In this document: in pieces, positions 1 through 64,000 of the stretch
How the letters are laid out: each line of letters starts with the position of its first letter
How positions within the stretch are numbered: the first letter of the stretch is position 1
Source: Bryobacter sp.
GTDB taxonomy: Bacteria; Acidobacteriota; Terriglobia; Bryobacterales; Bryobacteraceae
Reading direction: 5' to 3'
Assembly: GCA_022843605.1 (NCBI GenBank)
Contig: JALHNI010000003.1
Location: 50,000-113,999, forward strand
DNA length: 64,000 nucleotides
The notes under the pieces: model-generated
What the model saw: only the letters and a program-made list of their open reading frames with translations
Told to the model about the DNA's origin: nothing
Database searches by the model: none
Translations under genes and position numbers: made by a program

Positions 1-1
1 T

Positions 2-817
2 GTCTTTTCAAGGCGGCCGGCCGGCTTGAAGCTGCCCGCCCTTGACGCTCTGCGCGACGAGGCCATTGCATTTCCTCAGGCCTTCAGTCCCTCGAACTCC
101 ACGGCGGACTCGATTCCGGCGCTGTTGGGCGATCTCTTTGAGCGCTCCCAAAGCGTTGGCATCCGTTCGGGCGTCGTCGGCTGGTTTTTGCCGTACTGCC
201 GGAAGTACGGGGCTTCACTGGCGGAATGCCGGTCCTGGCGGATGGACTTGCAGCGGAATAGCTACGCGCTGGGCCTGTTTGGCGCGGTGGGGAGCCAGTT
301 GCGTAGTCTCTTCGAGTCCAGCCTGTACTCGATTTTCGGCCAGTCCATCACGGTGGAGGCGCATGGGCGTACGGTACTGGAGATGGAGGCGGCGGCGGTG
401 GCGTTGGCCGGCCGGGGCGACCTGAATCTGGTGTTTCTGCATCTGCCGGTGCCGCATCCGCCCTATGTTTACAACCCGGTGCGCCGGGATCTAAGCGCGC
501 GAAATCAGGATGAGCGCGGCTATCTGGCGAACCTTGAGTTGGCTGACCGGATGCTGGGCAAGATCCGCGCGGGGCTGGAAGCGAGTGGGCTTTGGACGGG
601 AACGAACGTGCTGGTTTCGGGCGATCACGGCTTTCGCCAAGCCCGCCGCATTGGCTATTCGCTGGAGGACCGGCATGTGCCACTCCTCTGGAAACCCGCC
701 GGTGCCAAGCAGACGCGTGTGGTGAGCCAGCGCTTTGAAACGATCCAGACGGCCGGCCTGATTTCCCGGCTATTGGGTGGTGAGCCAGCGGAGAGCATGC
801 TCGCGGGGTATCCTTGA
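2..817 (+). CDS. Sulfatase-like/alkaline-phosphatase-superfamily hydrolase, 5'-truncated by window edge
   Basis: Frame is open back to base 2 without a stop (VFSRRPAGLKLPALDAL...). Sulfatase-like motifs FLHLPVPHPPYVYNP and NVLVSGDHGFR. Confidence 0.7.
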   Translation, partial: VFSRRPAGLKLPALDALRDEAIAFPQAFSPSNSTADSIPALLGDLFERSQSVGIRSGVVGWFLPYCRKYGASLAECRSWRMDLQRNSYALGLFGAVGSQLRSLFESSLYSIFGQSITVEAHGRTVLEMEAAAVALAGRGDLNLVFLHLPVPHPPYVYNPVRRDLSARNQDERGYLANLELADRMLGKIRAGLEASGLWTGTNVLVSGDHGFRQARRIGYSLEDRHVPLLWKPAGAKQTRVVSQRFETIQTAGLISRLLGGEPAESMLAGYP

Positions 818-830
818 GTTCGACCCCTGC

Positions 831-1715
831 ATGGCCAAGCCTGATCTTCACCCTAAGCCCGAATCCGTCCCGCTGCCCGAAACGGTACCCGTTCCGTTGC
901 GGGTCTCCGTCATCGTCATCGCCCACAATCAGGTGGGCGCGTTGCGCCAGTCGCTAGCGGCACTGGAGCGGTCCACGCCGCGCGAGATGCTGGAAGTGCT
1001 CGTTGTCGATGCCGGCAGCGACGATTCCACCCGCGACATTGAGACCGACTTTCCCGCCATCAAGCTGCTGCGTACGCCCAAGAATTTCGGCTGGACGAAA
1101 TCCGCCAACATTGGCACTCGCACCGCCAAGGGCGAGTTCCTGTTCTTTTTGCCTCCGGGCGTTGAAGTGCAAACCGACACGGTGGAGCGTTTAACGGCGC
1201 GGCTGGATGCCGAAAGCGACGTCACGGTCGTTTGCCCGGTGGAGCGCAACTCCTCCGGGGAAACGGTGGGGCGTTCGTTCCAACTGCCGTCTCCGGCTGA
1301 ACTCAGCGCGCGGGTGAGCGGCGGCCAGTGGCCGATGGCGAGCGGCCTTGAGTTTCCGGCCGGCGCGCCGATCATGATCCGACGCCAGGCGATCGTCCAG
1401 ATTAACTACCTGGACGAGAAGCGTTACGGGCAGTTTGGTGCGGACCTGGACCTCTTCTACCAGGTGAAGCGCGGCGGACGGCGAGTGGCGTTGGCTGACG
1501 ATGTCCCGGTGCTGGTGCGCGAACGGCCCACGGAACTGGCCCTGGGGACGGATCCGGTGGACATGGCCCACGGCGCGGCGACTTACACCGGCAAATGGTT
1601 CGGCTTCGGCGCTGGACTGGGCATGCGCGTGAAGCTGGCGCTGTCTCGATTGGGGAGCCTCGATCTCGGTGGCTTCGTCGGAGTGTTAAGCGGCTCAAAG
1701 ACCGATGGCCAATAG
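831..1715 (+). CDS. Glycosyltransferase family 2
   Basis: RVSVIVIAHNQVGALRQSL...VLVVDAGSDDSTRDI is the GT2 N-terminal signature. ATG at 831 preferred over the longer ORF start at 777. Confidence 0.85.
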   Translation: MAKPDLHPKPESVPLPETVPVPLRVSVIVIAHNQVGALRQSLAALERSTPREMLEVLVVDAGSDDSTRDIETDFPAIKLLRTPKNFGWTKSANIGTRTAKGEFLFFLPPGVEVQTDTVERLTARLDAESDVTVVCPVERNSSGETVGRSFQLPSPAELSARVSGGQWPMASGLEFPAGAPIMIRRQAIVQINYLDEKRYGQFGADLDLFYQVKRGGRRVALADDVPVLVRERPTELALGTDPVDMAHGAATYTGKWFGFGAGLGMRVKLALSRLGSLDLGGFVGVLSGSKTDGQ

Positions 1716-4700
1716 CTAGCTGAGAGACTGGGCCGCGGCGCGGCCGGTGAAGAGCTCATAGTGCCGCTGGATCTGCTTTTTCACGCGGGCAATGCTCTCG
1801 CTCTTGATATCGCCGTAGCCGCGGACCTGATCCATCATGGCGAGCAGTTCGAGGATCGGCGCTTCGGTTTCGGGGCGCCAGAGTTCGGCGCATTCCTCCA
1901 CCCAGGCGCGGTACCAGATGATCAGTTCGCGTTCTTCGCGGCGGTGCTGAGCGTAGGCGAAGACGTCCAGCGGACCACCGCGCACGAACTTCAGCATGGC
2001 CAGCACACGCATCCAACCGGCGGCCCAGGGCCCCAGGTTGAGCTTCTTCTTCCAGCCCATCGCCCGCAGCACCGGAGGATGCAGTACGTAGCCGTGCCAT
2101 AGGGGATCGCTGAAGGTGCTCTCGATCTCGGCATTCAGTTCCGGGGCGGTGAGCAGGCGGGCGACTTCGTATTCGTCCTTGTAGGCCATCACCTTGTAGA
2201 GATAGCGGCCGACAACTTCTCGCATGCCTTCGGGCTGCGCTTCGACAAAGTCCTTCCAGAGCTGGGCGTAGGCCTTGCTTTGATAGGCGGTGAGTTTGGC
2301 GAAGTAGTCCACCGGGCCGTCGGTAGCTTTCTTCGGCTTGACGATTGCCTCGACGCGGGCGGCGTCCGTGTAGTAAAGCCGCCCCCACAGGAGGGCTTCG
2401 AGATTGCGCTCGGCTTCGACGCCATTCAACCGGATCGCCTGCTCGAGCGACTCGAGGGGGAGTGGCAGCAGGCCGGCCTGCCAGGCGGCGCCGAGGAGGA
2501 AGATATTGACGGCCAGATGGCTACTGAAGAGCGCTTCGGCAACGCGCGTCGCATCGAGGTAGACGTTGCGGTCCCGCCGCGTGACTTGGGCAACGGTATC
2601 GACATTCTGCTGCGGCCCCGGCATGGGGAGACGCTGGCGAATTGAGGATGCGGTCGGTACAACGTCGGTGTTGATGACGGCGACGGTGCGGGCGGGGTCG
2701 GCGCACTTCAGGTTGTCCGGGGCGACCACACCGAGGGAGTCGAAACCGAGGATCAGGTCGGCGTTGGCCGTGTTGATGCGGTTCGCGCCGGGCCATTCTT
2801 TGCGGCTGAGGGTGAGGTGTGACACGACGGCGCCGCCCTTCTGGGCGAGGCCAGTCTGGTCCAGGGTGGAGACGCAGAGGCCGTCCAGGGTGGCGGCGGT
2901 GGCCAGCAGCGCGTTGATGGTGATGACGCCAGTGCCGCCGATGCCGGGAGAGAGGATCCGGTAGCCGACGGGGCCGACCTTGGGCAGTTGTTTCGGCTCA
3001 GGAACATCGTCATGCGCCAATGCCGGTAGCTTGCGTACCGGGAGACCGGTGCCCGGCTTGACTTCCACCATGACAAACGACGGGCAATCACCCAGTGCGC
3101 AGGTGTAGTCCTTATTGCAGGACGACTGGTGGATGGTCATCTTCTCGCCCAACGGAGTCATCACCGGCTGCAGGCTCATGCAGTTGGATTGAGTGACGCA
3201 ATCGCCGCAGCCTTCGCAGACTTCGGGGTGGATGATGAGACGTTTGGTGGGTTCATCGGCCTTCCCGCGCGAGCGCGCACGGCGCTTTTCGGCAGCGCAC
3301 TCCTGGTCATAGATCATCACCGTGACGCCAGCGATCTTGGGCAGTTCGAGCATGGTGGCTTCGAACTCGATGCGATCGCGGACCTCGGCGATTTTGGCGA
3401 ACCGGCTGCGTTGCCCAGCGTAGAGCTTGGTGTCTTCCACCAGGACGACGATCTTCTTGACGCCTTCGGCGGCCAGTTTCTGGGTGAGTTCGGGCACCGG
3501 AAGGACGCCGGTGGCGGCCTGGCCACCGGTCATGGCGACGTGTCCGTTGTAGAGCAGCTTGAACGTGATGTGGACGTTCGCAGCGACGCAGGCCTGGATG
3601 GCGAGCGATCCGGAATGGAAGTAGGTGCCGTCGCCGAGGTTCTGGAAGATGTGTTCCCGGTGGCTGAAGAGGGACATGCCGACCCAGGGCACGCCTTCGC
3701 CGCCCATCTGCGTGGCATATTCATAGCCACGATTGGTTTCGGGCATCAGGATGCCCATGCCGTGGCAACCGGTGCCGCCGCCGGCGGCTTGGCCGGGCAT
3801 CAGCAGCGTTGAGCGGTTGTGGGGGCAGCCGGAGCAGAAATTCGGAAGACGCACCGGGGCGAGCGTGCCCGTGGCCGGGCGCTGCAACTCTTTCACGCGT
3901 TTCGCCAAGCCGGCCTGCGTGAGCACCCGTTCAAGGACGGTGGCGATGATATCCGGGTCGAGCTCGTTGTAGTTGGGGACCAGCGTGTCTCCGGCGCTAT
4001 CCACCTTGCCGATGACCTTGGGGCGGGTGGGGAAATCGTAGAGCGCGTCGCGAATCTGCGTTTCGAGGAAGGCGCGTTTCTCTTCGATCACCAGGATGGT
4101 TTCGAGGCCTTCGGCGAACTCTTCGGTGAAGGTTTTCTCGAGCGGAAAGGTCATGCCGTACTTCGCAATGCGGATACCGAGCGCATCGAGCTGGGCGGCG
4201 ATGCCGGCGTCGGAGAGCGCCTGCATGAGGTCGTAGTAGGCTTTACCGGCGGTGGCGATGCCGAGCTTGGCGCGCGGAGCGCCTTCCAGGCGGTTGAGAC
4301 CGTTGCGGGCGGCGAAGCGTCGAGCGGCCTCAAGGCGGGGCCCGAAGGCTTCCTGCTCGGCGGCGATGGTCCAGGGGGCGAGCATGCGCGTCTCGCTCTT
4401 TTTTTGATAGCTGTCGGGGACGACAAAGTCGTGCCGGTCGAGATCGAGGTTGACGGTGGCACCGCCGTCGCAGACGTTGGTGACCAGCTTGAGGCCGACC
4501 CAGGAGCCGGAATAGCGGGACATGGCGAGGCCAGCGAGGCCGAGGTCGAGGATCTCTTGCGGATTGCCGGGCACCAGGACGGGCATGGCCCAGTTCATCA
4601 GGCTGAAGTCGCTTTGATGCGGGATGGTTGAGCTTTTCGAGGCGTGGTCGTCACCGGCGAGGACAAGGGCGCAGCCCAGTTTGCTGGTGCCCGCCAGATT

Positions 4701-5150
4701 GGCGTGCCGGAAGATGTCGCCGCTGCGGTCGACGCCGGGGCCCTTGCCGTACCAGATTCCGGCGACGCCGTCGACGCGGGCGGGCCCCATGGTTTCGAGA
4801 ATCTGGGAGCCGTAGATGGCGGTGGCGCCGAGGTCTTCATTGACGGCGGGCCAATGGTGAATTTCGTGCTGCGCGAGCAGCTTCTTTTCCTTGGCGAGGG
4901 CGAGGTCGTAGCCGCCGAGGGGTGAGCCTTCGTAGCCCGAGATGAGGGCTCCGGTGTTGCGGCCGGCGCGACGGTCGAGACGCATTTGGTCGAGGGGCAG
5001 GCGCACGAGCGCTTGAATGCCGGTGAGATAAGCTTTCCCCTCGGTCCGTGTGTATTTGTCGCTTAGCTCCAAGTTTCCATCATCGTACCATTCAGGTTCC
5101 GGGTGACTTTCCTGGCGCTCTGTAGCGGACCGCGGATGGTGGAGATACAA
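1716..5150 (-). CDS. Indolepyruvate ferredoxin oxidoreductase family protein, fused alpha/beta subunits
   Basis: ALVRLPLDQMRLDRRAG...ISGYEGSPLGGYDLAL, FCSGCPHNRST, 4Fe-4S motif CEGCGDCVTQSNC, C-terminal GIGGTGVITINALLA. True start uncertain: ATG 5150 or TTG about 5072. Confidence 0.9.
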   Translation of the reverse strand: MYLHHPRSATERQESHPEPEWYDDGNLELSDKYTRTEGKAYLTGIQALVRLPLDQMRLDRRAGRNTGALISGYEGSPLGGYDLALAKEKKLLAQHEIHHWPAVNEDLGATAIYGSQILETMGPARVDGVAGIWYGKGPGVDRSGDIFRHANLAGTSKLGCALVLAGDDHASKSSTIPHQSDFSLMNWAMPVLVPGNPQEILDLGLAGLAMSRYSGSWVGLKLVTNVCDGGATVNLDLDRHDFVVPDSYQKKSETRMLAPWTIAAEQEAFGPRLEAARRFAARNGLNRLEGAPRAKLGIATAGKAYYDLMQALSDAGIAAQLDALGIRIAKYGMTFPLEKTFTEEFAEGLETILVIEEKRAFLETQIRDALYDFPTRPKVIGKVDSAGDTLVPNYNELDPDIIATVLERVLTQAGLAKRVKELQRPATGTLAPVRLPNFCSGCPHNRSTLLMPGQAAGGGTGCHGMGILMPETNRGYEYATQMGGEGVPWVGMSLFSHREHIFQNLGDGTYFHSGSLAIQACVAANVHITFKLLYNGHVAMTGGQAATGVLPVPELTQKLAAEGVKKIVVLVEDTKLYAGQRSRFAKIAEVRDRIEFEATMLELPKIAGVTVMIYDQECAAEKRRARSRGKADEPTKRLIIHPEVCEGCGDCVTQSNCMSLQPVMTPLGEKMTIHQSSCNKDYTCALGDCPSFVMVEVKPGTGLPVRKLPALAHDDVPEPKQLPKVGPVGYRILSPGIGGTGVITINALLATAATLDGLCVSTLDQTGLAQKGGAVVSHLTLSRKEWPGANRINTANADLILGFDSLGVVAPDNLKCADPARTVAVINTDVVPTASSIRQRLPMPGPQQNVDTVAQVTRRDRNVYLDATRVAEALFSSHLAVNIFLLGAAWQAGLLPLPLESLEQAIRLNGVEAERNLEALLWGRLYYTDAARVEAIVKPKKATDGPVDYFAKLTAYQSKAYAQLWKDFVEAQPEGMREVVGRYLYKVMAYKDEYEVARLLTAPELNAEIESTFSDPLWHGYVLHPPVLRAMGWKKKLNLGPWAAGWMRVLAMLKFVRGGPLDVFAYAQHRREERELIIWYRAWVEECAELWRPETEAPILELLAMMDQVRGYGDIKSESIARVKKQIQRHYELFTGRAAAQSLS

Positions 5151-6451
5151 TGACGGCGATGGCTTTACCGCGTACCGTCCTGGTTAAACAACATTTCCCC
5201 GATCGCCGCATTGTGGATATCCCCGCTGAGGTGCAGCGGGAGCTTTCCGGTTCTTCGCTGGGGGCCAGCTTGAAGCCTGGGGCGCGCATCGCGATCGGGG
5301 TGGGCAGCCGCGGCATCTCGAACATTTCGACGATCGTGCGAGCGGTGGTCGACTACTGGAAGTCGCGCGGGATGAACCCGTTTATCTTCCCGGCCATGGG
5401 CAGCCACGGCGCCGCGACGGCCGAAGGGCAAGCGGACGTGCTGGCCCACTACGGCATTCACGAAGCGACGATGGGCGTGCCGGTGATCTCGCACCTGGAT
5501 GTGGTGAGCGTCGGCAAGACCGCCGACGGCATTGAATCCTTCCTCGACAAGAATGCCTTCGAAAGCGACGGCGTGATGTTGATCGGCCGGGTGAAATGGC
5601 ACACGGACTTTGCGGGCGCGATTGAGAGCGGCCTGTTCAAGATGATGGCCATCGGGCTGGGCAAGTTTGCCGGCGCGCAGAACTATCACACGCATGCCTT
5701 CAAGAAAGGCCTGGATCATGTGATCCGCGCGGTTGGCCGGCAGGTGCTGTCTTCAGGCCGAATCCTGGGCGGGTTGGCGATTCTGGAAGATGCGTATCAC
5801 AACACCGCCAAGCTGGAAGCCGTGCCGACGACGAACATGGAGAGCCGCGAGGAAGAGTTGCTGGCTCTGGTGAAGAGCTGGATGGCGCATGTGCCCTGCG
5901 ACCTCGACATTTTGATTCTCGACGAGATCGGCAAGAACATTTCGGGCGCGGGCATGGACACGAAGGTCGCCAACCGTTCGGTGCAGGGGGCCTATAATCC
6001 GTGGCCGAATACGCCGCATTTTCAGCGCATCTTTGTGCGCGACGTTTCGGACAACACATATGGCAACGCGGTGGGCCTCGGCATGGCGGACGTTCTGAAC
6101 AGCCGGATGTTGCCCAAGATTGATTGGACTCCGACGCGGATTAATTCGCTGACGGCATCGACGCCCGCGGCGATCCGAACTCCAGTGAATTTCCCGACCG
6201 ACGTGGAGTGCCTGGAACGCATGATGCCGACGGTGGGTAAGCACGATCTGTCGGAAGTGACGATCGGGCGCATCCGGAATACCTTGGAACTCGGGTTGGT
6301 GGAGCTTTCGGAGAACCTGCTGCCGGTGATTGCCGGGCGCAAGGAGATCGAAGTGATGACCGAGCCGCGGCCGATGGACCTGGATGCCGAGGGGAACTTT
6401 CGGTCGAAGTTGTCGCCGGCGCATTTGGGTGAACCGGTGGCGAGTCACTAA
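5150..6451 (+). CDS. DUF2088 / LarA-like (lactate racemase domain) protein
   Basis: IAIGVGSRGISN...IFPAMGSHGAATAEGQ...LIGRVKWHTDFAGAIESGLFKMMAIGLGK is characteristic of the DUF2088 family. Confidence 0.8.
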   Translation: MTAMALPRTVLVKQHFPDRRIVDIPAEVQRELSGSSLGASLKPGARIAIGVGSRGISNISTIVRAVVDYWKSRGMNPFIFPAMGSHGAATAEGQADVLAHYGIHEATMGVPVISHLDVVSVGKTADGIESFLDKNAFESDGVMLIGRVKWHTDFAGAIESGLFKMMAIGLGKFAGAQNYHTHAFKKGLDHVIRAVGRQVLSSGRILGGLAILEDAYHNTAKLEAVPTTNMESREEELLALVKSWMAHVPCDLDILILDEIGKNISGAGMDTKVANRSVQGAYNPWPNTPHFQRIFVRDVSDNTYGNAVGLGMADVLNSRMLPKIDWTPTRINSLTASTPAAIRTPVNFPTDVECLERMMPTVGKHDLSEVTIGRIRNTLELGLVELSENLLPVIAGRKEIEVMTEPRPMDLDAEGNFRSKLSPAHLGEPVASH

Positions 6452-6474
6452 GTCCTTTCTTTCGTGTTTGATGA

Positions 6475-6514
6475 CGGGAGCCGCGACGTGGGCCGTGGCT
6501 CCCGTTTCTCTTTT
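6475..6514 (+). terminator. Rho-independent terminator after DUF2088 gene
   Basis: CGGGAGCC (6475-6482) / GGCTCCCG (6497-6504) stem followed by TTTCTCTTTT. Confidence 0.75.
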
Positions 6515-6738
6515 CGGATCAACCCTCGTTTCGAGGGGCTACGGAGCGAAGCCAATTTTCAGCGATTACGACCGTTGCCCGGTGGTTCGCCCTTCTTTCA
6601 GAATCGCAGGTGGGGGCAAGTTTGGGGGTGACTTTTAGCCCGTGGGTGGGAGGGAAGTGGTTGAGCGGGTGAGGGTTGGCAATATTTTCAGTTTTGGTGA
6701 CCGGGGGAGTTGGGGGGCCGGTGGACTAGTATGGACTG

Positions 6739-7713
6739 ATGGCTGGTACCGGTCGCATCGAGATTGTCACCTTGGCGGATGAGCGCTACGCGTTGCCGCT
6801 GGCGGCGATGGTGCGGAGTGTTCTGGATCAATTGGCGCCGGAACGGCGGGTGCGGATCACGGTGATCGACGGGGGGATCAGCGAGAGCATAAAACGGGAG
6901 TTGGAGCGTTCGTGGAGTAGTTCCGCGGCTTGGCCGCGTTGCCGGGTTGAGTGGAAGGCGCCGGACTACGGGGACGAGGCGGAGATTCCGGTGTGGGGCC
7001 GGGTTCCGAAGATCACCTACGCGCGGATTCACCTTTCGGCCTATTTACCGGAGGCAGCGCGGGTGATTCTGCTGGATTCCGATGTCCTGGCTCTGACCTG
7101 CGTGGGACGCCTCTGGGATACGCCCCTCAAGGGGGCCGTCGCCGGCGCGACAGTTGACCCGTTCGTGCCTTTCGTATCGTCACGCGACGGTTTGGCTCGG
7201 TACGAGGAGTTGGGATTGCCCTCCGATGCGCCTTATCTGAACGCCGGGGTGATGCTGGTGGATCTCGACCGTTGGCGGCGGGAGGAGATTGCGCGCAAGG
7301 CTTTCGCCTACATCCGGAAAAACTGGCAGGTGACCCGATGGTATGACCAGGATGCGCTGAACGCAGTGCTGGCGGGGCGCTGGCGGGAGTTGGACGGCCG
7401 CTGGCAAGCCCAGCCGAGGGCGGCCGATCTTTCGATGGCGGGGGTAGCGGCGAGTGAGCAGCCTTGGATCGTGCATTTTTCAGGTCGGCTGAAACCCTGG
7501 GTCTATGAAGTGGGGTCGGTTGCGGACCGGGAGTTTTTCGCAGTGCTCGACCGGACGGCGTGGAGCGGTTGGCGGCCTTCGAGATCCGCGAGAACGAGGC
7601 TAACCGCTTTGTATGCGCGCCGGTTGCGTCCTCTGCTTTATCCTCTGGAGGTGCGGGCCCTGGGCTATTTGGACCGTTATCACCGTTGGCGGTTGACGCC
7701 CAAGGCCGGGTAG
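6739..7713 (+). CDS. Glycosyltransferase family 8 (LPS glycosyltransferase-like)
   Basis: RIHLSAYLPEAARVILLDSDVLALTCVGRLWDTPLKG...APYLNAGVMLVDLDRWR: GT8 DxD and NAGVMLxDL motifs. Confidence 0.88.
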   Translation: MAGTGRIEIVTLADERYALPLAAMVRSVLDQLAPERRVRITVIDGGISESIKRELERSWSSSAAWPRCRVEWKAPDYGDEAEIPVWGRVPKITYARIHLSAYLPEAARVILLDSDVLALTCVGRLWDTPLKGAVAGATVDPFVPFVSSRDGLARYEELGLPSDAPYLNAGVMLVDLDRWRREEIARKAFAYIRKNWQVTRWYDQDALNAVLAGRWRELDGRWQAQPRAADLSMAGVAASEQPWIVHFSGRLKPWVYEVGSVADREFFAVLDRTAWSGWRPSRSARTRLTALYARRLRPLLYPLEVRALGYLDRYHRWRLTPKAG

Positions 7714-7790
7714 TAACCGGCGGCATAACAAACTTGGGCCTGGACATGGGGATCGCGTGGGTAGGGAATCGCGGCGGGAGGCAAAGAAAA

Positions 7791-7878
7791 CCCTCCCTAA
7801 GGGTCGTGGTTCAATTGCTGAAGCATGGTCGTAAGCGGACCAAGAAACTTCGAACCGAACCCCGACCTTTAGGGAGGG
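7791..7878. repeat. Imperfect 22-bp inverted repeat with 44-nt spacer, REP/MITE-like
   Basis: Left arm CCCTCCCTAAGGGTCGTGGTTC (7791-7812). Right arm GAACCCCGACCTTTAGGGAGGG (7857-7878). 20/22 complementary. Confidence 0.7.
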
Positions 7879-8036
7879 CGGGAAGGGACTACAGAGGGCA
7901 TCGCGGGCCCCGAGTGGCGAACTGTTGAGGCTGGCCGCGCTCCTTGGGGGAGCGTTTCAGGCGAGCCGGTTGCCAAATTACCCTTCGGTGAGGGCCCGCG
8001 GATTGGGCTTCAAACGGTGGGTGAGGGAGGGGGAGC

Positions 8037-8219
8037 TTAGGAACCCGAACCGATTGAAGCCGCGAAGAGGAAGTAGTGGCTGACGTTGCCGGCCAGTTGA
8101 CTGGCTTGCGCCACGAGCTCTGGCATGATCGCTCCGGCGGCCATGGCGATGACACCCGCCATCAGACCGTACTCGACCAGATCGACCTTGATTTCACCCT
8201 GAGCCTGTTTGTTTTTCAT
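8037..8219 (-). CDS. Flp/Fap (type IVb) pilin-like small protein
   Basis: MKNKQAQGEIKVDLVEYGLMAGVIAMAAGAIMPELVAQ: E-Y-G-L hydrophobic segment of Flp pilins. AAGGAGG Shine-Dalgarno upstream. Confidence 0.65.
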   Translation of the reverse strand: MKNKQAQGEIKVDLVEYGLMAGVIAMAAGAIMPELVAQASQLAGNVSHYFLFAASIGSGS

Positions 8220-8354
8220 TAGGATCTACCGTCCTCCTTGATTGAATACTACGCCTAGGTAGTGGAGGATTGAAAGTCGAAATGGCACCTAGAGAAGGCC
8301 TACCTCTCGGCCCTATGGTCTGGGTAGGATACCGGAGCCCCGGCCTCGTTGGTA

Positions 8355-9554
8355 CTAGTCCAAGGCGGCGGATGCGGCAATGGAGACGAAGGCGTTGCGT
8401 TCGTCAGAGCCCCCTTCGCGATGGATCATGAAGATGCCGATCATGTCGCGTTTGGGATCGATGAAGCAGTAAGTGCCATAGCGTCCGCCGTGGCCGTAGG
8501 TTCCAGGGGAGAGCAGGGTGAGGGCGGCTTGGGGATCGCGGAGAAAGGTCCAGCCGAGGCCGGCGCTCATGCCGGCGGCGGCGCCGGGGAGGACACCGGT
8601 GTGGTTGGCGGTCATGAGGTCAACTGAGGCGCGGGAGAGAAGGCGGGTGCCTTCCAGTTGGCCGCCATTCAGCATGAGCTGGTAAAGGCGGAAGAGGTCG
8701 GCGACGGTGGAGTAGAGGCCGCCTTCGGGAAGCGGGTACTTGGCGTTTTCGCGGAACTTCATGACGCCTTCGCCGAGCGGATCTGAGGTGTACTTGATGG
8801 TTTTGCCGTCCTTCACCACGTAGGCGGTGGGCATGCGGTGGAACTTCTCTTTGGGCGGATAGATGTAGGTGTCAACCATACCGAGAGGGGCAAAGATGCG
8901 GGTGGCCAGAAACTTCTCGAAAGCCAGGCCGCTTTTCACTTCGATGACGCGGGCGAGGGCGGCGATGCCGTTGTTCGAGTAACTCCAGCGGGTGCCCGGG
9001 TCAAAGAGCAGGGGCTGCTGGGACTCGACGAGAACCACTTCGGCCAGGCTGCGATGGAGCGCGCCGTGCAACTCGCCGATGCCGGCGGGCGGATTGAGGA
9101 GCATGCCGGAGGTGTGGGTCATGAGGTCGCGCAGGGTGACGAGGCGGGACGGCTTGCGGAGGACGCCGGCATCGAGGACTTGCAGGCCGCGGAACTCGGG
9201 CAGGTGCTTCTCAACGGGGTCAGAGAGGTGGAGCAGGCCCTCTTCCTGCAGCATCATGATGCCGAGGCAGACGACGGGCTTGGTCATGGAATGGAGCTGG
9301 AAGATGGCGTCGGGCTTGATGGCCTGTTTGGTGTCGAAGTCGGTGTAGCCGATGGCATCAATGGCGGCGACGTGTCCGTGGCGGGCGACCAGGGTAACCA
9401 TGCCGGCGGCCTTGCCTTGATCGACGAAGGGCTTGAGGCGGGCCGGGATTTGGGCGAGGCGCTGGGGATCGAGCCCGGTCTTCTTGGCGTCGGTGATGAC
9501 GGGCGGGGCGGCGAGCAGCGCGGCGGCGGTGAGCAGGACGAGGGAGTGTCGCAT
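8355..9554 (-). CDS. Class C beta-lactamase family serine hydrolase
   Basis: IFQLHSMTKPVVCLGIMMLQEEG (SxxK motif), WSYSNNGIAALARVIE (YxN motif), GYGHGGRYGT-type C-terminal box. Signal-peptide start at 9554. Confidence 0.88.
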   Translation of the reverse strand: MRHSLVLLTAAALLAAPPVITDAKKTGLDPQRLAQIPARLKPFVDQGKAAGMVTLVARHGHVAAIDAIGYTDFDTKQAIKPDAIFQLHSMTKPVVCLGIMMLQEEGLLHLSDPVEKHLPEFRGLQVLDAGVLRKPSRLVTLRDLMTHTSGMLLNPPAGIGELHGALHRSLAEVVLVESQQPLLFDPGTRWSYSNNGIAALARVIEVKSGLAFEKFLATRIFAPLGMVDTYIYPPKEKFHRMPTAYVVKDGKTIKYTSDPLGEGVMKFRENAKYPLPEGGLYSTVADLFRLYQLMLNGGQLEGTRLLSRASVDLMTANHTGVLPGAAAGMSAGLGWTFLRDPQAALTLLSPGTYGHGGRYGTYCFIDPKRDMIGIFMIHREGGSDERNAFVSIAASAALD

Positions 9555-9659
9555 CGGGCCTGATTTTATCGCAGTGGCGGAAGCGGCTTGAGAACTATTT
9601 GACAACTTCCTGACCGGCAGTTGCCGACTTACGCAATGGCGAGCCGTAGACTCGAGAGC

Positions 9660-10427
9660 ATGAAGAAGCAAAACCTTGTCTGTTCCATGATTCTGATGGC
9701 GATGCCGCTTGCGGCTCAGCCAGCAGCGGCGATTTTCGGTGCGTCGGGCGCGGATGCCGCGGCCATCCGTTCGGCGGTGACGGCGTTTCAGGAGTCGTTA
9801 GGCCCGTTGAACGCGCCAGGAGCCACGGGCAATCCGGCGGGCCGGCGAGAGATCAATTGGGACGGGGTGCCGGCGGGTTTCTCGTCACCGAATAACATGC
9901 CGCCCGATTTCTTCAACAAGAACTCGGTGCGGGGCGCGGTGTTTGCGGCGGACCAACCGGATTGGACGGGATTTCAGGTGAGCGCGAACTCGGCGGACGG
10001 GCCGGTGCGGTTCGACAACCTCTATGCGGGCAATGCGGCGATCTTCAGCGTGTTCAGTGCGCAGAAGCTGTTTACCAGCGTGGGGACGAACGTCTATAAC
10101 CTCGACTTTTTCGTTCCTGGCACGGAGGTGCGGGGGAAGGTGAAGGGCTTCGGCGCCGTGTTTGCCAATGTGGCGTTGCCATTCACTTCGGCGATCGAGC
10201 TTTACAACGGCGACGGTTTGCTGTTGGGCCGGTACTATGTGCCGGTGGCGGCCAAGGGTCTCTCGTTTATCGGCGTGACCTTTGCGAACAAGATGGTGAC
10301 GCGGGTGCGCATCGTGCCGGGGAACGCGGTGGTGGGGACGGCTGACGATCCGGCGAATGGGCGGAATGTCGTGGTGGTGGATGACTTCATCTACGGCGAG
10401 CCGACGAGCGACTGCGTCGTGAACTAA
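9660..10427 (+). CDS. Secreted conserved hypothetical protein
   Basis: ORF with signal peptide MKKQNLVCSMILMAMPLAAQPAAA. REINWDGVPAGFSSPNNMPPDFFN is seen in uncharacterised secreted proteins. Confidence 0.7.
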   Translation: MKKQNLVCSMILMAMPLAAQPAAAIFGASGADAAAIRSAVTAFQESLGPLNAPGATGNPAGRREINWDGVPAGFSSPNNMPPDFFNKNSVRGAVFAADQPDWTGFQVSANSADGPVRFDNLYAGNAAIFSVFSAQKLFTSVGTNVYNLDFFVPGTEVRGKVKGFGAVFANVALPFTSAIELYNGDGLLLGRYYVPVAAKGLSFIGVTFANKMVTRVRIVPGNAVVGTADDPANGRNVVVVDDFIYGEPTSDCVVN

Positions 10428-10618
10428 GTCGAAGAGGGCGGTCCGCCGTTGCTGCGTTGGGTGGCGGCGGACCGTGGTCAGGTTTTCCGGTTAGGTCACA
10501 GGGAACGGGACACCGAGGCCGATGTCCGTGGATATCATGGCTTCGAGATGGAGGACTTTGCAGTACGACGTTTCGGTCATGCAACGCGATCCGGGAGTCA
10601 TTGATTAATGAAGCAACG

Positions 10619-10948
10619 TCATGCAGATGCCTGTTGCCTTTCTTCCAACCAGTTCATTAGTGTGATGATGTACGTCGAATTCCGCGTAATCCCGACAAGT
10701 TCCGTTCGCGGCAGGTTGCCGCTCCTGTAGCGTAGCCAAACCCTTGCCACGTTCTCAAACGGAATCTGTCCAACCTTGCGTGGCTTACCCTTGATTCCGG
10801 GACTGGTGACGAAGATGTGATCCGGTCGGATTTCGACGACTTCGAACCAGTTATTGAGGTGACCTTTTGCGGCGCTCCAGGTGCGATGTCTGCCCAGCGC
10901 GAGCTTTTGCTGGAGGTCGGCCCACGTGGGCGTTTGTGACTGTTGCAT
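10619..10948 (-). CDS. Hypothetical 109-aa orphan protein
   Basis: Coherent ORF, NWFEVVEIRPDHIFVTSPGIKGKPRKVGQIPFENVARVWLRYRSG...STYIITLMNWLEE, in an otherwise noncoding stretch. Confidence 0.6.
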   Translation of the reverse strand: MQQSQTPTWADLQQKLALGRHRTWSAAKGHLNNWFEVVEIRPDHIFVTSPGIKGKPRKVGQIPFENVARVWLRYRSGNLPRTELVGITRNSTYIITLMNWLEERQQASA

Positions 10949-10978
10949 GAAATTCTAATCGGAAGCAATGGGTGTTTT

Positions 10979-11105
10979 CGGGAGACCGGACCGGTGATTT
11001 GATGAAACAGGGGGAGCTTAGAAGTGGAGCTCGTGTCTGGCACCGAGTCGAAAGACTGTGATGGTCAAGCTCCGTAGATACCGACCAGAGTGTCTGGCAT
11101 GCACC
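10979..11105. repeat. Cluster of REP-like motifs (CGGGAGACCGG; GTGTCTGGC)
   Basis: CGGGAGACCGGA 10979-10990; CTCGTGTCTGGCACCGAG 11030-11047; AGAGTGTCTGGCATGCACC 11087-11105. Confidence 0.45.
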
Positions 11106-11361
11106 ATACTTTTCTGCCAAACTTCACTAGCCTACCAACTTTGTCTTCCAAATTCTTCAGCCGCCACACTCACTGCAGACTGCTTGAATCAGCGAGGGAA
11201 TTCCGAGTTATCTTTCGGGCATATTCAGCGTTAACGGGCTGAACGAGCCAAGCTTGACCAAGGCCAGCGAGAGCCATATCAGGCGTAAGATACAAGCGGG
11301 GAAGCGGGAGTGATTCCGAAACACAACTGAGCCCTATCAATGGCAGACTGCTGAAAATGCC

Positions 11362-11383
11362 GGACCGGTCGGGAGACCGGTCC
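11362..11383. repeat. Perfect palindromic hairpin, REP-like
   Basis: GGACCGGTC-GGGA-GACCGGTCC: 9-bp perfect stem, 4-nt loop. Shares the 11-mer CGGGAGACCGG with 10979. Confidence 0.65.
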
Positions 11384-11396
11384 CACGGGCAGCCTG

Positions 11397-12182
11397 CTAG
11401 ACGAGGGAGGTGGTAGCGATGACGCGGACGCGCCAGTCGTGGGCGTTGCCGTGGGCGTCGATGACTTCGCGGTAGGTGAGGTTTTCGAACCATTCGTCGA
11501 TGCGGAGGCCGAGGATGGAGAGGTGTTCGCGGAGGCGCTCGGGCGGGACGAATTGGGACCAGGGTTCGGCGGTATTGAAGCCGCAGGGGGTGGCGAGGAG
11601 GAGCCGGCCGCCGGGGCGAAGGACGCGGATCATCTGGGCGAGGCCGGCAACGGGGTCCGGGAGGCGGCAGAGGAGCAGGGTGGCGAGGACGAGGTCGAAG
11701 GTGAGCGGGGCGAAGGGCAGGTTGAGCGCGCTGGCCTGGGCAATTTTGACGTTGGGCAGTTGGCGCGGTTCGGAGAAGACGATGTTGGGCCGGCCCCAGC
11801 GTTCGAGGCCGGGGAGCGGTATCGGGTCAAGGCCGTTGAGCAACTGTACGGAGCGGCGGCACATGTTGTAGGAGAGGTCGAGGCCGGCGAACTGGGTTTC
11901 CGGCAGGGCGGGGGCGCAATCGTAGAGGACGCGGCCGACGCCGCAGCCGAGGTCCAGGACGGTTTTGGGCGCCGAGGCGAGCAACAGGGCGCTCATGGTG
12001 CGATAGAGGCCTTCGGCGGAGCCATCGCCGAAGAGGCGATGACCGTAGGCGATGCCGGTATAGACGTCGGGGACGTTGAAGTCGCGATCGTAGCGGCTGT
12101 TGGCCCGGTCAGCGGCGGAGCAGGGAGCGAAGACGGGGATGCGGCCGTCGATCCACTCGAGGGGCGAGCGGTCGAAGGTCAT
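11397..12182 (-). CDS. SAM-dependent class I methyltransferase
   Basis: TVLDLGCGVGRVLYDCA (motif I) and FDLVLATLLLCRLPDPVAGLAQMIRVLRPGGRLLLATP. Start ATG 12182 overlaps upstream stop. Confidence 0.85.
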   Translation of the reverse strand: MTFDRSPLEWIDGRIPVFAPCSAADRANSRYDRDFNVPDVYTGIAYGHRLFGDGSAEGLYRTMSALLLASAPKTVLDLGCGVGRVLYDCAPALPETQFAGLDLSYNMCRRSVQLLNGLDPIPLPGLERWGRPNIVFSEPRQLPNVKIAQASALNLPFAPLTFDLVLATLLLCRLPDPVAGLAQMIRVLRPGGRLLLATPCGFNTAEPWSQFVPPERLREHLSILGLRIDEWFENLTYREVIDAHGNAHDWRVRVIATTSLV

Positions 12183-13174
12183 TAGCGGGCCGCCAACACC
12201 TGCTCGCCCACGTGGCAATAGCGAACGATGGCGGGAAGGAAGGATTCCACGCGCGGGGGCGGGGCGGGGATGCGGCGGAGGGTTTCGGCGTTGAGAAAGC
12301 TTTGGTCGCGGCCCAGGTGGGGCAGGAAGAGGCCGAGAGCTTCCATGAGGCGGCCGGTGAGCCCGCCGAGGCGGCTTTTGAGGAAACGGTCGAACTCGGC
12401 GAGGGGTACGAGTTCGGGGGCGGGGCAATCGTAGATCTCGGAGCAGAGGGCCATCATGTCGGCGAGGCGGATGGCGGCTTGGGGGCCGGCGGAGAGATGC
12501 GCGATGCTGCCGGAGGAGAAGGCGTGTTGGTGGAGATGCCAGAGAGACGGGACGGTCCAGTCTTCGGCGATCAGGTCGACGGGGATGTCGGGGTGGCCGG
12601 GCGCGACCGGAAAGATGCGGCGCGGGAAGAGCTTCAGCAACTGGTGGACGTGGTTGAACTGGGTGACGACGCCGGTGCTGGCGTTGCCGGCCAGGGAGCT
12701 GAGGCGCACGATCTGGACGGGGATGTCGGCGGCAGCGGCCAGGGCGAGGGTTTCGGCTTCGGCCTTCGACTGTTCGTAGCTATTGGGATAGCTGTGGGCG
12801 CGGAAGGGGGCTTCGGGCAGTTGGCCTTCATCGTTGCCCATGACGTAGACGGTGCTGACGTGGGTGAACTTGCGGAGTTTCGGAGCGCGGCGGGCGAAAT
12901 CGAGCAGGCGGCCGGTGGCCTCAGTATTGATGGCGCGGGCCTCGGCAAGAGGCAGGTCAAAACGGACGGCGGCGGCGCTGTGAATGATCTCGGTGACTTC
13001 GTTGAGGTGCTGATGAAGTGAGAAGGCGGGGTTGGCGAGGTCGCCGGGGATGACCTGGACGTTCGAGCCCATGGGAACGGGACGTCGCGCGACGGCGAGG
13101 ACGGATCGGTCCCGGGAGTGTTCGAGGAGGAGCCGACCGACGAGTCCGGTAGCGCCGGTCAAGAGCAAAGACAT
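12182..13174 (-). CDS. NAD(P)-dependent SDR-family (NAD_binding_4 / thioester-reductase-like) protein
   Basis: MSLLLTGATGLVGRLLLEHS Rossmann motif, IIHSAAAVRFD, YEQSKAEAE (YxxxK). Confidence 0.85.
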   Translation of the reverse strand: MSLLLTGATGLVGRLLLEHSRDRSVLAVARRPVPMGSNVQVIPGDLANPAFSLHQHLNEVTEIIHSAAAVRFDLPLAEARAINTEATGRLLDFARRAPKLRKFTHVSTVYVMGNDEGQLPEAPFRAHSYPNSYEQSKAEAETLALAAAADIPVQIVRLSSLAGNASTGVVTQFNHVHQLLKLFPRRIFPVAPGHPDIPVDLIAEDWTVPSLWHLHQHAFSSGSIAHLSAGPQAAIRLADMMALCSEIYDCPAPELVPLAEFDRFLKSRLGGLTGRLMEALGLFLPHLGRDQSFLNAETLRRIPAPPPRVESFLPAIVRYCHVGEQVLAAR

Positions 13175-13298
13175 GAAACTTTGGACAGGATAGCAGGTGC
13201 GGACGTCACTCTGGGAAGCGCTAACGCTTTCCAGCGCCATGTGAGACCATAGTACTGATGCTTTTCCCCACCCTGCACGCTTCTGGGGTTTTCTCCGC

Positions 13299-14294
13299 GT
13301 GATCGATCGTTTCCGTTTTCGCATTGCCGGCTGTGGCACTGCTCTCCCCCGCACTCCTTTATCGAACGTCGAACTGGCAAAGCAGTTGGGCGTGGAAACC
13401 TCCTGGATTGAGAGCCGGTGCGGCGTGGAAACGCGGTACCGCTCAGAAGAGGACGAAACCACGCTGTCCCTGGCGGTGGAAGCCTCGCAGATGGTGTTGA
13501 AGCAGGTGCCCGGTTTTGTGCCGGATATGTTGATTTGTTCGACGTTTACGCCGGAATACCTGCTTTGTCCGACCGCTCCGGCGATTGCGCACAAGTTGGC
13601 TTTGGGGCCAATCGGGGCATTCGATTTGAATGCGGCCTGTTCCGGTGCGGCGATCGGGTTTCTGACGGCGATCAACTTTTTGGCGACGGGATTTGCCAAA
13701 CGCATCCTGCTGGTGTGCAGCGACACGCCGACGAAGTTTCTGGCGGATGGAGATCGTAACACGCGCATTCTGATGGGCGATGGAGCGGCGGCGATGGCGC
13801 TGGAGACGACGGGTTCGTGCCAGAGCCGGCTGCTTTCATGGTCGATCGGGAGTGACGGCGAAGGCGCTTCTTTCTATTCGGTACCGGTGGGTGGTTCGGC
13901 CTGTCCGCAGCCGCCGGTGACGGGTCCGCTGGAGGGCGAACTTGCACTGTCGGTGAAGATGGAAGGTCGCGCGCTGTTCAAGTTTGCGGTGGCGCAGGGC
14001 GCGGAACTGATCGAGAGCATTTGTGAGAAGGCTTCCGTCGCGATGGAGAATGTCCGATGGGTGCTGATTCATCAGGCCAACCTGCGGATCATCAACGCGC
14101 TGCGGGAGAAGGTGGCGATTCCGGCCGACCGTTGGGTGGTGAATGTCAACGCGGTGGGCAATACGGTTGCCGCGTCGATTCCGCTGGCCCTGGCCGATTG
14201 TCTGGATCGGCAAGCGTTTAAGGAAGGCGACATCATTCTGGTGGTGGGTTTCGGCGCGGGCTTGACCTGGGCCGGCTTCCTGATGCAATGGTAG
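13299..14294 (+). CDS. 3-oxoacyl-ACP synthase III family (FabH-like) protein
   Basis: FDLNAACSGAAIGFL (catalytic Cys), VLIHQANLRIINALR (His), NVNAVGNTVAASIP (Asn). GTG start at 13299. Confidence 0.9.
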   Translation: MIDRFRFRIAGCGTALPRTPLSNVELAKQLGVETSWIESRCGVETRYRSEEDETTLSLAVEASQMVLKQVPGFVPDMLICSTFTPEYLLCPTAPAIAHKLALGPIGAFDLNAACSGAAIGFLTAINFLATGFAKRILLVCSDTPTKFLADGDRNTRILMGDGAAAMALETTGSCQSRLLSWSIGSDGEGASFYSVPVGGSACPQPPVTGPLEGELALSVKMEGRALFKFAVAQGAELIESICEKASVAMENVRWVLIHQANLRIINALREKVAIPADRWVVNVNAVGNTVAASIPLALADCLDRQAFKEGDIILVVGFGAGLTWAGFLMQW

Positions 14295-14308
14295 TGATTA
14301 GTTACTAA

Positions 14309-14707
14309 ATGAGTTATCTCGACAGCCTCGAAAACAATCTGAAAGCGCTCGAAAACCAAGCCGAGCGCGACCCCGCGGAAGTCCGCCGGAAGCAGGAAGC
14401 TCGCGCGGCGGATCGCGCGGCGGCCGTAGCGGCAGAACCTTATGTGAAGGAACTTCGCGAAGGCGAGTTTACTCGCACCATGTTGGGGCATTGTGCGGTA
14501 ATTGGCTACAGTTTGCGGACGAAGATCCGGCCCTTGTGGTTGGGGAACGTCCTGCGGTTGGAAGCACGCGAAAAGCAGATTGATTTCGAGCCTTCCGCCG
14601 AAGGTGTGCATGTCGTGTTCCGCGAGGGGGGCGAGGTGATCGGACGGGAACCGGTGGACCTGAGCCAGCCCTCTGAACCACTCGCTAAACGCTGGCTTGG
14701 TGTGTAA
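14309..14707 (+). CDS. Conserved hypothetical protein with charged N-terminal helix
   Basis: MSYLDSLENNLKALENQAERDPAEVRRKQEARAADRAAAVAAE...; tight spacing to FabH-like gene. Confidence 0.65.
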   Translation: MSYLDSLENNLKALENQAERDPAEVRRKQEARAADRAAAVAAEPYVKELREGEFTRTMLGHCAVIGYSLRTKIRPLWLGNVLRLEAREKQIDFEPSAEGVHVVFREGGEVIGREPVDLSQPSEPLAKRWLGV

Positions 14708-14817
14708 GTCGACACCACCTACGCCGCGTTGGCCTTAAGCATCATAAACCTGTTGACAATCTTTTAAGCGTCACGGATCTTACAGAGAGTAACTTCGTGC
14801 GGGTAGCCTAGCCTCGC

Positions 14818-15516
14818 ATGGGGAGGAGCCCTCGTTTGAGACCCCTGACCACAATCCTGGCCGGCTTGATTGGCACCGCGATCATGGCATTTTTGTGCCG
14901 TAGTCTGCACGCGGAAGCGATCGCCAACGGCCTGCGTAACCCAATCCAGCAAGCCCTCACCGCGCTGCCCTTGACGGGTGCCTCAGTGTCCGTCGATGGC
15001 CGCGATGTTACTTTGCGCGGCGTGGCGGATAGCGAAGCGGCCAAGTTACAAGCGGGTGAAGTGGCTGCCGGCCAGTGGGGCGTCTATCGTGTGACGAATC
15101 TGCTGGAAGTGCGCGCCGCCGCGACCCCGAGTTTGCCTCCCGCCGCATCACTGAATTGCCAGGCGGAGTTTGCCGAGATTCTGAAAGCGGAGCAGCCGCG
15201 GTTTGCGAACGCCAGCAGCGTTCTGTCGCCGAGTAGCTATCCGCTGCTGGACCGTGTGGCGCAGGCGGCCAGCCAGTGTCCGGCCGCTCAGTTAACGGTG
15301 GGTGGCCATACGAGTTCGCGGGGTGGGCTCGCGAAGAATCTGGAACTGAGCCGGGCCCGGGCGCAGGCGGTGGTGACTTACCTGGCGGCGAAGGGCATTC
15401 CCGCCAGCCGGATGGAAGCCGAGGGCTTTGGGCCGAATCAGCCGGTAGCGGATAACGCGACGGAAGAGGGCATGGGCAGGAATCGCCGCATTGAGATCAA
15501 GGTGAAAGGGCTCTAA
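14818..15516 (+). CDS. OmpA-family protein with BON domain
   Basis: BON-like GASVSVDGRDVTLRGVADSEAAK. OmpA C-terminus LTVGGHTSSRGGLAKNLELSRARAQAVVTYLAAKGIPASRMEAEGFGPNQPVADN...GRNRRIEIKV. Confidence 0.88.
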   Translation: MGRSPRLRPLTTILAGLIGTAIMAFLCRSLHAEAIANGLRNPIQQALTALPLTGASVSVDGRDVTLRGVADSEAAKLQAGEVAAGQWGVYRVTNLLEVRAAATPSLPPAASLNCQAEFAEILKAEQPRFANASSVLSPSSYPLLDRVAQAASQCPAAQLTVGGHTSSRGGLAKNLELSRARAQAVVTYLAAKGIPASRMEAEGFGPNQPVADNATEEGMGRNRRIEIKVKGL

Positions 15517-15521
15517 CGTTC

Positions 15522-16676
15522 ATGGGCTATTTGTTGATGCATATCTGGCTGTGCCTGTTGGCCGCGGCGCTGCTGGGCGGGTTGCTGATGTGGCTGGTGT
15601 CGAGGCTGTGGTCACGGAACCTGCAGACGGAATTGGAAGCTCTTTGGAGTGACAAGCTGCGGAATGCCGAGGCGAGGTCCGACGGATTGCAGGCGGATCT
15701 GATTCGGGCTCAGGACAGGATTCCAGCTCTTGAAAAAGATAAGGTTCAACTGTCGACGAAGCTAATGAACCTGGGTGCGGAGCACCAGGCGGCGCTCGCG
15801 ACGGCGGCTGCCGCTGCATCGGCGGCCAGCTTGAAGTTCTCCACGGTGTACAACGAAAAGCGCGAGCTTGAGGGGCGGTTGGAACAACTGCGCAAGGCAA
15901 AGACGGAAGATCTGAGCCAGGTGCAGGCGAAGCTGGCCGAGGTGGAGACAGCGAAGCGGGAGCTTGAGGCTCGAGGGGCCGTGGTGGCCCAGGAACTGGA
16001 AGCGGTAAAGGGAAAAGCGCTGACGATCATTGCCGAGCGCGATCGCTTTCAGGGTGAGCTTACGGAGGTTCAACTTGAGCGAGGCCAATTGACCTCGCAG
16101 GTGGCGGAACTGACGGCCCTGCGAACGGCACCGATGGCGATGGCTGCCGCGGCGAGCGCCACGGCTGTCTCCACGCCGCAGCCGATTCTGAACGAGTGGG
16201 AGCCGAAGTTCTATGACCTGCAGCGCCGGTTCCAGGGCTTTGTCGCGGCCCAGCAGAAGGAAGGCTACGGAGATATCGAGCGGATTGAGGGCATTGGTCC
16301 GGTGATTGGCCAGAAGTTGCGCCAGGCGGGAATTGCGTGGGTGAAGACGCTGCTGTCGTCCGGCGCGACTTCAGCCGGGCGCAAGCTGATTGTGGACCAG
16401 ACCGGCCTGAACGCTTCGGACATTCTGAAGTGGGTGAACGCGGCCGATTTGCTGCGTATTGAAGGCGTGACGCCGGATTGGGCGGAGATGCTGGAGGTGG
16501 CGGGCGTCGATACGGTGAAGGAGCTACGCAATCGACTGCCGGAGAACCTGCACCGCAAGATGGTGGATACGCGGGCGGAGAACGCGCGGAGATTCCATAG
16601 CGAGGCGCCGGCGCTGGAAGTGATCCAGGGGTGGATTGAGGCGGCCAAGACGATGGAGCCGATGATTACGCACTAA
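15522..16676 (+). CDS. Membrane-anchored coiled-coil protein with C-terminal DUF4332/HhH-like region
   Basis: N-terminal TM (LCLLAAALLGGLLMWLV), long coiled coil, IERIEGIGPVIGQKLRQAGI...DLLRIEGVTPDWAEMLEVAGVDTVKELRNR. Confidence 0.8.
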   Translation: MGYLLMHIWLCLLAAALLGGLLMWLVSRLWSRNLQTELEALWSDKLRNAEARSDGLQADLIRAQDRIPALEKDKVQLSTKLMNLGAEHQAALATAAAAASAASLKFSTVYNEKRELEGRLEQLRKAKTEDLSQVQAKLAEVETAKRELEARGAVVAQELEAVKGKALTIIAERDRFQGELTEVQLERGQLTSQVAELTALRTAPMAMAAAASATAVSTPQPILNEWEPKFYDLQRRFQGFVAAQQKEGYGDIERIEGIGPVIGQKLRQAGIAWVKTLLSSGATSAGRKLIVDQTGLNASDILKWVNAADLLRIEGVTPDWAEMLEVAGVDTVKELRNRLPENLHRKMVDTRAENARRFHSEAPALEVIQGWIEAAKTMEPMITH

Positions 16677-18117
16677 AGTGGCGTGAGGCGGCGAGATAGC
16701 GGGCGAAACCGGCGCGGTAGATCGCGTTTGCAGCGGGATCAGGATCGAGCGGCGTCTGACGTTTGACGAAATGGCTGGCGGCCTGTTCGCGGGTCCACCA
16801 TCCCAGCGCGCATCCAACGATGGTGGCAACGCCGAAGGTGGTGAGTTCGTAGTTGTCGAGTGGCACCAAGCGGCGGCCGGTGACACTCGCCTTAATCCGA
16901 TTGAACTGATGGTTACGGGACAGGCCTCCCGCCAGCAAGACGTCGCCGATGCGAACGCCGTTTTCTTCCATGACGGTTTGAATGTGGAGCAGGGAGTAAC
17001 AGATACCTTCCAACACGGCGCGGAGCATGTCGGGCAGGGTGGAGGAGCCGCGCAAGCCGGCGAAGACGCCGGTGGCGCCAGGGTTCCACAGGGGGGCGCG
17101 TTCGCCCGCGAGATAGGGCAAAAAGATCACACCGTTGGCGCCGGGCGGCGAATCGGCTACGGCCTGATCGAGTTCGTCGTAAGTTCCTCTCAGCAGCACG
17201 GCCCGGGCCCATTCGAGGGCGGCACCGGACATGGCCGTGGAGCCGCGCACGAGCCAGAGGTCATTCAGGGGCAGGGAGTAAATGCGGCGGCTTGCATCGC
17301 GTACCTGACTGTGGTGCAGGACGCCGAAGCTGGTGACGGTGCCGGAGATGTCGAGGGCTTCGCCAGTGTCGCGCAAATGAGCACCAAGGTAAGCGCAGGC
17401 GCTGTCGTAGGGTGCGGAGAAGACGGGGCAGGCGGGGAGGCCGAATTCGTGGCAGAGTTCCGGCCGTAGGGTACCGATCAACTGGCCGACTTGCATCGGT
17501 GTGCCGAGCTTGGACGGGTCGAGGTCGAAGGCGTCGCAGAGCGCGCGCGGTATCTGGCTGGTGCCGGGCGTCGCGTAGCAGGTGAACAGCGTGAAGGCGT
17601 CGAGCGAGGCGATTCCGGTGAGGAAGTAGTTGAGTGCGCCGGTGGAATCGATCAGCCGTTCGGACTGGGCGTAGATGGCGGGCTCCTCTTGGCGGAGGTA
17701 GAGGAGTTGGGGAAAGAAGTCGCCGACGACCGAGCGCCAGCCGTACTGTTCGCGGACGGGAGCGAACTCAGGGTGGGCCTCCAACTGAGCCACCTGGGCG
17801 GCGGGGCGAGCATCGGCATACATGATGGCGTTTCGCAGAGGGCGATCTTGGGCATCGAGGCAGACTAAGCCGGATAGGGTTCCAGTGGCGGCGATGCCAG
17901 CGAGGTTGGCAGCGAGAGCGGGCTGCTGGCCGATCTCAAGAAGGACGTGGCGCAACGCGGCGTGCCATTCGGCGGGATCCTGTTCGCATTCGCCGTCGTG
18001 GCGGGCAGTGACGATGGGTCGGGAGTACTGCCACTGCGCCTGGCCGGCCCGGTTGAAGACGGTGGCGCGGAGGCTTTGGGTTCCAAGGTCGATGACGAGG
18101 AGCGAGTCAGCGGGCAC
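16666..18117 (-). CDS. FGGY-family carbohydrate kinase
   Basis: LLVIDLGTQSLRATVFNRAGQAQW...ECEQDPAEWHAALR...GVIFLPYLAGERAPLWNPGATGVFAGL. Start GTG 18117 or TTG 18129. Confidence 0.9.
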   Translation of the reverse strand: MPADSLLVIDLGTQSLRATVFNRAGQAQWQYSRPIVTARHDGECEQDPAEWHAALRHVLLEIGQQPALAANLAGIAATGTLSGLVCLDAQDRPLRNAIMYADARPAAQVAQLEAHPEFAPVREQYGWRSVVGDFFPQLLYLRQEEPAIYAQSERLIDSTGALNYFLTGIASLDAFTLFTCYATPGTSQIPRALCDAFDLDPSKLGTPMQVGQLIGTLRPELCHEFGLPACPVFSAPYDSACAYLGAHLRDTGEALDISGTVTSFGVLHHSQVRDASRRIYSLPLNDLWLVRGSTAMSGAALEWARAVLLRGTYDELDQAVADSPPGANGVIFLPYLAGERAPLWNPGATGVFAGLRGSSTLPDMLRAVLEGICYSLLHIQTVMEENGVRIGDVLLAGGLSRNHQFNRIKASVTGRRLVPLDNYELTTFGVATIVGCALGWWTREQAASHFVKRQTPLDPDPAANAIYRAGFARYLAASRHFSA

Positions 18118-18874
18118 GGTTGGCCCCAAGCTGTTCGGCCGCGCGGCGAAAGCCTTCGGCGAGCAGGCTACGGTCCGAGGCGAGGGAGATGAAACGGTAA
18201 CCCAACTGGCGGTAGCGTGCGGCGTCAGCAGCGTTGCGGGCGAGAATGCCGGCAGTTTTGCCGGCGTCGTTGGCAGTTCTGGCGACGAAGGCGAGGGCCT
18301 CGGCGAAGCGCGGGTCCTGGGCGGGATCGACCACCTTCATGCTGATGGACAGGTCAGTGGGGCCGACGAAGAGAACGTCAATGCCATCGACCGCGGCGAT
18401 TGCGGCGCAGTTCTCGAGAGCCGTGACGGACTCAATTTGGGCAATGGTGAGGAGGCCGTCGTTAGCGGTTGCCAGGTACTCGCGATAACGAAAGCCATAG
18501 CCGCTGGCGCGGGTGGAACTGGCGGCGCCGCGATCGCCGAGGGGCGGAATGCGCACGGCGCGGACGAGGGCCGTGGCTTGTTCGGCGGTGTCGACGCACG
18601 GGGCCATGATGCCGGACGCACCGGCGTCGAGCGCGCGTTTGATCTCGCTGCGATCGATGCTGCCGACGCGCACGATAGGGGCTGCGCCGCTGGCGGAGGC
18701 GGCATGGATCTGGAGGGGCATCTCGGCGTCGCTGCCGGAGCCGTGCTCGCGGTCAATCAGGACCCAATCGAAGCCGGCGAGGCCGGCAATCTCGGCGGAA
18801 ACGGGCGAGCCTAGGTTGAGCCAAGTGCCGGCGAGACTTTCCCCGGCGGCCACCCGTGGTCTGAGCATGATCAT
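18107..18874 (-). CDS. HpcH/HpaI aldolase family protein
   Basis: [30 protein letters not shown]...[28 protein letters not shown]...[14 protein letters not shown]. Confidence 0.9.
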
Positions 18875-18903
18875 TCAGCTTGATATTATCGCCTGTACCC
18901 AAG

Positions 18904-20145
18904 ATGAAGCTTTTTCGTTGGTTCTCGATGCTGGTGCTCACTGCAGCGCTGGGCGCCCAGGTCTTTGATTTTTCTCCGGAGCAGGCCCGGATGTTTGAGC
19001 TTTCGGTGATGGAAAAGATTGCCGACCTGGCTCTGATTCCGCCGCGTCTGAATTCGTCGCCGCTGCCGCAGTATGACTACGATCAACTGGACTACGGCAT
19101 GACGATCGGGATCGCGCGGACGCCCGGCGGGCGGCTTTGGGCGGCATGGGTGGCGGGCGAGGATGGGCCGAGAGCGTTCTTTGTTTTGGCCAGCAGCGAT
19201 GACGATGGGGCTACGTGGTCAAAGCCGCGTTTGGTGGTGGATGCGCAATCGAAGAACCTGCCGATGTTTCGCAGTGTGCTGGTGGGGAACGTGTGGACGG
19301 ATCCGCAAGGGCGGCTGTGGCTGTTCTTTAGCCAGTCGATGATGCAGTTCGATGGCCGGGCGGGGAGTTGGGCGGCGGTTTGCGAGAATCCTGATGCGGC
19401 GGAGCCGCAATGGTCGACGCCGCGCCGGATCTGGCACGGATTCACCTTGAACAAGCCAACGGTGCTGTCGACGGGTGAATGGCTGTTGCCGGTGTCGTTG
19501 AACCCGAAGGGCTTTGGTCCGTTCGAAGGAGCATTCCGGGAACTGGATGGGTATCGCGGCGCCAACCTTTTCGCGTCGACGGATCAAGGTGCGACGTGGA
19601 CGCGACGTGGGCACGTCGCCTTTCCGAACGCCACCTGGGATGAGCACATGACGGTGGAGCGCAAGGACGGGAGCCTATGGATGCTGGCGCGTACGACGAC
19701 GGGTTTGATGCAGAGCTCATCGGCGGATCGCGGCAAGACCTGGGCGACACCCTCTGAGCCGCCGGCGATCCGGCATCCGGTGGCGCGGTTCCATTTACGC
19801 CGCCTCGCCTCAGGCCGGATCCTGCTGGTGAAGCACGGCGCGACGATTGAGGCGCATGAGGGTCGCAGCAAGCTGACGGCCTGGTTGTCTGAGGATGAGG
19901 GCCTGACGTGGAAGGGCGGGTTGATGCTGGACGAGCGGACGGGGATCTCATATCCGGATGGTTTTCAAGCGCCGGATGGGACGCTCTACATTTCGTACGA
20001 TCGTAATCGGGCCACCGACGGGGAAATTCTGTTGGCCCGGTTTACGGAAGAGGATGTTCTGGCGGGAGCGGTGGTGAACGGTAAGTCGAGGCTGAAGGCG
20101 TTGATTAGCCGTCCGCTGGGTCCGAAGCGGCAACCAGGCAAGTAG
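18904..20145 (+). CDS. Exo-alpha-sialidase/BNR-repeat family secreted protein
   Basis: Signal peptide [19 protein letters not shown]. Asp-box-like repeats [48 protein letters not shown]. Confidence 0.85.
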
Positions 20146-20148
20146 GGC

Positions 20149-20637
20149 TTAGTCGAGCGTGGAGTGAAATTCGACGGCGGTGCGTTCCGGGAGCGACGAG
20201 AGGAGGTCCTGCACGGTTCGCTGAAGGACGGGATGAACGAAGGTGGGGGCGATCTCGGCCAATGGAATCAGGACGAAAGCGCGTTCAGCGAGACGCGGAT
20301 GGGGCACGGTGAGTTCCGGTGTGGAGAGGATCTGGTCGCCGAAGAAGAGGATGTCCAGATCAATGGTGCGGGGGCCGTTGGGGATCGTGCGTTCACGCCG
20401 TAGGGATGCTTCGATCATGCGGAGGCTTCGCAGCAGGTTTTGCGGCGGGACTGCCGTGGAGAGGCGGATGACGCAGTTCAAGAAGGAATCCTGGTCCAGG
20501 TAATAGACGGGTGCGGTGAGGTAGACAGCGGAGGAGGCGGTGACTTCGCCGAGTTCCCGCAGCGCTTGGCGAGCGAGCCGAAGGTTCTGCAGGCGGTCGC
20601 CGAGGTTGGAGCCGAGGCCGAGGAAGACGTCATTCAT
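20149..20637 (-). CDS. folK: 2-amino-4-hydroxy-6-hydroxymethyldihydropteridine diphosphokinase
   Basis: FLGLGSNLGDRLQNL...NGPRTIDLDILFFGD...VPHPRLAERAFVLIPLAEIAP. Confidence 0.95.
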   Translation of the reverse strand: MNDVFLGLGSNLGDRLQNLRLARQALRELGEVTASSAVYLTAPVYYLDQDSFLNCVIRLSTAVPPQNLLRSLRMIEASLRRERTIPNGPRTIDLDILFFGDQILSTPELTVPHPRLAERAFVLIPLAEIAPTFVHPVLQRTVQDLLSSLPERTAVEFHSTLD

Positions 20638-20999
20638 GAGCGACGCCGGTGGATCAGGACCGCGGTGTGGGTGATGCCCCGGTTGGCGAGGGCAAGCGGT
20701 TTACGGATCCTAACGGAAAGCTCATCCACCCGGGGGAATTGGGCGAGGATGGCGCCGGCCAGCGAGACGGCGATGGTCTCGATCAGTTTGAACTCGCGGC
20801 CGTGGACGCAGATGTTCAACGCGTCACAGACTTCGACGTAGTTCACGGTGGATGAGACGTCGTCGCTTTCGGCGGCGAGGGTCATGTCGAAGAAGAGCTC
20901 GAGGTCGACGAAGAGCGGTTGCGGGGTGGCGCGCTCCTCGTCGGGAACCCCGACCCGGCAGGAGACGGGGATGGCCAGCAGCTCGATTCTGTCGTTCAC
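20634..20999 (-). CDS. folB: Dihydroneopterin aldolase
   Basis: CRVGVPDEERATPQPLFVDLELFFDM...STVNYVEVCDAL...FKLIETIAVSLAGAIL. GTG start; 4-bp overlaps with both neighbours. Confidence 0.92.
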   Translation of the reverse strand: MNDRIELLAIPVSCRVGVPDEERATPQPLFVDLELFFDMTLAAESDDVSSTVNYVEVCDALNICVHGREFKLIETIAVSLAGAILAQFPRVDELSVRIRKPLALANRGITHTAVLIHRRRS

Positions 21000-21814
21000 G
21001 CGGATTGCATCGCCTCAATGACGTCGAGGGCCTGACGGCATTCTTTGACGTCGTGGACGCGCACGACGCGTGCGCCGTGGAGGACGGCGGCGGTGACGGC
21101 GGCAAGGGTGCCGGGAAGGCGGTCATCTGCCTGGGGGCTTCCGGGGAGGCTCGCCAGAAAGGACTTGCGGGAGGGGCCAACGAGGATGGGGCAGTGGAGG
21201 GAGTGGAATTCGGGCAGTCTGCGCAGGAGTTCGAAGTTCTGTTTGGCCGTTTTGCCGAAGCCGAGGCCCGGATCCACGATGAGGTGTGAGAGGCCTGCGT
21301 GGCGCGCGGCGTCGACGCGCTGTTGAAGATAGGAGAAAATTTCCTGGACAACGTCGGTGTAATGGCAATCGTCCTGCATGGTTTTGGGCGTGCCGCGCAT
21401 GTGCATGAGGACGACAGGCGCCTGATGACGCACGGCGACTTCCGTCATGCGCGGATCGGCGAGGGCGGTGATGTCGTTGATCATGGCGGCGCCGCGACTC
21501 AGACACGCATCGGCGACGGCCGGCTTGGTGGTGTCGATGGAAATGGGCAACGGAAACTCGCCAGCCAGACGTTCGAGGAGGGGCAGCAGTCGCTGCAACT
21601 CTTCCGCTTCGCTGACGGGTTGTGCGCCAGGGCGCGAGCTTTCGCCGCCGATATCGAGAATATCGGCGCCCTCATCGGCGAGTTGTTTCGCGTGGTCCAC
21701 GGCCTTTTCGAGAGCGAGGTAGCGGTTCCCGTCGTAGAAGGAGTCCGGGGTGACGTTCAACACGCCCATGATTAATGCCTGGGGGCCGGCGAGAAGTTGT
21801 GGCAGGGATGGCAT
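20996..21814 (-). CDS. folP: Dihydropteroate synthase
   Basis: IMGVLNVTPDSFYDGNRYL...DILDIGGESSRPGAQPV...ISIDTTKPAVADACLSRGAAMINDI...VDPGLGFGKT. Confidence 0.96.
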   Translation of the reverse strand: MPSLPQLLAGPQALIMGVLNVTPDSFYDGNRYLALEKAVDHAKQLADEGADILDIGGESSRPGAQPVSEAEELQRLLPLLERLAGEFPLPISIDTTKPAVADACLSRGAAMINDITALADPRMTEVAVRHQAPVVLMHMRGTPKTMQDDCHYTDVVQEIFSYLQQRVDAARHAGLSHLIVDPGLGFGKTAKQNFELLRRLPEFHSLHCPILVGPSRKSFLASLPGSPQADDRLPGTLAAVTAAVLHGARVVRVHDVKECRQALDVIEAMQSA

Positions 21815-21901
21815 GTCGAGCAGTCTTCAATGTAGTACGAACCCACGGTGCGGGCGTCGACACTCGTTGTCGATGAAAGGTTGATCCAACTGAAATGCAA
21901 A

Positions 21902-21914
21902 ACAGTTAAACTGT
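21902..21914. promoter_or_regulatory. 13-bp palindrome upstream of TonB-dependent receptor, possible operator
   Basis: ACAGTT-A-AACTGT, 15 bp before the ATG at 21930. Confidence 0.35.
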
Positions 21915-21929
21915 GTCGCGGGAGAGATT

Positions 21930-24900
21930 ATGTCGCGCTTCACGATAACTGCATTTTTGTTAGCATTCGCCACTGGTTTGGGTTCTGCCCAGTCGACGAC
22001 GGGAACGATTCTGGGATCGGTGAAGGACAGCTCAGGCGCAGTGGTGGCGGGAGCCAAGGTGACCGTGACGAACGCGGGGACGAATCTTCGCTTTGAAAGC
22101 GTAACGAACAGCGCGGGAGCTTATACGGCGCCGTTACTGCCGATCGGTGATTACACGGTGGAGGTGTCTGCGGCGGGCTTCCGGGCGCATCGGCAGGAGG
22201 GGATCCGTCTGCAGGTGAACCAGCAGGCGCGAGTGGATATTGCGCTGGTGGTGGGCCAGTTAACTGAGACGGTGGACGTGCGCGCCGATGCCGAGGTGAT
22301 TGAAACAACGACTTCCTCAGTGGGCAAGGTGGTGGATAACAAACGCATTCGCGAGTTGCCGCTGAATACGCGGAACGTTTACGGGTTGATCTACCTGACG
22401 CCAGGTGTGTCGGGTGGCATTGGCAATTCTCATAACCAGATTGGGTATTCGATCAACGGCGTCCGCGGTGGTTTGATGGATACGCTGGTGGACGGCGCTT
22501 CGGCGGCGTTTCCGACGGTGAACGGTTTTCATGGGATTTCGGTTTTCCCGAGCGTCGATGCGGTGGAGGAGTTCAAGGTGCAGGCGCAGAACTACCCTGC
22601 GGAGTTCGGGCGGAGCCTCGGTTCGGTGCTGAACTTGGTGTATAAGAGCGGCACCAACGACTTCCACGGGTCAGCTTATAATTTTCTGCGTAACTCAAAG
22701 CTGGATGCGAATAACTTTTTTAACAACGGCCGCGGTATACCGTTGGGCAACTTTAAGCGGAATCAGTTCGGGGGCGTGTTTAGCGGGCCGATTCGCAAGA
22801 ATAAGACTTTCTTCATGACATCGTTTGAGGCACTGCGCCAGCGGAGCTTCTCCGAGACGTTGACGACGGTGCCCACTGCCGCCGAACGGCGCGGTGATTT
22901 TTCGCAAACCGCGGCTGGGGTGGGCCGGCCAATCGTAATCTACGACCCGCTGACGACGCAGGCGAGTGCCCGCACGGCCTTCCCCGGGAACGTGATTCCG
23001 GCGACGCGCTTTGACCGCGTCTCCAATAACTTACTGCGCTGGTGGCCGCAGGCAAATACGCCGGGCCTGCCCGGAACGAACCAGAATAATTTTTATAACT
23101 CCGGTTCGGCGCGGGTGGATACCGATAACTTCGATATCCGGCTGGACCATAACTTCACGGCGAAGCAGCGAATTTTCGGACGATTTAGTCATCGCCGATC
23201 GTTTGACGGACCGCCGCAGTTGTTTCCTGGCGAACTGGGCGTGGCCGAAGGGCGCATCAATCTGAATGACTGGGGCAAGAACGTGGTGATCGACTACTCG
23301 AATACGATCTCCAGTTCGACGATCTGGACGACGCGGGCAGCTTTCGCGCGGAATCGTTATCACTTCGAGAACAACGGACTCGACTTTCTGCCGTCGACCC
23401 TGGGCTTGCCCGCGGCGATCGACACGACGGCCGATCTGGCCATGTTTCCCAGCATCAGTGTGGCCGGGCAGCGCGGTCTGGGCGGCGGCGACAATCGCCT
23501 GTCGGGCTTCAATTCGTGGAGCTTACTGTCGAATGTGGCGCGGGTGACCGGCAAGCATTCGTTGAAGGTGGGCTATGAGGGCCGGCTGCTACTGATTAAC
23601 GTTTGGGAGGCGCGCAATGCAGGGGCGTTTAGCTTCAATGCGGGCTTTACGCAGGGTCCGAATGCGAACACGGCGACGGCGACCGCGGGGTACGGCTTTG
23701 CGAGCTTCCTGCTGGGCACCGGCTCGAGCGGGAACCTGCTGCAGGGCTGGAAGAATGTTGCCGCGGCGAGCACGTATCACGCGTTCTACATACAGGACGA
23801 CTGGCGAGTGACCTCGAAGCTGACGCTGAACCTGGGAATGCGCTATGACTTCGACGTGCCGCGCACGGAGCGCTATAACCGCATGAACTGGTTCGACCCG
23901 TCGGCGCGTTCGCCGTTGGCGTCGACGCCCGGTTACTCGAATCTGACGGGCGGGTTGGTGTTTGTCGGCGTTGACGGCAATCCCAGGAGCCAATACGACG
24001 GTGAGTACGACAACTTTGCGCCGCGCCTGGGTCTGGCGTATCAGGTGAATCAGAAGACGGTGGTGCGAGCCGGCTTCGCGCAGCTCTTCGGACCTTCGAC
24101 GATGGCGGCCCAAGGCACGGTGGGTCCGTATGGCTTCCGCAATGAATATCCCTGGGTCACGAGCCTCGACAATGGTCTGACGCCGTTGAACTATCTGAGC
24201 AATCCGTTCCCGAATGGTTTCCGTCCTTTGCGCGGAGCCGCGGACGGGCTCTTGACAGGCGTGGGCGGCTTGATTGAAGCGCCGTTGCGTAATCAGGTGA
24301 CGCCTTACACGCTGCAGTGGAACCTGACCGTGCAGCGGGAGTTGCCGGGGCGGGTGTTGTTGGAGGTGGGATACATCGGCAACGGAGGACGCCAGCAGTC
24401 GCGTGGCGGTGAAGGCGGCTTTACATTGAATCAGCTGGATCCGCAGTATCTGGCGTTGGGCAATCAACTGAACCAGCAAGTGCCGAATCCTTTCTTTGGC
24501 CAGGGTTTGGGCGGCGGGCTGGCGAACGCCACCGTTGCACGCAGCCAGCTACTTCGGCCGTATCCGCAGTTCGGAGATATCCATCCTTTGTTCTCGAACG
24601 GTGGAAATACGAGTTACCACGGCTTGCAGACGACATTCTCCAAGCGGTTTGCGTCTGGCATGTCGTTTGAGGGGAACTATACGTGGTCCAAGGCGATGGC
24701 CCATGACGAAAGCCACATGAACAGCTACGATATTTCAATCTCGAAGTCGGTGAGCTCAAATCACATCCCGCATCGACTGGTGTTTAGCGGGATCTACGAG
24801 CTTCCGTTCGGCAAGGGCCGGAAGTTTGGTACGTCGATGTCGGGCGTGGCGGACATGATTGTGGGGGGCTGGCAGGTGAACGGCATCGTCAGCATCCAGT

Positions 24901-25316
24901 CCGGTTCGCCATTGCAGATTGGCGCGACGAACTCCATTGGCCTCTTTACGAAGGCGGCGCGCGCCAATAGCACTGGAATCAGCGGCGCGAAGTCCGGTGA
25001 CGTGCGGGATCGCCTGACCGCTTACTTCGATCGTGCTGCCTATACCCAGCCCCTGCCCTTTACTTTCGGGAACCTGGGAACGCGGCTGCCGGACGTACTG
25101 AGCCACTATCAGAACAACATCGACTTCTCACTGTTTAAGCAGTTCTCCATTACCGAGCGGCTGCGGCTGCAGTTCCGGGCGGAGGCGTTCAACGCGCTCA
25201 ACCGAGTGCAATTTGGCGGAATCAACACAACGGTGACCTCCGGCGCATTTGGCACGGTAACCAGCCAGGCGAACTCCCCGCGGCAGATGCAGTTTGGCCT
25301 GAAGCTGCTGTTTTAG
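21930..25316 (+). CDS. Oar-like TonB-dependent receptor with N-terminal carboxypeptidase-regulatory-like domain
   Basis: TGTILGSVKDSSGAVVAGAKVTVTNAGTNLRFESVTNSAGAYTAPLLPIGDYTVEVSAAGF...VEEFKVQAQNYPAEFGRSLGSVLNLVYKSGTNDFHGSAYNFLRN. Confidence 0.93.
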   Translation: MSRFTITAFLLAFATGLGSAQSTTGTILGSVKDSSGAVVAGAKVTVTNAGTNLRFESVTNSAGAYTAPLLPIGDYTVEVSAAGFRAHRQEGIRLQVNQQARVDIALVVGQLTETVDVRADAEVIETTTSSVGKVVDNKRIRELPLNTRNVYGLIYLTPGVSGGIGNSHNQIGYSINGVRGGLMDTLVDGASAAFPTVNGFHGISVFPSVDAVEEFKVQAQNYPAEFGRSLGSVLNLVYKSGTNDFHGSAYNFLRNSKLDANNFFNNGRGIPLGNFKRNQFGGVFSGPIRKNKTFFMTSFEALRQRSFSETLTTVPTAAERRGDFSQTAAGVGRPIVIYDPLTTQASARTAFPGNVIPATRFDRVSNNLLRWWPQANTPGLPGTNQNNFYNSGSARVDTDNFDIRLDHNFTAKQRIFGRFSHRRSFDGPPQLFPGELGVAEGRINLNDWGKNVVIDYSNTISSSTIWTTRAAFARNRYHFENNGLDFLPSTLGLPAAIDTTADLAMFPSISVAGQRGLGGGDNRLSGFNSWSLLSNVARVTGKHSLKVGYEGRLLLINVWEARNAGAFSFNAGFTQGPNANTATATAGYGFASFLLGTGSSGNLLQGWKNVAAASTYHAFYIQDDWRVTSKLTLNLGMRYDFDVPRTERYNRMNWFDPSARSPLASTPGYSNLTGGLVFVGVDGNPRSQYDGEYDNFAPRLGLAYQVNQKTVVRAGFAQLFGPSTMAAQGTVGPYGFRNEYPWVTSLDNGLTPLNYLSNPFPNGFRPLRGAADGLLTGVGGLIEAPLRNQVTPYTLQWNLTVQRELPGRVLLEVGYIGNGGRQQSRGGEGGFTLNQLDPQYLALGNQLNQQVPNPFFGQGLGGGLANATVARSQLLRPYPQFGDIHPLFSNGGNTSYHGLQTTFSKRFASGMSFEGNYTWSKAMAHDESHMNSYDISISKSVSSNHIPHRLVFSGIYELPFGKGRKFGTSMSGVADMIVGGWQVNGIVSIQSGSPLQIGATNSIGLFTKAARANSTGISGAKSGDVRDRLTAYFDRAAYTQPLPFTFGNLGTRLPDVLSHYQNNIDFSLFKQFSITERLRLQFRAEAFNALNRVQFGGINTTVTSGAFGTVTSQANSPRQMQFGLKLLF

Positions 25317-26567
25317 TTATCGGCTTTGGTAGGGCCCGAAAATGGCCTTTACCTGATAGGTTTCGGCGGCGTCATCAAGGATGAGCACGCGAAAGGTTTC
25401 GCCGCCGGGGGCGACACGAATCAGGATGTGGCCTTGCGAGCTCTTTAGCCGGTCCAGCATGGTGCCGATGACGGCGCGATTGGCGTCGGTCATGTTGGTG
25501 GCGAAGACATCGCGCGGCCCCGGATAGAGGCGTGTGGAGTACATGCGAGTGAGGACATCTTCGCCCGGATGGTTTGCGGACCAGACCGGAACAATGAAGA
25601 CCTGCGGCCGCACGCCACTTAGGTAGAAGGCGTTGGTGGAATCGCGATTGCCATGGTGATTCAGAATCACGGCGTCGAGCGGCCCCACGGCGCGGGCCAC
25701 TGGCGTTTCCATGTCGACCCAGACCGGCCCCGCGCCATCGGGCACGGCGCCGGGGATGTCGCCGAAGGTGCCGTAGTCGAACTTCCCGTAACTCACGCGG
25801 AAGCCCAGGCTGCAGGGGTTCTCGTCGGGATACTGGTCAGGCGTGAGCGAACTGAGCGGCGGAAACTGCTGGCGCGTATTCGAGGCGACGCCGGTCCAGA
25901 CCTCGGTGTTCGCGAGGACGTTGCGGATTTCGAAAGACGGGTACTTGCCGGGCGAGCGCAGGACTAACTGGTCATTCCGGCCGGGTTGGAAACGTTCCAC
26001 TTTCATGCCGGCGTGTTCGGACTGCCACTTGAGAAAGGCCCGGTAGTTGTCCATCATGGGGCCGGTGAGCGGGCGGGGAAAGGCATAGTCCGGCCAGCCG
26101 CGATCGAGCATTTTTCGGATGGGCAGATGGTCACCGACTTCGGTGATGCCGGTTAGCTGATAGCCGCCGGCTTTGGAGGGTTTGGCCTGGGGGGTGGGGC
26201 CGCCCATGTGGTCGCCGTGGAAGTGGGTGAGGAGGGCGTAGTCGAGGACGGGGTCCGGGCGGAAGGCGAGCATGTGGCGGGCGTAACGGGCGATCCATTC
26301 GCCGGGATTGCGCGAGGCGTTGGGACGAGCGGGCGTGCCGCGCGCGCCTTCATTGCCGCCCCAGCCGGCGTCGAGCAGCATGCTGGTGCCATCGGGAAGG
26401 ACGAAGAGCGTGGAGTTGCCCTTGCCGGTGTTGATCTGGTGGATGTCGAGATGGCCTTCGGTCCAGGGCGGTAGCACTTGCCCGACGGTTTGCGCGGGAG
26501 CGCTGAACGGAACGCCGATCAGCAGGGCGGTGAGGAGGAGGTTGACCGTTCGGCGGGTAAGCAGCAT
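25317..26567 (-). CDS. MBL-fold metallo-hydrolase, secreted (ComEC/Rec2-like beta-lactamase domain)
   Basis: LDYALLTHFHGDHMGG (HxHxDH); Tat/Sec-type N-terminus MLLTRRTVNLLLTALLIGVPFSAPAQ. Confidence 0.88.
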   Translation of the reverse strand: MLLTRRTVNLLLTALLIGVPFSAPAQTVGQVLPPWTEGHLDIHQINTGKGNSTLFVLPDGTSMLLDAGWGGNEGARGTPARPNASRNPGEWIARYARHMLAFRPDPVLDYALLTHFHGDHMGGPTPQAKPSKAGGYQLTGITEVGDHLPIRKMLDRGWPDYAFPRPLTGPMMDNYRAFLKWQSEHAGMKVERFQPGRNDQLVLRSPGKYPSFEIRNVLANTEVWTGVASNTRQQFPPLSSLTPDQYPDENPCSLGFRVSYGKFDYGTFGDIPGAVPDGAGPVWVDMETPVARAVGPLDAVILNHHGNRDSTNAFYLSGVRPQVFIVPVWSANHPGEDVLTRMYSTRLYPGPRDVFATNMTDANRAVIGTMLDRLKSSQGHILIRVAPGGETFRVLILDDAAETYQVKAIFGPYQSR

Positions 26568-26615
26568 TCCGCCATCATGGCTCCCGGGCTGGGGTCGCGT
26601 CAACGAGGGAGCGCT

Positions 26616-27539
26616 CTACATCCAGCCGGAGAGTTTCTGCTGGCCTGAGCGGAGAGCTTCGACGATGGCGGAGGAAGGTCCACCGATCTCGAAGATGAGG
26701 ATGCCCTGGTAGTTGAGCGTGCGGAGTTTGGCAAAGAGTTTCGGGTAGTCGACGAAGCCATGGATGAGCGGTTTGTGCTCGGCCCAGGTTTGGGGTTCAA
26801 TGTCGTGCACATGGAAATGGAGGATCTTCGGCCCGAGGCGCTCCATGATGTCGAAGGTGGTTTCGTTATAGGCGCGGATGCCTTCGGGGGTGCCTCGTTG
26901 TTCGGGCCGGACACGGGAGGTGAGTTCCCGATAGGTTTTCTGGTGTCCGACGTCGATGGTGGAGCCGACGGCGGGATGGTCAATCTCCTGGATGAGGCGG
27001 ACGTACTGCTGGACGGAGCGCGGATAGCCGGTTTCGAGGCCGATTTTGAAGCCGAGTTTACGGGCACGGTCACCCCAGAGGCGGAAGCGGTCGAGGTACT
27101 CGTTCCAGCGTGTGGATTCTTCGGCAGGGTCAAGCGGCTGGGGATGAAGGACCGCGAGACGCGCGCCGAAATGGCCGGCTCCGTCCAGTGCATGCTCCAG
27201 GGTGCGGACGGAGAAGGCGCGCTTGGCGTCATCGCGGTCCATGTAGTTGAGGCCGGAGTAGGGCAGGTGCGCGGTCACCAGCTTGAAGCCGCGCAGGTCG
27301 CGAGTGATCTTCGCCTTCTGTGCGGCGGTGAGTTCGTTAAAGAGGAAGCCGGGGTACTTGCCGGGCCGGCCTTGCAGTTCGCCCATGCACTGGATTTCAA
27401 TGGCGGGAAAGTTCAGTTCGCGGACGGTGCGGATGGAGTCTTCCAGGCTGAAGCCGTCGATGGCGGTACAGGCGCCCATGGGCCAAGTGCGTTGGGCGGC
27501 GGAGGCGGTGCTGAGGGCGAGGAAGAGTCGGCGAGTCAT
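26616..27539 (-). CDS. Sugar phosphate isomerase/epimerase (xylose isomerase-like TIM barrel)
   Basis: FPAIEIQCMGELQGR...VGSTIDVGHQKTYREL...ILHFHVHDIEPQTWAEHKPLIHGFVDYPKLFAKL. Start ATG 27539. Confidence 0.85.
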   Translation of the reverse strand: MTRRLFLALSTASAAQRTWPMGACTAIDGFSLEDSIRTVRELNFPAIEIQCMGELQGRPGKYPGFLFNELTAAQKAKITRDLRGFKLVTAHLPYSGLNYMDRDDAKRAFSVRTLEHALDGAGHFGARLAVLHPQPLDPAEESTRWNEYLDRFRLWGDRARKLGFKIGLETGYPRSVQQYVRLIQEIDHPAVGSTIDVGHQKTYRELTSRVRPEQRGTPEGIRAYNETTFDIMERLGPKILHFHVHDIEPQTWAEHKPLIHGFVDYPKLFAKLRTLNYQGILIFEIGGPSSAIVEALRSGQQKLSGWM

Positions 27540-27643
27540 GGAATCAGACCTCTGCGGGAGATTTCTTGCGCCTCTCAATCTAGCACCGAAACCTGAGCAA
27601 GTGTCGCTGCGCCGGTTGCCATGGCCCCGCAACTGGGATACAT

Positions 27644-30097
27644 ATGGAGGCGATGCGTATCTTTCTACCCGCGCTGGTGATCACTTCGTTGGCGATGGCG
27701 GACGACGAGGCGGCCCGGAAGATTCTGGCTTCGCAGTGCGTCTCCTGTCATGGGGCGGCCAAAATGGGCGGGCTCGATCTTCGTGAGCGCGCGGCAATGC
27801 TGCAGGGCGGCGTGCGGGGAGCGGCCGTGGTGCCGGGCGACTCCGGCAAGAGCTTGCTGTATCAGGCCGTGCTGCGGCAGGGAACTCTCGCCATGCCGCC
27901 GGGAAAGAAGGGGCTAAGCGACGCGGAAGTGGCGACTTTGCGCGCGTGGATCGATGGTGGGGCGAAGTGGAGCGAGCAGGCCATCGACGCCAAGCCGACC
28001 TGGTGGAGCTTCCAGAAACTGAAGCGGTCGCCCCTGCCCGCGACCGCAGCGAGGAACCCAATCGATGCGTTCGTCATCACCAAGCTGAAGGAGCAGAAGC
28101 TGCAGCCTGTGGGGAAGGCCGACGCGCGGACATTGCTGCGGCGGGTGACTTACAGCCTGACGGGGTTGCCGCCGACGACGGATGAGATGGCTGCCTTTCT
28201 CGCGGATTCGTCGCCGGAGGCTTACGCGCGGGTGGTGGACCGGCTACTCGCGTCGCCGCGTTATGGCGAACGCTGGGGCCGCCATTGGCTCGATGTCGCG
28301 CGCTATGCCGACACGGGTGGCTTTGAAACGGACATCTACTTTCCGAATGCGTGGCGCTATCGGGACTACGTGATCCAGAGCTTCAACGAGGACAAGCCGT
28401 ACGAGCGCTTCGTGCAGGAGCAGATCGCCGGGGATGAGTTGTTCCCGGACAACCTGGATATGAATGGCGGCTTCAAGATTCCGGAGAGCAAACTGAAGAA
28501 TCTGAACGCGCGCATTGCCACTGGTCTCTACACGATCGGGCCCGTGTACCATGAGGCCGCGTTTTTCGGTGGGCAGGTTCGGTATGAGTGGTTGACCGAC
28601 GTGGTGGATACGACAGGCGAGGCCTTTCTGGGTTTGACGCTGGGCTGTTCGCGCTGCCACAACCACAAGTTCGATCCGCTGACTCAGCGCGATTATCACG
28701 CCATGATGGCGGTATTCGCCGGTAGTGAGGAGCGCGAAATTCCGGTGGTGAGCCAGTTCAGCACCTTCGGCTTTAAGAGTGGCTATCCGAATTGGCTGAA
28801 GGTGGAAGAACTGAAGTCGGCTATCCAAAGGATCGATCAGGCGGCGCGGAAGCGGGTGGTGGATGCAGTGCGGCAGCGGTTTAGCGAGGAGGCGCGGAGG
28901 GCGTTCGATACGCCAGCGGAAAAGCAGACTCCGGCGGATCGCAAGCTGGCGGCGCCATTGGAAGCGGCTTTGACGCAAGCCGGCCTGCAGGAGAATGCCG
29001 AGGGCAAGGAGGCCGATATCCCGTTGACCGCGGCCGAAAGCGCCGAGCGGGAAAGGTTGTTGGCGGAACTGGGGAAAGCGGCGCTGAAGGCCAATCCAGC
29101 GCCGCAGACGGCGACGGTGTTGGGCCATGCGGCGGTGACGCCGGTGGTGCACATGACGCATCGCGGTGATTGGCGCGCCCAGGGCGAAGCGGTGGGGCCG
29201 GCGCTGCCGGCGATCCTGGCGGGAGGCCGGAAGATTGAAGACGATCCGGAGAAGAAGTTGCAGCGGCGAAAGGTGCTGGCGCTCTGGCTCACCGAGCCCG
29301 ACCATCCCTTGACCGCCCGCGTGATGGTGAATCGCGTTTGGCATTGGCATTTCGGACGGGGCATCGTGGGGACGCCAAACGACTTCGGACGTCAGGGCGA
29401 GGAGCCGACGCATCCGGAGATGCTGGACTGGCTAGCCAGCGAGTTCGTAGCGCAGGGATGGAGCCTCAAAAAGCTGCATCGGCTGATCTTGCTCTCTGAC
29501 ACTTATCAGCGCTCCAGCGAATTCAGTGAGGCGAATGCCAAGGTTGATGCCAATAATCGTTTTCTGTGGCGGATGAACCGTCAGCGGGTGGATGCCGAAA
29601 CGCTGCGGGATGCGGTGTTGGCGGTGAGCGGCGAATTGAATTTGAAGATGGGGGGACGCCCGGTAATTCCGAAGCTGAGCCCCGAGGAATACTCGGTGAT
29701 GTGGGCGCGGAACCAATGGCCGGAGGCGCTGGACCCGCGGGAGCACACGCGCCGCAGCATTTACCTCTATGTGAAGCGCAACTTTCCGCTGCCGATGCTA
29801 TCGACCTTCGATGCGCCGGATACGTCGCTGAGTTGTTCCCGGCGCGACAACACGACCGTCGCTCCGCAGGCGCTCACGCTGATGAACGGCGAGTTCATGG
29901 TGCAGCAAGCCAAGCGATTGGCGGCGCTGGCCCGTCAGCAGTCGTCGCCGCTGGATTTCATCTTTCAGCGGGTGCTGGGCCGCCCCCCCTTTGCGAACGA
30001 ACGCAGCAAGGCCAAGTCGACGCTGACGGACGAAGCCAGCCTGGACCGGCTGTGTCTGGTGCTATTGAATACGAACGAATTCCTTTATCTCGACTAG
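27644..30097 (+). CDS. PSD1 / DUF1549-DUF1553 domain protein with c-type haem motif
   Basis: ILASQCVSCHGAAKMGGLDLR (CxxCH), PIDAFVITKLKEQKLQPVGKADARTLLRRVTYSLTGLPPT, GCSRCHNHKFDPLTQRDYH, RVMVNRVWHWHFGRGIVGTPNDFG. Confidence 0.93.
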   Translation: MEAMRIFLPALVITSLAMADDEAARKILASQCVSCHGAAKMGGLDLRERAAMLQGGVRGAAVVPGDSGKSLLYQAVLRQGTLAMPPGKKGLSDAEVATLRAWIDGGAKWSEQAIDAKPTWWSFQKLKRSPLPATAARNPIDAFVITKLKEQKLQPVGKADARTLLRRVTYSLTGLPPTTDEMAAFLADSSPEAYARVVDRLLASPRYGERWGRHWLDVARYADTGGFETDIYFPNAWRYRDYVIQSFNEDKPYERFVQEQIAGDELFPDNLDMNGGFKIPESKLKNLNARIATGLYTIGPVYHEAAFFGGQVRYEWLTDVVDTTGEAFLGLTLGCSRCHNHKFDPLTQRDYHAMMAVFAGSEEREIPVVSQFSTFGFKSGYPNWLKVEELKSAIQRIDQAARKRVVDAVRQRFSEEARRAFDTPAEKQTPADRKLAAPLEAALTQAGLQENAEGKEADIPLTAAESAERERLLAELGKAALKANPAPQTATVLGHAAVTPVVHMTHRGDWRAQGEAVGPALPAILAGGRKIEDDPEKKLQRRKVLALWLTEPDHPLTARVMVNRVWHWHFGRGIVGTPNDFGRQGEEPTHPEMLDWLASEFVAQGWSLKKLHRLILLSDTYQRSSEFSEANAKVDANNRFLWRMNRQRVDAETLRDAVLAVSGELNLKMGGRPVIPKLSPEEYSVMWARNQWPEALDPREHTRRSIYLYVKRNFPLPMLSTFDAPDTSLSCSRRDNTTVAPQALTLMNGEFMVQQAKRLAALARQQSSPLDFIFQRVLGRPPFANERSKAKSTLTDEASLDRLCLVLLNTNEFLYLD

Positions 30098-30101
30098 GAG
30101 C

Positions 30102-31559
30102 ATGACCATGGCGAAGTTCTGTCCCAAAACCTGGCAAGCGGCTTCACGCCGGCAGTTCCTCGAAGCGAGTGGCTTGGGCTTTGGAGCGCTGGCGGCCTCA
30201 ACGCTGGAGGGGGCGGCGATCGCGAATCCTTTCGCCCCTAAGCCGCGCCATTTCGAGGCGAAGGGCAAGAGCGTCATCTTCCTCTTCATGCATGGCGGGC
30301 CCAGCCATATTGACACCTTCGATCCGAAGCCGGCGTTGAATCGTTTGCACGGTCAGCCGATCCCGGCGAGTTTTGGCAAGGTCGATTTTCAGTTTTCCAA
30401 TATGGAGAAGACGCCGCTGATGGGTTCGCCGCGGGTCTTTAAACGGCGGGGCCAATCGGGCCTGGAGATCTCCGATCTGTTTGAGAATGTCGCCGCGCAT
30501 GCGGATGACCTGGCGGTGATCCGCTCCTGCCATCACGATGGCTTTACGCACGTGACGGGGCAGACGTGGCTGAATACGGGTTGGGCGCGGGTGGGCCGGC
30601 CTAGCGTGGGGTCGTGGGTGGTTTACGGGTTAGGCAACGAGAGCGAGAATCTGCCGGCCTACGTGGTGATGCTCGACGGCGGGATTAAGGCGGGGGCGCC
30701 GGCCTATGGCGCGGGCTTTCTGCCGGCGGCCTATCAGGGCACGGTGCTGCGCAGCGAGGGGCCCCCGATTCTGAACATTCGCCGGCCGGAGGGCATGTCG
30801 GATCCGGAGCAGCGGCAGATGCTCGATCTGTTGCGCGACTACAACGAAGGCCATCGGCAAGCGCGGAACGAGGATTCAGAGCTAGCGGCTCGCATGGCCT
30901 CCTATGAGTTGGCGTTCAAGATGCAGATGTCGGTGCCGGAAGTGGCGGACCTGTCTCGTGAGACCGAGGCGACGCGGAAGCTCTACGGGATGGACGATCC
31001 GATGTCGGCCGAGTTTGGGACACAGTGCCTGATGGCGCGGCGTCTGGTGGAGAAGGGCGTCCGGTTCGTGCAGCTCTATTCGGGTGGGAAGAAGGGGGCC
31101 GAGGTCGGCTGGGATGGGCACAACGAATGCGACCAGAATCACCAGTACATGGCGCGCAAAGTGGATCGGCCGATTGCCGGGCTGTTGGCGGATTTGAAGT
31201 CGCGTGGTTTGCTCGAAAGCACCGTGGTGCTGTGGGGCGGTGACTTCGGCCGTACGCCGTTTACCGATGGCGCGGAAGGCGGAGGCGGCAATCGCAATGG
31301 CCGGGATCACAATCCCTACGGGTTTACGGTGTGGATGGCGGGCGGCGGAATCCGTGGCGGCCAGGCGATCGGCAGCACCGATGAGATCGGCTTGAAGGCG
31401 ATGGAGGATAAAGTCACGATGCACGACTTACACGGCGCGTTGCTGGGCCTGCTGGGAGTCGACCACAAGAAACTGACTTACTTCTTTCAGGGGCGTGAGT
31501 TCCGCTTGACCGACGTTGGCGGCGAAGGCAACTTACTCCAGCGGTTGACCCGGGCCTGA
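30102..31559 (+). CDS. DUF1501 domain-containing protein
   Basis: ASRRQFLEASGLGFGALA Tat-like signal; IFLFMHGGPSHIDTFDPKPALN; VVLWGGDFGRTPF...GRDHNPYGFTVWMAGGGIRGG. Confidence 0.93.
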   Translation: MTMAKFCPKTWQAASRRQFLEASGLGFGALAASTLEGAAIANPFAPKPRHFEAKGKSVIFLFMHGGPSHIDTFDPKPALNRLHGQPIPASFGKVDFQFSNMEKTPLMGSPRVFKRRGQSGLEISDLFENVAAHADDLAVIRSCHHDGFTHVTGQTWLNTGWARVGRPSVGSWVVYGLGNESENLPAYVVMLDGGIKAGAPAYGAGFLPAAYQGTVLRSEGPPILNIRRPEGMSDPEQRQMLDLLRDYNEGHRQARNEDSELAARMASYELAFKMQMSVPEVADLSRETEATRKLYGMDDPMSAEFGTQCLMARRLVEKGVRFVQLYSGGKKGAEVGWDGHNECDQNHQYMARKVDRPIAGLLADLKSRGLLESTVVLWGGDFGRTPFTDGAEGGGGNRNGRDHNPYGFTVWMAGGGIRGGQAIGSTDEIGLKAMEDKVTMHDLHGALLGLLGVDHKKLTYFFQGREFRLTDVGGEGNLLQRLTRA

Positions 31560-31568
31560 AGCGGGCAG

Positions 31569-32915
31569 TTACTTGGCGAAGTAACTGAGATCGACTTCGG
31601 CGGGGGCTGGCTGGGCCGATTCAAGCGCGGCCTGATCGCCCCATTGCTTTTGCTGTTGTGCCATCAAGGCGCGCAGTTCGCGGACGCGAGTGGCGTGCTC
31701 GGGGTGGGCGGAGAGATCATGAATCTCGTCAGGATCGCGCTGTAAGTCGAAGAGTTGTTGGCGGTTGATCTTGGGATAGACGATGAGCTTCCAGCGGCCC
31801 TGGCGGACGGCGCGTTGCAGATCGCGATAGCCCAGGAAGATGGCGTCGCGTCCTTTGCCTCGCTGGCCGCGCAAGATGGGGGCGAGGCTGCGGCCCTCAA
31901 GGGTGGAGGGAGGTGCGATGCCGGCCAGTTCGCACAAGGTGGGATAAATATCGAAGAGATAAGCGAAGTCGTCGACTTGACGATTCTTCGGGATGCCCGG
32001 TCCCGCGAGAATCAGTCCGGCGCGCATGCTGTGGTCGTACAGGTTCTGCTTGCCCATCAGACCGTGGCTACCCATGGCGAGGCCTTGGTCAGAAGTGAAG
32101 GCGAAGTAAGTGTTGCCCTCTTCGCCCAGGTCCTTCACTGTTTTCACGATGCGGCCGATTTGTTCGTCCATCTGCGTAATGACGGCGTAGTAGTCGCGGA
32201 GCTGTTTGCGAATCTCCTCCGGCGTGCGCGGCCACGGGGCTAAGGTTTCGTCGCGGACTTTGAGCTCGCCGTTGTTCAACTTGTGCCAGGGCTGAAAGTT
32301 CGGAGGTAAGGGGATCTTGGCCGCGTCATAGCGGGCTAGCGCCTCCGGCGCGGCGACGCGGGGATCGTGGGGTGAACCACCGGCGAGATACATCAGGAAG
32401 GGTTTCGACTTGTCGGTCTTCCAACGCTCAAGAAAGTCGATGGCCCTGTCGGCCATTTGGCGGCCGGGTTGGCCGGAGAGGCGGTCGGCTTGGTCATCGG
32501 GGAGGGGATAGTCGGTGAACTGATAGCTGCGTTGGGCGGGGTGGTCGGTATTGCCTTTCTTCGTGAACTGATACGTGACGTAGCCTGAGTCGTTGAAGGT
32601 GGAGGCGAGATTGGGCTGGGGCTTCTGCTCGCGAACGGCGGTGAACCAGGAGACGCCGCGCTGGATCATCGTGCGGCTGGGGAGACAGACGGCGCCGACG
32701 TGGCCGCCCATGCAGTAGGCATTGCGAAAGGTGACGCCGGCGCGCACGAGCGCATCCAGGTTCGGGGTGCGGATGGCCGGATTGCCGAGCGCGCGGATGG
32801 TGTCGAAACGTTGGTCGTCGGTGAGGATGAAGACGATGTTGGCTTTGCGCGGCTGGGCGGCGAGTAGCGAGGCCGAGACGAGTGCAGTGAACTGGCGCCG
32901 GGTGGGAGAAGGCAT
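31569..32915 (-). CDS. Arylsulfatase-type sulfatase
   Basis: NIVFILTDDQRFDTI...GAVCLPSRTMIQRG (CxPxR formylglycine motif)...FTSDQGLAMGSHGLMGKQNLYDHSMR. Confidence 0.93.
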   Translation of the reverse strand: MPSPTRRQFTALVSASLLAAQPRKANIVFILTDDQRFDTIRALGNPAIRTPNLDALVRAGVTFRNAYCMGGHVGAVCLPSRTMIQRGVSWFTAVREQKPQPNLASTFNDSGYVTYQFTKKGNTDHPAQRSYQFTDYPLPDDQADRLSGQPGRQMADRAIDFLERWKTDKSKPFLMYLAGGSPHDPRVAAPEALARYDAAKIPLPPNFQPWHKLNNGELKVRDETLAPWPRTPEEIRKQLRDYYAVITQMDEQIGRIVKTVKDLGEEGNTYFAFTSDQGLAMGSHGLMGKQNLYDHSMRAGLILAGPGIPKNRQVDDFAYLFDIYPTLCELAGIAPPSTLEGRSLAPILRGQRGKGRDAIFLGYRDLQRAVRQGRWKLIVYPKINRQQLFDLQRDPDEIHDLSAHPEHATRVRELRALMAQQQKQWGDQAALESAQPAPAEVDLSYFAK

Positions 32916-32926
32916 CAGCGCCTAGT

Positions 32927-35023
32927 CTAATGGACGGCGGGGTCAGGTTGGAGAACGGGCGTCTTGCACCAGCGCAGGAGGATTTCGCGGATTTCGCCGG
33001 GTTGCCAAGGCTTGGGCACAAAGTCATCCATGCCGGATTCGGTGCAGCGGCGGCGTTCTTCGTCCAGCACGCTGGCGGTCATGGCGACGATAGGGGTTCG
33101 GCGTTCGCCGGCCTCGCGGCGGCGGATCTCCTGGGTGGCGGCGTATCCGTCCATTTCGGGCATCAGGCAGTCCATGAAGATCAGGTCGTAGTGGCGTTGC
33201 TCGAAGCGTTCGAGGGCCTCAATTCCATTGACGGCGAGGTCCACTTCGCAGCCGAGCCGCGTGACAGTATGCGAGGCGAGCAGGCGATTGACCGAGTTAT
33301 CTTCCACGATCAGCACGATGGGAGGGCGGGAGAAGCCGAGGCCTTGCAGTGCCGCCGGTGCCGATACCTTGGGCGCCTCGGAGACCGGTAAGTTCAGGGT
33401 GAACCAGAACGTGGACCCCACACCCTCCTGGCTTTGAACGTGGATTGAGCCGCCCATCGCTTCAATGAGTTCCTTCGAGATGGCCAAGCCGAGACCGGTG
33501 CCGCCGAAGCGGCGCGTGGTGGAGGCATCGGCCTGACGGAAACGTTCGAAGACCAGGTCCAGTTTGCCGGGAGGTATACCCACGCCGGAGTCCGTCACGG
33601 TGATCCGCAGTTCGACGCGCTGCTCGTTTCGGCTGAGCGTTTCCCAACGAACGGTGACGTGGCCGGTTTCGGTGAACTTGATCGCATTGCCGACCAGGTT
33701 CACGAGCACCTGCCGGATCCGTCCCGGGTCGCCCTGTATCCAACCATGGGCGTCTGAATCCGGATGCAGCGAAAGGGAGAGTTTTTTCTCGGCGGCCAGC
33801 GGCGCAAAGGTGTCCAGGACGCTCCGTGTGAGTGACAGCGGCTGGAAGGGGGCCAAGTCGAACTCGAACGCTCCGGACTTGATCTTGGAGAAGTCGAGAA
33901 TGTCGTTGATAATGGCCAGAAGGGAGCCGGCGCTGGAGCGGATTGCCTCGCCGTAGTCGCGCTGTTGACGGTCCAGGGGTGTGTCCAGCAACAGGTTCGT
34001 CATGCCGATGACGCCGTTCATGGGAGTGCGAATTTCATGGCTCATGGTGGCCAGAAACTCCGATTTGGCGGCGGTGGCGAGTTCGGCTTTCTTGAGGGCC
34101 AGTTCGGCAAGTTGCCGCGCCGCGCGAACGCGCCGCACCTGCCAACCAATGATCAAGACGACGAGCAGGGCCAGCAGAATGCCCCACTGCAGCGCCTGTT
34201 GCCGCCGTTCTGCGGCGGCCAGCTTCATCAGCCAATCGGTGCTGCCCAGCCCGACGGCGTAATGGGCGGAGATACGATGCAGCGTGCCATCCATGGCCAT
34301 GCGGTCAATCTCGCGGCGAATCGCTTGAGCGTGTCTCTCCTGGCCGGGAGCCGCGCCGGTGGCGATCTCAAGCCGTGTATTGGGCAGGAAGGTAACGACG
34401 AAAGATGCGGACTGGCAAGCCGAAGTTCTCGAGAGGGCATGCTGCACCAGGGAGCGCTGATCCATCAGAAACTGGTGCACTTCTCCGGCGCAGAGGGCGT
34501 TGAACAGGCGCGTACGGTCACCGAAAGTCTTCACCTGAGCCGTGGGGCTGATCCGTCGGGCCATGTAAACGGAAACGGGCGAGTCAATGGCGCCGACAAC
34601 GCTCTTGGGTCCGACTTGCGCGGTGGCGAGGGAGACCAAGGCATAGTTATTCTCGGACCAGGGGTTGGTCAGGAAGAAGCGGGCTCGCCGTTCGGGGGTG
34701 ATCGACAGGTTTCCCCAAAGGTCGAGTTTGCCGCTGGGAAGTAACTCCTCGGGCCCTTCCACCGGATTTACCCACTCCAACCGGATGCCCAGGCGCCGGG
34801 CGGCTTCGTTGATGACGTCCGGCCCCAGTCCGGTTGCCGTGCCATCGGGGCGGTAGATTTCCATTGGCGGTCCGTGCCAGATGCCGATGCGGAGGGCCCT
34901 CTCCGGAGGGTGATAGAAGGCGCCGTCGACCATCCAGACCAGGAACAGCAGGCTTGCCAAGGCAATACCGACGAGTGCGGCACCCGCCATGTCCCCCCGT
35001 AACTTGCTCTTCCACCCACTCAT
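32927..35023 (-). CDS. Hybrid sensor histidine kinase/response regulator with periplasmic SBP_bac_3-like sensor
   Basis: [29 protein letters not shown] sensor; [37 protein letters not shown]; receiver [24 protein letters not shown]. Several possible starts. Confidence 0.92.
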
Positions 35024-35140
35024 CCTCTGTTTCCAGAATCCCCTACCCATCGTATCGGAGCTTTGGCGAGATCCTTGATCGCCGGAGCGCAAGAATCGGA
35101 GTGAATCGATGTCTGGTGCCGTTTAGGATCGGGATTCAGA

Positions 35141-35830
35141 ATGAAGAACTTCGATTGGGAATCAATTGAGACGGATCTAGCGCGTTACGGCAGTGCGCGA
35201 TTGCCGGCGGCACTGCGTCCGGACGAGTGCCGTGGCTTGAAGGCCAGTTACTCCGACCAGCGACTCTTTCGCAGCCGCGTGATCATGGCCCGGCATGGCT
35301 TTGGGCGGGGTGAGTATGGCTACTTTGCGTACCCGTTGCCGGAACTGGTGGCTGAATTGCGGAGAGGTCTCTATCCGCCGCTGGCGGAGATCGCCAACCG
35401 GTGGAACGAAGCATTGGGCCTCGCCGCGCGCTTTCCGCCGGAGCACGAGGCGTTCCTTGAGCGCTGCCATGCGGCCGGGCAGCAGCGGCCGACGCCACTT
35501 CTACTGCAGTACGGTGAGGGGGACTACAACTGTCTGCATCAGGATCTCTACGGCGAACACATGTTTCCCTTGCAGGTGGCCTTCCTGCTCTCTGCGCCGG
35601 TTGACGACTTCATCGGTGGGGAATTCGTGCTCACGGAGCAGCGGCCACGGATGCAGTCGCGCGTAGAGGTGGTTCCGTTGGGGCTGGGCGACGGCGTGAT
35701 TTTTCCGGTGCATCACCGGCCCGTTGAGGGTGGCCGTGGCGTCTACCGGGTGAACATGCGGCACGGAGTGAGCCGGATTCGGACCGGGCACCGGCACACG
35801 TTGGGCATCATCTTCCACGATGCTCGTTAG
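35141..35830 (+). CDS. 2OG-Fe(II) oxygenase family protein
   Basis: LLLQYGEGDYNCLHQDLYGEHMFPLQVAFLLSAPVDDFIGGEFVLTEQRPRMQSRVEVVPLGLGDGVIFPVHHRPV: HxD...H pattern. Confidence 0.8.
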   Translation: MKNFDWESIETDLARYGSARLPAALRPDECRGLKASYSDQRLFRSRVIMARHGFGRGEYGYFAYPLPELVAELRRGLYPPLAEIANRWNEALGLAARFPPEHEAFLERCHAAGQQRPTPLLLQYGEGDYNCLHQDLYGEHMFPLQVAFLLSAPVDDFIGGEFVLTEQRPRMQSRVEVVPLGLGDGVIFPVHHRPVEGGRGVYRVNMRHGVSRIRTGHRHTLGIIFHDAR

Positions 35831-35852
35831 TGTCAAAGGAAACTTTAAGCTT

Positions 35853-35867
35853 TTTCAATTTTTGAAA
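35853..35867. promoter_or_regulatory. 15-bp palindrome upstream of DUF4394-globin gene, possible operator
   Basis: TTTCAA-TTT-TTGAAA in an AT-rich patch within a GC-rich genome. Confidence 0.35.
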
Positions 35868-35949
35868 TCCGCTTGAGGAGAGCCTCCGTATGAGTGAGGG
35901 AGCGGCTGGAAATGCCGCCAAAGCTATTTCATTACAGGAGCATCTCACC

Positions 35950-37137
35950 ATGAAACTTCGCCACTGGGCGTGTCTTCACGCATCCCTCTTTTTGTTGGCG
36001 GCTTCCGCATCGGCTGAGCGCATCTACGCCGTCGATTCGCGCGCAGTCCTAGTCAGCTTCGATTCTGAAAGGCCGGCGGCGATGCTGTCGATGAACGTCA
36101 TTCGAGGCTTGCGGCCTGGCGAAAACATCGTTGGTATGGACTTCCGCCCGGCGAACAAGAAGCTCTATGCCTTAAGCAGCACGCTACGTCTCTATATCGT
36201 TGATCCGGTTACCGGTTCGGCCACTCCGGTGGGCGGCGGACCCATCACTACGAACCTCACGGGGACCCGTTTCGGCTTCGACTTCAACCCCACCGTGGAC
36301 CGGATTCGCATCGTCACCAATACCGGGCAGAACCTTCGCGCGCATCCCGACACTGGTGCGCTCGTAACGCCTGACGGACAGTTGAACTACGCCGATGGCG
36401 GTACGCCCAATGTGGTGGCCTGTGCCTATACGAACTCGGTGGCCGGCGCCACCAGCACCACGCTCTATGACTTTGATCTCGCCCGCCGTTCGATTGTGAC
36501 TCAAGCGCCTCCGAACGATGGTAGGCTGACGCCGTTTTTGAACGTCAAGGGTGACTTCTCCGATGTCACCGGCTTTGACATCTCGCCCATCGGAAACAAG
36601 GGTTATCTGACGACCCGTGAGAACGGTGCGGCCCGCGTTCAGTTGTACGAGATCGATTTCGCCAACGCCCGTGCGGTTCTCACCGGTACGGTGGGTACGC
36701 TGGACCAGGTAACGGCCATCGCCGTTGAACCCGCCGGTGTTCCGACGCTGTTCACCAATCTGGGAGGCTTGCCCGCGATCTCAGCCGTGGTGGATGAATT
36801 CCTGGGCATTGTGGTGGGCGACGCGCGCATCAACAAGTTCTTCACCCAGACGGTGGCCAGTCCCCAGCGAGTGGCGGCGTTGCGGCAGAATCTGATTGAC
36901 CAGGTTTGCGCCGGCTCGGGCGGTCCCTGTGAGTATAAGGGTCAAGATATGAAGACGGCGCATCGCAACATGGCGATTACTGACGTCGAGTTTGACGCTC
37001 TGGTGGAGGATCTGGTGAAGGCGCTCGATAAGTTCAACGTGCCGTTGCCGGAGAAAGCGGCCCTGATCGGCGTGCTGGCTCCGATGCGGGCGGACATTGT
37101 CGAGAAGAAACAGATGCAGATTTTGGCTGGCCAGTAG
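35950..37137 (+). CDS. Secreted DUF4394 protein fused to C-terminal group-I truncated haemoglobin domain
   Basis: Signal peptide MKLRHWACLHASLFLLAASASAE. DUF4394 IYAVDSRAVLVSF...GMDFRPANKKLYALSSTLRLYIVDPVTG...FGFDFNPTVDRIRIV. Globin from about 36745: TLFTNLGGLPAISAVVDEFLGIVVGDARINKFF...GGPCEYKGQDMKTAHRNMAITDVEFDALVEDLVKALDKFNVP. Confidence 0.88.
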   Translation: MKLRHWACLHASLFLLAASASAERIYAVDSRAVLVSFDSERPAAMLSMNVIRGLRPGENIVGMDFRPANKKLYALSSTLRLYIVDPVTGSATPVGGGPITTNLTGTRFGFDFNPTVDRIRIVTNTGQNLRAHPDTGALVTPDGQLNYADGGTPNVVACAYTNSVAGATSTTLYDFDLARRSIVTQAPPNDGRLTPFLNVKGDFSDVTGFDISPIGNKGYLTTRENGAARVQLYEIDFANARAVLTGTVGTLDQVTAIAVEPAGVPTLFTNLGGLPAISAVVDEFLGIVVGDARINKFFTQTVASPQRVAALRQNLIDQVCAGSGGPCEYKGQDMKTAHRNMAITDVEFDALVEDLVKALDKFNVPLPEKAALIGVLAPMRADIVEKKQMQILAGQ

Positions 37138-37158
37138 GCACTCTTTGGCTGACCAGCG

Positions 37159-37196
37159 GCCCGTCCGGCGAACTCGCCGGGCGGGCTATTTTTGTT
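37159..37196. terminator. Terminator between convergent genes, possibly bidirectional
   Basis: GCCCGTCCGGCG-AACT-CGCCGGGCGGGC stem followed by TATTTTTGTTT. Confidence 0.75.
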
Positions 37197-38943
37197 TCTT
37201 GAAGGCCTGGGTCCGGGCAATGCCGGTATCTTGTTTGACGGTGACCCAATGATTGGCCTCCACTTCGCCATAGTCCTTCACGGAGCCATCGGGCCAGCGG
37301 ATCGCGAGACGCGCCTTTGCGGCTGAGCCCATGCCAAAGTGCACGCGCAGATCGCCATGTGAGATGTGAAAGCCGCCACTGCGGACTTCATCGATGAGGA
37401 CTCGGGTGCCTACCGTCAGGGTGACTCGCGCGCCGATGGCGTCGCGTCCGTTGGGAAGTTTGGGCTCCACCAGAAGAGAGTTGCCGAGGGGAGCCAGGTT
37501 TTTCCATAGGGACGGCGCTTGGTGCATGTTGACGACGACGACTTCGAGCGTACCGTCGTTGTCGAGGTCGGCGGTGGCGAGCCCGCGGGAGGAATGCCGT
37601 TCGGTGACGGCCGGTCCGGCTTGCGCGGATAGGTCATAGAACTCGCCGTCGCCGCGATTCCAATAGAGCGTTCGCTCCTGGGCGAACTGTTCCTTGATTC
37701 CGGCGGCATCCACCTCGGGATAGACGTGTCCGTTGACGTGCAAAATGTCTTTCCAGCCGTCCTGGTCGACATCCAGGAAGGCGGCTCCCCAGCCTAGAAA
37801 TTTGGTGTGAATCCCGAGGCCGGCGCGCACGGTGACGTCGGCGAAAGTCATCTCCCCCAGATTGCGGTAGAGGGTCGGTGTGTCGTCGGAGAAATTCGTT
37901 TTAAAGATGTCCAGGCGACCGTCGCCGTCGTAGTCGCCCGCGGCTGCACCCATGCCGGCCTGTTCGCGGCCGTCTTCGTTTAAAGCGGCCCCGGACACGA
38001 TGCCCTCTTCGGCGAACGTGCCGTCTTTCTGGTTGTGAAAAAGCAGGCTGGCGGTGGAGTCGCAGGCGACGTAGATGTCCGTCCAGCCATCGTTATCGAA
38101 GTCACCGGTGAGGACGGTGAAGCCGTAGTAGTTCTTGGGCGTTGCGATGCCGGCCGCCTTGGAAACGTCGGTAAATTTGCCGTTGTCATTGCGCAGCAGG
38201 GACATGCTTTCGCCGGGTAGACCACGCGGCCCGCAGGCGACGGGCAGGCCTTTCCAGACGCATTGGCTTTTGGCGCCGGGTTTGGGAGTGTTGGCCGGGT
38301 TGAAGTCGAGGTAGTGGGCGAGAAAGAGGTCGAGGTCGCCATCGCGGTCGTAGTCGAGGAAGGCGCAGCCGGTGGTCCAGCGGTTCTTGCCTTGCGGAAG
38401 TTTGGAAGATTGATCGGCAAACGTGCTGTCGCCCCGGTTGCGGAGGAGGGTGTTTGGTCCCCAATTGGCGATGACCAGATCGGGCCTTCCGTCGTTGTCA
38501 TAGTCGCCGACGCAGGTGCCCTGGCCGAAACTGGTGGTGGGAATCTGGGCCTGGGCGGTGACCTCGGTGAACTTGAGCCCACCGAGATTCCGGTAAAGGT
38601 GGTGTTTTGCACCACGCGGCGCGGCTTGTTTGTCCAATTGGCCGGCGTTCACCAGGAAGATGTCGACCAGTCCGTCGCCATCGTAGTCGAAGAGTGCCAA
38701 GCCGTTGCCGGTGGTCTCGACGATGTAGTCGTTGTGTTTCGGATCACCAGAGACGTTGATGGCGGTGAGACCGGCGACAGAGGCGACGTCGCGAAAGTCG
38801 ACGCGGGGAGCTACTTTGCCTTTGGGCAGTGGGCGCGCGGGCTGCGCGGCACGGCCGCTGGTGGCCGAACCGGTCATACCGCCCTGAGGCCAGAGGGAGA
38901 TCGCGGCGGTGATCAGAGCGAGCGAACAAAGAATGGGCCGCAT
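37186..38943 (-). CDS. CRTAC1-family protein (FG-GAP/VCBS repeats plus ASPIC/UnbV)
   Basis: Repeated DYDGDGLVDIFLVNAG, DYDNDGRPDLVIANWG, DYDRDGDLDLFLAHY; C-terminal VEVVVVNMHQAPSLWKN...LPNGRDAIGARVTL...LAIRWPDGSVKDY. Confidence 0.93.
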   Translation of the reverse strand: MRPILCSLALITAAISLWPQGGMTGSATSGRAAQPARPLPKGKVAPRVDFRDVASVAGLTAINVSGDPKHNDYIVETTGNGLALFDYDGDGLVDIFLVNAGQLDKQAAPRGAKHHLYRNLGGLKFTEVTAQAQIPTTSFGQGTCVGDYDNDGRPDLVIANWGPNTLLRNRGDSTFADQSSKLPQGKNRWTTGCAFLDYDRDGDLDLFLAHYLDFNPANTPKPGAKSQCVWKGLPVACGPRGLPGESMSLLRNDNGKFTDVSKAAGIATPKNYYGFTVLTGDFDNDGWTDIYVACDSTASLLFHNQKDGTFAEEGIVSGAALNEDGREQAGMGAAAGDYDGDGRLDIFKTNFSDDTPTLYRNLGEMTFADVTVRAGLGIHTKFLGWGAAFLDVDQDGWKDILHVNGHVYPEVDAAGIKEQFAQERTLYWNRGDGEFYDLSAQAGPAVTERHSSRGLATADLDNDGTLEVVVVNMHQAPSLWKNLAPLGNSLLVEPKLPNGRDAIGARVTLTVGTRVLIDEVRSGGFHISHGDLRVHFGMGSAAKARLAIRWPDGSVKDYGEVEANHWVTVKQDTGIARTQAFKKQK

Positions 38944-38978
38944 GCGCCCACTAGTTTACTGGCTTACGCTCTGGCAGT

Positions 38979-40109
38979 TTACTTGCTTACGTTCTGGCTC
39001 ATCGAATTGAGCGAGGGGCTGACGAGCGCCTCGCGCATTTCGGGGGGCGGATTGTCGAAGACGTCCTGCAACTGCCGCACCATCTCCGGGTCTCGCCAGC
39101 CGCGTTTCACTTCCTCGTACAAAATGCCCAAAGCTTCGGCATGCGAGAGGGCGGGCTTGTAGGGCCGCGCCGTCGTCAGTGCGTCATAGATGTCGACAAT
39201 TTGCAGAATGCGGGCTAGGTAAGGAATGCGGTCCCCCACCAGTCCGTCGGGGTAGCCGGAGCCATCCCATCGTTCATGATGGTTGCGGACGATCGGGAGG
39301 ACGGGGGCCAAGCTCTTCATACCACGGCAGATATCTTCGCCGCGCCAAGTGTGAGACCGCATCACTTCCCATTCGTCCTGGGTGAGCAGCGAGTCTTTGA
39401 AAAGAATGGCATCGGGTACGCTGATCTTCCCGATATCGTGCAGAAAGCCGCCGCGGTAGAGGGCCAGCAGCTGTTCTCGCGGCAAACCCACGCGCAAGCC
39501 CATGGCGACCGCATAGGTGGCCAGGCGCTGGCAATGCGCTCCGGTGTAGTGGTCACGCTGTTCCACGGTTTGAGCCAGGGTAAAGAGGATCGATTCCACT
39601 TCTTCCAGGGAGTCGATGGCTGCCTTGTGGCGCAACATGGCGGTGACGCGGGCGCGCAGGACCGCCGGCTGCAGTGGCTTCAGGAGAAATTCGTCGGCGC
39701 CGGAAGTGATTCCGGCAATCTCATGTTCGCTACCCTGGACGCTGGTGAGCATCAGCACCGGGGTCAGGTAGGTCTTCTTGTTCGCGCGGAACCGCTGGCA
39801 GAATTCGGGACCCGACATCTCCGGCATGATGAACTCGCAGATCACCAGGTCGACCTTTTCCTGGCTCACGATGGAGAGCGCCTCGGACGGGCGCCGGCAT
39901 TCGAGGAGCTTATACTGCTTCGAATTTCCGGCGCGGCCGCCCTGAAGCATGGCGCGGATCATCCGGCGGTTGATTTCGGCGTCGTCGACGATCAGGATCG
40001 TTGACGAGTCCGAGGGCCCCGTAAAAAGTATCTCCGGCGTGTATGAAAGCCCAAGCTCTCCCGCTTCGAGTGGAGCATGGGCACGAATTGGTATGTATGG
40101 TGTGGCCAC
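38979..40109 (-). CDS. Response-regulator-like HD-GYP domain protein (putative c-di-GMP phosphodiesterase)
   Basis: ILIVDDAEINRRMIRAML receiver; HYTGAHCQRLATYAVAMG...GGFLHDIGKISVPD...HHERWDGSGYPDGL HD-GYP motifs. GTG start. Confidence 0.92.
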   Translation of the reverse strand: MATPYIPIRAHAPLEAGELGLSYTPEILFTGPSDSSTILIVDDAEINRRMIRAMLQGGRAGNSKQYKLLECRRPSEALSIVSQEKVDLVICEFIMPEMSGPEFCQRFRANKKTYLTPVLMLTSVQGSEHEIAGITSGADEFLLKPLQPAVLRARVTAMLRHKAAIDSLEEVESILFTLAQTVEQRDHYTGAHCQRLATYAVAMGLRVGLPREQLLALYRGGFLHDIGKISVPDAILFKDSLLTQDEWEVMRSHTWRGEDICRGMKSLAPVLPIVRNHHERWDGSGYPDGLVGDRIPYLARILQIVDIYDALTTARPYKPALSHAEALGILYEEVKRGWRDPEMVRQLQDVFDNPPPEMREALVSPSLNSMSQNVSK

Positions 40110-40205
40110 CGGCTCGCTGATTCCTAACCGCCAGGCTTCCTGCCTTATGGTCTCTATCGACCATCGGGTGCCCGCGGTTTAGGCCGGCGTGTTACTAATA
40201 AGGTC

Positions 40206-40796
40206 ATGCGTCTCTGGTTGCCGCTGCTGCTCACGACCCTCGCTTGGGGGGATCCGCTTACCCAAGGAGAGAGGGATCGGGCGATGAGTTATCTGCATGC
40301 GACACAGAAGCAGGTAACGGACACGGTGTCGGCTTTGTCCCCCGCGCAACTCGCTTTTCGGCCGGGGCCGAAGCAGTGGTCCGTAGCCGATTGCCTGGAA
40401 CACCTCGCCCTGACGGAGAGTGCTTTGTTTGGCACGTTGAAGGGGCCGGTGATGACTTCGCCCGCGAATCCGGAGAAGGCTTTGCTCGCCAAGGGCAAGG
40501 ATGAAGCGGTGGTGAAGGCGATTTCTTCACGGGATGCGAAGGCCAAAGCCCCGGAGATGCTGGTGCCCAGCAATAAGTGGAAAACCACGGCTGAGACCCT
40601 GGCGGCGTTTCGGGCGGCGCGCAAGGAGACCATCGCTTATGTCCAGACGACGCCGGACGCGCTTCGCCTGCACGTGATGGAGGAAACGATGTTGATGGAC
40701 GGTTATCAGTTATTACTGATGATCGGAGCGCACACGGAGCGTCACCTGGCGCAGATGAAGGAAGTGATGGCCAGTCCGGCGTTCCCCCGCAAATGA
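40206..40796 (+). CDS. DinB-superfamily protein with signal peptide
   Basis: MRLWLPLLLTTLAWGDP; LSPAQLAFRPGPKQWSVADCLEHLALTE; IGAHTERHLAQMKEV. Confidence 0.8.
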   Translation: MRLWLPLLLTTLAWGDPLTQGERDRAMSYLHATQKQVTDTVSALSPAQLAFRPGPKQWSVADCLEHLALTESALFGTLKGPVMTSPANPEKALLAKGKDEAVVKAISSRDAKAKAPEMLVPSNKWKTTAETLAAFRAARKETIAYVQTTPDALRLHVMEETMLMDGYQLLLMIGAHTERHLAQMKEVMASPAFPRK

Positions 40797-41311
40797 GTCT
40801 GGATGACGCAATTGCGCAATTGGCCCAAAGCGATGCCGAATTGCGGGCGGCGATGGGAAGCGTCACCGGTACGCAGTGGATTTGGCGGCCTGACGCTGAT
40901 GTTTGGTCAATCGGAGAGATCGCCGAGCACCTGGTGCTGGTGGAACGGGGGATCCTCAGTCGTTTGCGTCTTGCGCCGTCGGAAGGTATCGAGAAGACGG
41001 ACGGCAAAGAGAAGATTCTGCGGCATTTAACCAATCGCACTCGGCGCATTCAGGCGCCTGCGCGCGTGCTGCCCAGCGGAAAGTACGGGAATGCTGCTGT
41101 CTGTCTGGCAGACCTCGCCTTGGCCCGGGCCGAGACGCTCGCCTGGGTACAGGCTCCGGGGACCGATTTGCGGCAACACGTCATGCCACACTTGGCTTTC
41201 GGCGAGTTGCATGGCCTGCAATGGCTGCAACTGTTGGGCGGTCACACGATGAGGCATGTGTTGCAAATGCGGGATTTGATGGCGCTACCCGGGTTTCCCG
41301 TCGTCGACTAG
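40793..41311 (+). CDS. DinB-superfamily protein
   Basis: WRPDADVWSIGEIAEHLVLVERG...LLGGHTMRHVLQMRDL. 4-bp overlap with upstream DinB gene. Confidence 0.8.
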   Translation: MSLDDAIAQLAQSDAELRAAMGSVTGTQWIWRPDADVWSIGEIAEHLVLVERGILSRLRLAPSEGIEKTDGKEKILRHLTNRTRRIQAPARVLPSGKYGNAAVCLADLALARAETLAWVQAPGTDLRQHVMPHLAFGELHGLQWLQLLGGHTMRHVLQMRDLMALPGFPVVD

Positions 41312-41985
41312 CTGCCGCGGGCCAGGGGACGGGTCGGGCTGACTGTTTCGGAGGCCGGGTGTTGGCGTTGTAGGTCGCGGGCGTAGGTGGCTTGGCGGAC
41401 GCTGCGTAGCCAGTCCGGCCAATTGGTGGGTCCGCTTTCGGGGAAGTCGAATTCTTTGCGCCAGCGATTGAGATAGAGCCTGATTTGCGCGCGATGTTTC
41501 TTGTAGGTGACGGTGAGCAGGGGTTGATTTGCGGTATGGGCGGCGGCGCTGGAGTAGGGATAGAGATGGGCTTGCCTGGCGAGGTTGACGGAACTGGGGT
41601 TGCGCTCGATGTAGAGCAGCGTTTCGCAATACTGGGAGCGGTTGGCGATGTGTTTGACGTGGAAATGGTGATGCCAGAGGTGGCCGGCGGTGTGCTTGAG
41701 GCCGTTCATGTAGCGCGCGTGCTGACTCTGGAGGAACTGCATGAGCCGGGAGATCGCGCCGCGGCGGAGGGGTTCAAGGAGCAGGTGGACGTGATTGGTC
41801 ATCAGGCAGAAGGCGTGGATGCGGACCTTGTAGCGGCGGGCGAGGTTATCGAGGCGGTCGAGGTAGAGGACGAAGTCAGCGGGGCGGATGAAGGTGGCTT
41901 GTCGCTGCGAGCCGCGTTGGTAGACGTGGTAGATCTGCCGGCATTTCCAGTTGCGAAGGCGGGGCGGGTCTGGTTGAGGTCGCAC
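41308..41985 (-). mobile_element. REP-associated tyrosine transposase (RAYT, Y1_Tnp/IS200-like)
   Basis: RQIYHVYQRGSQRQATFIRPADFVLYLDRLDNLARRYKVRIHAFCLMTNHVHLLLEPLRRGAISRLMQFLQSQHARYMNG: HUH (HVH) and catalytic-Tyr region. GTG start. Confidence 0.88.
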
Positions 41986-41998
41986 ACTGAATAGTGTG
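41983..41998. repeat. Small hairpin at 5' end of RAYT gene
   Basis: CACACT-GAAT-AGTGTG perfect stem-loop overlapping the RAYT start. Confidence 0.45.
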
Positions 41999-42271
41999 TT
42001 TGGCGGCGGAAATTTCTCACAATTTTTCGCGGTTTTTTCCCCGAAACTCGCTCTTTCCCCCCATTCGGTTGATTCTAGAAGGTTTAGGATTTTGTCGGAC
42101 TAAGTTCCAAGTGCTTTGGAATCAGGGTTTGATGGGGGAATTTCGATGATGGGTGGCGTGGCGAGAAGATTCCGGCCTAGGGTGGCGAAACGTTGGGATG
42201 GGGTGAAAAAAGCGGGACAGGGGTTCGGGTTGCCTTGGTACAATTGAGGCTCCGGTCCTCTCACCCCAACT

Positions 42272-42951
42272 ATGCGCTTTGGTGTTGTCGTTTTCCCCGG
42301 TTCGAATTGTGACCATGACGCCTGGTACGCGGCCTCCGCGAACCTGGGCCAGCAAGCAGAGTTCCTGTGGCATGACGAGCGCTCGCTCGGCCAAGCCGAT
42401 GTAGTGATTCTGCCCGGCGGGTTTTCCTACGGCGACTATCTTCGCTGCGGCGCGATTGCCAAATTTTCTCCCGTCATGCAATCCGTGAAGGAGTTCGCCA
42501 ACGCCGGCGGGCTGGTTGCCGGTTTCTGCAATGGCTTTCAGATTCTGGTGGAGAGCGGACTGCTGCCGGGCGCGCTGCTGCGCAATGCCGGCATGAAGTT
42601 CGTCTGCGACCAGCCGATTCTGACCGTGGAAACAGTCGACTCGCCCTTTACCCGCAGCGCCACCCTCGGACAGCGCCTACAACTGCCCGTCGCGCACGGC
42701 GAGGGCAACTATACAGCCGATGACCGCACACTCGATATGCTGGAAGCCGAAGATCGCATCGTTGTGCGCTACGCCAACGAAATCAATGGCTCCGCGCGCC
42801 GCATTGCCGGAATCCTGAATGCCGAACGCAACGTCATGGGCATGATGCCCCATCCCGAGAGGGCCTGCGATCCCTTGATGGGCTCGGTGGATGGCCGCGT
42901 GATCTTTGAATCGATTCTGGCCACGCTGGCCGCCACGGCGAGATCTGCCGC

Positions 42952-42955
<4 letters not shown>
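42272..42955 (+). CDS. purQ: Phosphoribosylformylglycinamidine synthase subunit PurQ
   Basis: [20 protein letters not shown]...[25 protein letters not shown]...[19 protein letters not shown]...[10 protein letters not shown]. Confidence 0.97.
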
Positions 42956-45145
<2,190 letters not shown>

Positions 45146-45156
<11 letters not shown>

Positions 45157-46564
45157 GTTCAAAGACGAGTGCGGAGTATTTGCGATCTACGGCCACCCCG
45201 AGGCGGCGCAGCGGACCTACCTAGGCCTCTACGCATTGCAGCATCGCGGCCAGGAGTCGGCGGGCATCGCCGCCGCGAATGATGCGGGCGAGATCGTTTG
45301 TAAGAAGAGCATGGGCGAGGTGAATGAGATCTTCACCACGCCGGTGCTGAATCAGTTGCCCGGCTCAATCGCCATTGGGCACACGCGTTATTCGACGGCC
45401 GGCGATACAGTGCTGTTGAATGCGCAGCCGTTCAGCGTGATCTGCAATAAAGGCCCCATCGCGGTGGCCCACAACGGCAACATCACGAACGCGGCTGAGC
45501 TTCGACGCAGCCTGGAAGCCGATGGCTCCATTTTTCAAGCCACCTCCGACACCGAAGTAATTCTCCACTTGATTGCGCGATCGCGCGAGAAGACCCTCGC
45601 CGGTGCCTTGCGCGAGGCGTTGCTGGCGCTGGAAGGCGCGTTTTCCTTAGTGATGCTGGCCGGCGACCGCATTTTGATTGCGCGCGATCCTCATGGCTTC
45701 CGTCCGTTGGCGATGGGCCAGATGGAAGAGGACGGCGCGATCGCCTACGTTTTTGCCTCGGAGACCTGCGCCTTCGACATCATCGGCGCCACTTATGTGA
45801 ACGACGTTGAGCCGGGCGAGATGGTAATTGTCAGTCCGGACGGCGTGTCGCGCGAGCGCTATACCCCGGTGCGCGATCATGCGCACTGCGTCTTTGAGCA
45901 CGTTTATTTCTCGCGCCCGGATTCAACGGTGTTTGGCCGCCCCGTGGCCCAATCGCGTGAATTGATGGGCCGCGAACTGGCCCGCAAGTGTCCCGCGCCG
46001 GCCGACGTGGTGGTGCCTGTGCCGGACTCGGGCGTTTCGGCCGCCATCGGCTACGCGGCGGAAGCCGGCATCCCTTTCCGCCACGCACTCATTCGCAATC
46101 ACTATGTGGGCCGCACGTTTATTGAGCCGTCGCAAACGATTCGCGACCTTAGCGTGAAGCTGAAGCTGAATCCGGTACGCCATTTGCTGGAAGGCAAGAG
46201 CGTCGTGCTGATTGACGATTCCATCGTTCGCGGCACGACATCGCGTAAGATTGTGCGGATGGTACGGGAAGCCGGAGCGCGCGAGGTGCATATGCGCATC
46301 TCCTGCCCGCCCACGATTTCGCCCTGTTTCTATGGTGTCGATACGCCGAACAAGGGGGACCTGATTGCGGCGAATAGCACGGTGGAAGAGACTCGGAAGT
46401 TCATTCAGGCCGATTCGCTGGCCTATCTGCCGTTGGGTTCGCTGCGCGAATCCGTCGATGACCAGAACCTGGATTATTGCTATGCGTGCTACACCGGCAA
46501 CTATCCGACGCAGTTAGTGAACATCGAGGAACTGATGACCTCGAAACCCAAACGCGGTAAGTAA
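45146..46564 (+). CDS. purF: Amidophosphoribosyltransferase
   Basis: [42 protein letters not shown]...[37 protein letters not shown]. Confidence 0.97.
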
Positions 46565-47746
46565 GTGGCGCACGTTTCTCCGTCGGCCCAGGCGGTTCCT
46601 TATTCGCGGATCCGGGAACTCGCTGAATTGGCCATGCAGCTTGACCGCCCGGACAATCGCGTCCTGCGTCTCTACTTCGGCGAAAGCAATCTGCCCACGC
46701 CCCCTTTCATCAAGCAAGCCGCGCAGCGCGCAATGGACGAGGGCTTCACATTCTATAGCGAGAACGCCGGCCTACCTTCGCTGCGGCGGATGCTGGCCAG
46801 TTACTACCTCAAGATGCACGGCACGCTGCTCGATCCGCAGAAGGAGATCGTTGTGACGGCGAGCGGCGTGCAAGCCTTGAACGTTGCCATTCGCTGTGTG
46901 CTCGATCCGGGCGACGAGGCAATCGTGCTGACACCGGCCTGGCCGAACGGAAGCGCCATTGTGCAGATGTGCGGCGGGCGGGCCGTGGAAGTGGCGCAGC
47001 CGCTGAGTGGCGGTCGCTATGCGATCGACTTTGATGCGCTGGAGGTGGCCGTGACGCCGCGCACGCGGCTGCTGCTGTACACGTCCCCCTCGAACCCGCT
47101 GGGCTGGGTGGCTACCGAAGCCGACCAGCGCCGGTTGCTGGAGTTTACTCGCCGGCACGGCCTGTGGCTGATGGCGGATGAGGTCTATGAGCGCCTCAGT
47201 TACCCGGATGATGCGCCGCTCGGCACCCCCGTGCCCTCGATTCTTCGTTACGCAACGCGGGAAGACGCCGTGATTGCCGTGCAGTCGTTTTCGAAGACCT
47301 ACTGCATGACCGGTTGGCGTCTGGGCTGGATCGTCGCCCGCCAGGATTTGGCGCGTCGGGCGGCTGAGCTCAACGAGTTCATCATTTCGCATGCGGCCAG
47401 CTTCACCCAGCGGGCTGCGGAGACGGCACTCGCGGAAGGTGAACCGACCATCATCGAGATCCTGACCCAGCTAAAGAAGAATCGTGACTATTGTTCGGAA
47501 GCGCTCGCTAAGATTCCAGGCCTCACCGTGCCGCAACCCGAAGGCGCGTTCTATCTGTTTCCGCGAATTGAAGGCTTGAAGGATTCCTTCGGCTTTTGCC
47601 GAAAGTTGCTGGAAGAAACGCGGGTGGGAATCGCGCCGGGCGTGGCGTTTGGCGCGGGGGGTGAGGGCTCGGTAAGGCTTTGCTACGCCTCGGATCTGTC
47701 CATCCTGGCCGAAGCCCTCGACCGCTTTACCCGCTTCCTGCGCTAA
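46565..47746 (+). CDS. Class I/II aminotransferase
   Basis: TASGVQALNVAIRCVLDPGDEAIVLTPAWPNG...LYTSPSNPLGWVAT...QSFSKTYCMTGWRLGWIVA (PLP-Lys). Confidence 0.92.
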   Translation: MAHVSPSAQAVPYSRIRELAELAMQLDRPDNRVLRLYFGESNLPTPPFIKQAAQRAMDEGFTFYSENAGLPSLRRMLASYYLKMHGTLLDPQKEIVVTASGVQALNVAIRCVLDPGDEAIVLTPAWPNGSAIVQMCGGRAVEVAQPLSGGRYAIDFDALEVAVTPRTRLLLYTSPSNPLGWVATEADQRRLLEFTRRHGLWLMADEVYERLSYPDDAPLGTPVPSILRYATREDAVIAVQSFSKTYCMTGWRLGWIVARQDLARRAAELNEFIISHAASFTQRAAETALAEGEPTIIEILTQLKKNRDYCSEALAKIPGLTVPQPEGAFYLFPRIEGLKDSFGFCRKLLEETRVGIAPGVAFGAGGEGSVRLCYASDLSILAEALDRFTRFLR

Positions 47747-48093
47747 AGTCCGGTGGCTTTGGCGGCGACCCGCTGGCGCATAAATTCGTAGCGTTCCATG
47801 GTGACGGCGAGGGTGTGATCGGGACTGGGCGCCGCGTTCTCTCCGTCGGTGACGCGCACGACTTTGCCGACACAACGCAAGCGAAGCCGCTCATTGGGCG
47901 ATGGTGCTGTGGGCAAGGTCACATAGTATTCAAGAGACTCACCGATGTCGATTGGGTGGTCCGTCTTGAAGAGCACCCCGTTAGAACTGATGTTGCATGT
48001 CTCTCCCACCAAATGGGCCGGGGAGTGATGGGGCCGAATCACTTCCACGGGAAGCCGGAGGTCAAACCGTTTACTGCGTCTCTGATCATTCAC
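47743..48093 (-). CDS. PilZ domain-containing protein
   Basis: RRSKRFDLRLPVEVI...GETCNISSNGVLFKTDHPIDIGESLEYYVTLP. Confidence 0.85.
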   Translation of the reverse strand: MNDQRRSKRFDLRLPVEVIRPHHSPAHLVGETCNISSNGVLFKTDHPIDIGESLEYYVTLPTAPSPNERLRLRCVGKVVRVTDGENAAPSPDHTLAVTMERYEFMRQRVAAKATGL

Positions 48094-48294
48094 TGTGACC
48101 TTAATCTAAGATGATCGGGGGGGTAGGGTCAAGCAAAAGCCTTGACAATACAGGGGAAATAGTATTAGTACCCGCTCGATCCGGCTCAGTTTTACGGCAC
48201 CGGAAGAGCAGTTTTAACGATTCCTCCCTCCTTCCCAAGTTCCAGCCGCCGGGGTTAATCCCAGGGCGGCAAACGGCCGATATCCTTGATTAAC

Positions 48295-49023
48295 ATGCCT
48301 GCTGCCCAATTTGTCGACCTGTACGAAATCCTGCAAGTGAGCCCAAATGCGGAGAAGGATACGATCAAGCGTGTGCACCAGATGCTATCGCTGAAGTACC
48401 AATTGGCGGCGCCTGAAAACAATGCAGTTGCCTACTTTTCGCAGTTGCAGCAAGCGGCGGCTACTCTATTGGACGCTGAAACCCGCGCCGCCTACGATCA
48501 GGAGCGGCTAAAGCATTTGGCTTCTTTGGCCGCCCCTGGTTCTGCGCCTGCAGCGGGTCCGGCGGCTGTGTCCGATGCACCGGCGCCGGTTCCTTTGGCG
48601 GAGCCCACACCTACAGCTCCGCTCACTCCTCCCCCCGCTGCTGCCCCCACCCCAGATCCTGACGCTGTCCCTGCCGCAACCGACGAGCCTCCGGCCAGGA
48701 CGCTGCTGGATCCGGGCCGCTTCATGCAAGGGCTCGACATCGACGGAGAGAAGCGCCGCCGGGCCGGGCTCATTGAGATTTGCTACCGCCAGCGCATTCT
48801 GAAGCCGCGCCAGCCGGCGCTGAGCGTAAAGCAGCTTGAGGACGGGATGGAACTGACGGTGTCTGAACTCGAAGCCAGCCTGTGGTACCTGAAAGAGACG
48901 GACCTGCTGCGCGTTTCCGACGCCGGCAACTACGCCGTCACGGTGCGAGGCATGAACGCCATTGAAGGCGGCTTCGTCAACTTCGTCGAAGGCCGGTTCG
49001 ACATGAAGACCTTCAACGGCTAG
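48295..49023 (+). CDS. J-domain-like protein (no HPD) with Ala/Pro linker and C-terminal helical domain
   Basis: FVDLYEILQVSPNAEKDTIKRVHQMLSLKYQLAAPENN...LLDAETRAAYDQERL aligns to J domains; KYHPD position reads KYQLA. Confidence 0.75.
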   Translation: MPAAQFVDLYEILQVSPNAEKDTIKRVHQMLSLKYQLAAPENNAVAYFSQLQQAAATLLDAETRAAYDQERLKHLASLAAPGSAPAAGPAAVSDAPAPVPLAEPTPTAPLTPPPAAAPTPDPDAVPAATDEPPARTLLDPGRFMQGLDIDGEKRRRAGLIEICYRQRILKPRQPALSVKQLEDGMELTVSELEASLWYLKETDLLRVSDAGNYAVTVRGMNAIEGGFVNFVEGRFDMKTFNG

Positions 49024-49046
49024 ATGTTCATGGCATCCTAACGTCA

Positions 49047-51098
49047 ATGCCCCAGACCTACGTCTGCTTCCTCTGGCACATGCACCAGCCCTACTACAAG
49101 GATCTGGCGACGGGAGAATATCGTCTACCTTGGACGCGGCTCCATGCCTTGAAGGACTACTACGGCATGGTGCAGGTGCTCGACGAGTTTCCTGAGATCC
49201 ACCAGACCTTCAACCTGGTGCCTTGCATGGTGGAGCAGATTGAAGACTACGCCGCCGGCACGGCCAGTGATCCGTTTCTGCGCCTCGCCTTGAAGCCGGC
49301 CGAGCAATTGAGTGCCGATGAACGCGCGTTTATCCTGCAGTATTTCTTCCAAGCCAATATCCGGAATGTGGTCTACCGGTACCCGCGTTACGGGCAGCTC
49401 TACGAACAGTGGCAAGCCGGAGTGGCCGAACGGACCTGGACGGCCGGCGAATTTCGCGACCTGCAGGTGCTGTCGCAATTGGCCTGGTTCGACGAAGAAT
49501 TTCTGACCCACGATGCCGAGGTGCGCGAACTGGCCGCAAAGGGCAGGGGCTACACGCTGGCCGATCAGGCGCTGATGGGCCGAAAACAGCTTGAGATCAC
49601 TGGCCATGTCGTACCCGTCTACCGGAAGTTTGCTGAACGTGGGCAGATTGAGATCTCCACCACGCCGTATTACCATCCGATTCTGCCGTTGCTTTGCGAT
49701 TCCAATATCGCCTCGGTGTCGCATCCGGGTGTTCCGCTGCCGACGCGCTTTCATTATCCGGCCGATGCCCGGCGGCAGCTCGAACGCGGTCGCGCTTACA
49801 CGGCCGAAAAAACTGGCTCCGCGCCGGTCGGTTTGTGGCCGAGCGAGGGGTCCGTTTCCGATGAAGCGCTGGCATTGGCCGCTGACGCCGGCTTCACCTG
49901 GGCTGCAACGGACAACGGCGTGTTGGGCCGGACGCTGAATCAGCATGCGGGTGCCGATGCTACCTACCGTCCCTATGTTTGGCGGCAGAGCGGCCGCCAG
50001 ATGCGGATGATCTTCCGCGACCATGAACTCAGCGACCTGATTGGCTTTACCTATTCCGGCGTGGAAGCCGCAAAGGCCGCCTCCCATTTCCTGAACAAGA
50101 TCCGAGATAACTGCCGAGGGATCCTGGCCTCGGGGCGCGATGCGCTGGTGCCGGTGATCCTCGATGGAGAGAACTGCTGGGAATACTATCCGGAGAGCGG
50201 CCGGGACTTCCTGCGGAAGCTCTATCAGGGAATCGTGGACGATCCGGGAATGCAGGCGCTGACGGTGAGCGAGGCGCTTGACCGCGTGGAGCCCGTCTCG
50301 CTCGGCCACATCTTTCCGGGTTCCTGGATCAATGCCAACTTCGACGTCTGGATTGGAGCCGAGGAAGACAATCGGGCCTGGGAGTACCTGTTGCGAGCCC
50401 GCCAGGCCTATGATGCCGCGGTTCTCGAGGGAAAGCTGTCCGCGGAGCGGCTGGCGTTCGCCTTCGAGGAGATTCAAATTGCCGAGGGGAGCGATTGGTG
50501 CTGGTGGTACGGTCCGGAGCACAGCTCGGACAATCGCGTCGATTTCGACGAGCTCTATCGCGCACATCTGCGCAACGTCTATCAGGCGTTGGGAATTCTG
50601 CCTCCTGACGAGCTGTCGCGGCCGATTCTCCGGCAGATTGCGGAGTTGCGCCCGGAAGCGCCGGTGGGGCCGATCTCCCCGGTGATTGACGGCGCGGTGA
50701 GTTCGTACTTCGAGTGGCTCTATGCCGGCGTTTACACGGTGGATTCGCGGCAGGGCGCGATGCACGGCGGCAAGCAATGGGTGACGCGCGTGCACTATGG
50801 GTCAGATAGCGAGTCCGCTTATTTGCGGCTGGATCTGGTGGCCGGTGCAGACTTTGAAGGCGTGAGCGTCAATCTCCGTTGTGGCGATCAGATTGCGCGG
50901 GTGCCGCTGGAGGAGTCGCACTATGTCGATGACCTGGTGGAGGCCCGACGGGAATCGGTGTTCGAGTTGCGATTGCCTTTGGATCGCTTTGGGCGATTCA
51001 GCGTCGAAGTGGAACAGGATGGGATCCTGCGGCAGCGGTTGCCGGGCCAGGGAGAGTTCGAACCCGGCACCCAGGCGGTGGAGGCCTGGGGCGTCTGA
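49047..51098 (+). CDS. Glycoside hydrolase family 57 protein
   Basis: YVCFLWHMHQPYYKDLATGEYRLPWTRLHALKDYYGM...IHQTFNLVPCMVEQIEDY...GLWPSEGSVSDEALALAADAGFTWAATDNGVLG. Confidence 0.92.
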   Translation: MPQTYVCFLWHMHQPYYKDLATGEYRLPWTRLHALKDYYGMVQVLDEFPEIHQTFNLVPCMVEQIEDYAAGTASDPFLRLALKPAEQLSADERAFILQYFFQANIRNVVYRYPRYGQLYEQWQAGVAERTWTAGEFRDLQVLSQLAWFDEEFLTHDAEVRELAAKGRGYTLADQALMGRKQLEITGHVVPVYRKFAERGQIEISTTPYYHPILPLLCDSNIASVSHPGVPLPTRFHYPADARRQLERGRAYTAEKTGSAPVGLWPSEGSVSDEALALAADAGFTWAATDNGVLGRTLNQHAGADATYRPYVWRQSGRQMRMIFRDHELSDLIGFTYSGVEAAKAASHFLNKIRDNCRGILASGRDALVPVILDGENCWEYYPESGRDFLRKLYQGIVDDPGMQALTVSEALDRVEPVSLGHIFPGSWINANFDVWIGAEEDNRAWEYLLRARQAYDAAVLEGKLSAERLAFAFEEIQIAEGSDWCWWYGPEHSSDNRVDFDELYRAHLRNVYQALGILPPDELSRPILRQIAELRPEAPVGPISPVIDGAVSSYFEWLYAGVYTVDSRQGAMHGGKQWVTRVHYGSDSESAYLRLDLVAGADFEGVSVNLRCGDQIARVPLEESHYVDDLVEARRESVFELRLPLDRFGRFSVEVEQDGILRQRLPGQGEFEPGTQAVEAWGV

Positions 51099-51403
51099 GC
51101 GCCGGTATTTCTGGCTGAGGTTGTGGTAGCCTATGGATAGTTTCGGGGCTCCCCCTCACTTTTGGGGTAAATGGAGTCCTCTCCATCCGGGGGACGGCCG
51201 CCTGGTAACGCCGCCGATTTCCCTCTTTCCCCACCACCTCGCAGACAGGAGTTGAAGATTCACCAGCTGCTTTTCGGGACCTTGAATCAGCCAAACGGCC
51301 TCCAGAAACCTGAAGCCCACCCGAAAAGACCGGAACCCACCCGAAGGACCCGCCCGAAAGGATAGGTAACGGAAGCAGCGATCGCGTCATCCAATAGGCA
51401 ACC

Positions 51404-53914
51404 ATGCTCACATCTAAGGAAAAGTCGGAAACGAAGCGTCTGCCCATGATGCCCATCCGGGACGTGGTCATCTTCCCGTACATGATGACCCCGTTCGTCG
51501 TGGGTCGGGATTCGAGCGTTCGCGCGTTGGAAGATGCCCTGGCGGGCGACAAGAAGATCTTCCTCGCTACGCAGCACGATGCCTCGGTGGACGAACCGCG
51601 CCCGGACGAGATCTACCAGGTCGGCACCGTGGCGAATATTGTCCAAAGCCTGAAGCTGCCTGACGGCAACATCAAGGTGCTGGTGGAGGGGATGGAGCGC
51701 GGCAAGATTGTTTCCGTAGCCGATGAAGAAGGCTTTTTCCGCGCCACGGTGAAGACCTTCTCGCACAAGATCGACGGCCGCCAGCAGTTGGAGACGTTGA
51801 TTTCGCGTGTTACTTCGCTGTTTGAACAGTACGTCAAGCTGAGCCAGAATCTCAACTACGAGACGATGATCGCCGCGATTCGGGTGGACGATCCCGGCAA
51901 GCTGGCCGACACCGTCGGCGCGAATCTTCAGCTGAATATCGAAGAGAAGCAGGAACTGCTCGAAATCTTCGATCCCGTTGAGCGCCTCACCCGCGTGGCT
52001 GAAATGCTGGACATCGAGATCGAAAAGCTGAATGTCGACCGGCAGGTGCAGGGCCGCGTGAAGCGCCAGATGGAACGGGCGCAAAAAGAGTACTACCTCA
52101 ACGAGAAGATCAAGGCGATCCAGAAGGAACTGGGCCGCGGCGAAAAGAGCGAATTCGACGAGCTGAAAAAGAAGATCGACGCGGCCGGGATGACGAAGGA
52201 CGCGCACGAAAAGGCGATCGCCGAACTGAAGCGGCTGGAGAATATGCCGCCGATGTCGGCCGAATCCACCGTTTCGCGGAACTACCTTGAGTGGTTGCTC
52301 GCCGTGCCGTGGAAAGAGAAGTCCAAGGAGATTCGCGACCTTACCTTCGCGGAAGAGACCTTGAATTCTGACCACTACGGCCTCGAGAAGATCAAGGAAC
52401 GCATCCTGGAGTTCCTCGCGGTGCGCAATCTGGTGGAGAAACCCAAGGGCTCCATCCTGTGCTTCGTCGGACCTCCCGGCGTCGGCAAAACCTCGCTGGG
52501 GATGTCGATCGCTAAGGCCACGGGCCGCAAGTTCGTGCGCATGTCGCTAGGCGGCGTGCGTGACGAAGCGGAAATTCGCGGCCATCGGCGCACTTATATC
52601 GGTGCGCTGCCGGGCCAGATGATCCAGATGATGAAGAAGGCCGGAACCCGCAATCCGGTGATTATGCTGGACGAAATCGACAAGATGTCCACGGATTTCC
52701 GGGGCGACCCGTCGGCGGCGCTGCTTGAGGTGCTGGACCCCGAGCAGAACTGGATGTTCCAGGATCACTACCTGGACGTCGAGTACGACCTGAGCCAAGT
52801 GCTCTTCGTTGCCACGGCGAACGTTCTGCATACGATTCCTGTGCCGTTGCAGGACCGCATGGAGATCATCCGCCTGGCCGGCTACACCGAGCTCGAGAAA
52901 ATGGAGATCGCCAAGCGCTTCCTGGTGCCGAAGCAGATGACGGCCAATGGCCTGAAGTCCGAAGAGGTGGAATTCACCGACGAGGGCCTGCAAACGCTGA
53001 TTCTCAACTACACACGCGAGGCCGGTGTCCGGAATCTGGAGCGCGAAGTCGGAAACGTGTTCCGCAAGATCGCCCGCAAGGTGGTGACGGTGCGCGGTCC
53101 GATGCGCGAAGAAGAGGCTCCTGAGGCCGGTAAGGCCAAGAAGAAGAGCAAGAAGAAAGAAGCTCCTGACGAAGCGGCTCTCGCGGCGGCGGCGGCGGCA
53201 GCTGCGACTGGCATCCAGGCCTTTCCGAAGGTGACCCTCACTTCGGCCGAGATCGCCGAGATGCTGGGACCGTTGAAGTTCCGCGAGCTGATCCACGAGA
53301 AGAAGGCCGAAATCGGCCAAGCTGTCGGGCTCGCCTGGACCGAACTGGGCGGCTCGTTGCTGACCACGGAAGCGACGATCATGGAAGGCCGGGGCAAGCT
53401 GACGCTCACCGGAAAGCTGGGCGACGTGATGCAGGAGTCCGCGCAGGCGGCTCTTAGCTACGTTCGCGCCCGGGCTCAACAGCTTGGGCTGCCCCGCGAC
53501 TTCTACCGCAGTGTCGATATCCACGTGCACGTCCCGGAAGGGGCCATCCCCAAGGACGGGCCGTCGGCCGGCATCACGCTGGCCACGTCGATCACCAGCG
53601 CGCTCACGAAGATCCCGGTGCGCAATGACGTCGCGATGACCGGCGAGGTCACGCTCCGCGGGAAGGTACTGCCGATCGGCGGACTGAAAGAGAAGTTGCT
53701 TGCGGCTCACCGCCAGGGCATCTTCGAAGCGATTCTGCCGAAGGACAACGAAAAGGACCTCGCTGAGGTGCCCGAAAATATCCGCAAGGATATGAAGCTC
53801 CATCCTGTTGAATGGATGGACGAAGTGTTGAAGATCGCGTTGGAACGGGAACTGACTCCGCTGGTGATGCCGGAAGTGGCACTGCCGGTGGTGGAAGACC
53901 GGACCACGCACTAA
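51404..53914 (+). CDS. lon: ATP-dependent endopeptidase La (Lon)
   Basis: [72 protein letters not shown]; catalytic [14 protein letters not shown]. Confidence 0.97.
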
Positions 53915-54597
53915 GTAATGAACGAGGGGCGGCGCGTCAAAGCGGAGTTCGTGATTAGCGCCGCCGCTCCGGAACAGTTTCCGTCCGAGGGCCTGCCAGA
54001 AGTGGCCTTCCTTGGACGCAGCAATGTCGGTAAGTCGACGCTGCTGAACATGCTGGTGGGGCAAACCGGTTTGGCTCGGGTGAGCCAGACGCCAGGGTGC
54101 ACCCAGCTCATCAATTTCTTCCGGGTGGAAGACCGCTTCCATCTAGTGGATTTGCCAGGCTATGGTTACGCCAGGGTCCCGCGTGGCTTTAGCGACCGTT
54201 GGAAGACGCTCATTGAGAGCTATCTCTACACACGGAAATCCTTGCAGCTTTCGGTCTTGTTGATCGATTCGCGGCGAGGCTGGATGGACAAGGACCGGGA
54301 ACTTCGGGATTGGCTCGAGTTCCACAATCGGCCCTATGTGGTGGCCGCGACGAAAGTCGACAAGCTGAATCAAAAAGAGGAGTATCACGGACTAGCTGCG
54401 ATTCGTCGGGAACTCGGCGAACTGAAAGTCGGGCGGAAATCGTCTCCCCTTCCAAATCCTGGAAATCTCCCGGACCCCGGAATAGACGATGGCCCCCGAG
54501 GACTCACCTCAAGTGAAACCAATCCCCATTCCCATCCTGATGAACCAATCGAGCTAGTCCCTGTCTCGGCCCGCACGGGCCGGGGAGTGAGGGAACT

Positions 54598-56172
<1,575 letters not shown>

Positions 56173-56193
56173 TCCCTTCGCCAGTCCAAACAG

Positions 56194-56229
56194 AAAGAGC
56201 CCGGCTGCCTCACGGCGGCCGGGCTCTTT
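56194..56229. terminator. Rho-independent terminator after rho
   Basis: AAAGAGCCCGGC-(12 nt)-GCCGGGCTCTTT: perfect 12-bp stem with A- and T-tracts, suited to the convergent pair. Confidence 0.8.
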
Positions 56230-56254
56230 GCTTGGTTTATGAAGTTTGCGTTCT

Positions 56255-57379
56255 CTAAAAGGCTTGGCTCGAATGAATTCCGGCCTGCTGGAGAGCGAAA
56301 GCCATCTTTTCTAAGGCCGACTTGTGAATTTGCGAGACCCGGCTCTCATTAATGCCCAATTGCATGCCGATCTCCTTCATCGTAAGCTCATTCGTGTAAT
56401 ACAAAAGCACGACTCGCTGATAACGTTCAGGCAGGACCTTCATGGCAATCGCCAACATGTCACGCAGTTGTTCACGGGCGCACATGGAATCGGGCTGGGT
56501 TTCGGGCTTCGACGGGAAGTCCGGAGCGGGAAGGTCTTCGTGCTCGGAGCCGCGGGTGGAGGCCGACACCAGGCCGACGTTGCGCAGGTCGAGCATCATC
56601 TGGCGCCAGCGGTCGACATCGACACCCATCTTGGCGGCGATCTCCGCTTCGGTGGGATTGCGATGCAAGGTGGAGGCTAGGTCCCGGGTGACCTGCTCGA
56701 CTTGCTTGTGGCGGCGGCGGAGGTCGCGCGAGGCCCAGTCCAGTTGCCGCAGGCTATCCAGGATCGCACCCTTGATGCGGTGCTTGGCATAGCTTGAGAA
56801 GGCCACCTTCTTTTCGGGGTTGTACTTGCCCGAGGCGTCAAACAGGCCCATGATGCCGGCATGCACCAGATCGTCGAGTTCCACATGCACTGGGAGGTTC
56901 TCATGCACCCGAATCGCAATGGCCCGCACCAGGGGCAGATGATCCACCACCACCTGATCTCGCATGGCCTTAGGGTCTCCACCCGTCAAGGGCATGGCGT
57001 AGTTGTTGGTGTGGTAGGCCGGTTGCGCGACCAGGGCTTCCAACTCGGAGAGACTGGCTTCGGCATCGATCGTATTCGCCTCGAAGCCGCTGGCCTCAAA
57101 ACCAGGGTCGAGTTCCTCACCCTCGAAGTCGGTTACGAATTCGAGATCTTCCTCCAGCGCGACAGCCGTTGCCGTGCCCGCCGTCCGGCCGAAGCCTGCC
57201 GACCGGGGATCACCACTTTCAGGAGCGTCAATGCGGCTAACGCGGCGCGACGCGCTCGACCTTCCGGGGAAGCCTTTCACCGGCGGACGGGCCGGGGGAC
57301 GCGAGGGGGAGACTTCGCGGACGGGCGGTGCAGACGTCTTGATTTTGCTTTGCACGGCTGCGGTGGCTCTTGCTCTCAT
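56255..57379 (-). CDS. FliA/WhiG-family RNA polymerase sigma factor with long N-terminal extension
   Basis: [76 protein letters not shown]...[41 protein letters not shown]. Confidence 0.93.
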
Positions 57380-57845
57380 GAAAGTTGCGTACTCCTGAAT
57401 TCGTTGCGGGCAAATGACTGGAAACTTGAATTGGCGTTGCGGCACTTACGGGGGAAGCCATGCACACGCAGCCTGACTAAAAGCAACTCGCGGGCCAATC
57501 GCCGTCAAAACGACTTTTCCACAGAAAACCCAGAGGGCCTTCTCACTGGAGCCGCGGAGCTCCGGATGCGGAATTTACAAAAGAAACAACAGCTTTGCGG
57601 CTCGAAAATAAATTGCAAACCGGACGGTCACAATCCCGGACTGTTGGAAAAACAGGCCGCTGGAGGGAGTCGCCCATTCGTTTCGATTCGACGTGTCCAT
57701 GGTTCAACCTGAACTTCTGTTTCAGAAAGGAACAAGTCACGAAGTAACGAATTGGTAAAACCTCTGCCTCTTCGCCTCTTAGCTTGAAGCAGCGGTCGAG
57801 CGAAAGCAGTAGGTTGATTGGCTCAGGACGTGGGAGGGAAGAACC

Positions 57846-58043
57846 TTAGTGAGACTCAGGTGTTTTGGTGACCGGCGGGGGCGGGGTAGTCTGGTCGATC
57901 AGGTGGGCGATCACCACCCGTACCCCCAATCCAACCACTAGAATTAAAACGGCCTGCCGGTATTTACCCTCAAGTGTGGTGAAGGCTAGTACGCCGAGGA
58001 AGCCGAAGGCGGCGACTGCCGCCCACAAGCGCGGGGAACGCAT
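57846..58043 (-). CDS. Small membrane protein, hypothetical
   Basis: MRSPRLWAAVAAFGFLGVLAFTTLEGKYRQAVLILVVGLGVRVVIAHLIDQT: two hydrophobic segments. Confidence 0.55.
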   Translation of the reverse strand: MRSPRLWAAVAAFGFLGVLAFTTLEGKYRQAVLILVVGLGVRVVIAHLIDQTTPPPPVTKTPESH

Positions 58044-58136
58044 AGGTTCCCCAGTTTCGCACGGAGAAGAGCATCTAGATGAAGTCGAGGTCCTAATGCA
58101 GCCCACTTACGCCAATCAGCCTAGGGCGCGACGCGC

Positions 58137-59108
58137 TTATCGGCCTTTAGGCCATCGGCCGAACTCGGGCAACTGCACGATATCGTCCTCGGGAACGGGT
58201 TCCACCGGCAACCCGGCTCGCTGCCAACTGCGCAGGCCCCCCTCAATCACATACGTCTCAAAGCCCTGGGCGCGCAACAGGTGCGCCACGCGGGCGCTGG
58301 TTGCTTCGCGGTAGCAGGTGCAATAGAGGTAAATCCTGGTATCGGCGGGCAACTCCGGCGCCAAGGCCGCCAAACGATTCGGCTCGAGTCGCGTGGCGCC
58401 CTTGATTCGCTGCGCGCCCGCCTCGTAGTAGCCGTGGCTGCGAACGTCGAAGACGGCCCCACCGGCTGCTTCCGCCGCATCCGTTGCGCTGACCTTCGGA
58501 ACCTCGCGCAACGGAACCTGGCGGCGCGATTGCCAAAAGCGCCAGATCAGAAACGCCACGAGTCCCAAACCCGCCACCACCTCAATCACCCGCCCCGCGG
58601 CCGACACCACCGGCAATGCGGCGCGCACCAGATCGCCCGCCACATAGCCAAGCACCAGATAGACGCCCGCGTAGAGAGCGGCGCCCGCCGCGTCCAGCAT
58701 CAGGAACTGAGGCGCGGGCATTCGCATGCTTCCCGCCAGCGGCGCCGCCAGGGCACTGAGCCCCGGAACGAACTTGGCGAGCACGAGCGTCACGCGCCCC
58801 CGGCGATAGAAACGTTCGGCGGAGGTAAGAATGCAGGCTTCAGGATTTGCCGAAACCCGACACAGAATTCCCAGCAGCCACCAGCCGGTGCGCCGGCCCA
58901 GAACATAGAGAATGCAGTCCCCGAGCAGGAGACCTGAAAACCCCGCCAAAGCCAGGATCGGTAATCCTACCACTCCTTGCGCCGCCGCGGCGCCGCCCGC
59001 CAGCAACGCCAGGGCGGCTGGAATCGGGACGCCGGCCGCCTCCAGTAAGCAGAAGCCGAACAACAGCGCCGGTCCGTGCTCCCGGATCAGCTGGAGGATT
59101 TCGTCCAC
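58137..59108 (-). CDS. DedA-family (VTT) membrane protein fused to rhodanese domain
   Basis: DedA part LFGFCLLEAAGVPIPAALALLAGG...LAKFVPGLSALAAPLAGSMRM. C-terminal rhodanese GAVFDVRSHGYYEAGAQRIKGATRLEPNRL...IYLYCTCYREATSARVAHLLRAQGF. Confidence 0.9.
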   Translation of the reverse strand: MDEILQLIREHGPALLFGFCLLEAAGVPIPAALALLAGGAAAAQGVVGLPILALAGFSGLLLGDCILYVLGRRTGWWLLGILCRVSANPEACILTSAERFYRRGRVTLVLAKFVPGLSALAAPLAGSMRMPAPQFLMLDAAGAALYAGVYLVLGYVAGDLVRAALPVVSAAGRVIEVVAGLGLVAFLIWRFWQSRRQVPLREVPKVSATDAAEAAGGAVFDVRSHGYYEAGAQRIKGATRLEPNRLAALAPELPADTRIYLYCTCYREATSARVAHLLRAQGFETYVIEGGLRSWQRAGLPVEPVPEDDIVQLPEFGRWPKGR

Positions 59109-59153
59109 AGCAGCGTCTACGCTCGACCGGCGCGGTTCAGATTCATGCGGGCC

Positions 59154-60374
59154 TTAGCGCTGCAAAGCGCCGGCGCGGCCCATGATCGGCCAAACGTCGA
59201 CGAGCTTGTCGCCGTCGCAGATGTAGTAACGATCGTAGACGTTGGTGGAAGTGTCGAGGTTGGAGCAGTAAAGCTCCACCCGCTCGCCCAGCTTGAAGCC
59301 ATTGCCGTCGGTCCATTTGAGAATGCCGTACTCGGCACCCTGGTTCTCGACGACGACCTCAGGGCGGCCCACCACGCGATCCGTGGGCTTCAGCATGGCC
59401 TTGTTGCCGGCGTCGATCGTCACCTGCCCCTTATGATTCTGGCTGATGACGGTAGTCATCACGGCCATCGAGGGTACGAAATCGGTGTAAACGGAAGGAT
59501 TGGACTTCCCACCCACGTTCATGTACAAGGTGTCCATGAAGACATAGGAACCGGCCTGCAATTCACTCAGACCGATCTCTTTGTCGATGTTATACGTCCC
59601 GGTGCTGCCGCCGGTGACGAGGGCGACATTCAGGCCGGCCTTGCGGCAGAGATTCGCTGTCTCCACCACTGGCTTCACATCGAGAATCGACTTCTCACGA
59701 CGCTGCTCCCAGCCCTTGGTGTGCGAAGCGCCACCTGAGTAACCCATCACTCCCATGAATTTCAGATTCTTGCGTTGATCGACGCGCTGGGCGAGGGTGA
59801 GGCCGGGGGTGCCGGTGGCGTGTCCGGCGCGGGTGAGGCCGGCATGCAGGTCCACCAGCACATTCAGCTTGATCTTGGCCGCGGCGGCGGCTTCGTCAAA
59901 GAGGTCGACGGTGATGGGATCGTCGGCGACGCACATAAAGGTCGGGTCCTTCGTGGCCAGCGCGATGGTGCGCGCGATCTTGTTCTTGCCGGCGGCCTGG
60001 CTCGAATAAAGGACGTTCGGGATTCCGGCGCCCACCATCAACTCGGCTTCGGCGACCGTAGCGCAGGTGATGCCCAAGCTGCCGAGCGCCACTTGGCGTT
60101 TGGCAATGTTGGTGGATTTGTGGATCTTGCAATGTGCGCGCAGGTCGATTCCGTTGGCCTTCGTATAGGTGGCCATCGTCTTCAGGTTGCGCTCGAAGGA
60201 CGCCAGGTCAACGACCATGGCAGGGGTCGGCAGGTCTTCTTTGGTGATCCCGGTGAAGTCACGTTTGGCGATCTTGGCCTCGATGTCGGCGTACCGGAAG
60301 GGACGGGCGGCGAAAGCCGGCGCGGCAAGCGCGCTGGCCAGAATAGAACGACGCGAAATCATGCTCCAAATCAT
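59154..60374 (-). CDS. DSD1-family PLP-dependent enzyme (D-threonine aldolase/D-serine dehydratase-like)
   Basis: LPTPAMVVDLASFERNLKTMATYTKANGIDLRAHCKIHKSTNIAKRQVALGSLGITCATVAEAELMVGAGI...DRYYICDGDKLVDVWPIMGRG-like end. Tat-like leader ISRRSILASALAAPAFA. Confidence 0.92.
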   Translation of the reverse strand: MIWSMISRRSILASALAAPAFAARPFRYADIEAKIAKRDFTGITKEDLPTPAMVVDLASFERNLKTMATYTKANGIDLRAHCKIHKSTNIAKRQVALGSLGITCATVAEAELMVGAGIPNVLYSSQAAGKNKIARTIALATKDPTFMCVADDPITVDLFDEAAAAAKIKLNVLVDLHAGLTRAGHATGTPGLTLAQRVDQRKNLKFMGVMGYSGGASHTKGWEQRREKSILDVKPVVETANLCRKAGLNVALVTGGSTGTYNIDKEIGLSELQAGSYVFMDTLYMNVGGKSNPSVYTDFVPSMAVMTTVISQNHKGQVTIDAGNKAMLKPTDRVVGRPEVVVENQGAEYGILKWTDGNGFKLGERVELYCSNLDTSTNVYDRYYICDGDKLVDVWPIMGRAGALQR

Positions 60375-60401
60375 AGCAATCCTGGGCGGACTGAAAATAG
60401 G

Positions 60402-60671
60402 ATGAATTCAAGTTTATCTAGGGCTCAGCCGATTCCTTACTTAGCCGTGCAAAGAAAGCCCTCCCAAACCGTTGATAGCGACTACATTCCGCATCAGATC
60501 TGCCCCCACTGCCGGCTCATCCTGGCGCAGGATCTTTGCGTCTGTGGCTGGCGCCGGCCGCGTCCCCGCAGTGCCAAGCGTCAAAGCGATTGGCTTTTGA
60601 AGGGGGCGGCGGTAGTTCTGGTGGCTTCTGCGTTGGCCTGGCTCGTGTTTAACGTTCTGCTCGAACGCTAA
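60402..60671 (+). CDS. Small zinc-ribbon plus C-terminal TM protein, hypothetical
   Basis: ICPHCRLILAQDLCVCGWRRPRPR then WLLKGAAVVLVASALAWLVFNVLLER. ATG 60402; the longer ORF call from 59775 is antisense to DSD1. Confidence 0.55.
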   Translation: MNSSLSRAQPIPYLAVQRKPSQTVDSDYIPHQICPHCRLILAQDLCVCGWRRPRPRSAKRQSDWLLKGAAVVLVASALAWLVFNVLLER

Positions 60672-60681
60672 AGGTGGCCTG

Positions 60682-62436
60682 CTAGTCCTGCTTGTGGTCG
60701 ATCGTGACGAAACAGCTCTCAAAAGCATGGTCTAGCACTTCGCCGGTCAATTCAAACGGAAGCCGTTCAAAGCGGATGAAGTCGATGGCGTGACTCAGCA
60801 CGTCGCGCGGATGGCAGCGTCGCATTTTTTTGCCCGTCTGCTGGTAGCGCAATTGAATGAACTCATCCAAAAGCTCTTCTTCAAACGGTAGTTGCTGCGA
60901 AGCGCAAAACCGCCGGAAGATCTCTTTGAATTCCTCTTCGGCCGGGCTCTTCATCATCATCTTGTACTGAATCCGGCGCAGGAAGGCTTCATCGCCCAGC
61001 TGTTCCGGGTTCAGATTCGTGGAGAAGATCAGGAAGCACTCGAACGGCATCGCTACCTTGCCGCCCGTTTCAAAGGACAGGTAATCCTGTTTGCGCTCCA
61101 TGGGCACAATCCAGCGGTTGAGCACTTCGGCGGGGGATACCTTTTGCCGTCCGAAGTCGTCGATCAGATAGATGCCGTTGTTTGCTTTCACTTGGAACGG
61201 CGCGTCGTAGATCTTCGAGCCTTGATTGAAGCTCAGGTCGAGCATCGAGAGCGAGAGTTCGCCGCCGGTCATGATGAAAGGACGCGGCGCGTGGAACCAG
61301 CGCGGATCGTACGTGAGCTCTTCGTTCACCGCGCTCATGACCGATTCCACTTCATCCTGTTTGTGGGTATGCAGCGGCTTGTGATAGAGCGGGTCATGCA
61401 CCTGGATGATCTGGCCCTGCGCCTCAATCGCGAAGGGGATGTAGATCGGTTCACGGCTGATCTTGAAGAGCGCTTCAGCAAGAAACGTCTTGCCGTTGCC
61501 GGGTTGTCCGTAGATCAGGAAGCTCTTACCCGCATTCACGGCGGGGCCCAACTGGGAGATGATCTCCTTGGTGAGCACCAGGCCCTTCAAGGCTTCCAGC
61601 AGATTCTCCTTGGTCAGCCAGCTGTCGCGGAGTCGCTGTTTGGCAATCTGTGCCGTGTACTGGTCGATCGGCACCGGAGCCGGTCCCGCATACTGATTCT
61701 GCAGCAGGTGATCTCGCGCCAGGATCCGGCCGGCTTCTGTCAGGTGGAACGTGCCCGAAACACTTCCCATGCCTAGGGACTTTTTCACGGCGATCAGTTG
61801 CAGCCGCTTGAGATTGTCGAGGATCTGTTCAATCAGACTGAACTTCAAGGCGATCGCCGAGCCAAGCTGCCGGCCGGTTATCTCGCCGCGGAAGTACAGA
61901 ATCTTCAGGATCAGCGACTCGATGAAGGTGTCTTTCAGCCCGGTCGCCTCGAGCGATTCAGGAACAACCGGGGCCAGCACCGGCACGGACTCTTCCTTGG
62001 CCGGCGTTCCGCTGCCGCTGGCTCCCAGGCTGAGGTTTCGGATGTTCGAAAGCCAGGAAGCGCCACTCGCTGCTGCCGCAGTTGGGTTCGCCGAGGTTTC
62101 GGTCACGGCCGGTTTTGGGATCGGCTTGGATTGCGGGGCGGGAATCGGGGCGGGCGCGGGCCGAGCGGCCGGACTCGTCACCGCGGCGGGGATCGGCGTC
62201 GGCCTCAAAACTGGCGGCGCGGAAGCAGGCGTCGTGGAGATTGGCGTCGTCGCTGAAGCCTTCGGCGTTTCCGCCGGAGGTGGCGTCAGTACCTGCGGAG
62301 CCGGCCGCGGCGTCATCGTCGGACCCGTCCGGGGTGGCACGCTGATCGTCGGCAACGGACCCTTCGCCGCCGGCTTCGACTCGCCGGTGCCGCCGTTTGG
62401 TGGTCCCGAACTAGAAAGCGTATCGCTCATCCTCAT
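60682..62436 (-). CDS. AAA-type ATPase with Pro/Thr-rich N-terminus
   Basis: FLIYGQPGNGKTFLAEALFKISREPIYIPFAIEAQGQIIQVHDP...GIYLIDDFGRQKVSPAEVLNRWIVPMER...FLIFSTNLNPEQLGDEAFLRRIQYKM. Confidence 0.88.
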   Translation of the reverse strand: MRMSDTLSSSGPPNGGTGESKPAAKGPLPTISVPPRTGPTMTPRPAPQVLTPPPAETPKASATTPISTTPASAPPVLRPTPIPAAVTSPAARPAPAPIPAPQSKPIPKPAVTETSANPTAAAASGASWLSNIRNLSLGASGSGTPAKEESVPVLAPVVPESLEATGLKDTFIESLILKILYFRGEITGRQLGSAIALKFSLIEQILDNLKRLQLIAVKKSLGMGSVSGTFHLTEAGRILARDHLLQNQYAGPAPVPIDQYTAQIAKQRLRDSWLTKENLLEALKGLVLTKEIISQLGPAVNAGKSFLIYGQPGNGKTFLAEALFKISREPIYIPFAIEAQGQIIQVHDPLYHKPLHTHKQDEVESVMSAVNEELTYDPRWFHAPRPFIMTGGELSLSMLDLSFNQGSKIYDAPFQVKANNGIYLIDDFGRQKVSPAEVLNRWIVPMERKQDYLSFETGGKVAMPFECFLIFSTNLNPEQLGDEAFLRRIQYKMMMKSPAEEEFKEIFRRFCASQQLPFEEELLDEFIQLRYQQTGKKMRRCHPRDVLSHAIDFIRFERLPFELTGEVLDHAFESCFVTIDHKQD

Positions 62437-62541
62437 GGAAGGTATCGGCGGATTCGGGGGAAGATTAGAGAGGCGCGCCGCGATTTAGCAGGTGAAATCG
62501 TCATTCGGGAGCCAAATTGGGCTCCCCGTCGCACTATTCTG

Positions 62542-63474
62542 GTGAAGAGGATCCTCGGCAAACGAATGAACGGTCTACTGGGGTCGGTTTGGAACGAGAT
62601 CCGTCCGCGATCACTCGACGCGGCCTGGGCGTCGGTCAAGCGAACCGTCCACTACCTGATGGAAACCGAAGTGCACGTTTACGGCTTCTCGATCGCCGCG
62701 AACGTGCTGCTCGCCTTTATGCCTTTTCTGGTCGTGATGGCCTCGCTTTGCCGCCACGTCTTCGGCCTTCCGGCTGCCGAGCAGGCCCTCTATTTTGCCG
62801 TGCGCGACATTTTCCCCGACGATGTGGGCAAGGCCATCAGCTTCCGTGTTCAGGAATTACTCTATATTCGCGGTCCGCTGCAACTTACTTCGATGTTTTT
62901 ACTTTTTTTTACGGCCAACGGCATCTTTGAACCGTTAGAGGTGGCACTGAACCGCGCCTTCAGCATCCGCACCAACCGCAGTTACTTTCGCAATCAGCTC
63001 ATCAGCCTGGGATTAATCTTTGCCTGCGGCATCCTATTTATGATTTCCACCGTGTTTACGGGCATGAACGTCAGTCTGATCTCGCGCCTGGTTCCCGCTA
63101 ACTCCTTCCTTCTTGCGTGGTCCACGTTAATCTTGTTCAAGATCGCCGCCGTCCCCGCGCTGATTCTCTGCTTGTTTCTGGTCTATTGGTTGTTGCCTAA
63201 TGGGCCGGTCCCGATTCGCCGCATCGTTCCCACGGCAATTCTGGTCGGCTTGTTACTTGAGCTCTTAAAGAACATAAATCTACTTCTCTGGCCCTTTCTG
63301 CAGAAGAAGCTGCTGAGCGAGTACAGCGCTTTCTACATGTCCGTCTCGATCATCCTCTTTAGTTTCGTCGGCTCGATGGTGGTACTGGGTGGTGCCGAAT
63401 GGGCCGCCAGGGGTGCCCATCCGCCGAAGAATGCATTAGACTATTCACTTGGCCCCGTAGCAGGAGACACATAA
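62542..63474 (+). CDS. YihY/virulence factor BrkB family membrane protein
   Basis: FSIAANVLLAFMPFLVVMASLCRHVFG...LPNGPVPIRRIVPTAILVGLLLELLKNINLL...SEYSAFYMSVSIILFSFVGSMVVLGGAEW. Confidence 0.85.
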   Translation: MKRILGKRMNGLLGSVWNEIRPRSLDAAWASVKRTVHYLMETEVHVYGFSIAANVLLAFMPFLVVMASLCRHVFGLPAAEQALYFAVRDIFPDDVGKAISFRVQELLYIRGPLQLTSMFLLFFTANGIFEPLEVALNRAFSIRTNRSYFRNQLISLGLIFACGILFMISTVFTGMNVSLISRLVPANSFLLAWSTLILFKIAAVPALILCLFLVYWLLPNGPVPIRRIVPTAILVGLLLELLKNINLLLWPFLQKKLLSEYSAFYMSVSIILFSFVGSMVVLGGAEWAARGAHPPKNALDYSLGPVAGDT

Positions 63475-64000
63475 TGCCGAATCATCAATCGCCCGATCTC
63501 ACCCGGCGCGAAGCCGTCAAGACGACCGCCGCTGGCGCTGTCGCCGCCGCTGGTCTCATCACCGGCGCTCCCTGGATTCAAAAGGTGAAAGGCGCCAATA
63601 GCAAAGTCAGCTACGGTTTCATCGGGACCGGCAGCCGCGGGCAGTATCTGCTGAAGCACCTGAAAGGGATCGACAACGGCCTCTGCACCGCCGTTTGCGA
63701 CATCTACCAGCCCAACCTGGACAAAGGTGCCGAAACGATCGGCAGCAACCCCAAAAAGTTCAAGGACTATCGCGAACTTCTCTCGGCCTCGAATTTGGAC
63801 GCCGTGCTGATCGCGACGCCGCTTTACATGCACTTTCCGGTCACCAAGGCGGCCCTCGAAAGCGGTAAGCACGTCTTCTGCGAAAAGTCTCTTGTTTTCA
63901 AGCCTGAAGAGGTCCACGCCTTACGTGCGATGGCGAATGAGCGCCCGAAACAGACGCTCCAAACCGGCCTTCAACGCCGCTACTCCAAGTTTTACCAGAC
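63474..64000 (+). CDS. Gfo/Idh/MocA family oxidoreductase, 3'-truncated by window end
   Basis: Not in the ORF track because no stop is reached. MPNHQSPDLTRREAVKTTAAGAVAAAGLITGAPWIQKVKGANSKVSYGFIGTGSRGQYLLKHL...LIATPLYMHFPVTKAALESGKHVFCEKSLV. TAATG overlap with the YihY stop. Confidence 0.9.
   Translation, partial: MPNHQSPDLTRREAVKTTAAGAVAAAGLITGAPWIQKVKGANSKVSYGFIGTGSRGQYLLKHLKGIDNGLCTAVCDIYQPNLDKGAETIGSNPKKFKDYRELLSASNLDAVLIATPLYMHFPVTKAALESGKHVFCEKSLVFKPEEVHALRAMANERPKQTLQTGLQRRYSKFYQ

Follow-up and report, generated by a model that had tools for sequence, protein, structure and literature searches.

The 64-kb stretch of DNA analyzed here in its entirety (hereafter, the window) contains a gene for a DUF4394 domain fused to a group-I truncated globin, and this gene is preceded by a putative ECF-type promoter box that is common to stand-alone members of both families and to operons of ECF sigma and cupin anti-sigma genes. 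The reading we favor, with a probability of about one half, is that the product is a haem protein, periplasmic or secreted, that serves the response of the envelope to oxidative stress and is induced by a ChrR-type sigma factor. A single gene thus brings two families of unknown role under one testable hypothesis, namely, that a haem protein shields the envelope from reactive oxygen under the control of a named switch, the first such idea on the role of both parts. Truncated globins, DUF4394, ECF/ChrR systems and exported globin fusions are already known singly; what appears to be new is the DUF4394-globin pairing and the promoter link. In the literature searched, DUF4394 is mentioned in no paper, and no prior report of the pairing or of its promoter link was found. 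The conserved promoter and its regulon did not figure in the preliminary description of the window and are the most informative evidence on role.

The gene occupies positions 35950..37137 (forward strand, as are all features below unless indicated otherwise) as a single unbroken ORF, from the ATG at 35950 to the stop codon ending at 37137, and encodes 395 amino acids. The preliminary description interpreted it as a fusion of a DUF4394 domain and a group-I truncated globin with a signal peptide, and Pfam searches bear this out, with both domains above the curated cut-offs: DUF4394 (PF14339) matches residues 34-258 (E = 2e-70, 237 bits against a cut-off of 29.6) and Bac_globin (PF01152) matches residues 266-383 (E = 1.6e-11, 44.8 bits against 21). 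By Pfam, models and Foldseek combined, the DUF4394 domain, a predicted beta-propeller, spans residues 24-262 (36019..36735), and the globin domain (Pfam residues 266-383; 36745..37098) has helices extending to residue 394 in the model; this domain assignment is beyond reasonable doubt. A PDB sequence search with the C-terminal part returned group-I truncated haemoglobins (best E = 2.5e-13), and a profile built from 36 relatives reached HbN, the closest solved relatives by profile, at E of about 1e-24. For DUF4394, no convincing solved relative was found by sequence, and NCBIfam has no name for either the fusion protein or its globin subfamily.

The AlphaFold2 model of the fusion, built on an 85-row alignment (mean pLDDT 90.6, pTM 0.81), consists of about 20 strands (residues 24-259) and globin helices from residue 267, with the propeller joined directly to the globin, without a long linker. 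Foldseek placed the globin part of this predicted model on M. tuberculosis HbN (1idr) with an rmsd of 1.1 Å over 120 columns. When modelled alone (pLDDT 91.4), DUF4394 produced matches to beta-propellers (best TM about 0.6) and, with 19-20 strands in 239 residues, is predicted to form a compact, about five-bladed beta-propeller rather than the repeat-rich extracellular scaffold that had been envisaged.

The start codon is preceded, at a distance of 9 nt, by a Shine-Dalgarno-like AGGAG (35936..35940), whereas a longer start at 35890, present in the ORF finder list, is unlikely because it overlaps the putative -10 box described below. By direct reading, the N-terminus is a Sec-type signal peptide without a lipobox (residues 1-22, 35950..36015; MKLRHWACLHASLFLLAASASA, with probable cleavage between ASA and the following E); residues 1-18 are disordered in the structure model, and a hydrophobic N-terminus is present in 7 of the 7 fused proteins. 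Judging from these features, export of the fusion protein is very probable. The fused gene has its own intrinsic terminator, a 13-bp stem followed by a T-run (37158..37187, z = -4.2). A convergent gene on the reverse strand (37189-38943) encodes an FG-GAP/ASPIC-UnbV (CRTAC1-like) protein, and the region upstream of the fusion (30102-35089) encodes a DUF1501 protein, a sulfatase, and a histidine kinase that combines an SBP_bac_3 sensor with a receiver domain.

A chance ORF or a misassembly is ruled out by the presence of full-length homologues in 6 further genomes (67-82% identity). The full-length fusion was identified in 7 of 237 Bryobacteraceae genomes, from two genera: the window genome, a sister species (82% identity), and 5 genomes of another genus (67-73%). 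When GTDB species genomes were scanned with a seven-sequence profile, in a search that by design may leave out the window's own genome, 6 of the 7 fused loci were recovered and no further fusion; the other 74 loci kept encode DUF4394 without the globin, the globin without DUF4394, or both in separate genes (as in Thiobacillus). No further fusions were detected in 396 genomes across the phylum, among the top candidates scored per genome. In the trees of the two domains, the seven fused proteins group together (support 100/97 and 100/99), which indicates a single fusion event; in the tree of the DUF4394 half, they adjoin the stand-alone Bryobacteraceae DUF4394 proteins. With the DUF4394 family, the fusion shares a full-length match to PF14339 and a signal peptide, and these stand-alone proteins, its nearest relatives, have the same promoter box at their genes; the other DUF4394 proteins stand alone or form tandem DUF4394 arrays, and none of those retrieved carries a globin. 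The dN/dS values, where dS could be estimated (it is near saturation in many pairs), are about 0.05-0.24 in both domains, pointing to purifying selection on both halves. Searches for an origin from mobile elements yielded no phage match, and no plasmid matched over 80% of the query. Elsewhere in the phylum, loci such as G494:C116 and G534:C24 contain open frames of 500-1,400 amino acids with up to three tandem DUF4394 domains.

In the genomes surveyed, this fusion was found in two genera of Bryobacteraceae; fusion of an exported globin to another domain, in contrast, has a precedent in cable bacteria, where an exported truncated globin is fused to a large pentahaem cytochrome, lPHCtX (PMC11976967). 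In both cases, the globin is joined to another envelope domain, but the partner in lPHCtX is a multihaem cytochrome, whereas the Bryobacteraceae propeller contains no haem-c motifs. Because these proteins show that an exported truncated globin can be coupled to a periplasmic redox domain (PMC11976967), the window protein could, like them, be imagined as a module for electron transfer or terminal oxidation at the envelope, the role proposed for the cable-bacteria fusions; however, with no CXXCH motif in the fusion protein on direct reading and no cytochrome gene adjoining the fused gene, such a role is highly improbable.

The fused globin belongs to a broad subfamily. Outside the fusions, its members are small proteins that bear a signal peptide or a lipoprotein signal, and in many phyla the domain makes up a small exported protein by itself. 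With the group-I truncated haemoglobins (TrHb1/HbN, PF01152), it shares the fold, the glycine motifs and the proximal His; it differs by the signal peptide, a CX6C motif, an aliphatic B10/E7/E11 pocket and the propeller partner. In the alignment of 36 members, Phe284 (B9), both cysteines of CX6C, Cys320 (36907..36909) and Cys327 (36928..36930), Tyr329 and the proximal His338 (F8; 36961..36963) are invariant; His338 lies in MKTAH, which had been correctly recognized as the proximal-His motif. Position B10 is V/L/I/T, E7 is L/F/V, E11 is L/M, and E10 is variable; in the fusion protein, B10, E7 and E11 are Leu285 (36802..36804; Tyr in HbN), Leu311 and Leu315, without the Tyr B10 and polar E7/E11 network typical of HbN. 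The Leu at B10 and the two cysteines, which had been pointed out in this protein, are indeed present, but they are not peculiar to the fusion, given that B10 is one of V/L/I/T and both cysteines are retained in all 36 aligned members; these are hallmarks of the subfamily. The premise that truncated haemoglobins are normally stand-alone cytoplasmic proteins needs correction, exported globins of the CX6C subfamily being widespread. No described function was found for the exported truncated globins of this subfamily. In an oxidising compartment, the CX6C motif would be expected to form a disulfide, C320-C327, connecting the end of helix E to the loop before the proximal helix.

Structure prediction supports the globin fold, and the alignment shows a pocket unlike that of HbN: the distal side is all aliphatic, lacking the HbN Tyr/Gln pair, and thus offers no polar group that could stabilise O2 or peroxide once bound. 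The ligand might therefore be a different one, or the domain might even contain no haem. That the globin is a vestigial or purely structural, haem-free helical appendix would agree with the loss of all the usual distal ligand-stabilising residues; it is nevertheless very unlikely considering the invariance of His338, C320, C327, Tyr329 and Phe284 in 36 members, dN/dS well below 1, and the existence of the same domain, in many phyla, as a small exported protein in its own right. Haem binding by the fusion protein is likely. HbN, the solved relative with the same fold and the best profile match, acts in the mycobacterial cytoplasm. An HbN-like module for NO scavenging or NO dioxygenation, relocated to the envelope, is unlikely as well, because none of the 36 aligned members has the HbN residues Tyr B10 and Gln E11, both positions being aliphatic apart from a single Thr at B10, a pocket that speaks against NO dioxygenation of the HbN type, no reductase partner gene adjoins the fused gene, and ChrR-type regulation indicates singlet oxygen or peroxide over NO (PMC6852236).

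The fused gene has no neighbors conserved between the two genera; the upstream gene for a PF09859 2-oxoglutarate oxygenase is shared with the sister species (75%) alone, and the promoter box sits between this gene and the fused gene. The stand-alone exported CX6C globins, from Acidobacteriota, Gemmatimonadota, Nitrospirota and Pseudomonadota, contrast with this: of 40 loci, 10 have an ECF sigma gene directly next to the globin gene, 9 an anti-sigma gene of the cupin (ChrR-like) or RskA kind, 6 DUF4331 and 3 pirin. Among the DUF4394-only loci of the GTDB scan, an ECF gene was found in 2 of 33; in plasmid records, a stand-alone DUF4394 gene adjoins ECF sigma and RskA genes in Agrobacterium sp. 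S7/73 and is located near an ECF sigma gene in Deinococcus deserti. In Thiobacillus (L118), a CX6C globin gene and a DUF4394 gene belong to one cluster beside sigma/ChrR genes. In that locus (L118:2154-5691, Thiobacillus sp. W21), a CX6C globin lipoprotein, an SRPBCC protein and a PEP-CTERM DUF4394 protein are encoded in one gene run, which is followed by FGE-sulfatase and cytochrome P460 genes. A compact recurring cluster in Competibacteraceae (L112, L123, L130) consists of DUF4331, followed by the CX6C globin, ECF sigma and cupin anti-sigma genes, with pirin on the opposite strand and, in L112 and L130, DUF4198 and HupE/UreJ_2 in addition.

The putative ECF (RpoE/ChrR-type) promoter of the fused gene (AATCCGCTTGAGGAGAGCCTCCGTA, 35866..35890) consists of a -35-like AATCCG (35866-35871), N15 and a -10-like CGTA (35887-35890), and ends 59 nt before the ATG; it is the only match of the pattern [AC]ATCC[GA]-N14..16-CGTA in the 64-kb window. 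All bipartite words were counted in two separate sets of upstream regions, those of the 7 fused genes and those of 11 globin genes with ECF linkage; the top word was identical in both sets, ATCCG-N15-CGTA (5 of 7 and 5 of 11, respectively). The [AC]ATCC[GA]-N14..16-CGTA pattern occurs upstream of all 7 fused genes (dinucleotide shuffle mean 0.01) and of 14 of the 19 stand-alone Bryobacteraceae DUF4394 genes, a set that was not used in the discovery (shuffles 0.07). It also precedes CX6C globin genes, both ECF-linked (7/10) and other (12/33), and none of the 7 genes for globins without CX6C; at DUF4394 genes outside Bryobacteraceae the box is rare (2/34), and those of Agrobacterium and Deinococcus have no upstream match to a relaxed pattern, although a possible CATCC...CGTG variant can be seen by eye in locus L279. 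In nine loci, comprising 388 kb with both strands counted, there are 9 matches, of which 7 are the promoters of the fused genes, one is the promoter of a DUF4394 gene and one is another site. Genome-wide, the box was found 43 times against 25 for the reversed-pattern control in the window genome (G000) and 44 against 15 in G001, an excess so modest that single sites elsewhere prove little. No GGAAC-type or TGATC-type ECF promoter patterns were detected upstream of the fused genes. From the distribution of the box, ECF-type control of the fused gene appears quite likely.

Mapping of the regulon relied on pattern searches together with gene calls around the matches. In the window genome, a Sigma70_r2/r4 gene overlaps a Cupin_7 (ChrR-type) anti-sigma gene (G000:C52), and this operon has GATCCG-N15-CGTA directly upstream; in the sister species, as in several more Bryobacteraceae, the box likewise precedes the operon of the sigma and anti-sigma genes. 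Among 23 related ECF genes, 8 have the box (0.15 expected), and these are closer rather than the most distant relatives. A second ECF sigma gene with the box (G000:C70 / G001:C12) leads us to assign it to a sigma group and not to one protein, so that the G000:C52 factor would be a candidate reader among others; in G123, which has both the fusion and the box, no cupin anti-sigma of the ChrR type was found. In the window genome, the box further precedes genes for a ferritin-like Tat protein and a short-chain dehydrogenase; in the sister species it precedes DUF4331, and in both G000 and G001 a gene for a NicO/HupE-like transporter. In Competibacteraceae, the globin gene linked to a sigma gene is again flanked by DUF4331 and HupE, which ties this gene set together across phyla. 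The ferritin-like gene (G000:C73:16131) encodes a Tat-exported Ferritin_2 protein.

The transporter gene could alternatively speak for haem or corrinoid handling, whereby the propeller binds a tetrapyrrole or a surface partner and the globin serves as a haem carrier or sensor, all the more so as the Foldseek matches of the propeller include BtuG-type cobalamin-binding surface lipoproteins. This possibility is improbable: the TM-scores are only 0.3-0.6, with matches generic to propellers, no TonB-dependent receptor is linked across genomes, and the fusion protein has no lipobox.

The best parallels to the candidate regulon are the RpoE2-ChrR system of Shewanella oneidensis (PMC4336711) and the ECF11 RpoE-ChrR systems (PMC6852236), which have in common with it an ECF sigma factor with a cupin anti-sigma, an autoregulatory box and an exported effector. 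The mapped Shewanella promoters, TGATCC-N16-CGTA, control genes for a peroxidase of the periplasm and for a paralogue of ferrochelatase (PMC4336711). The ATCC and CGTA half-sites and the N16 between them are the same in the window box, but the -35 element is AATCCG or CATCC[GA] here, without the canonical TG, suggestive of a variant specificity at best; the effectors differ too, with DUF4394 and the globin (along with DUF4331 and NicO/HupE genes) in place of glutathione peroxidase. ChrR-type pairs respond to singlet oxygen and organic peroxides (PMC6852236), and this, together with the periplasmic peroxidase of the Shewanella regulon, is why we favor an exported haem protein made on demand against a reactive molecule.

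Under the oxidative-stress reading, an ECF sigma factor held by a cupin (ChrR-type) anti-sigma, such as the G000:C52 pair with the same box, would read AATCCG-N15-CGTA; once the anti-sigma senses singlet oxygen, an organic peroxide or a similar signal, the protein would be made and exported, with the Sec signal directing the DUF4394 propeller and the truncated globin it carries. Haem b would hang on His338 under the aliphatic distal pocket, and the C320-C327 disulfide would pin the globin fold. The haem domain could then remove a small reactive molecule at the envelope, most likely a peroxide or lipid hydroperoxide and less likely NO, while the propeller may hold it on a partner or surface. 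An oxidative-stress signal as the stimulus is reasonably likely; peroxide-type chemistry is suggested more tentatively. A bolder and rather doubtful extension is that a new ChrR-type ECF regulon, comprising DUF4394, the exported CX6C globin, DUF4331, the NicO/HupE-like transporter and, in places, the Tat ferritin-like protein, is a widespread envelope defense against singlet oxygen or organic peroxides. The exported globins would then act as the haem enzymes of the regulon and dock on DUF4394, a partnership that the Bryobacteraceae fusion would reveal.

Exported-type globins are also found in other arrangements: a 383-aa open frame (G534:C1:295319-296059) encodes two such domains in tandem, and in genome G060 (L018:1419-3342), a globin domain is located N-terminal to a PAS/methyl-accepting-type sensor, directly after a second, stand-alone globin gene.
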